Part shown: one piece after another, positions 1-43,255 of the stretch | Layout: each line of letters starts with the position of its first letter | How positions within the stretch are numbered: the stretch's first letter is position 1 | Source of the DNA: Spirochaetaceae bacterium | GTDB lineage: Bacteria > Spirochaetota > Spirochaetia > Treponematales > Breznakiellaceae | Length of the DNA stretch: 43,255 nt | Assembly: GCA_031257255.1 (NCBI GenBank) | Contig: JAIROZ010000021.1 | Coordinates: 1-43,255, forward strand | Direction: 5' to 3' | Translations under genes and position numbers: made by a program | Notes under the pieces: model-generated | Databases searched by the model: none | What the model was told of the DNA's origin: nothing | Seen by the model: the letters and a program-made list of their open reading frames with translations, nothing else

Positions 1-1085
1 ACGGGGTGAATCCGCGTTTTGGCAAAGATTTCCAGCAGAAAGAGCGTTAAAAACGGCACAATCAAAAAGAGTATCGCGTATTTTACGGCGCGGGTGTTGA
101 GCGCGTAGGTGTCGATGGGGCGAAAAAAGTCAACGCCGAAAAGCGAGCCATAAACGGGCGCTTTCTCGTTTTCGCGGTAGACCCACGAAAGCGGAATGTC
201 GCGGGAAAGATAACTGACATCCCATACGGCGCTGAATCCGGCGTTGTCTATCTGCGAAGAAGCGGGCAAAAAAGCCCCCTGAAACGAAGGCGATGCCCAG
301 TCGGCGCTCATTTCTATGTGAGTGTCCTGAGCGGCGGGCAGAAAACGGGCAAGCCTGCCGCCCTGTATTTCCATCGTTATACTGAACGCCGCCTCGTTCG
401 TTTTATCGTCCGGGAAGGGGTCAATGGCGGCGTGTATGCCCTGCCGGTTTTCCACGCTGGAGTTGCTGTAATAGTGGACGCCGTTTTCGACCTGTCTTGA
501 ATTAAACAGCATATTCCCGTCATTGCCGGGCTCAAAAAACAGCGTCTTGCCGTTCCAGCCCGCGCTTGTAATCTTTTTTATTCCTTTTTGGCTGCCTAGC
601 GAAATAACGAGCGCCGCGTCATGAAAGTTGTATGTTTGCCTTGCGTCTGTTTCGCGGAACATTGATTTGTCAAAAGTGCCGGAAAATGTAATCTCGCCTG
701 AATAGAGCGGTACCGAAAAAATCCCGCGTTTGCGTACCTCAGTTTTAAAATTCGCGCTTATGTTGAGCGTCTTGGGGGTAAGTATGCCGCGCATATCCTC
801 GTAAGAAACGCTTACCTTTTCGCCGTCCTTTTCGGTTTGAGTGCGCGTTGTTACACGCTCGCTGCCGTGGAATACAAGTACGGGACCGGCAAGGACAAGT
901 TCGCCGCCCCATGCTTCCATAATGCCGGATTCCGCCTCCCGCGCCGTCCGCTCGCGGTCGCGCACTAGCCCTTTTATCATCGAAAGCGGAATTAAGAGGA
1001 GCAGCACGAGCGCCGCGATAACGAGCGCCTTAAATGTGTATCCTTTTGTAAATTTCTTGAACGATTCTTTTTTTTCGGTATTCAT
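1..1085 (-). CDS. creD: CreD-like inner-membrane protein (C-terminus cut by window edge)
   Basis: The reading frame starts at the ATG at 1083-1085, four bases after an AGGAG ribosome site, and stays open to the window edge, giving about 361 residues. A basic N-terminus is followed by one hydrophobic helix (about residues 20-37, rich in A, L, V and I). A large extracytoplasmic beta-rich part follows, then a second hydrophobic stretch and the motif TRIHP near the edge. In the CreD family (COG4452), a soluble domain between an N-terminal helix and a C-terminal helix bundle carries a conserved IHPxQY-like motif at the start of that bundle. In enterobacteria CreD belongs to the CreBC regulon and its biochemical role is unknown. 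No creB or creC is seen here. The family call is fairly sure; any stress or envelope role is inference. Confidence 0.8.
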   Translation of the reverse strand, partial: MNTEKKESFKKFTKGYTFKALVIAALVLLLLIPLSMIKGLVRDRERTAREAESGIMEAWGGELVLAGPVLVFHGSERVTTRTQTEKDGEKVSVSYEDMRGILTPKTLNISANFKTEVRKRGIFSVPLYSGEITFSGTFDKSMFRETDARQTYNFHDAALVISLGSQKGIKKITSAGWNGKTLFFEPGNDGNMLFNSRQVENGVHYYSNSSVENRQGIHAAIDPFPDDKTNEAAFSITMEIQGGRLARFLPAAQDTHIEMSADWASPSFQGAFLPASSQIDNAGFSAVWDVSYLSRDIPLSWVYRENEKAPVYGSLFGVDFFRPIDTYALNTRAVKYAILFLIVPFLTLFLLEIFAKTRIHP

Positions 1086-1159
1086 CACAATCTCCTAACA
1101 ATAACACAAGTCAATTCACAAATATAATGCGGCTTTCGTTTTACAAAAAGATAGCGCCA

Positions 1160-1188
1160 TTGACCGCCCTTCCGTACCGCTGCATAAT
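1160..1188 (+). promoter_or_regulatory. sigma-70 type promoter of purC, predicted leaderless
   Basis: TTGACC at 1160-1165 and CATAAT at 1183-1188 are separated by 17 bases. The expected transcription start, about seven bases after the -10, falls on or beside the purC ATG at 1195. No Shine-Dalgarno sequence precedes that ATG, so the transcript may have no leader. Confidence 0.6.
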
Positions 1189-1194
1189 AGGGTT

Positions 1195-1905
1195 ATGGAA
1201 AAGAAACAGCAACTATACGAAGGCAAGGCAAAAAAGGTCTTTGCCACAGATAAAAGCGAGTGCTTTATTATCGAATATAAAGACGATGCCACCGCCGGTA
1301 ACGGCGCAAAACGCGGCTCTATTGCGGGGAAAGGTGAAATTAACAACCGCGTCAGCAACCATTTGATGCAACTTCTGGAAAAACAAGGGGTGCCGACTCA
1401 TTATGTAAAGGAACTTTCCGCCACGGAGACTGCCGTAAAGGTTGTTAAGATAGTGCCGCTCGAAGTTATAGTGCGGAATATAGCCGCCGGAAGCCTTGCA
1501 AAGCGGCTCGGTTTGGAAGAAGGAACGCCGCTAAAGAAAACGGTGCTGGAATACTGCTACAAAGACGATGCGCTAGGCGACCCTTTGGTAAATGAGTACC
1601 ACATTGCCGCCATGGGCTGGGCAAGCGAAGCCGACCTTAAAGTCATCGCGGGGTATTCATTCAAGATAAACGAGACTCTTTCGGCATACCTAAAGGATGC
1701 GGGAATTCAACTTATCGACTTTAAATTGGAATTTGGCAAGACACCGGCGGGAGAAATAATACTAGCCGATGAAATATCTCCTGATACCTGCCGCTTTTGG
1801 GACATCAAAACAAAGGAAAAACTCGACAAAGACAGATTCCGCCGCGACCTTGGCGGCGTGGAAGACGCCTACCGGGAAGTGCTAAAAAGGCTGCTTGGCG
1901 AATGA
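1195..1905 (+). CDS. purC: phosphoribosylaminoimidazole-succinocarboxamide synthase (SAICAR synthetase)
   Basis: This 236-residue protein has the usual length of bacterial PurC. It opens with the family N-terminus ([11 protein letters not shown]), followed by [14 protein letters not shown] in place of the nucleotide-binding loop. It also carries [15 protein letters not shown], the substrate-site segment, and [14 protein letters not shown] near the C-terminus. The enzyme joins aspartate to CAIR using ATP in de novo purine synthesis, in the cytoplasm. The start at 1195 matches the conserved N-terminus but has no ribosome site, and a promoter ends seven bases upstream. The stop overlaps the ATG of the next gene (ATGA), so the two are probably translationally coupled even though their functions are unrelated. 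No other pur gene is present. Confidence 0.96.
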
Positions 1906-2705
1906 ATTTCCCGCGATTTTGCGTTTTTAGTTTGATAATGCTTTCTTCCTGCGCAAAAGGAGGCGGAACGAATGTACAGGCATCCCCCGGCGCTTCTTCA
2001 TCCAAAAGAATCGAAGCCGCCTTACGGAATGCCGCCATCCCGGAGGCTTTCGCGCAAAAAATACTTGGCTTTAACGAAGCAATATTCCTATCCGCCCTTG
2101 AAGCCGCCACAACAGGCGATGCTTACCTGCATCTTTTGGTAGACAAAAAACATCCTCTCATTCCTCTGGGCTATGCGCCGGCTGACCTTGTGGAATTGCA
2201 TAACGGAACATATCAGGTGAGCCGTGCCGGGCTTATGTTAAGGCGCGATGCGGAAAAGGCGCTTGCGGCAATGGCGGCGGCGGCGCAGGCGGATGGTGTT
2301 ACGCTCACAGCGTCCTCGGCGTACCGTTCTTACAAGTATCAGGTTGAGGTTTATGCCCGCAATGTACGCGAAAACGGGCAGGCTGCCGCCGACCGTGAAT
2401 CGGCGCGTCCGGGTTACAGTCAACATCAGACGGGGCTCGCGGTAGACTTTGGCTCCATTACGGACGCATTTGCCGGAACCGCCGCCGGAAAATGGATGGC
2501 TGTAAATGCCCCGCGCTTTGGCTGGAGCATCTCATTCCCTGACGGATACGAAGCGGTAACAGGCTACCGCTGGGAAAGTTGGCATTTTCGTTATGTAGGC
2601 ATTCCGCTTGCGGAATTTATTACCGTCTGGTTTGCCGGAATTCAGCAGTATGCTCTTCAATTTATTTATGAATGGGAGAGGCTCGAAGGCGGCGGCAATG
2701 GATAA
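1902..2705 (+). CDS. VanY-like D-alanyl-D-alanine carboxypeptidase, lipoprotein
   Basis: The start chosen is the ATG overlapping the purC stop, which gives 267 residues and a lipoprotein signal (hydrophobic FSLIML followed by SSC at about residues 15-17). The frame is open further upstream inside purC, but that extension would hide the signal. The C-terminal half is a peptidase M15B domain: [10 protein letters not shown], then [12 protein letters not shown], which carries the SxHxxGxAxD zinc ligands, and [10 protein letters not shown], which carries the ExWHxR motif. Enzymes of this family trim the terminal D-Ala from peptidoglycan stem peptides in the periplasm. The next gene is murG, so a wall-metabolism context fits. 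Family confidence is high; the exact substrate is unknown. Confidence 0.88.
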
Positions 2706-3831
2706 CACGCTGACAATAGCCTTTACCGGGGGAGGCACGGGCGGGCATATATACCCCGGTCTTGCGCTCATAGAGGCGCTTAGGACAGAAGGCGGCATCT
2801 TTGCGGATGCCCGCATAATCTGGCTCGGTTCAAAACGCGGAATGGACAAAACTATTGTAGAATCTGCCGCCGGCTTAAACATTGCCTTTTTTGGCATCCG
2901 CTCCGGCAAACTCCGCCGTTCATTTTCGTTTAGGAATATCCTTGACATATACAATGTTTTTGCCGGGTTCATCGAAAGTTTACTCATCCTAAAAAGAGAA
3001 CGCCCGCGCCTTTTATTTTCCAAAGGCGGCTTTGTGAGCGTACCGCCCGTTGCCGCGGCACATTCTCTCAAAATTCCCGCATGGACGCACGAGTCCGATT
3101 TTAGCATGGGGCTTGCAAACAAAATTAACGCCCGTTTTGCCGTCAGAATCTTCCTCTCCTACGAACAAACCTTGGACGCTCTGCCGCCGCGTTTGCGCGG
3201 TAAGGCTGTCGTAAGCGGAAATCCGGTACGCGCCGCCTTTTACAGTGCCTCCTCAGATGAGAGGGTGCCGGAAAGCGCTGCTAAGGCACGGGCATTTTTG
3301 GGTTTGACCGAAGACGCGCCGGTGCTGTTCATTTTGGGGGGGAGTCAGGGAGCGCAAGAAATAAATGCTCTTGTGGAGCAGACGCTTGCCGCGCTAACCG
3401 TACGCTTTGTTGTCGTTCATCAGACGGGAGGCGGAGAAGCGGCTGGCGCGGCAACAGACCGGTACAAGCCGTTTGCGTACATAAAGAACGAAATGCCCAG
3501 TTTGCTTGCATATTCGGCGCTTGTTGCCGGAAGAAGCGGGGCGGGGACTGTTTGGGAATGTGCCGCCTGCGGCAAACCTATGATGCTCATCCCCCTTGCG
3601 GGGAGCGGCACACGCGGCGACCAAGTAGAAAACGCCCGTTATTTTGAAAGAAAAGGCGCCGCCGTCTGCCTTGTACATCCGTCCGCCGGGGAATTCCTTA
3701 GCGCCGTAACGGCGCTTGCGGATTCGCCTGCCCGCCTAAAAGATATGGCGGAGTCCTCCCATAAACTAGGACGGCAAAATGCCGCCGCCTTCCTAGCCCG
3801 TGAAATTTGCGATGCTTGTCTGGCAGGATGA
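2698..3831 (+). CDS. murG: UDP-GlcNAc:lipid I N-acetylglucosaminyltransferase
   Basis: MurG makes lipid II from lipid I at the inner face of the cytoplasmic membrane. The frame opens at 2608, but the ATG at 2698 puts the conserved glycine loop TGGGTGGHIYPGLAL at residues 10-24, as in other MurG proteins, and gives 377 residues, close to the family's usual length of about 360. Further family marks are HESDFSMGLANKIN (acceptor side), LGGSQGAQEIN opening the second Rossmann domain, and SALVAGRSGAGTVWECAACG followed by GDQVENARYF, which bind UDP-GlcNAc. The start lies eight bases inside the upstream carboxypeptidase gene, and the 3' end overlaps the next small gene. Both suggest one transcription unit. 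Confidence 0.96.
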   Translation: MDNTLTIAFTGGGTGGHIYPGLALIEALRTEGGIFADARIIWLGSKRGMDKTIVESAAGLNIAFFGIRSGKLRRSFSFRNILDIYNVFAGFIESLLILKRERPRLLFSKGGFVSVPPVAAAHSLKIPAWTHESDFSMGLANKINARFAVRIFLSYEQTLDALPPRLRGKAVVSGNPVRAAFYSASSDERVPESAAKARAFLGLTEDAPVLFILGGSQGAQEINALVEQTLAALTVRFVVVHQTGGGEAAGAATDRYKPFAYIKNEMPSLLAYSALVAGRSGAGTVWECAACGKPMMLIPLAGSGTRGDQVENARYFERKGAAVCLVHPSAGEFLSAVTALADSPARLKDMAESSHKLGRQNAAAFLAREICDACLAG

Positions 3832-4099
3832 ACTTTACCAAAAAGCCCTAGACGATGAACTGCGCGTTTTGGAGCGCCGTCTGGCAGCATCCGCAGATGG
3901 CGATATAGACGCGGCAGCGGCGGCTCTGAAAAGGACCTTATCACAACTTTACGAACTGGAAGGCTCAGACTGGCTGGGACGGGGCGAAGCAGGTTCCATA
4001 CAACTTTCCGCGCAAATAGCCGCCTACGAAATTATCATAGACCGCATGCGCCGCGAAAATGGCAGTCAGAGCAGCCGTCCTCTACCGCCCCTCACATAA
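3800..4099 (+). CDS. small protein of unknown function
   Basis: This 99-residue acidic, helical protein has no motif I recognise. It overlaps the end of murG by 32 bases if it starts at 3800, or by 20 bases if the later ATG at 3812 (MLVWQDEL) is used. The sequence is rich in Ala, Leu, Glu and Arg, with pieces such as ALDDELRVLERRLAA and IAAYEIIIDRMRREN that could form two amphipathic helices. It has no signal peptide or membrane segment. It sits between murG and smpB in a tight plus-strand cluster, which supports a real coding region. The function is unknown. Confidence 0.6.
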   Translation: MKFAMLVWQDELYQKALDDELRVLERRLAASADGDIDAAAAALKRTLSQLYELEGSDWLGRGEAGSIQLSAQIAAYEIIIDRMRRENGSQSSRPLPPLT

Positions 4100-4117
4100 A
4101 AACGGCATAATAACAGT

Positions 4118-4612
4118 ATGAAGGAGAATAAAAGCGCCGGGCATACCGGCGGCGGAATAAAACAAATCGCCTTTAACCGCCGCGCCTACTATAACTACGA
4201 GGTAGTAGAAAAAATTGAATGCGGCATCGTTCTACAAGGGTCAGAAGTCAAATCGTTAAAAGACGGGCGTGTCTCCTTCCCGGACGGCTGGGCAGAGATA
4301 CAAAACGGCGAGGTTTGGCTGCGCCAGTGCGTTATTGCCGAATATCCATTTGCCGCCCTGTTCAAACACGAGCCGGAACGCCCAAAAAAATTATTATTGC
4401 ACAAACAGGAAATCAAGCGCTTAAAAAGGCGCGTTGACGAAAAAGGCTATACATTAACGCCGCTTTCGTTTTATCTTAAAGGCGGAAAAGTAAAGGTAGA
4501 ACTGGGCGTTTGTAAAGGAAAAAAACAATACGACAAACGCGCCGTAATACGAGGGAGAGACCTTGACCGCGAAGCGGCAAGGGAAATGTCAAATAAGATT
4601 AGGGACAGATGA
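4118..4612 (+). CDS. smpB: SsrA-binding protein SmpB
   Basis: SmpB binds tmRNA and brings it to stalled ribosomes for trans-translation. The 164-residue product matches the family throughout: IAFNRRAYYNYEVVEKIECG at the N-terminus, LQGSEVKSLKDGRVS, the RPKKLLLHKQEIKRL segment that contacts tmRNA, and the basic tail GKKQYDKRAVIRGRDLDREA. The first ~14 residues are a Gly/Lys-rich extension. The ATG has no ribosome site upstream, but a CATAAT hexamer ends seven bases before it. The stop overlaps the next start (ATGA). No tmRNA gene is seen in the window. Confidence 0.96.
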   Translation: MKENKSAGHTGGGIKQIAFNRRAYYNYEVVEKIECGIVLQGSEVKSLKDGRVSFPDGWAEIQNGEVWLRQCVIAEYPFAALFKHEPERPKKLLLHKQEIKRLKRRVDEKGYTLTPLSFYLKGGKVKVELGVCKGKKQYDKRAVIRGRDLDREAAREMSNKIRDR

Positions 4613-5418
4613 AGAAAAATTTATTTGTGCTGTCTGTATTGTTCCTCGTTATGTACAGCGCCGCATCCGCGCAGCAAGCGGTTACGGTTGTTGAATTCAT
4701 CCCTTTTACAGTGGAAGGGATGAGCGCCGAAGAAGGCATGATGATAGAAGACATTGTGCGCGACCATATCAAAAAAGTTAAAAATATAATGCTTGTATTT
4801 CCCGGAGTTGACGAAATTCTGCCGCGCAGCCACATTGATTATGTATTTGCCGGGAAGATATATAATGATGATGATGAATTCACCTTACATATTGATGTAC
4901 TCGATTCGCGGACACAAAAAAGAAATACATGGAAGCAGACTTACCGCTCGTCCAGCGATATGGCGCTAAAAGCGCCCGCTATAAATTATCTTTCGTTTTT
5001 TGGCGCGGCTGCCGCAAAGGAAGATGGAACTCCGGAAACTATAGAGCCGGAAAAATTATTAGGGCGCTGGCGGGGAGGCGGCGGCATTGAGCAGGTGTTC
5101 TTTTTCCCCGGCGGCATTGGGCGCGCTTATTTTTCGCGGGGCGCGGGAATGGAATTTGCATGGCGCATAGAAGACAAAAAGGTAATTATAGAACAGAAGT
5201 CGAAAAACGACCCTCGCTACTATCAAGCGCCGCCTGCCGCCGCCGCCGTTCTTACGGAACTCGCGGAGCCTAAGCACTGGGAACTTTCGCTCTACGACAG
5301 CGGACAAACGCTCCGCGGCAGCGTTACGGAAACCATCGCGGACTATGACGGCACAAACGAAGTACGCCTGCTCTACGATACTGTCGGCAAAGCCGAATGG
5401 AAAAAACTTGGGCGTTAG
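4609..5418 (+). CDS. secreted protein of unknown function
   Basis: This 269-residue protein has a cleavable signal peptide: MKKN, a hydrophobic core of L, V, F and M, and a likely cut after SAASAQ near residue 22. The first mature half (about residues 25-135) resembles periplasmic nucleotide- or lipid-independent alpha/beta folds such as the FlgO/TolB-N type (VTVVEFIPFTVEGMSAEEG, then an adhesive IDYVFAGKIYNDDDEFTL strand pattern), but the match is weak. The second half (residues 145-269) begins with LLGRWRGGGGIEQVFFFPGG, which reads like a lipocalin-like beta domain. It is coupled to smpB by an ATGA overlap. No function is assigned. Confidence 0.7.
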   Translation: MKKNLFVLSVLFLVMYSAASAQQAVTVVEFIPFTVEGMSAEEGMMIEDIVRDHIKKVKNIMLVFPGVDEILPRSHIDYVFAGKIYNDDDEFTLHIDVLDSRTQKRNTWKQTYRSSSDMALKAPAINYLSFFGAAAAKEDGTPETIEPEKLLGRWRGGGGIEQVFFFPGGIGRAYFSRGAGMEFAWRIEDKKVIIEQKSKNDPRYYQAPPAAAAVLTELAEPKHWELSLYDSGQTLRGSVTETIADYDGTNEVRLLYDTVGKAEWKKLGR

Positions 5419-5421
5419 GCG

Positions 5422-6018
5422 GTGAACAAATATGAAAAACCGGATTTTTGGTCGCTCAAAGCGCGTAGCGAAGGCTACCCGGCGCGTTCTGTTTACAAAC
5501 TACAGGAAATTTTGCAAAAGTTCCCGCATCTTATACCGCGCCATTCTTTTTGCGCCCTCGACTTAGGAGCGGCACCCGGCAGTTGGAGCCTATACCTGCT
5601 GCGCCATTATCCTGCGCGTCTTGTCTCCTGCGACCTGCTCCCGCTTGCAATACAAATGCCGGCAGACGATGCCGGCGGTTCCTCTACATTTATTCAAGGC
5701 GATTTTACAGACCCGGCAGTTCAGGCGCAAATACGCGGACATGGCGCGTACAGCCTTATTTTAAGCGATGCCGCGCCGGCTACCAGCGGCAGCAAAACAC
5801 TCGACAGCCTCCGCTCTCTGGAATTGGCAAAGACGGCTCTTTTTTACGCGGAAACCTGTCTGGAAGAAGGCGGCGGTTTTGCCGTAAAATTTTTTCAGGG
5901 CAGCGAAAGCGCGGATTTTATTGCCGGAGCGCGGCGGAGTTTTAGCGCGGTAAAAATCTTCAAGCCCCAAGCCTGCCGTTCCAATTCTGTGGAAACTTAC
6001 ATTATAGGAACGCGCTAA
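5422..6018 (+). CDS. rlmE: 23S rRNA 2'-O-ribose U2552 methyltransferase, RlmE/FtsJ family
   Basis: This 198-residue Rossmann methyltransferase uses a GTG start three bases after the previous stop. The SAM-binding loop is LDLGAAPGSWSLYLL. The family's catalytic tetrad can be read as K26 (SVYKL), D116 (ILSDAAP), K156 (AVKFFQG) and E191 (SNSVETYI), equivalent to the K-D-K-E of E. coli RrmJ. The enzyme methylates U2552 in the ribosomal A loop at a late stage of 50S assembly. It is the last gene of the plus-strand cluster that starts with purC and converges on the LptD-like gene. The start is the least certain point, because no clear ribosome site precedes the GTG. Confidence 0.92.
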   Translation: MNKYEKPDFWSLKARSEGYPARSVYKLQEILQKFPHLIPRHSFCALDLGAAPGSWSLYLLRHYPARLVSCDLLPLAIQMPADDAGGSSTFIQGDFTDPAVQAQIRGHGAYSLILSDAAPATSGSKTLDSLRSLELAKTALFYAETCLEEGGGFAVKFFQGSESADFIAGARRSFSAVKIFKPQACRSNSVETYIIGTR

Positions 6019-6053
6019 TAAATCGTATTCTACAATGCTAAATTCAATTATAT

Positions 6054-9000
6054 TCAATCGCGCTTAACAAACTTTTCTTCTTTGCCGTCATAGTATACAT
6101 CAGATTTTATTTCGGTTATCGGCAGCCACTGAATAAGGAAAGAAACAGTTGTATAAAATTTATATACCTGCGGAATTGCCTTTGTATCAAGCGATGGCGT
6201 TGTAGTAACAGAAAGAGTCGCATTCCAGTCGCCTAAAAAGTGAGTGGCGCTTACAGTAAAGGATTTTAATTTGAAGCCGGAACTGCGGCGCAGGTCATCA
6301 TCATCAAAACGAAAAGAATTAAATAAGTCGATAAATATATTTTTCTCGCCCGGCACTTCCTGCTTGTCGCGCAAATCCGAAAACATTGGCAAATCCTGAA
6401 TATACCGGTAAATACTTGCGTTTTCGTTTGTGGTACTCATAGAAAGTTGCAGGAATTTATTTATATTCAGCGTAAAACCCAGTGTCAAATTAAAGCGTGA
6501 ATATGTATACCGCTGCAAGTCAAAAGAAAGGCTTGTATTTATATTGAATGTAAATTTAAGCCAACTATTAAAAAAACTTTTTTCCGGCATAGAATTTGAA
6601 TATGTTATATTAAGGTCGCGGGGGCGGAGTATTTGTTCGCCGCCCAGCGCCGGGTCGGTAATTTGAACCCAGCCCTGTCCATCCTGATATTCATATTTAT
6701 ACATACGGGCGGCGGCAAAACTCGCGCTTAATTTTCCAAATGTAAGCGTAGTATTAGCGCTTGTCCACTCGTCAAGTTCCGGGTCGTAGGCTAGGCTTTG
6801 ACGCAGCGATTTGTTTGTACCAAATGTAAGCGCTTCCGATAAATTGACTGTCGAGAAAGTCCAGCCGGGCCATATCTGTCCCCACTTGGTACTGGTGCTG
6901 GTCTCCGGCGATACCTCCGCCTGAGTTTCAGGGTTTTCGCGCACAGACGCGCTTGCCGTAGTTTCGCTTATCCAGATACGCATCGCGGCGTTAGAAGTGT
7001 AGGTTTGATACAGCGGCGGCAATGACGCCGAAAAAGAAAGCGACTGTGTTTTTTCCATTATGCTGGCGGAAAGGTTTGTGCTTATATTATGAGCGCTTAA
7101 ATCTTCGCGGATAAAATCGCCCCATTGTACATCCCATTCAGGTTCGATAGATTCCACGTCTAGAGCGTTATCGGCATAATTTATTTTGTTGTAATCAAAT
7201 ATTGACTTTGCCATAAGCCCGCCTAAGTTGTAACTAATTGTTGACGCGCTAAACATATTGCTCCAGTACAATGGCTTTATGCTTACGCTGCCTGTATACG
7301 AAGTTGTCCATGTTGTTGCCTGATAATCCGCAAGCCGGATAGATTTTTGCGAGGCATTATCTTTATACATTTCTGATTCTGTGTTAATATATGTATGGTC
7401 CTGCCATGCGGCATTGCCTGATAGTCCGGCGGATAATGTAAAGAGTCCGTTATTTGATTCCGAAATTGATATATTCGTACTTCCGTCACTTCTAAAATTG
7501 TAAAACATAGATGCTATATCGCCCCAGTCTATATCGTCTGACTTATTCCATTTTGCCCTGTCAAACTGAGTTTCGCCGGCGCTGGAAGGGTTAAAGCGGT
7601 ATGTCCATGTAGCGGTAAGCGCTCCGGTTTTTGGCAGCGTAAATGTCTGGCTCAATGCCGGCGGATTCATCGAAACGGGGCTTGTGCCGTCAACAAGCCC
7701 CGCTTCCGCCCCCGCTTCTGTTTTTTTCCATGGAGAGAGCGGCGTTCCTATGCCTTCCAGCGGGTCAGGAATTTCTTTGTCTTTTTCTTTTGCCGCGTTC
7801 ACCGTGCGCAAAGTAAGCGGTGTTCCTCCCAAAGAACCGCTTACTGAGTACATTGTAAGTTTATCGGGATAATAGAAAGCGCGGGACGGGCTGTCTTTTG
7901 ATATATCGTTTGCCGTTAAATCGGCGGAAGTTAATTCTTTATATCCAAACTGAAGATAACTCTGAAAACTGTTTATCGAAAGTGTAGATATATATGGAGA
8001 GAATATAGTTGTGCTAAGATTCGGGCTTAGGCTCATAGTCCATTGATACGAACCTATTGTATATTTTTTTTGGTCTTCTTCCGTAAGGAATTGACCCGAT
8101 TTTAGCATACTCATCCAGTCTATCATTTCCTGACGGTTCTGTGTGTCCTGGTCTATCCACGGGTCGGAATACATAGGAAAGTCGAAAGTTATAGAGCCGA
8201 ATTTTCCCGAAAATCCAAACGATGTTTTTAGACGGTAACGGAACGGCACTTCCGCGCCGAATAAGTTTGATTTGTTCCAGTCGCTGTCTTCCGAAAACGG
8301 CACTGTACTATCCAGCGATGATTCGTAGGGCGTAAAGTATCCATTGCTGCTTTCAAACACAGTGCGCGTCCAGCCGAGTCCGCCGTCAAATTTAAGGCTG
8401 TTCAAAAATCCTATCTTTGGAAGTTCAAGACGGAGACCTGTATAAAATCCGAGGTTTGCGTAGCCGTCAAGCAGTATCGAAAATTTCTTAGCATCTGCTT
8501 CACGGCGTTTGCGGCGTGTACTCCGCAGGAATACGCCGTTCCTCACCTTTTCCATATCCGCGCCGGAACCCAAAATTTTTGAAATTGAATTTTCTTTGCT
8601 GGGGTCATTTTCGGGACGCCCCCAAATATATGTTGTCGTCTGAAAATAGTTTCCATCCCGCGTTCTGTTGCCGACTACAGGATGAAAGATAGCCTCATCC
8701 GCCGGAAATAAAAATGCCGGCAGCCACAACACAGGAACTTCGCCTACTTTGAGTACGCCGTTAAAAAGCGCCCAGTCAGACCCCGGCAATATCCACAATT
8801 TTGAAGCGTCAATCGACCAGAAACTTTCTTCCTGCGCCGCGTTAGTAATGCGGGCATTTTTGAGCACGGTGGTTTCCGACTCATTCTTGGATATAACCTG
8901 ACCGGCAAACCGGTACGCCGTGCCGCTGCCGGAAAGCGAATGCTGCGAAACAGTATCTATAAAACTGCCGACCCATGTATCAAGGTTGATAGTAATTGAA

Positions 9001-9737
9001 TCGCCTTCAAAAGTTTCTGTTGTGTCATTTTCTTCGCGGACATATTTTACATTGCCGGATGCCGTTACTATGTTGCGCGTCCTGTTGTAAAGAATTTCCC
9101 ATGCGCTGATTTTATGAATCGAATCGCCGTCTTTTAGACTGATGGCAACTCCGCCTGACAGCCGCGCATAATCCTCGTCTACCGCTTCTATGGTAAAGTA
9201 TTCTGTGGCGGCGGCTTTTTCTATTGTGATGACCTTTGGTTCCTTAGGCTTTGCGGCTGTGCTTTCCTCCCCTTCGCCGGACGCGCCGCCCGCCGGCTCA
9301 TCCGGCACAATCTGTATGTTGTAATGCTGCCTTAACCGCGCAAGAAGTTCAGCGCGGCTGCCGCCTTCGCTCAAACCCAATTCCTTTGCCCAGATAGCCA
9401 ACTCCTGCAATGTGGAAGTGCGTAAGTCCATATCGAGCATACGGTCGGCATCCTCTTTTTCTTTTTTTGCCGCCAGTTCCTCCGGGCTGAGCGTCGGCGG
9501 GGGCGGCTCTTCCGGCTCAGCGTTAGCGGCATCCGCGTCCGCAGATGCGCCCGATTCTTCGGCATTTGCGCCTTCCGCCGTGTCTGCGGCAGTTTGTTCT
9601 TCAGCCTGCGGGGCAGCCTGAGCGGGGTCTGTCTGCGAATACAAAGGCACCCGGCTAAAAAATACGACTGTCATAATGAGCGCCGCGAACGGCGCTCTGC
9701 GGAAGAGAAAAAGACGCATACGGCATTTTGTGGGCAT
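6054..9737 (-). CDS. LptD/OstA-like outer-membrane assembly protein with N-terminal SAP-like segment
   Basis: The protein has 1227 residues. It begins with a signal segment (about 7-34), then a low-complexity Ala/Glu/Pro stretch (about 35-100). A SAP-like helix-turn-helix segment follows (about 103-140, with LQELAIWAKELGLSEGGS and LLARLRQHY). Next comes an OstA-type beta-jellyroll (about 170-300, with LSGGVAISLKDGDSI and TASGNVKYVREE). The remaining ~850 residues alternate aromatic and polar positions as in a large beta barrel, and include the LptD-like VLWLPAFLFPADEAIFHPVVG. Treponema pallidum TP0515 is regarded as its LptD-like homologue, by my recollection. The product should sit in the outer membrane. 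What it transports is unclear, because treponemes lack typical LPS. An alternative start at residue 7 is possible. Confidence 0.85.
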   Translation of the reverse strand: MPTKCRMRLFLFRRAPFAALIMTVVFFSRVPLYSQTDPAQAAPQAEEQTAADTAEGANAEESGASADADAANAEPEEPPPPTLSPEELAAKKEKEDADRMLDMDLRTSTLQELAIWAKELGLSEGGSRAELLARLRQHYNIQIVPDEPAGGASGEGEESTAAKPKEPKVITIEKAAATEYFTIEAVDEDYARLSGGVAISLKDGDSIHKISAWEILYNRTRNIVTASGNVKYVREENDTTETFEGDSITINLDTWVGSFIDTVSQHSLSGSGTAYRFAGQVISKNESETTVLKNARITNAAQEESFWSIDASKLWILPGSDWALFNGVLKVGEVPVLWLPAFLFPADEAIFHPVVGNRTRDGNYFQTTTYIWGRPENDPSKENSISKILGSGADMEKVRNGVFLRSTRRKRREADAKKFSILLDGYANLGFYTGLRLELPKIGFLNSLKFDGGLGWTRTVFESSNGYFTPYESSLDSTVPFSEDSDWNKSNLFGAEVPFRYRLKTSFGFSGKFGSITFDFPMYSDPWIDQDTQNRQEMIDWMSMLKSGQFLTEEDQKKYTIGSYQWTMSLSPNLSTTIFSPYISTLSINSFQSYLQFGYKELTSADLTANDISKDSPSRAFYYPDKLTMYSVSGSLGGTPLTLRTVNAAKEKDKEIPDPLEGIGTPLSPWKKTEAGAEAGLVDGTSPVSMNPPALSQTFTLPKTGALTATWTYRFNPSSAGETQFDRAKWNKSDDIDWGDIASMFYNFRSDGSTNISISESNNGLFTLSAGLSGNAAWQDHTYINTESEMYKDNASQKSIRLADYQATTWTTSYTGSVSIKPLYWSNMFSASTISYNLGGLMAKSIFDYNKINYADNALDVESIEPEWDVQWGDFIREDLSAHNISTNLSASIMEKTQSLSFSASLPPLYQTYTSNAAMRIWISETTASASVRENPETQAEVSPETSTSTKWGQIWPGWTFSTVNLSEALTFGTNKSLRQSLAYDPELDEWTSANTTLTFGKLSASFAAARMYKYEYQDGQGWVQITDPALGGEQILRPRDLNITYSNSMPEKSFFNSWLKFTFNINTSLSFDLQRYTYSRFNLTLGFTLNINKFLQLSMSTTNENASIYRYIQDLPMFSDLRDKQEVPGEKNIFIDLFNSFRFDDDDLRRSSGFKLKSFTVSATHFLGDWNATLSVTTTPSLDTKAIPQVYKFYTTVSFLIQWLPITEIKSDVYYDGKEEKFVKRD

Positions 9738-9795
9738 CCTGTATTGATATTATCGTAAATTTACAGGCGGTTTCTATAAGAAAGCTTGTTATGCG

Positions 9796-10725
9796 CTAAT
9801 ACTTTCCGCAGGCATCTATCAGCAGGCGGGCAAAGGCGGCGCGGTCGATGTCGAGACAGACCGTAGCGTTAGGCTTTGCGTCCGTCCAGAAACGGAGGTC
9901 GGCAAGGGTCATACCGGCTGTATGTTCGCCCTTCGTTTCGATGTCGATGTGCATATCCTTAGTGGTAAAAATTTCCGGGGCTATAACGGCGGCAACAGCG
10001 CAGGGGTCGTGCATAGGAGCGCCGGCAAATCCCTGAACGGCATGGTACTTGTAGAAAAAGTCTATCAGTCCGGCAACCATGAGCGGCACCTTTCCGCCGA
10101 GCGCCCGTATCGCGCCGGCATCCTCCGGCAGAATTTGCGCTTTGTGGGTAACATCAAGCCCGCACATCGTTATCGGCACGCCGGAACGGAACACTATGTC
10201 CGCCGCTTCCGGGTCAACAATAATGTTGAATTCCGCCGCAGACGACCAGTTGCCCCCTTCCATTACACTGCCTCCCATAAGGGAAATCCGCGCAATCTTG
10301 CGCTTCACTTCGGGATATGCGGTAAAAAGTATGCCGATATTGGTAAGAGGTCCCGTCGGGATGAGAGTTACCGGCTCGGCGCTTGCCATAATAAGGTCGC
10401 GGGAAAGTTCCCATGCGGGGCGCGGGTCTTCCTGCCAGTCTGGGTCAGGAAGCGAGGGACCATCGAGCCCGCTTTCGCCGTGAACGGCAGGCGCTATTTG
10501 CAATTCACGGAACATAGGCTTATCCGCGCCGGCGGCTAAAAGCGGACGCTTGCCCATGCAGTACAGCACCTTCTTTGCGTTACGCAATGTCTTAACAAGG
10601 GTCTGGTTGCCGCCCGCGACAGTTACCGCCAGCACATCCAATTTTTCACTTGCAAATGCGAGCACCAGCGCGATGGCATCATCGTGTCCGGGGTCGCAAT
10701 CAATTATTACAGGTATTTTCTTCAT
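9796..10725 (-). CDS. inosine/uridine-preferring nucleoside hydrolase (RihA/RihB-like)
   Basis: The enzyme cleaves ribonucleosides to a base and ribose. The frame extends to 10806, but the ATG at 10723-10725 has a GGAG site five bases upstream and starts the family N-terminus. That N-terminus is IIDCDPGHDDAIALVLAFAS, with the DxDxxxDD calcium and ribose ligands. The product has 309 residues, as expected. Other family pieces are PVHGE-like VHGESGLDGP, PTGPLTNI, LMGGSVMEGGNWSSAAEFN and MHDPCAVAAV. The wording of the N-terminal half is closest to the pyrimidine-preferring RihA of E. coli, but preference cannot be read from the sequence. The gene has its own promoter and lies just past the mtnKA transporter operon, on the same strand. 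Confidence 0.9.
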   Translation of the reverse strand: MKKIPVIIDCDPGHDDAIALVLAFASEKLDVLAVTVAGGNQTLVKTLRNAKKVLYCMGKRPLLAAGADKPMFRELQIAPAVHGESGLDGPSLPDPDWQEDPRPAWELSRDLIMASAEPVTLIPTGPLTNIGILFTAYPEVKRKIARISLMGGSVMEGGNWSSAAEFNIIVDPEAADIVFRSGVPITMCGLDVTHKAQILPEDAGAIRALGGKVPLMVAGLIDFFYKYHAVQGFAGAPMHDPCAVAAVIAPEIFTTKDMHIDIETKGEHTAGMTLADLRFWTDAKPNATVCLDIDRAAFARLLIDACGKY

Positions 10726-10753
10726 ATTCACTCCAAATATAGTTAATCCGCTT

Positions 10754-10782
10754 ATACTACCGCCCGCCTGAATAATAATCAA
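10754..10782 (-). promoter_or_regulatory. promoter of the nucleoside hydrolase gene
   Basis: On the minus strand TTGATT (10777-10782) and TAGTAT (10754-10759) are separated by 17 bases. They lie about 30 bases upstream of the ATG at 10725. Both hexamers match the sigma-70 consensus at four of six positions. Confidence 0.5.
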
Positions 10783-10884
10783 ACTGACTGTACAGCAGGT
10801 TGTCATTAGTTGCCGCCGCTTATGACAGCTCCTTTTATACGCATTAGGACGGCATAACCCGTCTGCCGCGCTCTACCCACGCTT

Positions 10885-10957
10885 TAGGGAAACGCTGATT
10901 AACTCGATGCTTCGGCAAGCCTTTAATTTTTGTGGCTTGCCGCATCAGCGTTTCCCT
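10885..10957. repeat. palindromic element 1 (shared-terminus family)
   Basis: Perfect 14-base arms AGGGAAACGCTGAT (10886-10899) and ATCAGCGTTTCCCT (10944-10957) enclose a second stem, GGCAAGCC (10914-10921) with GGCTTGCC (10934-10941). The termini match elements 2, 3 and 4 in this window. The region lies between mtnA and the nucleoside hydrolase gene and contains no open reading frame. Confidence 0.8.
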
Positions 10958-11009
10958 TTTTATTTGCTCATGCGGCTGCAAAGCAGCCGACATTACGCAA
11001 CTAAAGGGA

Positions 11010-11069
11010 AAGGAAGCACTGAAAAATGCTCGTTTGCATTTTTTAGTGCTTCCCTAGGGCAATTCTGAC
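11010..11069. repeat. palindromic element 2, probable mtnA terminator
   Basis: Arms of 18 bases (11012-11029 and 11036-11053, one mismatch) with a six-base loop form a strong hairpin. On the minus strand it lies about 30 bases after the mtnA stop and is followed by a T-rich stretch (TTTCCCTTT), so it can end the transporter-mtnKA transcript. The termini read GGAAGCACTGA. A further copy of the terminus, TAGGGCAATTCTGAC, abuts it at 11055-11069. Confidence 0.7.
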
Positions 11070-11083
11070 ACCGGCAACTGGGA

Positions 11084-12154
11084 TTACTCTTTTTTCGCAA
11101 AAATAGCCTTAAAACTTTCTGTATAAGGGGCGCGGGCTATGCCGTATTCTGTTATCATCGCGGTGATAAGTTCATTGCCGGTAACATCGAAAGCGGGGTT
11201 AAAGACCTTGACGCCGGCTGGTGCCATGCGTTCTTTGTACCACATTTCGGTTATCTCTTCCGGCTTGCGTTCCTCGATTACAATGTCCTTACCGGTTTTA
11301 ATATTCATATCGATGGTCGATGTGGGAGCGCAGACATAGAAGGGAATGCCGTAATGCTTTGCCAGAATGGCAACGCCGGAGGTGCCGATTTTATTTGCCG
11401 CATCGCCGTTTGCCGCAACCCGGTCGCAGCCCACAAAACACGCTTTGACCCAGCCGTTTTTCATAACCATGCTTGCCATGTTGTCGCAGATAAGCGTGGT
11501 ATCTACACCGGCGCAGACCATCTCGAATGCCGATAACCGCGCCCCTTGCAAAAGCGGGCGGGTTTCATCGCAGAATACCTTAAAGTTCATCCCTTTTTCG
11601 CGCCCCAGATGTATGGGGGCAAGCGCCGTTCCGTAGCGGGTTGTGGCAAGTTGCCCTGCGTTGCAATGCGTTAGGATGCCATCGCCGTCTTTGATAAGTG
11701 AAAGTCCGTACTCGCCTATAGACCTGCAAATTTTGATGTCTTCTTCGCGGATTTTGACAGCCTCATCACGCAGAAGCGCCTTCAATTTGGACGGAGCCGC
11801 GCCTTTATTGTCGAGTACAACTTTTTCCATCCGGTCAAGCGCCCAAAAAAGGTTTACCGCCGTGGGGCGGGAACTTGCAAGATAGTCCTTGGCTTTTTTG
11901 AAGCGGGCATAAAAGCCGTCGTAAGAGGCTTCGTCTATTTCCAGCGCCGCGAGGTATATGCCTATAGCCGCCGCCACGCCGATTGCCGGAGCGCCGCGCA
12001 CTTTTAGCAGGTAAATTGCTTCGTAAATGTCTTCCAATTTTGAAAGGGAAAGAATTTCCACCTTGCCGGGAAGTTTTGTTTGGTCGATAATCTTGAGGGC
12101 ATTTTTTTCTTCGTCAAGCGCCACAGTGTCCAGCGATAAAATGTTTTGAGTCAT
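11084..12154 (-). CDS. mtnA: S-methyl-5-thioribose-1-phosphate isomerase
   Basis: MtnA converts methylthioribose-1-phosphate to methylthioribulose-1-phosphate in the methionine salvage pathway. The protein has 356 residues. It contains [31 protein letters not shown] with the catalytic C164, [15 protein letters not shown], and [19 protein letters not shown] with the catalytic D244. Related eIF2B-like proteins lack this Cys/Asp pair, which supports the isomerase call. It is the last gene of the operon, overlapping mtnK by four bases (ATGA). The next salvage enzymes (mtnB, mtnC, mtnD, or the aldolase of the DHAP shunt) are absent from the window. Confidence 0.96.
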
Positions 12155-13377
12155 ATCTGTTCCTTGGATGCCGTGTCAATGGCGCGGCGGAAGGCGGCGG
12201 TAAAATCAGCGCCCGTTTTGAATTTTGCCCTGTTCATTATCAGGTCTTTGGCGCAATGTATGTTGATACGCTCGGCGCGGATGCGCTTTGCCCTGTCCGC
12301 GATGGTCGTAACATCCTTTACCTGCGCCATCCCCACAGTCCGCCGGATAAGTTCCGTGCCCGCCCCCGCAGCGGTGTCCGCGATAATGGTATCAAGATAG
12401 TATTCGGCAAAGCCTTCGGTTTTTGCCATGATGTCGGACGCCTTCTTTTTGTACTCCGCCAGAAATTTTGCCTTGAACAAGTCGATAACCTCGACGGCGG
12501 TTTTGAGCGTCCAATTACAGAATTCGGCATTACCTGCCGCATCCCCATTGTCCCACGCGAAAAACAGGTTGGCTATAACATTGCCTATGTCGTAGCCCAT
12601 AGGACCATAAAAGGCAAATTCAGGGTCGAAGATTTTGGTAGAATCGGGCTTAACAAAGATAGAGCCGGTGTGCAGGTCGCCATGGAGGAGCGCCTGCGCG
12701 TTGTTCATAAAGTCGAATTTCAGTTTGGCAATTTCCAGATGAAGCGCCGTGTCCGTGTACAGTTCTTTTTTGACAAATTCAAGGTTTTCCGGCGTTACGA
12801 TATTCCGCCCTTTGGCATCGTTGTAAGGCTCGGTGTATACAAGGTCTTCGGTAATCTCGCAGAGTTCGGGATTGATAAAACTTTTTACCAGTTCTTTTTT
12901 TGCCTTGTGTTCCATTACAACATCGGTAGTGTTGAGCAGCGTGTTCACCATATAGGTTGTGATGTCTTCGGCAAATTTAGGGAAGACTTCGTGCTTCATC
13001 AGCGCGTAACGCATAAGCCTATGGTCGGAAAGGTCTTCCATAATACAGGCGCACATAACCGTATCGTACTTAAATATTTTGGGGACGAGACCCGGCGCGT
13101 ATTTGTGCTGGATGAGCAGGATTTCCGACTCAATGCGGTTGCGGTCGGTGGTTATGCGCATCTCCGCCGAAATGCGCAGTTGCTCTCCCGCCTGCTTTAC
13201 AATAATCGATTTGCCCGTCCCTTCTTCCACAACACGGAAGACATAATTCAGATTGCCGTCTCCGATTTCTTTTACTGCAAGACGGGCATCTCTGGGAAAA
13301 TAATCCGGCATCTGATTGCGGATATATGCGGGAATGTCCGCTTCCTTCATCAAAAAATATTTGTCAAAACCCGGCAT
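12151..13377 (-). CDS. mtnK: S-methyl-5-thioribose kinase
   Basis: MtnK phosphorylates methylthioribose at C1 using ATP. The 408-residue protein has the aminoglycoside-phosphotransferase-like fold: [13 protein letters not shown] (glycine loop), IIVKQA with the ATP-binding lysine, [13 protein letters not shown] with the catalytic Asp, and [17 protein letters not shown] with the metal-binding Asp, all typical of MtnK. GAGGAAG lies four bases before the ATG. The gene begins eight bases after the permease gene and overlaps mtnA, so transporter, kinase and isomerase are read as one message. That strongly suggests that the imported solute is the kinase substrate. Confidence 0.96.
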
Positions 13378-13385
13378 AACTTCCT

Positions 13386-14387
13386 CTATTTTTTTCGTAT
13401 TGAGTTGAGCGCGAGGGCGACAGCCAGTATCAGCCCCTTAAAAATATTGACCGTGTAGTACGGAACGGACGCCATAATTAGCCCATTTTCGAGTACTCCG
13501 ATAAGGAACGCGCCGGCAAGTGTGCCAAAGGCATTCGGGCGTCCAATTCCCGCGACCGAAATGCCGATATGCGCGGCGGCAACCGCTCCCATAAGGTACG
13601 GCGCGCCGGAATTTATCTGGGCATTGCCGACACGCGCCCCTACAAGAATCCCCCCCACAGAAGCGAGCAATGCGCTAAAAATGTACGCAAGTATACGGTA
13701 CTTCTGTACATTGATACCGGAAAGCCGCGCCGCCTCTATGTTCGAGCCGACCGCGTACATATAGCGCCCATGCTTCGTGTAGGTTAAGAAGAGAAACGCG
13801 AGTATTACCAGCGCCAGCATTATGATGATTATCCACGGTTCCTTTCCCATTGTGCGTAAAAATTGCGGCACCGTCCCAATGGCGGCGGTTCCATCCGGCT
13901 TGACCATGCGCTCGTTGATAGCGCCGCCGCCTGCGTAGGTCATTGCAACGCCTTCAAACATAAACATAGTGGCAAGGGTTGCCAGCATGTCAAATATTTT
14001 TAGTTTGACGATAAGAAAACCGTTAATTGCCGCGATAATGAGCGAGATAAGCAGCGTAAGGAATATCGCAAGCAGAGTCTTTGGTACAGTGTTCCCCATC
14101 GAAAACCATATAAAGAAGGTCATGCAGACGGTATTTGACAGGGTAGCCGCCGAGCCTACCGATAGGTCGATACCGTTTACGGTGAGCGCGAAGGTCATCC
14201 CTATAGCGACTATCGTAACGATACACACGGCGCGGATGATAGTGATAAAGTTGGATACGGTTCTGAAAAACGGCATCGCGCCCGAAAATGCCGCAAGCAG
14301 TATAACAATAGTGAGGAGTACTCCCCACTTTGCGATAAAATCAACTACCGCCGTTTTTTGGCTGCTGCCAGTAAGTTTTACATTCAT
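13386..14387 (-). CDS. ABC transporter permease, RbsC family (predicted methylthioribose importer)
   Basis: This 333-residue protein has eight to ten hydrophobic segments. The family pieces are IGMTFALTVNGIDLSVGSAATL near residue 60 and YAVGSNIEAARLSGINVQKYR near residue 210. They are characteristic of the CUT2 (ribose/galactose/autoinducer) permeases, which usually work as a homodimer. A GGAGG site sits just before the ATG, and one base separates it from the ATPase stop. The substrate is not readable from the permease itself. Its place directly upstream of mtnK-mtnA makes methylthioribose, or another 5-deoxy-5-substituted ribose, the best guess. Confidence 0.9.
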   Translation of the reverse strand: MNVKLTGSSQKTAVVDFIAKWGVLLTIVILLAAFSGAMPFFRTVSNFITIIRAVCIVTIVAIGMTFALTVNGIDLSVGSAATLSNTVCMTFFIWFSMGNTVPKTLLAIFLTLLISLIIAAINGFLIVKLKIFDMLATLATMFMFEGVAMTYAGGGAINERMVKPDGTAAIGTVPQFLRTMGKEPWIIIIMLALVILAFLFLTYTKHGRYMYAVGSNIEAARLSGINVQKYRILAYIFSALLASVGGILVGARVGNAQINSGAPYLMGAVAAAHIGISVAGIGRPNAFGTLAGAFLIGVLENGLIMASVPYYTVNIFKGLILAVALALNSIRKK

Positions 14388-14388
14388 T

Positions 14389-15912
14389 TTAGTTGCCTCC
14401 GGTTGAATAGTATAACAATTCTTTTTCGCTGGATTCTGATACTTTAACTTCTTTTACAATGCCGCCGTCAAACATTATGTACGCTCTGTCGGCTATTGCC
14501 ATGATTTCCGAAAATTCGCAGGATGCGTAGATTATGCCCTTGCCTTGCGCGGCAAGGTCTTCTATCAGTTTGAAGATGTCCTGCTTCGCGCCTACATCGA
14601 CGCCCTTGGTCGGCTCGTCAAAAATGTACACATCGGCATCCGATACAAGCCATTTTCCCACAACAACCTTTTGCTGATTGCCGCCGGAAAGGTTTGCCAC
14701 AATCTGATTTTCTGACGGAGTTTTGATGCCGAGGTCTTTTATCAGTTTTCCTGCGGCATCTACCTGACGGCGCTTTACAATAAAGTGTATTTTATTGAGG
14801 AATTTCTGAAGCGCCGAGATGGTTATGTTGGCGTACAGCGGGTCTACAACGATGACCCCTTCCTTGCGCCGTTCTTCGGGGACAAGCGCAAGACGGCGGG
14901 CAACCGCCTGAGAAGGCGATTTTGGCGTGATGTTCTTTCCGCGCAAATTGACGCTTCCCTTTGAACTACGGTACGCGCCAAAAATCGTCTTGCACAATTC
15001 AGTCTTTCCCGCGCCCACAAGACCGGCAATACCTACGATTTCCCCGGAACGCACGGTAAGGCTTACGCCGTGTATCTTGTCGCTTTCTTCGGTTAGCGCA
15101 TCCAGTTCGAGGAGCGCATCGCCTATAGGGACATTCTTCTTCTGGTATACTTCGTCAAATTTGCGCCCCAGCATATACTCGACAATTTGCTTGCTCGTCA
15201 GTTCCGGGGTAATGTCCATGTCCTGCACCACGCGGGCATCGCGCATTATCGTAATATGCTCGCAAATCTCAAATAATTCGGGGAGTCTGTGAGAAATAAA
15301 CACAATGCCTACATTTTCTTCTTTTGCCAGACGGCGCACAACCTTGAACAGATTTTCCGTCTCCGTGTTGGAAAGCGGCGCGGTCGGCTCGTCAAGCACG
15401 AGGAATTTACAGCGTTCCCGCGCCGCGCTTGCCAAAAGCACCATCTGTTTTTCCGCAAGTGTAAGTTCAGAGACCGGCTTGCGTACATCTATATCAACGC
15501 CGAGCCGTGTAAGCGCGTCCTTTGCGGCGCTGCGTATATAATTCCAGTTGATAAATTGCTTCTTCCCCATCTTATTGACGAGGACATTCGTCATGATATT
15601 TTCCGCCACGGAAAGGCTGGGTGTAAGGGCGACATCTACTTCCTGATAGACAATCTCAATGCCCAGTTCCTTTGCAGCCTTTGGGGAACGAATCTCCACT
15701 TCCTGCCCGTCAATAAAAACCTGTCCGGTATAATGACTGTTGACGCCGGAAAGAACCTTCATCAGTGTTGATTTACCCGCGCCGTTTGCCCCGATAAGCG
15801 CGTAGATTCTGCCGCTTTCCATATTGAAGTCAACATTGGAAAGGGCTTTTACTCCGGGAAATTCTATCGAAATATCCCTCATATTCAGGGTTGATTTTTT
15901 TTGCCCGTCCAA
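14389..15912 (-). CDS. ABC transporter double ATPase, RbsA family (predicted methylthioribose importer)
   Basis: A 507-residue protein with two fused nucleotide-binding domains. Domain 1 has Walker A GANGAGKSTLMKVLSG, a degenerate signature (ELTLAEKQMV) and Walker B FLVLDEPTAPLS. Domain 2 has Walker A GLVGAGKTELCKTIFG, signature LSGGNQQKVV and Walker B VYIFDEPTKGVD. In this family domain 2 has a weak Walker A, as here (GKTEL). The start is a TTG at 15910-15912 with GGGAGG six bases upstream; the first internal ATG (residue 11) is a less likely start. The ATPase powers import with the downstream permease and the upstream binding protein. Confidence 0.92.
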   Translation of the reverse strand: MDGQKKSTLNMRDISIEFPGVKALSNVDFNMESGRIYALIGANGAGKSTLMKVLSGVNSHYTGQVFIDGQEVEIRSPKAAKELGIEIVYQEVDVALTPSLSVAENIMTNVLVNKMGKKQFINWNYIRSAAKDALTRLGVDIDVRKPVSELTLAEKQMVLLASAARERCKFLVLDEPTAPLSNTETENLFKVVRRLAKEENVGIVFISHRLPELFEICEHITIMRDARVVQDMDITPELTSKQIVEYMLGRKFDEVYQKKNVPIGDALLELDALTEESDKIHGVSLTVRSGEIVGIAGLVGAGKTELCKTIFGAYRSSKGSVNLRGKNITPKSPSQAVARRLALVPEERRKEGVIVVDPLYANITISALQKFLNKIHFIVKRRQVDAAGKLIKDLGIKTPSENQIVANLSGGNQQKVVVGKWLVSDADVYIFDEPTKGVDVGAKQDIFKLIEDLAAQGKGIIYASCEFSEIMAIADRAYIMFDGGIVKEVKVSESSEKELLYYSTGGN

Positions 15913-15931
15913 ACAATGCCTCCCGCAAAAT

Positions 15932-15954
15932 AAGCCCCGCTCACGCGGGGCTTT
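15932..15954 (-). terminator. hairpin between binding-protein and ATPase genes
   Basis: A perfect stem AAGCCCCGC / GCGGGGCTT with a four-base loop lies in the 109-base gap after the binding-protein gene. On the minus strand it is followed by ATTTTGCG, a weak T-tract. Partial termination or 3'-end protection would raise binding-protein output over ATPase and permease, as in many binding-protein operons. Confidence 0.55.
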
Positions 15955-15974
15955 GCGCCGTTTTCAAATCCACC

Positions 15975-16015
15975 CTAGGGCAACACTGATGTCAATTTAA
16001 CCGGTGCCGCCCTAG
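15975..16015. repeat. palindromic element 3 (shared-terminus family)
   Basis: CTAGGGC (15975-15981) and its complement GCCCTAG (16009-16015) bound a 41-base element. The inner CAC/GTG positions also pair. The left end reads TAGGGCAACACTGAT, like the termini of elements 1, 2 and 4. It lies six bases beyond the stop of the binding-protein gene. Confidence 0.7.
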
Positions 16016-16021
16016 ATGGCG

Positions 16022-17158
16022 TTATTTTTTTACGGCAGCCTTAAGTTCGGTCATCCATTGGAAGCCGTCCCATACGCCTTTTTCCTGTCCCCAGCCCGGA
16101 ACCACATCGGCTATGTTCGTCATGTTAATGGAAGAATTAAGTTGAGAGGTCTTAACCGCCTGCGCGTCAAGGTTGTAAGTATCGGGAGTGGGTTCGCCGG
16201 CGAATTTTGCCGCGAGGAGCCTCATATCCGCAATCCCTATCAGTTTGGGGTCGACAGCCGCTGTGGAAACCCACACATCAGGATGAGAGAGCATCAGGTT
16301 GATGTCGTCATTGGAAATGTCAATCGACATAAGTTTGATGTCCTTGCGTCCTGCGTCATCAAGCGCCTGAAGGCAGCCCTTTGCGAGTTCATCATAGGAA
16401 CCCCAAATGGCATCCACATCGCCGGGCTTGAACTTTGGCAGAACGGCGGCAAAAGAATCCTGAGTGCCGCCCCGCGGGTTGGAAGAATCTACCGGACCAA
16501 CAAGTTGGACTTCGGTAATTTTGCCTTCTTTTACGAATTTGTCGTAAATGCTCTGGCGGCGGTCAAGCGGCGGAACACCGGGACCCATCCATGCGCGGAC
16601 GACTTTTATCGGCTGTTTGCCGGCGGGAAAATTCTCCACAATGGAAGAAAGCGAAAGTTCCGCGAGTTTGAAGTCCTCCTGCGCGGTGCTTGTTACGCCG
16701 GTCAGAATCGTGCCATTGGGGTCGCCGTTCAGATACGGTACCGAGTCGAAGGTTACGACCTTCATTCCCTTGTCAACTCCGGGTTTGAGGGCATCGTAAG
16801 TATAGCCCGCTTCCCCGTGAGACAGGATGATGCCGTCATAGTCCTTCTGAATGACCTGAGCAAGCGTCTCCTGGCACTTGGCATTGTCGCCGTTTGTAAC
16901 AAAGGTATCGACAATAAAGCCCATAGCCTTGCCTTCGGAAACGCACCCGTCAAGGAACTGCTGCGTGTGGTCGCCGGCATTTAGATTGCGTACAACAGCC
17001 ACCTTAACCGCGCCGTCCTTCATCTGGTTGGGAAAATACTGAGTTAGCAATTTGTCTACTTCCGGGTTGCCGCTTCCGGCAGCCTTCTTCTTGCCTGTAC
17101 ACCCCGTAAAGGCAGCAGCCAAAATTACTAAAAAAGTAATGCCTAAAATTTTTTTCAT
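16022..17158 (-). CDS. periplasmic sugar-binding lipoprotein, RbsB type (predicted methylthioribose binding)
   Basis: The 378-residue protein begins with a lipoprotein signal: MKK, a hydrophobic LGITFLVILAAA, then the lipobox FTGC at about residue 20. The mature part is a type 1 periplasmic-binding fold (Peripla_BP_4 type). It has VAVVRNLNAGDHTQQFLDG on the first strand, DGIILSHG in the hinge region, and VDAIWGSYDELAKG. Its role is to capture the solute in the periplasm for the RbsA/RbsC-like partners downstream. AGGAGG precedes the ATG by five bases, and a good promoter lies about 30 bases further up. The exact ligand is inferred only from mtnK and mtnA at the end of the operon. Confidence 0.9.
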   Translation of the reverse strand: MKKILGITFLVILAAAFTGCTGKKKAAGSGNPEVDKLLTQYFPNQMKDGAVKVAVVRNLNAGDHTQQFLDGCVSEGKAMGFIVDTFVTNGDNAKCQETLAQVIQKDYDGIILSHGEAGYTYDALKPGVDKGMKVVTFDSVPYLNGDPNGTILTGVTSTAQEDFKLAELSLSSIVENFPAGKQPIKVVRAWMGPGVPPLDRRQSIYDKFVKEGKITEVQLVGPVDSSNPRGGTQDSFAAVLPKFKPGDVDAIWGSYDELAKGCLQALDDAGRKDIKLMSIDISNDDINLMLSHPDVWVSTAAVDPKLIGIADMRLLAAKFAGEPTPDTYNLDAQAVKTSQLNSSINMTNIADVVPGWGQEKGVWDGFQWMTELKAAVKK

Positions 17159-17185
17159 TGTTATCCTCCTGAAAATTTATACTAT

Positions 17186-17213
17186 CTTATATTGTAAAAC
17201 ATATTGCAGTCAA
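17186..17213 (-). promoter_or_regulatory. promoter of the transporter-mtnKA operon
   Basis: On the minus strand TTGACT (17208-17213) and TATAAG (17186-17191) are separated by 16 bases. The predicted start gives a leader of about 20 bases with an AGGAGG site. This is too short for a SAM riboswitch, so any control is likely by a protein or none. Confidence 0.6.
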
Positions 17214-17259
17214 GTGGCTTGTACACTAATACATAGGCGGGGCTGGTTGTTAGTTATGT

Positions 17260-17456
17260 TATGCAGGGCTGGTTCCCCGGCGGCTGGAGGAAAAACGCGC
17301 CGCCGCACCCGGCAAGACCGAGACTGAAAACCAGCGCAAGGACGGCGAATCCCCACACTGCCGTCGCAAATCGTGCATCCCTGCGCGATTTGCTTCTAGA
17401 GTTGCTTCGCAACTCTCCGCTTCGTTTACAGACAGCCCCGCCTGTGCAATGCGGGG
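17260..17456. other. hairpin-rich intergenic region, unidentified
   Basis: This gap lies between divergent promoters and holds no credible gene. It contains at least four back-to-back stems: GACGGC/GCCGTC (17341-17346, 17360-17365), GCAAATCG/CGATTTGC (17366-17373, 17386-17393), AGAGTTGC/GCAACTCT (17398-17405, 17409-17416) and CCCCGC/GCGGGG (17436-17441, 17451-17456). To the left, GCTGGTT and AACCAGC enclose GGCGGC/GCCGCC. It could be a structured RNA or a cluster of mobile palindromes. I could not match it to tmRNA, RNase P, SRP RNA or a known riboswitch. Confidence 0.5.
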
Positions 17457-17458
17457 AC

Positions 17459-17487
17459 TAGACACTTTTCTTTGTTCGGGTTAGAAT
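17459..17487 (+). promoter_or_regulatory. promoter of the tRNA-Thr/rpmG/tRNA-Trp/secE/nusG unit
   Basis: TAGACA (17459-17464) and TAGAAT (17482-17487) are 17 bases apart, five of six and five of six matches to the sigma-70 consensus. The tRNA-Thr gene begins 18 bases after the -10. Confidence 0.6.
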
Positions 17488-17504
17488 ACTGACAAGAAAG
17501 TCCC

Positions 17505-17577
17505 GCCCTTGTAGCTCAGTCGGCAGAGCACATCCATGGTAAGGATGAGGTCACCAGTTCGATTCTGGTCGAGGGCT
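17505..17577 (+). tRNA. tRNA-Thr (GGT anticodon)
   Basis: A 73-base cloverleaf. The acceptor arm GCCCTTG pairs with CGAGGGC, the D arm is GCTC/GAGC, the anticodon stem CATCC/GGATG holds the loop ATGGTAA (anticodon GGT), and the T arm is ACCAG/CTGGT with loop TTCGATT. CCA is not encoded. It precedes rpmG by 58 bases. Confidence 0.95.
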
Positions 17578-17635
17578 CATATTTGTATTTTGTGAATACA
17601 AACGGAAAAACGGGGCTTATTGTAGAGGAGTAAAT

Positions 17636-17809
17636 ATGGCGAGCAAAAAGACGGCGGTAGAACTTATCGCCTTGCAGTGCAGTGAATGCAAACGCAAGAA
17701 CTACACTACCAAGAAAAACAGGCGCAATACTCAGGAAAAACTGGAATTCAAGAAGTATTGTCCTTTTGACCGAAAGCACACGGTTCATAAGGAAACGAAA
17801 ATCAAGTAA
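17636..17809 (+). CDS. rpmG: 50S ribosomal protein L33
   Basis: This 57-residue basic protein reads as L33: an N-terminal [19 protein letters not shown], a central YTTKKNRRN, and the C-terminal [24 protein letters not shown] lies five bases before the ATG at 17636. Zinc-binding L33 carries two CxxC pairs. Here the first pair is present (C15, C18) but the second has only C42, with D45 in place of the fourth Cys, so zinc binding may be lost or altered. The gene lies between tRNA-Thr and tRNA-Trp, upstream of secE-nusG, an order common in bacteria. Confidence 0.95.
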
Positions 17810-17838
17810 GAGCGGTACCCTGCCGGGGATGCCGCAAT

Positions 17839-17911
<73 letters not shown>

Positions 17912-17923
17912 TATGAATTAGAA

Positions 17924-18059
17924 GGGCAGTAGGTTTCGAAGGGTTTTTGCCGCCGCGTCAGCGGAAAAGGCGGCAGGGATGCCGCCGAAAGGCAAAAACC
18001 CCGGCCTGTAGCGAAAAAACAGGACGTTTTTGAGCGGAAGGCGAAACCTACTGCCCCTG
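17924..18059. repeat. inverted and direct copies of the tRNA-Trp 3' end around nested palindromes
   Basis: The tRNA-Trp 3' end recurs as an inverted copy of 17 bases at 17924-17940 and a direct copy of 18 bases at 18042-18059. Between them are GGGTTTTTGCC (17941-17951) paired with GGCAAAAACCC (17991-18001), and inside that GGCGGC/GCCGCC (17969-17974, 17981-17986). The block fills the gap between tRNA-Trp and secE and has no open reading frame. Confidence 0.85.
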
Positions 18060-18075
18060 AGAATAGAGGTGTATT

Positions 18076-18261
18076 TTGAAAAAGATTGTTCAGTTTATTA
18101 AGGAATCTCACGCCGAATTAAAAAAGGTGATTTGGCCCGGACGGGACGATGTTATCAGTTCCGTAAAGGTAGTTATCATTTCTACTATCATCATCGCCGC
18201 TGTACTCGGCGTTATTGATGTTCTGCTGCTATTGGGCGTGCAGGTAATTTTTCACGGTTAA
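18076..18261 (+). CDS. secE: preprotein translocase subunit SecE
   Basis: This 61-residue protein has the single-helix SecE form. It has a cytoplasmic amphipathic helix (VQFIKESHAELKKVIWPGRD, with the conserved KKVxWP motif) followed by one membrane segment from about residue 30 to 55, rich in I, V and L. SecE clamps the SecY channel together. The start is a TTG at 18076 preceded by AGAGG; no ATG lies in a better place. It sits ten bases upstream of nusG, the usual partner, and downstream of the tRNA-Trp repeat block. Confidence 0.95.
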   Translation: MKKIVQFIKESHAELKKVIWPGRDDVISSVKVVIISTIIIAAVLGVIDVLLLLGVQVIFHG

Positions 18262-18271
18262 AGGAAAAAAT

Positions 18272-18829
18272 ATGTCAGCGGCATGGTATGTATTACAAGT
18301 TTACTCTAATAATGAACGCAAAGTCGAAAAATTACTCCGCCAAAAGATAAGTTCCGGGCAACTTACCAAAGAAGTGGTAATGGACATCAAACTGCCCATC
18401 GAAGAGATTACAGAAGTCAAAGACGGCAAAAAACGCTCGTTAAAAAAGGTATTTTTGCCCGGTTATGTGCTTTTGGAGATGGACTTGCCGGAAAAAGACT
18501 GGCAAAAAACTTGTTCGGAACTTATCAACACGGCGGGGGTCAGCGGCTTTGTTGCCACAAAACACAATGTGCGTCCCAGTCCGCTTTCCAACGATGAGGC
18601 ACGGGATATACTTCAGCGGGCGGGCGAAATTAAAGGTGAAAAACCCATACGCTCACGCCAAACCTTCGCCTCAGGCGAGCAAGTTAAAATCATCGATGGT
18701 CCGTTTGAATCGTTTACCGGCACCATCGAAGAAGTCAATACCGAAAAGAACCGCCTTAAAGTTATAGTCGTTATCTTTGGACGCAACACATCGGTAGAAG
18801 TCGACATCATTCAAGTCGAAAAAATCTAA
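18272..18829 (+). CDS. nusG: transcription termination/antitermination factor NusG
   Basis: NusG binds RNA polymerase and links it to Rho or to the ribosome. The 185-residue protein starts with the NGN domain (WYVLQVYSNNERKVEKLL) and has the family segment FLPGYVLLEMDL. A flexible linker leads to the C-terminal KOW domain (FASGEQVKIIDGPFESFTG, then VIVVIFGRNTSVEVD). AAGG lies before the ATG. The stop TAA is the first codon of palindromic element 4. In most bacteria rplK-rplA-rplJ-rplL follow nusG; here a convergent alr gene does. Confidence 0.97.
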   Translation: MSAAWYVLQVYSNNERKVEKLLRQKISSGQLTKEVVMDIKLPIEEITEVKDGKKRSLKKVFLPGYVLLEMDLPEKDWQKTCSELINTAGVSGFVATKHNVRPSPLSNDEARDILQRAGEIKGEKPIRSRQTFASGEQVKIIDGPFESFTGTIEEVNTEKNRLKVIVVIFGRNTSVEVDIIQVEKI

Positions 18830-18869
18830 GGAAGCGCCGATGGGTATCGCGTTTATCAGCGATGCCTAA
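18827..18869. repeat. palindromic element 4 between convergent nusG and alr
   Basis: TAAGGAAGCGCCGAT (18827-18841) and, inverted, ATCAGCGATGCCTAA (18855-18869) bound a 43-base element with the same termini as elements 1-3. Inside, GGTATCGC pairs with GCGATGCC. It supplies the stop codon of nusG (TAA, 18827-18829) and of alr (minus-strand TAG, 18866-18868), and could end transcription from both sides, although a T-tract is lacking. Confidence 0.7.
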
Positions 18870-20029
18870 TCTGCATACACACGCGGGACGCGCTTACTGA
18901 TACCGCAGGTAATTTCGTACGGAATAGTCCCGATGCGTTCCGCGATGTCCGCCGCGTTAAGAGCCGGTTTTGCGCCGCCAAATATGGTTACCTTGTCCCA
19001 GCGTTCTACTTCAGGATGCGCGCCTAAGTTCACCATACATTGATCCATACAGATACGCCCTGCCAACGGGTAGAGAACGCCGTTTATACATACCGAAAAA
19101 TTGCCGGACAGCAGGCGGGGCAGCCCGTCCGCATAGCCGAGCGGCAGAACACCTATAACTGTGTCCGCGTCCGCCGTCCATGTTCTGCCATAGGATACGC
19201 TCTCGCCTTTGCGGACTGTTTTTGTAAAGACAATCTGAGTTACCAGTTCCATAACAGGCTTAAATTTGAGCGCCGGCAGCGAGCCGGCATCCTGATACCC
19301 GTAAAGGATGATACCGGGGCGTACCATATCGAACCAACTTTTGGGGTGCGATACCGACCCTCCTGAATTTGCCGCGCTTAGTATGCCGGTCTGGATACCC
19401 CGCGCTTTAAGCGTTTCCGCAACGGCGCTAAAGCGTTCAATCTGAGTGTTCGTGTACGCGATGTTCTCCTCTTTTGAGGAGTCGGAAACGGCAAAATGAG
19501 TGATAATTCCGGCGATTTTTAGCGCATTAGTCTGCTCGATAAATCCGGCAAGCGCGGGCGCGTCCTCCGGGCGGCAGCCTACGCGCCCCATTCCGGTATC
19601 TATTTTGATGAACACCGGAAGTTTTTCGGTAACTTTCGGCGGAACCTCGCCATAAATCGCGCCTAATGCCGTCTGCTTGCCTGCTTCGGCAAAAAGCGCG
19701 GCGGCTTGTGTATCGCTTACAAGCGGCGTAAGGCTGTATGCCCAAACCGCTTCCATTTCCGCCGGGACGCACTGCGAAAGCAGCAGGATAGGTGCGCGTA
19801 TACCCGCATCGCGCAACTGTGCGCCTTCGTCCACCGTGGCAACTGCGAGGTGCCGCGCTCCCGCTTCCAGCGCCGCCTTTGCGGCAGGAATAGCCCCATG
19901 CCCGTAGGCATCCGCCTTTACCGGTACGCATATCGAAGGCTCCGCGCCGTTAGCGCGATGATGAGCCCTCAGCGTCTCAATGTTTTTCTTGAATACATCA
20001 AGATGAATAATTGCTTGTGTTGCTCTCAT
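18866..20029 (-). CDS. alr: alanine racemase
   Basis: This PLP enzyme interconverts L- and D-alanine, giving D-Ala for peptidoglycan. The 387-residue protein has the N-terminal barrel with the PLP lysine K38 in VPVKADAYGHGA. It also has IKIDTGMGRVG, the FDMVRPGIILYG segment, the second catalytic residue Y280 in ESVSYGRTW, and the C-terminal beta-domain pieces LPLGYADG and AGRICMDQCMVNLG. The start codon is ATG, with only a weak GGA upstream. It lies 155 bases downstream of the sirtuin gene; a short-repeat stretch fills the gap, so co-transcription is uncertain. Confidence 0.96.
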   Translation of the reverse strand: MRATQAIIHLDVFKKNIETLRAHHRANGAEPSICVPVKADAYGHGAIPAAKAALEAGARHLAVATVDEGAQLRDAGIRAPILLLSQCVPAEMEAVWAYSLTPLVSDTQAAALFAEAGKQTALGAIYGEVPPKVTEKLPVFIKIDTGMGRVGCRPEDAPALAGFIEQTNALKIAGIITHFAVSDSSKEENIAYTNTQIERFSAVAETLKARGIQTGILSAANSGGSVSHPKSWFDMVRPGIILYGYQDAGSLPALKFKPVMELVTQIVFTKTVRKGESVSYGRTWTADADTVIGVLPLGYADGLPRLLSGNFSVCINGVLYPLAGRICMDQCMVNLGAHPEVERWDKVTIFGGAKPALNAADIAERIGTIPYEITCGISKRVPRVYAD

Positions 20030-20049
20030 AAAAAGATTCCATATTTTTA

Positions 20050-20211
20050 GGGGGTAGGGGACAGGGGATAGCGCCCGTTCAGGAAGTAAAACAAATACTA
20101 ACGCAGATAACTACGATAGTACCGATATAACTTCCCAAAAAACTGTCCACTGTCCACTAACCCCTACCCACTACTCACTACTCACTAATCAATACACCCA
20201 CTACCCACTAC
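20050..20211. repeat. low-complexity heptamer-like repeats with GGGTAGGGG/CCCCTACCC arms
   Basis: GGGTAGGGG (20052-20060) and CCCCTACCC (20161-20169) are inverted copies 100 bases apart. From 20142 to 20211 the plus strand is built of variants of CACTACT, CACTACC and CACTGTC. This stretch reaches into the sirtuin gene, whose last codons and stop (20185-20187) are made of repeat sequence. Confidence 0.7.
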
Positions 20212-20943
20212 CTCAGCTATCCCCTCAAACACTTCGGCAAGGTCGTCAAAATGCATGACGGCGCTGCGGTCGAGCGGGGTCGGCTGGTTGTTTACGATGA
20301 CAATTTCGCCGCCTCTGTTCAGCGTTACCCGCGGAATACTGGCGGCGGGATTTACCGTAAGGCTTGTCCCCAGCACGAGCATAAGGTCGCTTGCCGCCGC
20401 CTCGTATTCGGCATCGCGGAGGGCATCCGCCGGCAGCATCTCGCCAAAAAAGGTGATGGCAGGTTTTAGTATGCCGCCGCAATGCGGACACTCAGGATAG
20501 TCGCCGGCTTTTACCTTTGCGGCAACTTCGTCAAAACCGGCACGGACGCCGGCGCACCGGAGGCAATAATGCACCGCCGGCGAGCCGTGTACCTCAATGA
20601 CGCGCTTGCTGCCGCCTTTCTGGTGCAAAACATCAATATTTTGCGTTATCAGCGCCTTTAGCCAGCCTTTGCGTTCCAGCAGCGCCAGTGTGGTATGCAC
20701 AATGGACGCAGGCTTCTCGTCTATGTTGTAGATAAAGTCCTTTGCCTTGTTGTAGTAAAATTTCGGGTCGCGCTCAAAATAGTCGATGTCGAATATCTTT
20801 TCGGCATCCATGTCATTGTAAAGTCCGTTCTTCCCGCGAAAATCCCGTATGCCGGAAAGCGTACTCACCCCCGCGCCCGTAAGCGCCGTGCAATGTTTCG
20901 CCCCCCGTATCTTGGCGCAAAGCGTCTGTATGTCAGCGTTCAT
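20185..20943 (-). CDS. NAD-dependent protein deacylase, sirtuin family
   Basis: Sirtuins remove acyl groups from lysine using NAD. The 252-residue protein contains the NAD-binding GAGVSTLSGIRDFRG, the QNIDVLHQKGG segment, catalytic H119 in IEVHGS, a four-Cys zinc ribbon (C127, C130, C152, C155) and LGTSLTVNPAASIP. GGGAG lies before the ATG, and the gene starts nine bases after alaS, so the two are likely co-transcribed. The last residues (VVGSGCID) are encoded by the short-repeat stretch and probably replace an older C-terminus. The gene is similar to CobB and Sir2 types; substrates are not predictable. Confidence 0.93.
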   Translation of the reverse strand: MNADIQTLCAKIRGAKHCTALTGAGVSTLSGIRDFRGKNGLYNDMDAEKIFDIDYFERDPKFYYNKAKDFIYNIDEKPASIVHTTLALLERKGWLKALITQNIDVLHQKGGSKRVIEVHGSPAVHYCLRCAGVRAGFDEVAAKVKAGDYPECPHCGGILKPAITFFGEMLPADALRDAEYEAAASDLMLVLGTSLTVNPAASIPRVTLNRGGEIVIVNNQPTPLDRSAVMHFDDLAEVFEGIAEVVGSGCID

Positions 20944-20952
20944 GGCTTCTCC

Positions 20953-22827
20953 CTACTCCAGAATTGCGCGGATGCGGCGGACGCCGGATGACGATGATTG
21001 TTCCTTCTGTATTTTGAAGTGTCCCAGTGTGCCGGTGTGTTCCACATGGGGACCGCCGCATACTTCCTTGGAAAAAGCGCCTATCGTGTACACTTTTACC
21101 CGCGCCTCGTACTTTTCGCCGAAAAGCGCGGTCGCGCCGCCAGCCTTTGCCGCCTCCAGTTCCATCACTTCCATAGTAACAGGAAGGTCGCGCTTGATTT
21201 GCTCGTTTACAATATCCTCGACCCGCTTGATTTCATCCGCCGTCATCGGGGCGGGATGCGAAAAGTCGAAGCGCATACGCTCGTGGGTGATGTTCGACCC
21301 CTTCTGCGCCACATGACTGCCAAGCACCTGTTTGAGCGCCGCCTGCAAAAGGTGGGTTGCCGTGTGATACTTCGTGCTGATTTCACTGTGGTCGGCAAGC
21401 CCCGCCTTGAATATTTGCTCGCCGCCGGCGCGGGAGGTCTCCTGATGTTTCTTAAACGCTTCCTCAAATTCCTCGCGGTTTACCGTTAGCCCGTTTTCGG
21501 CGGCAAGTTCGGCAGTCAGTTCGATGGGAAACCCGTAAGTATCGTACAACTTGAACGCAAGCCGCCCGCTCATCACTTTTTTGGGGTCGCGGAGCAGGTT
21601 CGGCAGCAATTTTTCAAATTCCTTCTCGCCCTTGTGCAGCGTCTCCAAAAAGCGCTCTTCCTCTTTGGTAAGTTCCTCCAGAATGAAGGCGCGGTTCTGT
21701 TCCAGTTCGGGATACGCTTCGCGGAAATTCTCGATGACCACGCAGGCTATCTTCGACAAGAATAATCCTTCGGTGCCGCTTCCGCCAGCCAACTTCCGTC
21801 CGTGCCGTATCGCCCGCCGGATAAGGCGGCGCAGTACATAGCCCGCGCCCACATTGGACGGCGTTACCGCCTTGGGGTCGCCGACAATGAACACCGCCGA
21901 ACGCACATGGTCGGCAATGATGCGTACCGAGCGGTCGCGCTCGGCATATTCAGGCTGCGTTTCGCCCATGCCGTAACGGTAGGGCATCGCGCAAACCCCG
22001 CCGGAACATTCCGGCGGCGGCACACACGCGGCGACTATCGCTTTGATGATGGGCTGGAATATTTCGGTATCGTAAACCGATTTCTTGCCCGTCAGTATCG
22101 TTACCGTGCGCTCTACGCCCATGCCGGTATCAACGCATTTGCGAGCAAGCGGAATGTAGTTGCCGTCCGCGTCCTTGTTGTACTGCATGAACACATCGTT
22201 CCAGATTTCAAGCCACTTACCGCACCCGCAGCCCGGCTCGCAAGCGGGACTGCACGGTTCCTTGCCCATGTCGATGTACATTTCGCTGTCGGGTCCGCAA
22301 GGTCCGGTCGTGCCGGCGGGTCCCCACCAGTTGTCCTCACGGGGGCGGTAGGCGATGCGCTCTTTGCTAAAGCCGAGGCTGCTCCAGACGGCGGCGCTCT
22401 CGTCATCGCGGGGAATGTCAGGCGCTCCGCCCTCACCCTTTTCGCCGGCAAAAACGGTAACGCCGAGTTTTTCGTGCGGTATGCCGAGCCATTCGGGCGA
22501 GGTAAGGAATTCGTAACTCATTTTGATGGCATCTTCCTTAAAGTAATCGCCCAGACTCCAGTTGCCCAGCATTTCAAAAAAAGTGAGATGGCTAAAGTCG
22601 CCGACCGATTCGATGTCGCCGGTGCGTATACACTTTTGCACATCGACAAGGCGCTTCCCCGCCGGATGTTCCGCGCCAAGGAGGTACGGCACAAGCGGGT
22701 GCATCCCCGCTGTGGTAAAGAGGACGGTCGGGTCATTTTCCGGTATCAGGCTCTTGCCTTCGATACGCGCATGCGCGTGCTTAACAAAAAAGTCGATATA
22801 TTTTTGGCGTAATTCGTTTGCGTTCAT
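20953..22827 (-). CDS. alaS: alanyl-tRNA synthetase, short spirochaete form
   Basis: The enzyme charges tRNA-Ala. The chosen ATG (22825-22827) gives 624 residues, starting with the family N-terminus NANELRQKYIDFF; a TTG 18 bases upstream is possible. Core motifs are present: FTTAGMHPLVPYLLG, VGAGYVLRRLIRRAIRHGR, TATHLLQAALKQVLGSH with the editing-site HxxxH, and VCGGPHVEHTG with the Cys and His editing ligands. It ends after the editing domain, so the C-terminal DHHA1 (C-Ala) domain of longer enzymes (about 875 residues in E. coli) is missing. Borrelia and Treponema enzymes are similarly short, so this is not a local truncation. No clear ribosome site precedes the ATG. Confidence 0.95.
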   Translation of the reverse strand: MNANELRQKYIDFFVKHAHARIEGKSLIPENDPTVLFTTAGMHPLVPYLLGAEHPAGKRLVDVQKCIRTGDIESVGDFSHLTFFEMLGNWSLGDYFKEDAIKMSYEFLTSPEWLGIPHEKLGVTVFAGEKGEGGAPDIPRDDESAAVWSSLGFSKERIAYRPREDNWWGPAGTTGPCGPDSEMYIDMGKEPCSPACEPGCGCGKWLEIWNDVFMQYNKDADGNYIPLARKCVDTGMGVERTVTILTGKKSVYDTEIFQPIIKAIVAACVPPPECSGGVCAMPYRYGMGETQPEYAERDRSVRIIADHVRSAVFIVGDPKAVTPSNVGAGYVLRRLIRRAIRHGRKLAGGSGTEGLFLSKIACVVIENFREAYPELEQNRAFILEELTKEEERFLETLHKGEKEFEKLLPNLLRDPKKVMSGRLAFKLYDTYGFPIELTAELAAENGLTVNREEFEEAFKKHQETSRAGGEQIFKAGLADHSEISTKYHTATHLLQAALKQVLGSHVAQKGSNITHERMRFDFSHPAPMTADEIKRVEDIVNEQIKRDLPVTMEVMELEAAKAGGATALFGEKYEARVKVYTIGAFSKEVCGGPHVEHTGTLGHFKIQKEQSSSSGVRRIRAILE

Positions 22828-22906
22828 ATTGATATGGTAGCGCAAAGATGGGGGGGCAACAAGAGGCTTGGACGCTAAGTATAGGCGGGGTTGGGGTGTT
22901 TGCCAT

Positions 22907-22942
22907 AAAAAAAAGCCGGCGCAGTAATTCTTCCGCCGGCTT
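22907..22942 (-). terminator. rho-independent terminator of the rubrerythrin gene
   Basis: On the minus strand, AAGCCGGC (22935-22942) and GCCGGCTT (22913-22920) form a stem that runs straight into eight T residues. It lies about 50 bases beyond the rubrerythrin stop and upstream of alaS. Confidence 0.85.
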
Positions 22943-22944
22943 GT

Positions 22945-22976
22945 AGAGGTACTGAACCGTAAGGTTCAGTACCTCT
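22945..22976. repeat. 14-bp perfect hairpin downstream of the rubrerythrin gene
   Basis: AGAGGTACTGAACC (22945-22958) and GGTTCAGTACCTCT (22963-22976) flank a four-base loop, GTAA. It lies between the rubrerythrin stop and the terminator, so it would protect the 3' end of that message or act as an extra terminator stem. Confidence 0.8.
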
Positions 22977-22994
22977 GTGGAAAAGGGTCTTTCT

Positions 22995-23537
22995 TTAAGC
23001 GCCAAAGTAGCGTTTTAGCAGACCTTTGAAGCCGGCACCGTGCCGTGCTTCGTCTTTTGCCATTTCGTGGACTGTGTCATGAACAGCGTCAAGATTGGCA
23101 GCCTTTGCGCGTTTGGCAAGGTCAAGTTTCCCGGCGCATGCGCCCGTTTCGGCTTCGGCGCGGAGTTGCAGATTCTTTTTTGTATCCGCATGGACAACCT
23201 CGCCCAGCAGTTCCGCGAATTTAGCCGCGTGTTCCGCCTCTTCCAGCGCCGCCTGATGATAGAACGCTCCGATTTCGGGGTATCCCTCGCGTATCGCCTG
23301 ACGGCTCATCGCAAGATACATACCCACTTCGCAACATTCTCCGTTAAAATTGGCAACCAAGTCTTTCTTGATGTCTTCCGGTACATCTCTTGCCTCGCCT
23401 ACTACATGTTCGCAGGCAAATCCGCCGCTGTCCTGTTCCTTAAATTTGGAAGCAGGCGCTTTACAGGTCGGACAAACCTCAGGCGGTCTGTCTCCGGTGT
23501 GTACATAGCCGCACACCATACATACCCATTTCTTCAT
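22995..23537 (-). CDS. reverse rubrerythrin (rubredoxin domain first)
   Basis: This 180-residue protein starts at the ATG at 23535-23537, with GGGAG eight bases upstream. Domain order is the reverse of classical rubrerythrin. The rubredoxin-like iron site is first (C6, C9, C22, C25 in CMVCG and CPTC). A ferritin-like four-helix di-iron domain follows, with ligands in [20 protein letters not shown] and DEARHGAGF. Such proteins reduce hydrogen peroxide in anaerobes and were described in clostridia. It is a single-gene unit with its own promoter, a Fur/PerR-type palindrome and a strong terminator. It is cytoplasmic. Confidence 0.92.
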
Positions 23538-23584
23538 AATTTTTTCTCCCTTCAAATAAGATATAACAGCAATGCTGTCGGCTC

Positions 23585-23613
23585 ATATTAAGAATTATTC
23601 TTAATTAGGTCAA
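23585..23613 (-). promoter_or_regulatory. rubrerythrin promoter with 9-1-9 palindromic operator
   Basis: On the minus strand TTGACC (23608-23613) and TAATAT (23585-23590) are 17 bases apart. The spacer and part of the -10 form a perfect palindrome, ATTAAGAAT-T-ATTCTTAAT (23587-23605). The size and layout match Fur/PerR-family sites, so peroxide-responsive repression is likely. The promoter is seen directly; the regulator is inferred. Confidence 0.75.
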
Positions 23614-23732
23614 GCCCCCAGACGCGTTCATTATTCCTTGCGGTTTTCATTGCCGCAAAATCCGCCGCTTGCCGCCAGCCCATCATAGGCAAATGTATAA
23701 AGCCATTTTACAAAATAAATATAAAAAATAAC

Positions 23733-23761
23733 TTGACAAATGAAAATTTGTAATGTATAAT
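23733..23761 (+). promoter_or_regulatory. consensus promoter of the polyol ABC operon with internal inverted repeat
   Basis: TTGACA (23733-23738) and TATAAT (23756-23761) with 17 bases between are perfect sigma-70 hexamers. ACAAAT and ATTTGT form an inverted repeat that overlaps the end of the -35 and the spacer, a good place for a repressor. The ROK protein at 30528-31676 is the nearest candidate. Confidence 0.8.
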
Positions 23762-23776
23762 GGTTTTAAGATTATA

Positions 23777-23798
23777 GGCTGCCGGAAAAAGGGCAGCC
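23777..23798 (+). promoter_or_regulatory. 5'-leader hairpin before the binding-protein gene
   Basis: GGCTGCC (23777-23783) pairs with GGCAGCC (23792-23798). The AAAGGAG ribosome site begins on the next base. It may stabilise the message or affect translation of the binding protein. Confidence 0.5.
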
Positions 23799-23811
23799 AA
23801 AGGAGAAAGAT

Positions 23812-25182
23812 ATGTCTAGAAACGTATTAGCTGCCTTATTAGGCACAATGGTTCTTTTTTCGGCGTGTACGAAAAAAGGAAGCGGAACAGCGGGAGCGGC
23901 GGCAACCGGCGCTTTTGACTGGAAGCGGGAAAACGGCAAGTCGCTGACCGTCTTTATGGTTCAGCACTCAACCGCGGAGGCTATCAGAGCGCGAATCCCA
24001 GAATTCGAGGCTTTGACCGGAATCAAAGTGAATCTCCAGATTACACCGGAGACAAATTACTTTGACCAGGTTTCCAATGCTCTTTCCAGCCGTTCTGGTA
24101 CGCCGGATATTTTTATGTCCGGTATTTACCAACTCTGGGAGTATTCAACGGCGGGCAATGTCGAAACGCTTGATTCTTACATCGCCAACGCATCGCTTAC
24201 AGGCAGCGACTGGGATTTTGCCGACTTTGTGCCGTCAAACATCAGCGCGCTGCGATGGGACGGAGTCGCGGGGCATGCCGCAGGTGAGGGCAATCTGCTG
24301 GGACTGCCGCTCTGTTCGGAAATTTACAATGTCGGCTACAACAAACGGGCTTTTGCCAAAGCCGGCATCACAAAATTCCCCGAAACTTTTGAGGAACTTC
24401 TTGCCGCCTGCGACAAACTCAAAGAATGGAATGGACCCGGTTCATATCCGCTTGCTATTCGCGGCTTGCGCGATTGGGGGACGATTCACCCCGCATATCT
24501 GAGCGCCTACGCAATGTACGGCGCAAAGGATTTTGCGATAGAAAACGGCAAACTCATTTCTAAGGTCAATTCGCCGGAATCCATTGCGATGAACAAATTT
24601 TGGGTAGACCTTGTAAAGCGCGGCGGTTCCCCTCAGTGGTCTAACGCAAGTTGGTCGCAGGGACAGACCGATTTAGGCGCGGGCAAGGCGGCTATGCAGT
24701 GGGATGCCAGCAACAACTCTATTCAAGTGAACCTGCAAAATATGGCGGAAGGCGGGAATATAGCGTTCGCGCATTCTCCTACGCTCAAGGCGGGCGACAA
24801 AGTACTCTCCAATTCCTGGATTTGGTCGATAGCGATGAACGCTTCGTCCAAAAATAAAAACGCGGCGTGGCTTTTCCTTCAGTTTGTAACAAACAAAGAA
24901 ACCCTAAAGTCGGCGTCCGTTAAGGGCTCCAGCGTTGACCCCGTGCGTACTTCCGTATGGAACGATGACGGTTTCAAGGCAAAGATGGCTACGCAGGAAG
25001 GGTATATCGACGCCTTCAATGTAACTTCGCCTAACACAACAATACTCTTTACTCCGCAACCGGCGTTCTTCGAGACGACTACAGACTGGGCGGCGACTCT
25101 GCAAGACATGGTCGCGGGAAAAGTTACTGTGGAACAGGGACTTAATGACCTTAAAACGCGGATGGATAAAGCCGTACAATAG
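23812..25182 (+). CDS. periplasmic solute-binding lipoprotein, CUT1 family (predicted polyol binding)
   Basis: The 456-residue protein starts with a lipoprotein signal (VLAALLGTMVLF then SAC, lipid Cys near residue 19). The mature part is an extracellular solute-binding protein family 1 fold: SLTVFMVQHSTAEAIRARI, FEALTGIKVNLQ, DIFMSGIYQLWEY, LLGLPLCSEIYNVGYNKRAF and the aromatic-rich SWIWSIAMNASSKNKNAAW. It would capture a sugar or polyol for the two permeases downstream. AAAGGAG precedes the ATG and the gene follows a consensus promoter. The 78 bases after it hold a CCGGC/GCCGG stem, which may lower read-through into the permeases. Specificity is inferred from the dehydrogenase at the operon's end. 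Confidence 0.9.
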   Translation: MSRNVLAALLGTMVLFSACTKKGSGTAGAAATGAFDWKRENGKSLTVFMVQHSTAEAIRARIPEFEALTGIKVNLQITPETNYFDQVSNALSSRSGTPDIFMSGIYQLWEYSTAGNVETLDSYIANASLTGSDWDFADFVPSNISALRWDGVAGHAAGEGNLLGLPLCSEIYNVGYNKRAFAKAGITKFPETFEELLAACDKLKEWNGPGSYPLAIRGLRDWGTIHPAYLSAYAMYGAKDFAIENGKLISKVNSPESIAMNKFWVDLVKRGGSPQWSNASWSQGQTDLGAGKAAMQWDASNNSIQVNLQNMAEGGNIAFAHSPTLKAGDKVLSNSWIWSIAMNASSKNKNAAWLFLQFVTNKETLKSASVKGSSVDPVRTSVWNDDGFKAKMATQEGYIDAFNVTSPNTTILFTPQPAFFETTTDWAATLQDMVAGKVTVEQGLNDLKTRMDKAVQ

Positions 25183-25260
25183 AGCATCGCGCCTATTGAG
25201 GCGGGCTTGTCCGGCAGCCCCGGATGAGTCCGCCGGCTCTTTCGCAGGAAAGGAGAGCGT

Positions 25261-26226
25261 ATGAAACGACAACAAGCGCCGGGCGAAATCAACTACAACG
25301 AACTGCCGCGCCATATAAAAATGCGCCCGTATTATATTATCGCGCCGGGGATGCTGATACTCATCGGCATCATGATACCGTTCATATCTGCCATCATTCT
25401 GTCGCTTACTAATGCCTCTTACAGGCTCCCGATAGACCAATGGCGGTTCAACTGGTTCAGAAATTGGCTTTCGTTTGGCAAAGCGCCGGACGGCTCGCTC
25501 GAAATTGGCGGGCTTATCGCCGACCCTGATTTTTATCATGCGGCGCTTATCACATTTTTGTACGCGGTTTCGGCAACCGGCACACAATTATTGCTGGGGC
25601 TCGGTATCGCATTCCTCCTAAAAAAGGATTCACGCTACTGCCGCATCCTCAAAGTGGTGCTGATGTTCCCGCTTATGGTCGCGCCGGCTATCGCCGTACT
25701 GATATGGCAGTTAATGCTGTCCAATTCCGTGGGGATTGTCGAAAAAATGCTCAATATTTTTGGGATTTTCAACTTTCCATGGGCGGCATCTCCCAAAACG
25801 GCGATGTTCACCGCCGTACTCATCGACTCATGGGTGAATACGCCCTTTATGCTATTGCTGATTTTGGCTGGTATTCAGTCGCTGCCCAAATCGCCTTTCG
25901 AGGCGGCTCAGGTTGACGGCGCAAGCGCGTGGTTTACATTCAAAACGCTTACACTGCCCATGCTCAAGCCTTTTATCTACATTGCCGTCCTGTTCCGCCT
26001 TATGGCGGCTATGCAGGAATTCGGCATCATCTTTGCCCTTACCAAAGGCGGACCGGGGAACGCGCTTATGAACATATCGCTTACCAGTTATCTTACCGCA
26101 TTCACTTACAAACAAGTCGGCAAGGCGCTGCCTTACCTGTTAATACTGTGGTTCATCGTCAATAAATCGGCGCAATTCCTTGTTACAAAACAACGAAAAT
26201 ATGCCAAAGAAGCGGCGGGGCTGTAA
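25261..26226 (+). CDS. ABC transporter permease, MalF/UgpA type
   Basis: A 321-residue inner-membrane protein with about six hydrophobic segments. The first (about residues 25-45) follows a basic cytoplasmic N-terminus. The EAA loop that docks with the ATPase is FEAAQVDGASAWFTFKTLTL at about residue 215, followed by PMLKP. AAAGGAGAG lies before the ATG. Together with the next gene it forms the membrane channel of the CUT1 importer. It lacks the long N-terminal extension of E. coli MalF. Confidence 0.92.
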   Translation: MKRQQAPGEINYNELPRHIKMRPYYIIAPGMLILIGIMIPFISAIILSLTNASYRLPIDQWRFNWFRNWLSFGKAPDGSLEIGGLIADPDFYHAALITFLYAVSATGTQLLLGLGIAFLLKKDSRYCRILKVVLMFPLMVAPAIAVLIWQLMLSNSVGIVEKMLNIFGIFNFPWAASPKTAMFTAVLIDSWVNTPFMLLLILAGIQSLPKSPFEAAQVDGASAWFTFKTLTLPMLKPFIYIAVLFRLMAAMQEFGIIFALTKGGPGNALMNISLTSYLTAFTYKQVGKALPYLLILWFIVNKSAQFLVTKQRKYAKEAAGL

Positions 26227-26237
26227 GGAGGTCTGAT

Positions 26238-27095
26238 ATGAATGAATTAGAACACGCGGCGCAAATCAAGAGAACGCGGGATGCTCTAAAAGAAGCGGGG
26301 CGCAATTTCGGTCTTACCGTATATATGCTCTTTGCGGTTTTCCCGATTTTGTGGATGCTCTTAATGTCTTTTAAGTCTGACGCGGAAGTGGTAACTACGG
26401 TATTTAAGTTTACGCCTACGGTGTCGAATTATTTTGCCGTTCTCTTCCGCCCGGATTCAGATTACCTTAAAGCATTTGCGCAAAATTTTATTGTGTCGGG
26501 CGGCGCGGTGCTGCTCACCGTACTTGCCGGCGTTCCCGCCGCTTACGCGCTTGCCCGTTACGACTTTAAGAACAAAGAAGGCTGGGCTTTCCAAATATTG
26601 AGTTTTAAGTTCGCGCCGGAAATTCTCGTTATACTTCCAATCTTTATGATTTTCCAGCGAGCGGGACTGTACGACACATACTTCGGTCTTATCTGGGTAT
26701 ATCAGTTGATAACGATGCCCCTGCTGATTTGGGTAGTGCGCGGTTATTTTGAAGACATCAGCGTGGAAGTGGAACAGGCGGCGCAACTGGACGGCTACAA
26801 TTGGTACGAGGTGTTTTTTAAGGTACTCATCCCGCTAATAAAACCCGGACTTGTCGCGTCAGGACTGCTCGCTTTTATTTTTGCGTGGAATAGTTTTACA
26901 TTCCCGCTAATTCTGAGCGGTATGCGGGTTCAGACTATCACGATAACTTCGCTGCGCTTTTTAGGCTCGGATTCTGTACACTACGGACAGGTAGCGGTCG
27001 CCGCCGTTATCGCGGTGCTTCCTGAGATAATCATCTGTCTGTTTATTCAAAAACATCTTGTGCGCGGATTGAGTTTCGGCGCGGTTAAGGGGTAA
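26238..27095 (+). CDS. ABC transporter permease, MalG/UgpE type
   Basis: This 285-residue protein has six hydrophobic segments, starting with TVYMLFAVFPILWMLLMSF. The EAA-type loop is VEVEQAAQLDGYNWYEVFFK at about residue 175, followed by VLIPLIKPGL. AGGAGG precedes the ATG by six bases and the gene begins 11 bases after the MalF-type gene. It is the second half of the importer channel; the C-terminus ends near the membrane (VRGLSFGAVKG) as in MalG proteins. Confidence 0.92.
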   Translation: MNELEHAAQIKRTRDALKEAGRNFGLTVYMLFAVFPILWMLLMSFKSDAEVVTTVFKFTPTVSNYFAVLFRPDSDYLKAFAQNFIVSGGAVLLTVLAGVPAAYALARYDFKNKEGWAFQILSFKFAPEILVILPIFMIFQRAGLYDTYFGLIWVYQLITMPLLIWVVRGYFEDISVEVEQAAQLDGYNWYEVFFKVLIPLIKPGLVASGLLAFIFAWNSFTFPLILSGMRVQTITITSLRFLGSDSVHYGQVAVAAVIAVLPEIIICLFIQKHLVRGLSFGAVKG

Positions 27096-27097
27096 AT

Positions 27098-28234
27098 ATG
27101 GCGCGTATTCAACTTGAAGGTATAACCAAAAAATATAAAGACAAAATTGCCGTTGACAACCTGAGCCTCGACATACAAGACAACGAATTCTTTGTGCTGT
27201 TTGGTCCGGCGGGCGCGGGCAAAACAACGACTCTTAAAGTAATAGCGGGAATCGAATTCCCTCAGACGGGACTCGTAAAAATAGGCGGCGAGATTGTAAA
27301 CCTCATCGAACCTATGAACCGCAATGTCTCGATGGTATTTGAAAATTACGCGCTCTATCCTCATCTTTCGGTGTACGACAATATCGCGTTCCCTCTGCGG
27401 AGCAAACTGCATAAAAAAGACGAGGCGTACATTAAGAACGCTGTGGAAAAGGTCATCACTATGATGAATATGCACAAGGTCGAGGGCATCTATGAGCGCA
27501 GACCGAGCCAACTTTCTAACGGTCAGCGCCAGCGTGTAGCAATAGGACGCTGCCTTGTGCGCGAGCCGAATGTATTTCTTATGGATGAGCCGCTTGCCCA
27601 CCTTGACGCAAAATTGCGCCACTTTATGCGCGGCGAATTAAAAGAAATGCAGAGCGCCTTTAACACAACCACAATTTATGTAACGCACGATTTTATGGAA
27701 GCAATGTCGCTTGCCGACCGTATCGCCGTGATGAACAACGGCAAAATCGAACAACTCGGCACATCGATGAGTATGTACTATACGCCGGTAAATGAATTTG
27801 TTGCGCGGCTTTTCGGTGAGCCGGAAATTAACATTTTTCCGGCGGAATTGATAAGCGAATCGGGCGCTGTTCATCTGCATGCGCTGGGACAGGCGGTGCC
27901 GCTAGTCCCCGAAACGGATGCGGGCGCGGCGCTGCTTGCCGCAAACCGCAACAAAGTCGATGTCGGCATACGCGGCGTAGACATAGCGTTCAATTTTGAG
28001 CGGGCGGAAGAAGGCGCGTTGTCCGGCACCGTGTTCGCGTTTGAACCTATAGGCAATAAAGTTATTATGACGGTAGATGTAAACGGCTGTCATATCCGAG
28101 TAGCCGCGCCGAATGATACCGCCGCCGGTTTAGACCAGCCTGTGTACATAACTTTCAATATGAAGAATGCGCTCTATTTTGACGGCGAAACGCAGGCGTT
28201 TATTACGCGAAGCGGCATCGAAAAATATCAATAG
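27098..28234 (+). CDS. ABC transporter ATPase 1 of the polyol system (MalK/UgpC family, LSNGQ, Q-loop E)
   Basis: The 378-residue protein has Walker A GPAGAGKTTTLKVIAG, signature LSNGQRQRVAIGR in place of LSGGQ, Walker B VFLMDEPLAHLD, and H-loop YVTHD. The Q-loop reads MVFENYALYPHLSV, with Glu where MalK proteins have Gln. The C-terminal ~130 residues form the TOBE-like regulatory domain (FVARLFGEPEINIFPAE, then DVGIRGVDIAFN). Two bases separate it from the MalG-type gene. It is encoded beside a second ATPase that differs throughout, so the pair probably acts as a heterodimer with unequal ATP sites. Confidence 0.92.
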   Translation: MARIQLEGITKKYKDKIAVDNLSLDIQDNEFFVLFGPAGAGKTTTLKVIAGIEFPQTGLVKIGGEIVNLIEPMNRNVSMVFENYALYPHLSVYDNIAFPLRSKLHKKDEAYIKNAVEKVITMMNMHKVEGIYERRPSQLSNGQRQRVAIGRCLVREPNVFLMDEPLAHLDAKLRHFMRGELKEMQSAFNTTTIYVTHDFMEAMSLADRIAVMNNGKIEQLGTSMSMYYTPVNEFVARLFGEPEINIFPAELISESGAVHLHALGQAVPLVPETDAGAALLAANRNKVDVGIRGVDIAFNFERAEEGALSGTVFAFEPIGNKVIMTVDVNGCHIRVAAPNDTAAGLDQPVYITFNMKNALYFDGETQAFITRSGIEKYQ

Positions 28235-28243
28235 GAGGACGGA

Positions 28244-29371
28244 ATGGCACAGATACGGCTGCAAGGCGTATACAAACGCTACGACAATGCCGAAAAAAAA
28301 CTTTTCGGCAAAAAGAAATTAAACGATTTCGCGGTAAAAGACCTTTCGTTTGAATGTGCGGACAAATCATTCATCGGCATTTTGGGTCCTTCAGGCTGCG
28401 GCAAATCTACCACATTGCGCATGATAGCGGGGCTTGAACAAATTACAGACGGCAGTATGTTTATTGACGATGTACGCATCAATAACCTTCTGCCCAAAGA
28501 CCGCAACATTGGGCTTGCATTCGAGGACTATGCGCTCTATCCGCCGCTTTCGGTGTACGACAACCTGGCGTTCAACCTGCGGGCAAAGAAAATGCCGGAA
28601 GCGGAAGTAAAAAAAGCGATAGATAAAGTCGCGCCGCTTATAAAAGTGGATGAACTGCTGAATATGAAGCCGAGCGCCCTTTCGGGCGGACAGAAACAGC
28701 GCGTCAACATTGCCCGCGCTATTATACGCCAGCCGGGACTGCTGCTGCTTGACGAACCGCTCTCCCACCTGGACGGCAAGATGAGGCAGACATTGCGGCA
28801 GGAAATAAAACGCATGCACCGCGAGATTGAATGTACAACAATCATCGTTACACATGACCAAATTGAAGCTATGTCGCTTGCCGATGTCATCATCATTATG
28901 AAAGACGGCGTTTTGCAGCAGATGGGAACGCCGCTGGAAGTGTACGATTCGCCCGCGAATGAATTTGTCGCAGGCTTTATCGGCGAGCCGCCTATGAATT
29001 TGCTGCCGTCTATCATCGCAAAAACACAGGACGGCTTCTTCTTTACCTTTGCCGGCAGTGATTTGCGGGTAAAAGTCCCGGAGCGCTACAACGGCGCGGT
29101 ATCCGATGGAATGAAACTGACGCTCGGCGTAAGACCTGTTGATGTACTATTGACCGGCAAACAGTCGAGTACGCCCGCGCCCGTGTCGATTTACGAAAAT
29201 TTTGGCGATGAACGGCGGGTCGGCATAAGAGTAGGCGAATATCATTTGAACCTTACCACAGCGGCGGATGTGTTTTTTCATCGCGGCGATATTGTGTATC
29301 TGGAATTCAATTCCCAGAAAACACACTTATTCAACGCCGAAACCGGCGCCGCTATTAAAGGGACTCAATAA
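28244..29371 (+). CDS. ABC transporter ATPase 2 of the polyol system (MalK/UgpC family)
   Basis: The 375-residue protein has Walker A GPSGCGKSTTLRMIAGLE, signature LSGGQKQRVNIARAI, Walker B LLLLDEPLSHLDG, and H-loop VTHDQIEA. The Q-loop reads LAFEDYALYPPLSV, again with Glu instead of Gln, as in the partner. A TOBE-like domain follows (FVAGFIGEPPMNLLPS, LGVRPVDVLL). AGGAGG lies before the ATG, ten bases after ATPase 1. The signature here is canonical whereas that of ATPase 1 is not. The two proteins are clearly related but not a recent copy. Confidence 0.92.
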   Translation: MAQIRLQGVYKRYDNAEKKLFGKKKLNDFAVKDLSFECADKSFIGILGPSGCGKSTTLRMIAGLEQITDGSMFIDDVRINNLLPKDRNIGLAFEDYALYPPLSVYDNLAFNLRAKKMPEAEVKKAIDKVAPLIKVDELLNMKPSALSGGQKQRVNIARAIIRQPGLLLLDEPLSHLDGKMRQTLRQEIKRMHREIECTTIIVTHDQIEAMSLADVIIIMKDGVLQQMGTPLEVYDSPANEFVAGFIGEPPMNLLPSIIAKTQDGFFFTFAGSDLRVKVPERYNGAVSDGMKLTLGVRPVDVLLTGKQSSTPAPVSIYENFGDERRVGIRVGEYHLNLTTAADVFFHRGDIVYLEFNSQKTHLFNAETGAAIKGTQ

Positions 29372-29388
29372 AATTTAAGGAGTTATTT

Positions 29389-30465
29389 ATGAGTAATTAT
29401 CCAAAAACTATGAAAGCGCTTGTTGCGTACAGCCAAACTGATTACCGCTTTGAACCGGCGTATCCATCGCCCGAATGCGGTGATGATGACATCATCATCA
29501 AAGTTGAAGGCTGCGGAATTTGCGCCGGAGACTTGAAGTGCCGGCATGGGGCTGCAATGTTCTGGGGCGATGAATTACAGCCGAGTTGGGTTCGCCCTCC
29601 GTTCATCCCCGGTCATGAATTTCTGGGGCATATAGTCGAAACCGGAAAAAATGTCAAAGGTTTTGCGTTAGGCGAGCGCGTAACAGCAGACCAGATTGTT
29701 CCCTGCGGCGATTGTATATTCTGCAAAACCGGGCGTTACTGGATGTGCCAGCCGCACGGAATGCACGGCTTTCATAAAGAATACAACGGCGGCATGGCGG
29801 AATATGTGCGCTACACAAAAAACGCGCTGGTACACAAGGTGCCCAAAAATATGCCGCTCGAAGACGCGCTGCTCATCGAACCATACGGCTGCTCAAAACA
29901 CGCGGTTGACCGCGCCAATATTCAATGCGCCGATGTGGTTGTAATTTCCGGCGCGGGCACACTCGGCTTGGGTATGGTAACCTACGCGGCGCTAAAAAAT
30001 GCCAAGGCGCTAATATCACTGGATATGGCGGACGACAGACTTGCAAAGGCAAAGGAATTCGGCGCTACACATATTTTCAACCCCTCAAAAGTTGATGTGG
30101 AAAAAGAAATCCTCAACATGACCGGCGGCTACGGCTGCGACATCTATATTGAGGCAACCGGACACCCGTCAAGCGTTATTCAGGGACTCAAGGTAATACG
30201 AAAGTTAGGAACTTTTGTCGAATTCAGCGTGTTCGGCGGACCCACCAGCGTTGACTGGTCTATCATCGGCGACCGCAAGGAACTGGATGTGCTAGGCTCG
30301 CATTTAAGCCCCTATTGCTTCCCCTTTGTAATCGACGGCATCGCGTCCGGCGCGTTAAAAACCAAAGGCGTAATAAAAACGACCTTTAAGTTGGAAGAAT
30401 GGGAAAAAGCATTTGACTACGCAACCGGCAAAAACGGCGATTTGAAAGTTGCAATAATTCCGTAA
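29389..30465 (+). CDS. zinc-dependent alcohol dehydrogenase, similar to erythritol/L-threitol dehydrogenase
   Basis: The 358-residue protein is a medium-chain dehydrogenase. Catalytic zinc ligands are C45 (GICAGD), H76 and E77 (PGHEFLG); a structural zinc is held by C106, C109, C112 and C120. The NAD-binding loop is GAGTLGLG (188-195). The stretch GICAGDLKCRHGAAMFWGDE, the MCQPHGMHGF piece and DRKELDVLGSHL agree, from memory, with mycobacterial erythritol/L-threitol dehydrogenase more than with sorbitol or threonine enzymes. It would oxidise the polyol imported by the operon. AAGGAG precedes the ATG. It is the last gene before a strong terminator. Confidence 0.88.
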   Translation: MSNYPKTMKALVAYSQTDYRFEPAYPSPECGDDDIIIKVEGCGICAGDLKCRHGAAMFWGDELQPSWVRPPFIPGHEFLGHIVETGKNVKGFALGERVTADQIVPCGDCIFCKTGRYWMCQPHGMHGFHKEYNGGMAEYVRYTKNALVHKVPKNMPLEDALLIEPYGCSKHAVDRANIQCADVVVISGAGTLGLGMVTYAALKNAKALISLDMADDRLAKAKEFGATHIFNPSKVDVEKEILNMTGGYGCDIYIEATGHPSSVIQGLKVIRKLGTFVEFSVFGGPTSVDWSIIGDRKELDVLGSHLSPYCFPFVIDGIASGALKTKGVIKTTFKLEEWEKAFDYATGKNGDLKVAIIP

Positions 30466-30480
30466 TTTGGTTAGGTTCTG

Positions 30481-30528
30481 TGCCCCAGCGTCTACGAGTC
30501 CTCCTGCGCTAGACGCCGGGGCATTTTT
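30481..30528 (+). terminator. terminator of the polyol operon
   Basis: TGCCCC and GCGTCT pair with AGACGC and GGGGCA; a run of five Ts follows. It lies 15 bases beyond the dehydrogenase stop. On the minus strand it touches the end of the ROK gene. Confidence 0.85.
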
Positions 30529-31676
30529 CACACATTATTGGTAAATTCACAGATATAGTACAGCGCGGCGCCTGCCGCGATAGAGAGAGTTTTGTAGCGG
30601 CAGATGTCGATGTAGGCGGCGTTCCCGTGTTCAAATGAGTTGAGCGCACCGGCACGGCGTTTTAGTTCGGGCAGATGCGGGTTGATGTACTCAGTTATGT
30701 AGCCGCCCAGTATGACGGTGCAGTCAAAAAGTTCCTGTACATTGTTTACGGCAAGCGCGAGGTTATCAAGGTAGATGTTCCATGCGGCAAGCGCGTCCTT
30801 AGCGCCTTGTTCGAGCAATTTGAAAAAATCCGCGAGGCTGCCGCCGCAGGCTCGCGTAAGTGTGGAGGCGGCAAGATAAGTTTCCGCGCAGCCGCGCTGC
30901 CCGCAGTAGCAAAGTTCTCCTCCGGGATGAAGGGTAAGGTGTCCTATCTCGGCGGCATGGTAGTTTGCCCCATAAATAATTTTATTTTCTATCATCAGAG
31001 CGCCGCCGACATTGTTGCTCAAACTGATGTAAAACATATTGCCGATGTTATTGCGTATCCAGAATTCGCCCAGCCCTGCCGCGCTTGCGTCATTAAAAAG
31101 CGCCGTTCTGAATGGGATATACTGCGAAAATTCTTCGCGGGAAGCGCCCGTAAATTTAAGGATTTCGCCGTAAAAGACTGTTTCCATATCGCCGGTAACG
31201 AGCCCCGGCACGCCTATACCCACGCCGAGTATGTGTTTGTCGTCGAGTCCCGCCGATTTTATCACCGTTCTGACGAGTTCTCCCAATTTTTGGTAATAGG
31301 CGGAATTCATCTGGAATTCGATGTCCATCCGCGTATGGTTGACGACATTCCCCGCCAAATCTATCGCTGCGGCTATCACATAGCCGCCGGTAATATCCAA
31401 TCCTATGGCGGCGCGGGCATCCCGCGTAAATGACCAGGTTTTTGCCCGTCTGCCGCCTGTATGCGTGGCGACACCGTTCTCTGTTACCAGCCCCTCCTCC
31501 CGCAGTTCAGACAGGTTGTTCGTTATTGTGGGCAGCGAAAGTCCAAGCCGCTGAACTATGTCCTGCTTGGTAAGCCCCGCCGCTTCCCGTCTTAGGAGTT
31601 GGTAAATGTTTGTCCGGTTCATTTTTTGAATAATAAGGCTTGCTACATTTTTTTGTACACCGTTGTTGAAATCCAT
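30528..31676 (-). CDS. ROK-family transcriptional repressor
   Basis: The 382-residue protein has an N-terminal winged helix (about residues 15-70, with LSLPTITNNLSELREEGLV as the recognition segment). A ROK sugar-kinase-like domain follows, with AIGLDITGGYV, GVGIGVPG and NDASAAGLGE. The zinc-binding motif is present as GHLTLHPGGELCYCGQRGCAE, which includes the CxCGxxGC pattern. In XylR/NagC-type members a sugar or sugar phosphate releases the protein from DNA. The gene is convergent with the polyol operon and divergent from the kinases, so it most likely controls the operon's promoter. No sugar-kinase activity is expected from such HTH forms. Confidence 0.9.
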   Translation of the reverse strand: MDFNNGVQKNVASLIIQKMNRTNIYQLLRREAAGLTKQDIVQRLGLSLPTITNNLSELREEGLVTENGVATHTGGRRAKTWSFTRDARAAIGLDITGGYVIAAAIDLAGNVVNHTRMDIEFQMNSAYYQKLGELVRTVIKSAGLDDKHILGVGIGVPGLVTGDMETVFYGEILKFTGASREEFSQYIPFRTALFNDASAAGLGEFWIRNNIGNMFYISLSNNVGGALMIENKIIYGANYHAAEIGHLTLHPGGELCYCGQRGCAETYLAASTLTRACGGSLADFFKLLEQGAKDALAAWNIYLDNLALAVNNVQELFDCTVILGGYITEYINPHLPELKRRAGALNSFEHGNAAYIDICRYKTLSIAAGAALYYICEFTNNV

Positions 31677-31757
31677 TGGGTTTACAGTATCATACTCTAA
31701 AATAATTTTCTATAGCAGATTCAAATGGAGTAAAAATGCGGGTGAAGGGCAACTCCC

Positions 31758-31786
31758 TTGAAAAAAATAAAAAACCCTTCTAGTAT
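31758..31786 (+). promoter_or_regulatory. promoter of the hybrid-kinase operon
   Basis: TTGAAA (31758-31763) and TAGTAT (31781-31786) are 17 bases apart. The TTG opens the longest version of the kinase frame, so treating it as a start codon would place the start on a -35 box. I therefore prefer the ATG at 31827. Confidence 0.55.
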
Positions 31787-31826
31787 AGAGGGGTCTAAAG
31801 AGAGGATTTTCTACTTCGCGGTCAAA

Positions 31827-34493
31827 ATGAATAAAATACGCTGGACAGTCGGTCGAAAAATATCACTTGGGTTTCTGTTAGGAACTACCGTTACTCTTGT
31901 TGTCGGCATTATGGGCTTTATGAGCGTACAAACGCTTTCTGGGGCTCTCAAGGCAATGGAAGAAATATACACGCCGCGTTCCGCCGCGCTGGAAGACCTG
32001 AACAGCCTGCGTCTGAGCATACGCCTTACCATATTTGATGCCCTTGGTTTGCAGACCGAAAAAGACGCGGCAGAAAACCTTGAGCGCATACAGGGCGAGC
32101 GGCGCGAAATATTCGAAGAAGTAGACGCGGTATGGCAAAAATTGCAGAGCATACCTTTTACAAACAGGGAAAATACCTCAATGTTTTCGCTTTTGGGGAA
32201 TGAGTATGTATTTTGGCGCATAGCCCATAGGATGTTAGACGAATATTTGTCTCAAATTGCCGCCGCGGAGGATGAATCTCAAAAAATGATGTTATACCGC
32301 GAATTTGCCGGTATGGTTGAGCAAACCACGCTTGTTTCCATATCCTTTAGCGAAACAATGAGCAATGTCCGCCAGCGTAACGCGGAAATAATCGAACAAA
32401 TCGTCAACGAAAATTCGCGTCAAAGTTTAGAAACAAAACTCCGGCTAATCTGCTTTATATTGATAGGCATTATCTTTGCCGGCATTCTTACAATAATCAT
32501 TACAAATCATATTACTTCGCCGGTACGCCATGCCCTGTCGCTTTTAACAGCCATGTCGAAGGGCGAACATATAGAAGAAATAAAAATTGACAGCGAAGAC
32601 GAAATCGGAGAGATAATAAACCTTTTGCAGAATGAAATCGCGGCAAAATTAAAGGCTGAGGACACCTCGCGCTCCAAAGTAGAATTTCTTGCTATGGTTA
32701 GCCACGAAATCCGCACACCGCTAAATGCAATTCTGGGGCTTACAGAAGTTCAGTTGCAGAATCATTTTTCGCGCCGTCTTGAACTGCCGCCGGGGACTAT
32801 AAATGCCTTTGCAAAAATAAAAGAATCCGGCAAGGGGCTGCTATCCATAGTAAATGGAGTGCTCGACATTTCCAAGATTGAAATGGGAAAACTCGAATTC
32901 AACCCGCGTAATTATGACTTTGCCCACTTGCTAAATGATACCTTAATTCCGTACTACGAAGTAAGTAAAACACGCGGCATCGAATTCAAGATTGAAATAG
33001 ACGAAGATGTGCCGGCGGTGTTGTACGGCGACCCGGCGCGTATTTCGCAGATACTCGGCAACCTTTTGTCCAATGCCTTCAAATTTACAGAAACGGGCTG
33101 CGTTACCTTCAAAATTACGACATTCAAATTGGGGAACGGGCTTTTTGTTACCTTTACCGTGAGAGATACCGGCATAGGAATAAAGAAAGCCGACCTGGAA
33201 ACTGTATTTAGCGAATTTTATCAACTTGACCGGGGGACGGAGCGCAAGGCGGCGGGGGTAGGGCTGGGGCTTGCGGTATCGCAGCGGCTTGCCGTTCACA
33301 TGGGCGGTGTTATTACCTGTCAAAGCGATTTTGGCAAGGGAACTGTGTTCAGTTTTCAGTTGCCGCAGCGGCTGGGAGACGGCGGCAATATAAACAAGGA
33401 TATAATAGCAAAACTGCGTCAGTTGAGTCCTTTAGAAACGCCGGCAAAGACATTCGGTTCAAACAGCGCGAGGGGGCGCGCTCTTATAGTTGACGACATC
33501 GAAACAAATATAGAGGTAGCGCGGGGCATATTATCGCTTTACAACATTGATTCAGATGGAGCGCTTTCCGGCATTGAGGCGCTTAAAATTATCGAAAAAG
33601 GCGAGCCCCGCTACGACATGATATTTATGGACCACATGAAGCCGGACATGAACGGATTAGAAGCAACATCTTTAATTCGGGCGCTGGACAGCGATTACGC
33701 AAAAAACATTCCGGTAATAGCCCTTACCGCAAATACAATGGCGGGCGGTGAAAATAAATTTTTGAATTCGGGCTTTAACGCATATATGGCAAAACCTCTG
33801 GATATAGAAAAACTTGACCTGGAAATGGCAAAACTCGGACGGCACCGCGCCGCTCCAATTCAACTTGATTTATACGAAGAAACCAGTGTATTTAACGATT
33901 TATCTATAAAAGGAATGAATTTTAGCGATGGGCTCAGGCGTTTTGGCAGCGTAGAAATGTACAAACATATTTTATTTTCGTTTGTACATAATACGCCGGC
34001 TGTTTTGGAGAAGATAAAGGCTATAGCGGCATCCGGCGCTCTTACGGCGGCAAAAACCGGCGACTATTCAATTCTGGCGCACGGGATAAAAGGTTCGGCG
34101 CGGGCTATAGGCGCGGAACTTGTGGGAAACATGGCGGAAGAACTGGAAAAGGCAGCCAAAGCCGGCGATACCGCCCTTATTTTGGAAAAGAACTTAGCAT
34201 TTGCGGCGGAAACGGAAAAACTTATAGACAGTCTGGCGGAATTTGAACGAGCCGAAAACGCGGAAAAAGAAACAGAAAAAGAAAAAGAAATTAAAGAAAA
34301 GCCCGACGAAGCGGCGTTAAAACGTCTTGCCGCCGCCTGCGATGATTACGAGTTGTCCGAGGCGGATGCCTTGCTGCGGGAACTGGAGCGTTATAATTAT
34401 ACGGGAGACGGGGGGCTTATCCGGTATATAAGGGAACAGATAGATAACTATGATTTTTCCGCCGTTTCTAAAAAAATATATGCGAGTTTATGA
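31827..34493 (+). CDS. hybrid histidine kinase 1 (4HB-like sensor, HAMP, HisKA, HATPase, receiver, Hpt)
   Basis: With the ATG at 31827 the protein has 888 residues. It has a membrane segment (about 12-35), a helical periplasmic sensor of about 160 residues like MCP four-helix bundles, a second membrane segment (about 210-230, LRLICFILIGIIFAGILTI), and HAMP. The phosphorylated His is H293 (VSHEIRTPLNAILGL), with ATP-binding boxes QILGNLLSNAFKF, DTGIGI and GLGLAVSQRLA. The receiver has D602 (FMDHMKPDMNG) and a later AKP; the Hpt His is H752 (LAHGIKGSARAIGA). The last ~100 residues are Glu/Lys-rich. A phosphorelay His-Asp-His is complete in one chain, but there is no output domain and no response regulator is nearby. 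The stop overlaps the next start. Confidence 0.92.
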   Translation: MNKIRWTVGRKISLGFLLGTTVTLVVGIMGFMSVQTLSGALKAMEEIYTPRSAALEDLNSLRLSIRLTIFDALGLQTEKDAAENLERIQGERREIFEEVDAVWQKLQSIPFTNRENTSMFSLLGNEYVFWRIAHRMLDEYLSQIAAAEDESQKMMLYREFAGMVEQTTLVSISFSETMSNVRQRNAEIIEQIVNENSRQSLETKLRLICFILIGIIFAGILTIIITNHITSPVRHALSLLTAMSKGEHIEEIKIDSEDEIGEIINLLQNEIAAKLKAEDTSRSKVEFLAMVSHEIRTPLNAILGLTEVQLQNHFSRRLELPPGTINAFAKIKESGKGLLSIVNGVLDISKIEMGKLEFNPRNYDFAHLLNDTLIPYYEVSKTRGIEFKIEIDEDVPAVLYGDPARISQILGNLLSNAFKFTETGCVTFKITTFKLGNGLFVTFTVRDTGIGIKKADLETVFSEFYQLDRGTERKAAGVGLGLAVSQRLAVHMGGVITCQSDFGKGTVFSFQLPQRLGDGGNINKDIIAKLRQLSPLETPAKTFGSNSARGRALIVDDIETNIEVARGILSLYNIDSDGALSGIEALKIIEKGEPRYDMIFMDHMKPDMNGLEATSLIRALDSDYAKNIPVIALTANTMAGGENKFLNSGFNAYMAKPLDIEKLDLEMAKLGRHRAAPIQLDLYEETSVFNDLSIKGMNFSDGLRRFGSVEMYKHILFSFVHNTPAVLEKIKAIAASGALTAAKTGDYSILAHGIKGSARAIGAELVGNMAEELEKAAKAGDTALILEKNLAFAAETEKLIDSLAEFERAENAEKETEKEKEIKEKPDEAALKRLAAACDDYELSEADALLRELERYNYTGDGGLIRYIREQIDNYDFSAVSKKIYASL

Positions 34494-37400
34494 ATACAAA
34501 AAAAAATACAAATAATTTAAGAAAATTCTTATCGCGTTTGTTTGTTTTCTTTGCGGCAGTGTCGCTTTATACGGTTTTAAATATAAGCGTTTTTTTTAAG
34601 CCGATACTTCGGTTTAGCATACCTTGGACTTATCCCAGTTCCGCCTGTGTATCACCCGAAGGACTCTATGTACTGGACAATGCGGGCACTGTACTTACAG
34701 TGCTCTCCTCCGGCGGAACGCTTGTAAAGCGCATACAACTTGCTCAAAATTATTCTGAAATTCACGGGATAGAAATTGCGTCAGACATGAAAGGGAACGC
34801 ATATATATATCTTCAGGAACTTTATCCCTCAAAGCAACTTACAAAAAGCGATTCCATAATCAAAGTAAACATAAAAAGCAAAAACATTGAGCGCATATAC
34901 GCGGAAAATTACGGCGAGAGCGGCGGCGTTCAGCCCAATGGTTTTGCGCAGTACAATACGCTGCGCTGGTACAACGGCAGCCTGACTTTTTCCAAGACTG
35001 AAGAATACCGTAACCGGCTTTTTGTCTGGGAGGCTTCCAACGGTATGCTTACAGAGAGGTATCATATACCGGCAGATAAGGAAGCGCCTGCGGATATTCC
35101 TTACTATACATCAAAAGTACTGGTAAAAGATTTATGGGATTGTTACTACATTACACGGCGCGGAAAAATGTTTCATTCAAAAGAATACGCTGACGAAAAT
35201 AAAAATTCAGAGAACATTAACGAATTGGTATCCGAATTTTACCGGCTGCCGGAAGACGAAGGCGCGCTTTTTGAATATGTACCGCAGACTTCGGAGGACG
35301 GCGCTGCCGGCATAGTTTCCAATGCGGGCATTTCCGGCGGAATTCCGTATCTTACGCTTAACGGGAATACAACCCGCTACAATAATGGAATGAATTTTCC
35401 GGCGCTGGAAATTGCCCGTATGATAACCGCGTATATTTCGCTTATTGCGGCGCTTTCGCTGCTTGCCGTGTACGCATATTACTACATTGTATATATTAAA
35501 AGACGTTATGTATCACTTTATATTAAACATATAATGCTTGTAATATCTGTTTCTTTTTTAATGCTGGTACTATGTTACAATGTAATGTATAAACCGTTTG
35601 CCGAAAAAGAAAAAAAACAATTTGCGGAAGATTTGACTTCTTTTGCCGCCGTTTCCGCCGCTGTGTTTAACGCGGACGAAATTGAACAACTTGCGGACAT
35701 TAGCGCATACGGAAACGGCGCATATACTTCGATTACAAAACAACTGCGGGATATTATCATACGCGGCAGCGGCGGGGATTGGAGCGCCAGCAGGAGCGCC
35801 GGAATTTACAAGATAGACAGTACCGGTTACCGGATGCCGGACGGGATTTTGCCGCACGGAGGCACAACCGCGCCTGCCGCGCTGTATACTGTGGCTTTTT
35901 TTAACAACGCAAAGGGGCTTTTTTCTTTTGCCGGCTCTATTTCCCCAAGCGGCTTAGAGGCGCTGCGTTCCGGGCAGACGGTAAAAGGCAGCCGCCATAC
36001 CGCCGCCGGCAACCTGCTTTATGCCCGTTCTCCCATCTATAACAAAAACGGCGAATTAACGGCTGTATTTGAGGCAGCCGCCGGCATAGGGACGCTGGAA
36101 GCGCAAGTAACGCGGGAGAGGCTGCGTATTTACGAGGCTATGGGCATAACGGTACTCTGCGCCGCCTTGCTTATGATGCTTGGTTTTTCAAACATTGCTA
36201 TCAACCTTCAAAAATTGACTGCCACGATAAACGAAATAAAAAACGGAAATTTTTCGGCACGGACTTCGTATTTTGGAAATGATGAACTTGGAGAACTTTT
36301 TCATAACTTTAATTTTATGGCGGCGGCGCTGGAAAGAAGGCGCAATGCCGAGGCGGCAAGAGCCGCCGAGCGTTCCTTTGTGGCAATGTTAAGCCACGAA
36401 ATACGCACGCCTCTTAACGCAATTCTTGGAATAACGGAAGTTGAACTTCAGAAAGAGGAAATGCCGCAGGAATCAAAAACAAACCTGCAAAAAATCAGGA
36501 CATCGGGACGCAGCCTGCTTGCCCTCATTAACGACCTTTTGGATGTATCAAAGATTGAGTCAGGAAACTTTGCGATACTTGACGAAGAATACAATACCGC
36601 CGCTCTTCTAAACGAGGCTGTCGAAACCAACAAGGTGCGTTTGCAGGGAAAAGACATTGAATTTATTGTTACAATAGACCCGAAATTTCCCGCTAAACTC
36701 TACGGCGATAGAAAACGAGTTTTGCAGGTTCTAAACAACATTTTATCCAATGCGATAAAGTATACGCGGGCTGGGCAGGTTGTTTTTTCGGTTGAATGGC
36801 GCAAGAAAAGACTCCGTATATCCGAAGTATTTGGCTTTGAAACGGCATCCACAATCGAATTGAACACAGAAGGCGAGATGATTGCGGTTGTAAAGGACAC
36901 CGGCATTGGAATAAGAACAGAAGACCAGAAAAAAATATTTGAGCGCTACGGGCAGGTTGATTTGCGTAAAAACCGCAATATTGAAGGTACGGGACTTGGG
37001 CTTTCCATTACACGGCAACTGATAGACTTGATGCACGGCGAACTTAGTCTGGTAAGCGAATACGGCGCGGGCAGTACATTTACGGTGTTAATTCCGCAAC
37101 TTCTTGTAGACGACAGCCGTATTGGCGAGAAAGAAGCAAAGCGCATTTCAAATTTTCAGTATACCGAAGAAGAAGAAGACCCGGCGGGAAAACCGTTTGA
37201 TGTTCCTGGATTCCGCGTACTTGTTGTGGATGATATTGAACTCAATTTGGAAGTGGCGAACGGTTTTCTGTCGCGTTACAAAATCAAACCGGATTGCGTA
37301 TTAAGCGGAATAGAGGCGCTGTCTATGGTAACCAATGCGGCATTTGGGAAAAGCAAGCGTTATGATGTACTTGTTGTAGACCATCTTATGCCGGATATGG

Positions 37401-38155
37401 ACGGCGTAGAACTAATGCGGCGCATACGCGGTCTAAATTCACAATGGGCGCGTACTGTTCCGATTTATATTATGACAGGAAGTGAAAAAAGTGAATTTGA
37501 TAGTCTGATAGGCGATGAACTTTTTAGCGGTTATATTGCAAAGCCGGTAAACATAGCCGACATTGACGCGGTTTTACGCGGCATTGTTTTTAAGGATGAG
37601 GGCGGAATTGAGCGGTATAGCACAGACGCGGCGCCAGATGCGGTGCCAGATGACGCCGTTAGCCCCGGCGCGGTGCCTGACGCGCCGGTTGATAATGCGG
37701 ACAATAATGGCGGCGCGGGAGCGTTTGGTTTACAGACGGTTCCGGGCATCGAAGAAATAGATATTGAAGGCGCAGTTAAACTTTACGGGGGAGCGGAAAT
37801 TTATCTTTCTTTAATTGAATCATTTATTGATAGTACGCGCCCGCTGCTTATTGTGCTGTCCGCATTATGTCAGGTAATGGAAAGCGGCGGGGAATGTGAC
37901 TTTGAATCGTTCCGCATAAACGCGCATGGCATAAAAGGCGCGGCGCTCGGTATTTTTGCGGCAGAAAGCGGCGCGCTTGCCGCAAAACTGGAAGATGCGG
38001 CGCGTTCTCTCAATAAGGGATTCATACTGGAAAACACAAACCAATTTTGTCAAAAAATGCACACTCTAATAGATGCCTTAAACCAATTTTTGACTGTCAA
38101 TGGTTTTGCTAACAATGACGGCGCGGCAGACAGCGTCCACAGCACCGTAACATGA
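34490..38155 (+). CDS. hybrid histidine kinase 2 with beta-propeller-like sensor
   Basis: This 1221-residue protein overlaps kinase 1 by four bases (ATGA). After a signal or membrane segment, residues about 45-300 repeat short strand patterns like an NHL or propeller domain (SPEGLYVLDNAGTVLTVL, SDMKGNAYIYLQELYP). Two membrane segments follow (about 310-335 and 345-365). A second extracytoplasmic domain (about 370-540, with LYTVAFFNNAKGLFSF) resembles a Cache-type sensor. Another membrane helix (about 545-565) and HAMP come next. The phosphorylated His is H636 (LSHEIRTPLNAILGITEV), the receiver Asp is D964 (VVDHLMPDMDG) and the Hpt His is H1146 (INAHGIKGAALG). The kinase core is a close paralogue of kinase 1, but the sensors are unlike. 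No output domain is present. Confidence 0.92.
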   Translation: MNTKKNTNNLRKFLSRLFVFFAAVSLYTVLNISVFFKPILRFSIPWTYPSSACVSPEGLYVLDNAGTVLTVLSSGGTLVKRIQLAQNYSEIHGIEIASDMKGNAYIYLQELYPSKQLTKSDSIIKVNIKSKNIERIYAENYGESGGVQPNGFAQYNTLRWYNGSLTFSKTEEYRNRLFVWEASNGMLTERYHIPADKEAPADIPYYTSKVLVKDLWDCYYITRRGKMFHSKEYADENKNSENINELVSEFYRLPEDEGALFEYVPQTSEDGAAGIVSNAGISGGIPYLTLNGNTTRYNNGMNFPALEIARMITAYISLIAALSLLAVYAYYYIVYIKRRYVSLYIKHIMLVISVSFLMLVLCYNVMYKPFAEKEKKQFAEDLTSFAAVSAAVFNADEIEQLADISAYGNGAYTSITKQLRDIIIRGSGGDWSASRSAGIYKIDSTGYRMPDGILPHGGTTAPAALYTVAFFNNAKGLFSFAGSISPSGLEALRSGQTVKGSRHTAAGNLLYARSPIYNKNGELTAVFEAAAGIGTLEAQVTRERLRIYEAMGITVLCAALLMMLGFSNIAINLQKLTATINEIKNGNFSARTSYFGNDELGELFHNFNFMAAALERRRNAEAARAAERSFVAMLSHEIRTPLNAILGITEVELQKEEMPQESKTNLQKIRTSGRSLLALINDLLDVSKIESGNFAILDEEYNTAALLNEAVETNKVRLQGKDIEFIVTIDPKFPAKLYGDRKRVLQVLNNILSNAIKYTRAGQVVFSVEWRKKRLRISEVFGFETASTIELNTEGEMIAVVKDTGIGIRTEDQKKIFERYGQVDLRKNRNIEGTGLGLSITRQLIDLMHGELSLVSEYGAGSTFTVLIPQLLVDDSRIGEKEAKRISNFQYTEEEEDPAGKPFDVPGFRVLVVDDIELNLEVANGFLSRYKIKPDCVLSGIEALSMVTNAAFGKSKRYDVLVVDHLMPDMDGVELMRRIRGLNSQWARTVPIYIMTGSEKSEFDSLIGDELFSGYIAKPVNIADIDAVLRGIVFKDEGGIERYSTDAAPDAVPDDAVSPGAVPDAPVDNADNNGGAGAFGLQTVPGIEEIDIEGAVKLYGGAEIYLSLIESFIDSTRPLLIVLSALCQVMESGGECDFESFRINAHGIKGAALGIFAAESGALAAKLEDAARSLNKGFILENTNQFCQKMHTLIDALNQFLTVNGFANNDGAADSVHSTVT

Positions 38156-39456
38156 GAGAACGCCGCATAATTGCCGTTATTTTGTTTGCTATAGCAAGCG
38201 CTATTAGCGCCGCGCCCCGCAGCGCCGGAACGGAAGAAGAAGCGCGGTTATGGACAACGAGCAGTCCTGATTACCGGCAAAAGTCCGGCGCAAATATGCG
38301 TGATTACTGGCTTAACACGCCGGATTCCACGCGCCACCGCGAGTATGCCCGCGCATTTGAAACAGGCGGCAGCATAGGGGCGGGTATCGCGCAGGATTTA
38401 TATTTAGGTTTTTTTGATATATTCAAAAAAGGCGCGAATGTCCTCATAGATTTTAACGAAGTGTTAAACCGTCCCGCATTGTCATCCTTTAAGGGACTTA
38501 ATATAAATGCCGAAGTAAATTTTACTTTACTGTACTTCAAAATGAAGCATCCGCTTATTGGGGATTTTGGTTTTTCTTTTTTTAATATAAACTCGCGCAT
38601 TGATATAAATTTTGACGAAGATTTTATTTCGTTCATTGCAAAAGGGAATTTAGAAAAACATAATACAGCGCCCGAAATTACTATTTCCGGCGCTCTCTTT
38701 GCCGAAATTTTTTCCACAGAATTCCGGCGCATTATCTTTAAGCATTTTTTTGTAACTCTCAAGCCTTCGTGGTATATTCCTGTTTTTTACATACCAAAAA
38801 GCGTTCAAAAATTGGAGGTGAGCGCGGAAAACGGATTTAAGGCTGAACTTTCCGGCGGCGCGTATGTTTATACGCCTATCAATATAAAAGACTGGACGCT
38901 TACCAGTTTTGGCGGGCTGGATGCCGACTTTATCATTGAACGCCCCATATTCAATATCCTTGACATAGGGCTTGAACTGCTGCATCTGCCGCTTATGCCG
39001 GCAGTGCTTTCTTCGGTAAGCGTTATGGGCTTGGAAGGGGTGCTTTTAGATATACCTGATGATTATTCATTTAAAATGCCGGAAATTGACCAATTCTATG
39101 ATACAAAAAATATTTGGGCTCTCCGTCCGGTAACCACGGGATTATATCTGCTGTACCGTCCGTTTGGCACCGACCGCTTGATATTGCGTCCTGAATTTTC
39201 GCTTACTTTTCTTAACCCAAGCGGACAACTTTATATCAACGCGGGACTCGAAGCGGTATTTGCGCCCTCAAACATCTTTGGCATTACTCTTTTTACAGGA
39301 CTTCGTGAAGGGCTTGCGCGGCACAGCGTCAAGTTATCTTTTAACTGGCGGCGTTTTGGCTTTTATATCAAACTTGACCTTCGCTCGCAGGATTATCTCC
39401 GTTCGTGGACATTAAAGGGCGCGGGATTTTCGCTGGGCTGGAGCGCCGGATATTAG
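38152..39456 (+). CDS. predicted outer-membrane beta-barrel protein of unknown function
   Basis: The 434-residue protein overlaps kinase 2 by four bases (ATGA). A signal peptide (MRERRIIAVILFAIASAISA) is followed by a Ser/Tyr-rich mature part. Alternating strands such as LNINAEVNFTLLYFKMKHP, FSFFNINSRIDINFDEDF and LYINAGLEAVFAP lead to a C-terminal aromatic strand (GFSLGWSAGY), typical of barrel proteins. I do not recognise the family. Its coupling to two kinases suggests it might be a sensor partner, a target or simply a passenger. It is convergent with the lipoprotein at 39463. Confidence 0.75.
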   Translation: MRERRIIAVILFAIASAISAAPRSAGTEEEARLWTTSSPDYRQKSGANMRDYWLNTPDSTRHREYARAFETGGSIGAGIAQDLYLGFFDIFKKGANVLIDFNEVLNRPALSSFKGLNINAEVNFTLLYFKMKHPLIGDFGFSFFNINSRIDINFDEDFISFIAKGNLEKHNTAPEITISGALFAEIFSTEFRRIIFKHFFVTLKPSWYIPVFYIPKSVQKLEVSAENGFKAELSGGAYVYTPINIKDWTLTSFGGLDADFIIERPIFNILDIGLELLHLPLMPAVLSSVSVMGLEGVLLDIPDDYSFKMPEIDQFYDTKNIWALRPVTTGLYLLYRPFGTDRLILRPEFSLTFLNPSGQLYINAGLEAVFAPSNIFGITLFTGLREGLARHSVKLSFNWRRFGFYIKLDLRSQDYLRSWTLKGAGFSLGWSAGY

Positions 39457-39462
39457 CGCTGA

Positions 39463-39969
39463 TTAGTCGAAAGGCTTGCCGGGTAAATCGCTAAGGTCAA
39501 TATCCATTTCCACATTGCCCATAAAATCAAGGTTGGTAAAGTACACATAATTCTGGTTAGGGGCAATGTAATGCTGTTCTTTGGAAAGATAGCCCAGTTG
39601 CGCTCTTTTTACTTTTCCGTCAACCATAATAAAAACCGTCCAGTAAGAGCCTGAGCCTGTCCACAATTCTAGATTGACGCGAACCATTTTGGCTTCAAAT
39701 TTGCCGTTTTCTATTTTACCTACGGTAAATGCGACTTTGGTAATGTCATCTGTGGTAAGCGAAGTTATATTTTTATTGCTGAGCAGCGTCAGAAGAATAA
39801 ATTGGTCTGGGCCGATATTGTTAAGGCTCATTGCGGCATTTTCGTTTTGAACTTCGGTAATAACGACAGTTCTTGAGGGCGAACTTTCAAATGTAAGCAG
39901 TTCTCCAACCATCTCGCAGCCGGCAAACAGGGTAAGTATGCACAAACAAAAGGGAATTGCAGCCTTCAT
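39463..39969 (-). CDS. small lipoprotein of unknown function
   Basis: The ATG at 39967-39969 gives 168 residues and a lipoprotein signal: MKAAIPFCLCILTLFAGC, with the lipid Cys at residue 18. A TTG 45 bases upstream would place residues before the signal and is less likely. The mature part (FESSPSRTVVITEVQNENA, then repeated strand patterns ending in NVEMDIDLSDLPGKPFD) looks like a beta-sandwich, but no family is recognised. It lies six bases from the end of the convergent barrel gene, and nine bases of its own promoter region separate it from the Omp85-like gene's end at 40024. It may be transcribed with that gene. Confidence 0.75.
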   Translation of the reverse strand: MKAAIPFCLCILTLFAGCEMVGELLTFESSPSRTVVITEVQNENAAMSLNNIGPDQFILLTLLSNKNITSLTTDDITKVAFTVGKIENGKFEAKMVRVNLELWTGSGSYWTVFIMVDGKVKRAQLGYLSKEQHYIAPNQNYVYFTNLDFMGNVEMDIDLSDLPGKPFD

Positions 39970-40023
39970 TCCACTAATATAACCTTTTTTTACAAAAGAA
40001 TATAGGTGTTTCAAGGTTGAGGC

Positions 40024-41268
40024 TTATATCGTCATGCCGATGCTAAAGGCAAACTGGAAGTACCGCGCCGGAATGTTGTAAGTAACTCCCGCGCCAAATG
40101 CCGGAATTGCAAGGCGGCTTAAATAAAACCGCAGGGAAAGCGCCGCGCCGTAATCAAAGCGGCTGCCTAAAATGGGTCCATTAGAATACGCCATTTGCCA
40201 AGCGCCGAACAGCGAGGCGGTGCCAAAAGAGAAGCGGTAAAGGTATTTTTCAAGACCGAGTGAAATTCCCGCATAATGCCGGGCGGAAAATGAGACGGGT
40301 AAAATAGATGTACCGGTACCGCCGGGACCTTCTTCCAAAAGCGCCGGTACATCCGGTCTAAAAATTCCGCCGCCGTGTACATTCAGCCTAAAACCGGGCA
40401 GCAGCGGTTTTTCGTATATGCCCTTAAATGAAAGAGAATGCCACGAAGGAGACGCAATATCCTGTATCAGGTTGTATTTAACCGAAACGCTTTCTTCTGA
40501 CAGCAGGTAGCCGTCCCAGCCTGTTTTGCGGAGTGTAATTTCTGGACCCAGTTGGATGAATTGCGTTCCCGTGTCCGGTTTGAGAACGGTATCTCCGGTG
40601 TCCAGAATCATTATGTTCTTGTAAGCAAGGTTGAATGCCGCGTTCAGGGCATTGGTAATTTGGTATTGAGGGGAAAATTCCGCGTTCGCTGTGCGGGCGT
40701 TGTAGAGGCGCAGCGTGTTGTTATCCGCGCCGGCGTTCCGCTGTTCCCAATCCGAAAAAGAAGCGGCGGCAAACCAGCCTAAGCGCCCCGCTCCGCCCGG
40801 CGGCGCGATATATATTAGCAAGGCGAGCCAGCCGCCGTTTTGGTACATTCCTCCGGCAATCATCCGGTGGCTTAGCCCAAAGGCATTTGCGTCGAAAAAA
40901 AACAGACCGGCGCTTATGCTGCCTGTGCCGGCAAAGAAAAATGGACCTACAAAAAGCGACCACTTTTCTTTTACATCAACCGCCAGTATTTTTCCCTGTT
41001 CACCGGGCGCTTCATCCAAAGAAACCGATAGCGGCTCCAGAATACCTTGGTCAATTACAGCGGCTTTTACCTTATCCGTATCGAGTGATGAGGCATCTTC
41101 CCCGATGAACCGCCGCAGCGGCTCTTCCGCAGTGCGGGGCTTTGTCCGTTTGAGTCCGGTAATTTTGACGGCGGTAATTATATCTTTGGATTGAGAAAAA
41201 CACGGAGCGGCGTTGAGCGCCCATAAAAAAGCCAGCGGCGCAAGCCGCCAAAATAATCGTTTTGTCAT
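40024..41268 (-). CDS. Omp85-superfamily-like protein with a single POTRA domain
   Basis: This 414-residue protein has a signal peptide (FWRLAPLAFLWALNAAPCFS). One POTRA-like domain follows (about residues 28-105: ITAVKITGLKRTKPRTAEEP, FIGEDASSLDTDKVKAAV, GKILAVDVKEKWSLF). The remaining ~300 residues alternate hydrophobic and polar positions with many Gly, Tyr and Phe, as in a barrel, and end in a hydrophobic strand (FQFAFSIGMTI). BamA has five POTRA domains and TamA three, so this is a reduced form. AGGCGG precedes the ATG. It follows fliJ on the same strand. Confidence 0.75.
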   Translation of the reverse strand: MTKRLFWRLAPLAFLWALNAAPCFSQSKDIITAVKITGLKRTKPRTAEEPLRRFIGEDASSLDTDKVKAAVIDQGILEPLSVSLDEAPGEQGKILAVDVKEKWSLFVGPFFFAGTGSISAGLFFFDANAFGLSHRMIAGGMYQNGGWLALLIYIAPPGGAGRLGWFAAASFSDWEQRNAGADNNTLRLYNARTANAEFSPQYQITNALNAAFNLAYKNIMILDTGDTVLKPDTGTQFIQLGPEITLRKTGWDGYLLSEESVSVKYNLIQDIASPSWHSLSFKGIYEKPLLPGFRLNVHGGGIFRPDVPALLEEGPGGTGTSILPVSFSARHYAGISLGLEKYLYRFSFGTASLFGAWQMAYSNGPILGSRFDYGAALSLRFYLSRLAIPAFGAGVTYNIPARYFQFAFSIGMTI

Positions 41269-41277
41269 ATATGCCGC

Positions 41278-41727
41278 CTACAGGCTGTCTGCGCCGCCAT
41301 ACTTTGTATCGTCCAGTTCTTTCTCTTCTTCGCGGAGGGCATCTTTTTTGTATTTGGCATGGCGGCGGTCTTTTAGATTTTCCAGTGTTTTCTTTTGCGC
41401 CGCCGCTTCGCGCCACAGTTCAGACTTTTCGTCTACTACCTTTTGCGCCGCTTCCAGTTCGCTTAGCAGGCGTTCTTTTTCCGCGTCAAGCCTTTGTATG
41501 TAATTGTTAAGAGCAATCATCGCATTTGTAGAAGCCGCGTCCTGCGGGCTGGGAGTTTCAAAATCTGATGGCTTGGCAAGGCGGCGGGCATCGTTATTTT
41601 TGGCAAGGTTTTGTTCAATAAGCGACAGCGCGGAGACAGCCCGTCCAAGTTCAAGCCGAGCCGTTTCCTCATCCCATGAACGAATATTGAGAACCTTATC
41701 CAAACTGAAGGTAAATTTTTTTGCCAT
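41278..41727 (-). CDS. fliJ: flagellar export protein FliJ
   Basis: This 149-residue protein is nearly all helix, predicted as one long coiled coil. Its start FTFSLDKVLNIRSWDEETAR is the FliJ N-terminal signature (F-x-L-D-x-V-L-x-I-R). FliJ is the stalk-like partner of the FliI ATPase at the base of the flagellar export gate and also handles chaperones. FliI and FliH, the usual neighbours upstream, are not in the window; the gene upstream is the glycogen-binding-like secreted protein. The ATG has no ribosome site and starts 17 bases after that gene. Confidence 0.88.
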   Translation of the reverse strand: MAKKFTFSLDKVLNIRSWDEETARLELGRAVSALSLIEQNLAKNNDARRLAKPSDFETPSPQDAASTNAMIALNNYIQRLDAEKERLLSELEAAQKVVDEKSELWREAAAQKKTLENLKDRRHAKYKKDALREEEKELDDTKYGGADSL

Positions 41728-41743
41728 AAGGGACAGCGCCGCG

Positions 41744-42493
41744 CTAATCCAATTTTACTATATTTACCACTTTTCCGCCCGGCGCATACTCCCGGCTTAG
41801 GTTGTGCGGGTCGAGCATCTGTTCCCCGTTGCGGTACAGCACATAGCGGTAGGAGCCCGCCGGCAGCGGAATGACAATTTCGTACTCTCCGGCGCGGACT
41901 TCGCGCAGGCGGTACATAAAGGGGTCCCAATTGTTAAAATCTCCGGCAATGGTAATGTTTTCGTCTGAGGGGGCGCTGCAACGGACATGAAGCGTCCCGC
42001 CTTCTTTTACCGTTTTGGGATGGGCGGACGGCGGCGGAAGGGGAGCAACGCTAAGTTCAAGCCCGGAATCCCATTCGGTGCGCCCGTCCGGGTTGATGGG
42101 GTCTACACTCCAAAGCCCGTCAACAATCAGGCGGTATTCAAGGGCGGGCAGTCCTGCGGGAACCTCGTAAGCGTAAAAGAGCAGCCCGGAGTCGCGCAGG
42201 GTTTCAGGCAAAATCTTTGCCTTTGGGTCAAAGGGGGCGGTTTGGTCGATAGCCGTCATGATTTTTTTGAAGCGGTAAATCTTTGCGAAATTCTCGTGGG
42301 CAAATGCCACGCCTACTTTTCGGTTATGGATGCCGCTGGATGTAAAAATCACGGCATCTTCGTAAACGAAGGGGGGGCGGGGTTTGTCGAGGCTTAAGAG
42401 AAGGTCGATAAACTGGTATGATTGTAAATCGACACCATATAACGTGCCGATAATACCGTTAAGGAGTAAGAAAACGAATATTTTTTTCGTCAT
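41744..42493 (-). CDS. secreted protein with C-terminal CBM48/AMPK-like glycogen-binding module
   Basis: The frame extends beyond 42600, but the ATG at 42491-42493 starts a signal peptide (TKKIFVFLLLNGIIGTLYG) and gives 249 residues. The middle part (EYRLIVDGLWSVDPINPDGR) already reads like an E-set fold. The last ~80 residues clearly form one: ITIAGDFNNWDPFMYRLREV, then GEYEIVIPLPAGSYRYVLYR and DPHN. This is the pattern of carbohydrate-binding modules of the isoamylase N-terminal and AMPK-beta type. No catalytic domain is present. A GATAAT hexamer lies seven bases before the ATG and there is no ribosome site. It is divergent from the repeat protein and upstream of fliJ. Confidence 0.8.
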   Translation of the reverse strand: MTKKIFVFLLLNGIIGTLYGVDLQSYQFIDLLLSLDKPRPPFVYEDAVIFTSSGIHNRKVGVAFAHENFAKIYRFKKIMTAIDQTAPFDPKAKILPETLRDSGLLFYAYEVPAGLPALEYRLIVDGLWSVDPINPDGRTEWDSGLELSVAPLPPPSAHPKTVKEGGTLHVRCSAPSDENITIAGDFNNWDPFMYRLREVRAGEYEIVIPLPAGSYRYVLYRNGEQMLDPHNLSREYAPGGKVVNIVKLD

Positions 42494-42533
42494 AATCTGA
42501 TTATCGGAAAAAAATTCGACAAGGAAAACACCG

Positions 42534-43255
42534 GTGGCTTCGCTAGAGAATCTTCGTAAGTTTAGAGAAATACTCCTCCAAACCGGAAACGAACCGGAAA
42601 TCAACAAACAAGACGGCATTACGCTTGACGACTTTCATTTCCCGGACAAAGAACCCGCGCCTTTGCCGGAATTATGGGAGCCGGGCACCGTCCGCCGGGA
42701 ACCGGATATCGAAGAACCGCCGGTCGTGGAACCTGAACCTGACCTGCAGCCGGAACCCGAAACCCAGCAGCCGGAACCCGCACGGCAGCCGGAACCTGAA
42801 ACCCGGCAACCGGAACCCGAAACACAGCAACCGGCAACCGACCGGAAACCGGAAACCGGCAACCGGCAACCGGCAACCGACCGGAAACCGGAACCCGAAA
42901 CCCGGCAGCCGGAACCAGACCTAGATGACGACATTGACCTGCCGGACGGCGCGGGATTTGACATGGATTTTGGCGACCTTGCTGTGCCGCCGGAAGCGCT
43001 TACCCATCCTGAAGTTCCAGAAGCGGTACCGGAAGAGGCACCGGAAGAAGCCGAAACCATTGACCTTAGCGAATCCGACCTTTCCGCGCTATCGGAAGCG
43101 ATAGACGGCGCTGCGGCTCTACCGGAAAGTGAAATTCCAGCCGGGATACCCGAAGATATAGATTTAAGCGGGCTAGGGGCGGAAGACGGCGGGACTGTAC
43201 CGGAAGACATAGATTTAAGCGGAGTAGGGGCGGAAGACGGCGGGATTGTACCGGA
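42534..43255 (+). CDS. Pro/Glu-rich repeat protein, start only (runs off window)
   Basis: The GTG at 42534-42536 has AAGGA eight bases upstream, and the frame is open to the edge (240 codons). The N-terminus (ASLENLRKFREILLQTGNEP) is a short amphipathic helix. It is followed by an acidic Pro-rich stretch with repeated QPEPET, PATDRKP and related units (about residues 60-130). After that come an acidic Asp-rich part and two 17-residue tandem repeats with core PEDIDLSG (residues 206-239). No signal peptide is seen. The 3' part lies beyond the window. It is divergent from the secreted glycogen-binding-like gene. I do not recognise the family; the acidic and repeat-rich make-up suggests a scaffold or linker. 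Confidence 0.7.
   Translation, partial: MASLENLRKFREILLQTGNEPEINKQDGITLDDFHFPDKEPAPLPELWEPGTVRREPDIEEPPVVEPEPDLQPEPETQQPEPARQPEPETRQPEPETQQPATDRKPETGNRQPATDRKPEPETRQPEPDLDDDIDLPDGAGFDMDFGDLAVPPEALTHPEVPEAVPEEAPEEAETIDLSESDLSALSEAIDGAAALPESEIPAGIPEDIDLSGLGAEDGGTVPEDIDLSGVGAEDGGIVP
42722..42921. repeat. degenerate tandem repeat, core CCGGAACCCGAAACC
   Basis: About 200 bases made of variants of CCGGAACCCGAAACCCGG and CCGGCAACCGG. They encode the Pro/Glu and Pro/Thr units of the protein that starts at 42534. The copies differ by point changes and by small in-frame shifts. Confidence 0.8.
43149..43255. repeat. 51-base tandem repeat, two full copies at the window edge
   Basis: Copies run at 43149-43199 and 43200-43250, and a third begins at 43251. 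They encode 17-residue units with core PEDIDLSG and differ at only a few positions, which suggests recent expansion. The array may continue past the window. Confidence 0.85.

Follow-up and report, generated by a model that had tools for sequence, protein, structure and literature searches.

The tRNA-Trp gene in the window (the whole 43,255-nucleotide stretch of DNA that was analysed, a single contig [G000:C119] of a 2.17 Mb assembly with 210 contigs and approximately 71% completeness) is followed by two further copies of its own 3' end, one inverted and one direct, with palindromic DNA between them. This locus raises the question of how a tRNA gene acquires such copies and what lies between them. 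The block is part of the gene order tRNA-Thr, rpmG (Pfam L33), tRNA-Trp, element, secE, nusG. In many bacteria, nusG is followed by rplK; at 18272-20029 of the window, what comes after nusG is not rplK but a long ORF on the opposite strand (18866-20029). The features of the block are as follows.

17838..17912, + strand: host tRNA-Trp(CCA), identified by both ARAGORN and Rfam (RF00005)
17892, 17894 and 17911, + strand: tRNA-Trp landmarks T54 (set by the T-loop motif), C56 and discriminator base 73, respectively
17894..17911, + strand: first copy of tRNA bases 56-73, within tRNA-Trp itself (repeat comparison)
17912..17923, + strand: trailer separating tRNA-Trp from the inverted arm (sequence)
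17924..17940, + strand: inverted arm, the reverse complement of tRNA bases 54-70 (17/17; arms in the family track the host tRNA)
17941..18041, + strand: structured core (covariance model R1 match)
17941-17951 paired with 17991-18001, + strand: stem P2 of the core (consensus structure)
17952..17964, + strand: inner hairpin; most relatives have CCGACCnnnnGGGAGG here, including tandem G.A mismatches (folding, alignment)
17969..17986, + strand: hairpin 1 with loop CAGGGATG, a CsrA-type GGA loop (folding, loop comparison)
18003..18042, + strand: hairpin 2 with its outer arm (hairpin 2 proper is 18015-18031, with CAGGACG in the loop)
18042..18059, + strand: direct copy of tRNA bases 56-73 (18/18)
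18060..18075, + strand: flank running into secE; its homologue in genome G078 follows tRNA-Trp at the empty site

The block behind tRNA-Trp

The sequence CGAAACCTACTGCCCCTG at 17894-17911 is present again at 18042-18059 with all 18 bases identical. A 22-nt inverted repeat (17892-17913 and 17919-17940, 91% complementary) contains a perfect 17-mer at 17924-17940, and the inverted and direct copies also match each other over 15 nt. Both recurrences had been reported in an earlier note on this DNA, and their coordinates are exact. The nested palindromes that it described are also real: the 148-nt unit has a folding energy of -78.2 kcal/mol (z = -8.5) and forms a long stem enclosing two inner hairpins, with one further hairpin after the stem. 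The same note suggested that the inverted copy could pair with tRNA-Trp itself, and such a hairpin would be energetically possible according to the folding model.

Among the 41 distinct tRNAs of the window genome, only tRNA-Trp and tRNA-Ser(GGA) are followed within 700 nt by an inverted copy of at least 12 nt from their own 3' end. The inverted matches of the remaining tRNAs are single and 9-11 nt long (Ala-TGC 11, Gly-GCC 10, Lys-TTT 9). By arithmetic, the expectation of a chance 17-mer match in the searched space is below 1 in 100,000. Because only two of 41 tRNAs show such copies and the 17-mer expectation is this low, the inverted and direct copies are not due to chance.

When the block was searched against the window genome, a second copy appeared behind tRNA-Ser(GGA). 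It has the same core as the Trp copy, and its inverted and direct arms come from the 3' end of tRNA-Ser; it is followed by a second, core-deleted unit. When folded, the 148-base stretches at Trp and Ser pair almost identically from base 48 onwards. The architecture with both arms occurs at these two of the 41 tRNAs only. Directly behind tRNA-Val(TAC) is a core fragment, CGCCGCCGCGTCAGCGGAAAAGCCGCC, without arms (L003 1501-1541, G000:C20), which is probably a decayed copy. Downstream of tRNA-Val(CAC), the 3' part of the tRNA and its trailer are repeated directly over 19 nt, without core or inverted arm (L023, G000:C151). By eye, a different palindromic repeat of the type GCTGATnnnCATCGAGTTTATCAGC...GCCCTA also seems to recur behind several tRNAs of this genome (Lys(TTT), L036; Gln(TTG), L030; Met, L039; Ser(GCT), L054).

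Distribution of the core

BLAST with the block gave matches in 66 of 195 family genomes. The covariance model R1 was built from an alignment of 28 copies, in which RNAalifold predicts 38 pairs, 31 of them with compensatory double changes. R1 matches the window at 17925-18055 (E-value: 6.1e-34; the window belongs to the R1 training set). With up to 17 candidates scored per genome, R1 matches were found in 127 of 190 family genomes and 46 of 56 genera; with eight candidates scored per genome, they were found in 79 of 392 phylum genomes. Six genomes for which 150 candidates were scored have 20, 18, 17, 18, 10 and 7 copies. Three of these six are closed (G140 with 20 copies, G009 with 10 and G011 with 7), and G146 has 18. 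Near-complete family genomes without an R1 match among up to 17 scored candidates include G138, G107 and G040.

Across named species genomes, a DNA pattern of the element was found on 34 contigs, of which 31 are labelled Treponema or Spirochaetaceae and one each Spirochaetota, Deltaproteobacteria and Betaproteobacteria. The genome of the "Deltaproteobacteria" contig, whose taxon is a MAG label, has 19 element matches. Five of its nine best matches are directly behind a same-strand tRNA (Ser-CGA, Glu-TTC, SeC, Leu-CAG and Asn-GTT); one more copy has, by eye, tmRNA arms, and another stands behind Val-CAC. The element family thus appears to span the phylum and, by MAG label, to extend beyond it. 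The DNA pattern also gave four viral contigs, none of which was confirmed by the covariance model. Plasmid and phage records contain no element match, and no Rfam 15 family reaches its gathering score over the element. According to the earlier note, the same block with the same sequence in distant relatives would have pointed to RNA processing. Distant relatives do have the core, but there it stands behind a variety of tRNAs and its arms vary, so its presence there does not decide the matter.

Arms copied from the host tRNA

R1 was run over 86 loci and gave 117 matches, representing 100 distinct copies. The folded core of approximately 100 bases is common to many genomes and tRNAs and is located just downstream of tRNA genes; the whole unit is approximately 150 nt. 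A tRNA or tmRNA gene on the same strand precedes 90 of the 100 copies, in 74 cases at a distance of 66 nt or less. In the other 16 the host is 139-675 nt away, and many of these are later units of arrays. Four of the ten copies without an upstream tRNA or tmRNA begin no more than 65 nt from the end of the analysed stretch, and one of the ten has a tRNA-Leu-like end upstream that was missed by ARAGORN. The hosts comprise 28 isoacceptors and tmRNA. At the tmRNA locus of G009 (L159 842-994) the arms are tmRNA-derived, and locus L221 of G570 has copies with tmRNA-like arms where ARAGORN found no tmRNA.

The core is flanked on the left by an inverted T-arm copy, which covers bases 54 to at least 65, and on the right by a direct copy; the sequence of each arm is copied from the host tRNA at that site. 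The direct copy begins at C56 and covers bases 56-73, often extending into the trailer; it is identical to the host at 18/18 positions in 62 of 90 copies and at 16/18 or more in 70 of 90. The inverted arm starts from T54 and is mostly 11-13 nt long (up to 20). The direct copy matches its own host at a mean of 16.5/18 positions, compared with 9.0/18 for other isoacceptors, and the inverted arm matches at 11.3/12 compared with 8.4/12. Position by position, comparisons between hosts of the same isoacceptor that differ in sequence favour the own host in 505 of 522 cases for the direct copy and in 286 of 310 for the inverted arm (in both cases these are ordered pairs, which are not independent). 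At least 8 nt of the trailer are duplicated in 34 of 67 first units, compared with 51 of 4186 control pairings. At sites where the tRNA and the direct copy disagree, the inverted arm sides with the tRNA in 25 of 26 cases. Based on these host-specific matches and on the agreement of the inverted arm with the tRNA, both arms seem to have been copied from the tRNA independently. The earlier note was right that simple integration leaves the inverted copy unexplained. The element was also considered as a mimic of the tRNA top half for RNase Z; this idea is weak, as most inverted arms cover the T arm alone (11-13 nt) and leave the acceptor part unpaired.

Structure of the core

Across the 100 distinct copies, pairing holds in 93.9% of pair cells and double changes occur in all 38 pairs, with a covariation of 0.638 compared with at most 0.118 in slid controls. 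Nine of these 38 pairs are formed between the arms, where covariation comes through the tRNA; only the remaining 29 core pairs, all with double changes, therefore count as evidence of folding. G-T pairs make up 34 of 2630 pairs in the core (1.3%), compared with 200 of 2333 (8.6%) in tRNA stems of the same loci. Mismatches in the core comprise 34 G-T and 15 A-C; because of this excess of G-T, the tRNA-sense strand is probably the folding one. The scarcity of wobble pairs is unusual for an RNA under selection, and folded single-stranded DNA may be the alternative. The hairpin thus appears to be kept exact partly at the DNA level. In the Ser tRNA cluster of L183, from a Spirochaetota MAG, three copies share a near-identical extra insert of approximately 60 nt in hairpin 1, as if these inserts had been converted to one another.

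Insertion, inheritance and loss

In G078, a sister species in the same genus, tRNA-Trp has no element and the gap behind it ends in AGAGGTGTATTTTGAA, the flank that follows the direct copy in the window. G079 also has no element at Trp, and its only detected copy is at Ser-TGA. This comparison of the tRNA-Trp to secE gap, which the earlier note had proposed, thus provides one empty site with a matching flank and one further Trp gene lacking the element. The empty site of G078 fits insertion, although precise loss by recombination between the 18-nt copies could look much alike. The earlier note interpreted the block as the remnant of an attachment site. Insertion at the tRNA 3' end leaving a direct copy is retained from this interpretation; a remnant of an integrase island is not supported. 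The block is one of a large family of approximately 100-nt cores with host-copied arms.

A tree of 87 cores (104 columns) has low resolution, with 11 of 84 branches starred. On this tree the tRNA labels need 50 changes (66-72 in the first three shuffles) and the genome labels 57 (66-67 in the first three shuffles). A single clade is rejected for the Trp copies (p 0.006) and for the copies of G140 (p 0.003), which argues for repeated arrival; it is not rejected for the Gln-TTG copies (p 0.80). The copies thus reflect both descent along with the tRNA and more than one arrival. Mean core identity is 0.661 for the same tRNA in different genomes and 0.528 for different tRNAs of one genome, which rules out a greater likeness among the copies of one genome. 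Given this difference and the single clade allowed for the Gln-TTG copies, a large part of the distribution may reflect vertical descent. In that case, the arms and the tRNA must have changed together, which simple insertion followed by drift does not predict. G140 contains tandem arrays, shortened units, a nested element and an orphan remnant; the nested element (L150 842-1074) lies within hairpin 2 of another element, behind tRNA-Pro(TGG). No insertion in progress was caught among the copies compared.

Proposed model and alternatives

The block is best explained, with a confidence that only modestly favours this reading, as one member of a dispersed family of non-coding insertion elements; each would enter the T loop between T55 and C56, duplicate the tRNA end and gain an inverted copy of the T arm. 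The proposed model is as follows. The core would enter between T55 and C56, and the direct copy would be the resulting target duplication. The new strand would then switch onto the T arm of the tRNA itself and briefly copy backwards, forming the inverted arm. The switch would use the T-loop sequence common to tRNAs, a near-palindrome (TTCGAA or similar) that also borders the core in a donor copy. Host replication or repair could carry out this template switching, so that the element would need no enzyme of its own. Copies would later be inherited, expanded to tandem arrays, decayed and sometimes lost. No mobilising enzyme was identified in searches with the RVT_1 and Y1_Tnp profiles. As reverse transcriptase and Y1 transposase are missing from several copy-rich genomes, host-driven template switching is the likeliest inserter, although an unknown recombinase may act in its place. 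A Y1/REP transposase was rejected as the mover, since Y1_Tnp is absent from G011, G146, G154, G151, G015 and G185 and abundant in element-free genomes.

Alternatively, the element could be a maintained RNA, made from tRNA transcripts and either binding CsrA or regulating the pre-tRNA or operon, that is inherited vertically under selection and whose arms follow the tRNA through gene conversion or through required pairing with it. This is possible, if doubtful. An RNA function would account for the very strong structural covariation, the GGA loops of CsrB-like form (CANGGAUG in hairpin 1, CAGGANG in hairpin 2) and the 34 to 15 excess of G-T over A-C, which points to folding of the tRNA-sense strand. 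It also agrees with the single clade allowed for the Gln copies and with transcription into the element, as at most 14 of 74 first units are behind a terminator-like hairpin in a loose scan (two of these 14 resemble the element itself) and seven of 74 in a strict scan. However, a maintained RNA would not be expected to be absent from the near-complete genomes G138, G107 and G040 or from the same tRNA in a sister species, to vary from 0 to 20 copies, or to occur in truncated, nested and orphan forms. The strong depletion of wobble pairs also argues against it, and so does the preference of the inverted arm for the tRNA over the direct copy at 25 of 26 sites, where pairing between the two arms has not been repaired.

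The element could also be inserted by a protein. A non-autonomous integrative element moved by a tyrosine integrase would require a fixed attP, whereas one core family has the arms of 28 isoacceptors and tmRNA, and these match the host rather than any attP. The inverted arm, at a variable distance, has no known role in such sites, the core of approximately 100 nt is too small for a gene, and the absence of matches in plasmid and phage records also speaks against such an element. An integrase with a crossover in the T loop, the direct copy being its attachment-site block and perhaps the remnant of a larger island, is therefore improbable, even though the direct copy starts at C56, tandem arrays occur, and tRNA genes are described as frequent targets with known T-loop crossovers (PMC4383910). 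SINE-like retro-insertion, in which target-primed reverse transcription of the element RNA would start from a nick at the 55/56 junction and the end of the cDNA would fold back on the tRNA, would explain the fixed C56 start, the duplicated trailer, the variable length of the inverted arm and the host-derived arms. It is very improbable, as RVT_1 was not found in G140 (closed, 20 copies), G011 (closed, 7 copies), G146 (18 copies), G154, G169, G010 or G015, and is present in only 7 of 29 tested genomes, three of which are element-free. The fragmented and incomplete window assembly could suggest chance repeats or an assembly artefact, but the probability of this is negligible: the same architecture occurs in closed genomes and at 28 isoacceptors, with arms that follow their own host.

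Comparison with known systems

Islands integrated at tRNA or tmRNA genes (Islander type) resemble the element in their site at the tRNA or tmRNA 3' end, their direct 3' fragment (18/18 in 62 of 90 element copies) and their tandem arrays. They differ in that an island has an integrase gene inside and exceeds 2 kb, whereas the unit of approximately 150 nt is too short for a gene and its core is gene-free. An island also uses one attP block for one tRNA, whereas a single core family has 28 isoacceptor hosts plus tmRNA and an inverted host-derived arm. Islander discards candidates that are shorter than 2 kb or lack an integrase (PMC4383910), and such elements would therefore be missing from its listings. 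Fragments of tRNA 3' ends thus need not mean integrase islands, which is a warning for island finders and tRNA annotation.

REP/MITE-type repeats of bacteria are short, non-coding, palindromic and multi-copy, with fixed ends. The element shares all of these properties except the last, as its ends are copied from the target and are not a fixed terminal sequence for a transposase acting in trans. Group II introns and other retroelements depend on a reverse transcriptase in the genome, and RVT_1 is absent from the closed genomes G140 and G011. The tRNA-gene-targeted retrotransposons of Dictyostelium are eukaryotic and protein-coding and insert at a distance from the tRNA gene; the element likewise targets tRNA genes in general, but is bacterial, non-coding and adjacent to them. 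Mobile elements usually carry fixed ends with them and go no further than a direct duplication of the target. An element in which both ends are target copies, one of them inverted, points to a copying mechanism without a recognised match among known ones, of which the many copies provide a natural record. No description of such an element was found in the open-licence literature, and this large family of tRNA-tailored elements behind bacterial tRNA genes seems to be undescribed. Its novelty lies in the target-copied inverted arm and would lapse if a known recombinase makes such arms.

GGA loops and CsrA

The loop of hairpin 1 contains GGA in 99 of 100 copies (mostly CANGGATG) and that of hairpin 2 in 86 of 100 (mostly CAGGANG). 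The repeats of CsrB are given as CAGGA(U/A/C)G in hairpin loops (PMC7652899), and the element resembles CsrA-binding RNAs of the CsrB/RsmY type in having hairpins with CAGGANG or ANGGA loops. It differs from them in being tRNA-linked and multi-locus and in occurring in a genome with FliW (csrA adjoins fliW in the window genome); CsrA binding by the element is predicted only. RrA, RrB and RrF, from the rRNA operons of E. coli, are described as structured RNAs that interact with CsrA in vitro and are conserved in Enterobacteriales (PMC8144298). Like the element, they are structured RNAs read from a stable-RNA operon; unlike it, they follow rRNA, and the abstract mentions no host-derived arms for them.

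The window element is probably transcribed inside a longer transcript, since it lies between tRNA-Trp and secE and a consensus scan, which performs near chance level, found no terminator-like site there. The same scan gave a promoter-like site ahead of tRNA-Thr. Judging from loop shape alone, the element RNA may bind CsrA. A broader proposal is that the element is a self-spreading hairpin which rebuilds its ends from any tRNA or tmRNA gene it enters, spreads without an enzyme, is transcribed from tRNA promoters and, with its paired CsrA-binding loops, acts as a mobile CsrA sponge in bacteria with FliW; this is unlikely as a whole. Whether FliW and sRNAs jointly act on CsrA in any species is stated to remain to be determined (PMC7652899), and such joint action would become testable if the GGA loops bind CsrA. 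Within the window, GGA-loop hairpins with perfect stems of at least 7 are not enriched, so that hairpins of this type are no general feature of it. Comparing the presence of csrA with that of the element gave no contrast, as csrA is found in 166 of 190 family genomes, including element-free ones. On eight contigs (G045:C89, G146:C2, G067:C55, G190:C17, G103:C336, G072:C35, G191:C15 and G075:C82), csrA and an element are approximately 4-5 kb apart, a proximity that perhaps results merely from a tRNA near fliW-csrA.
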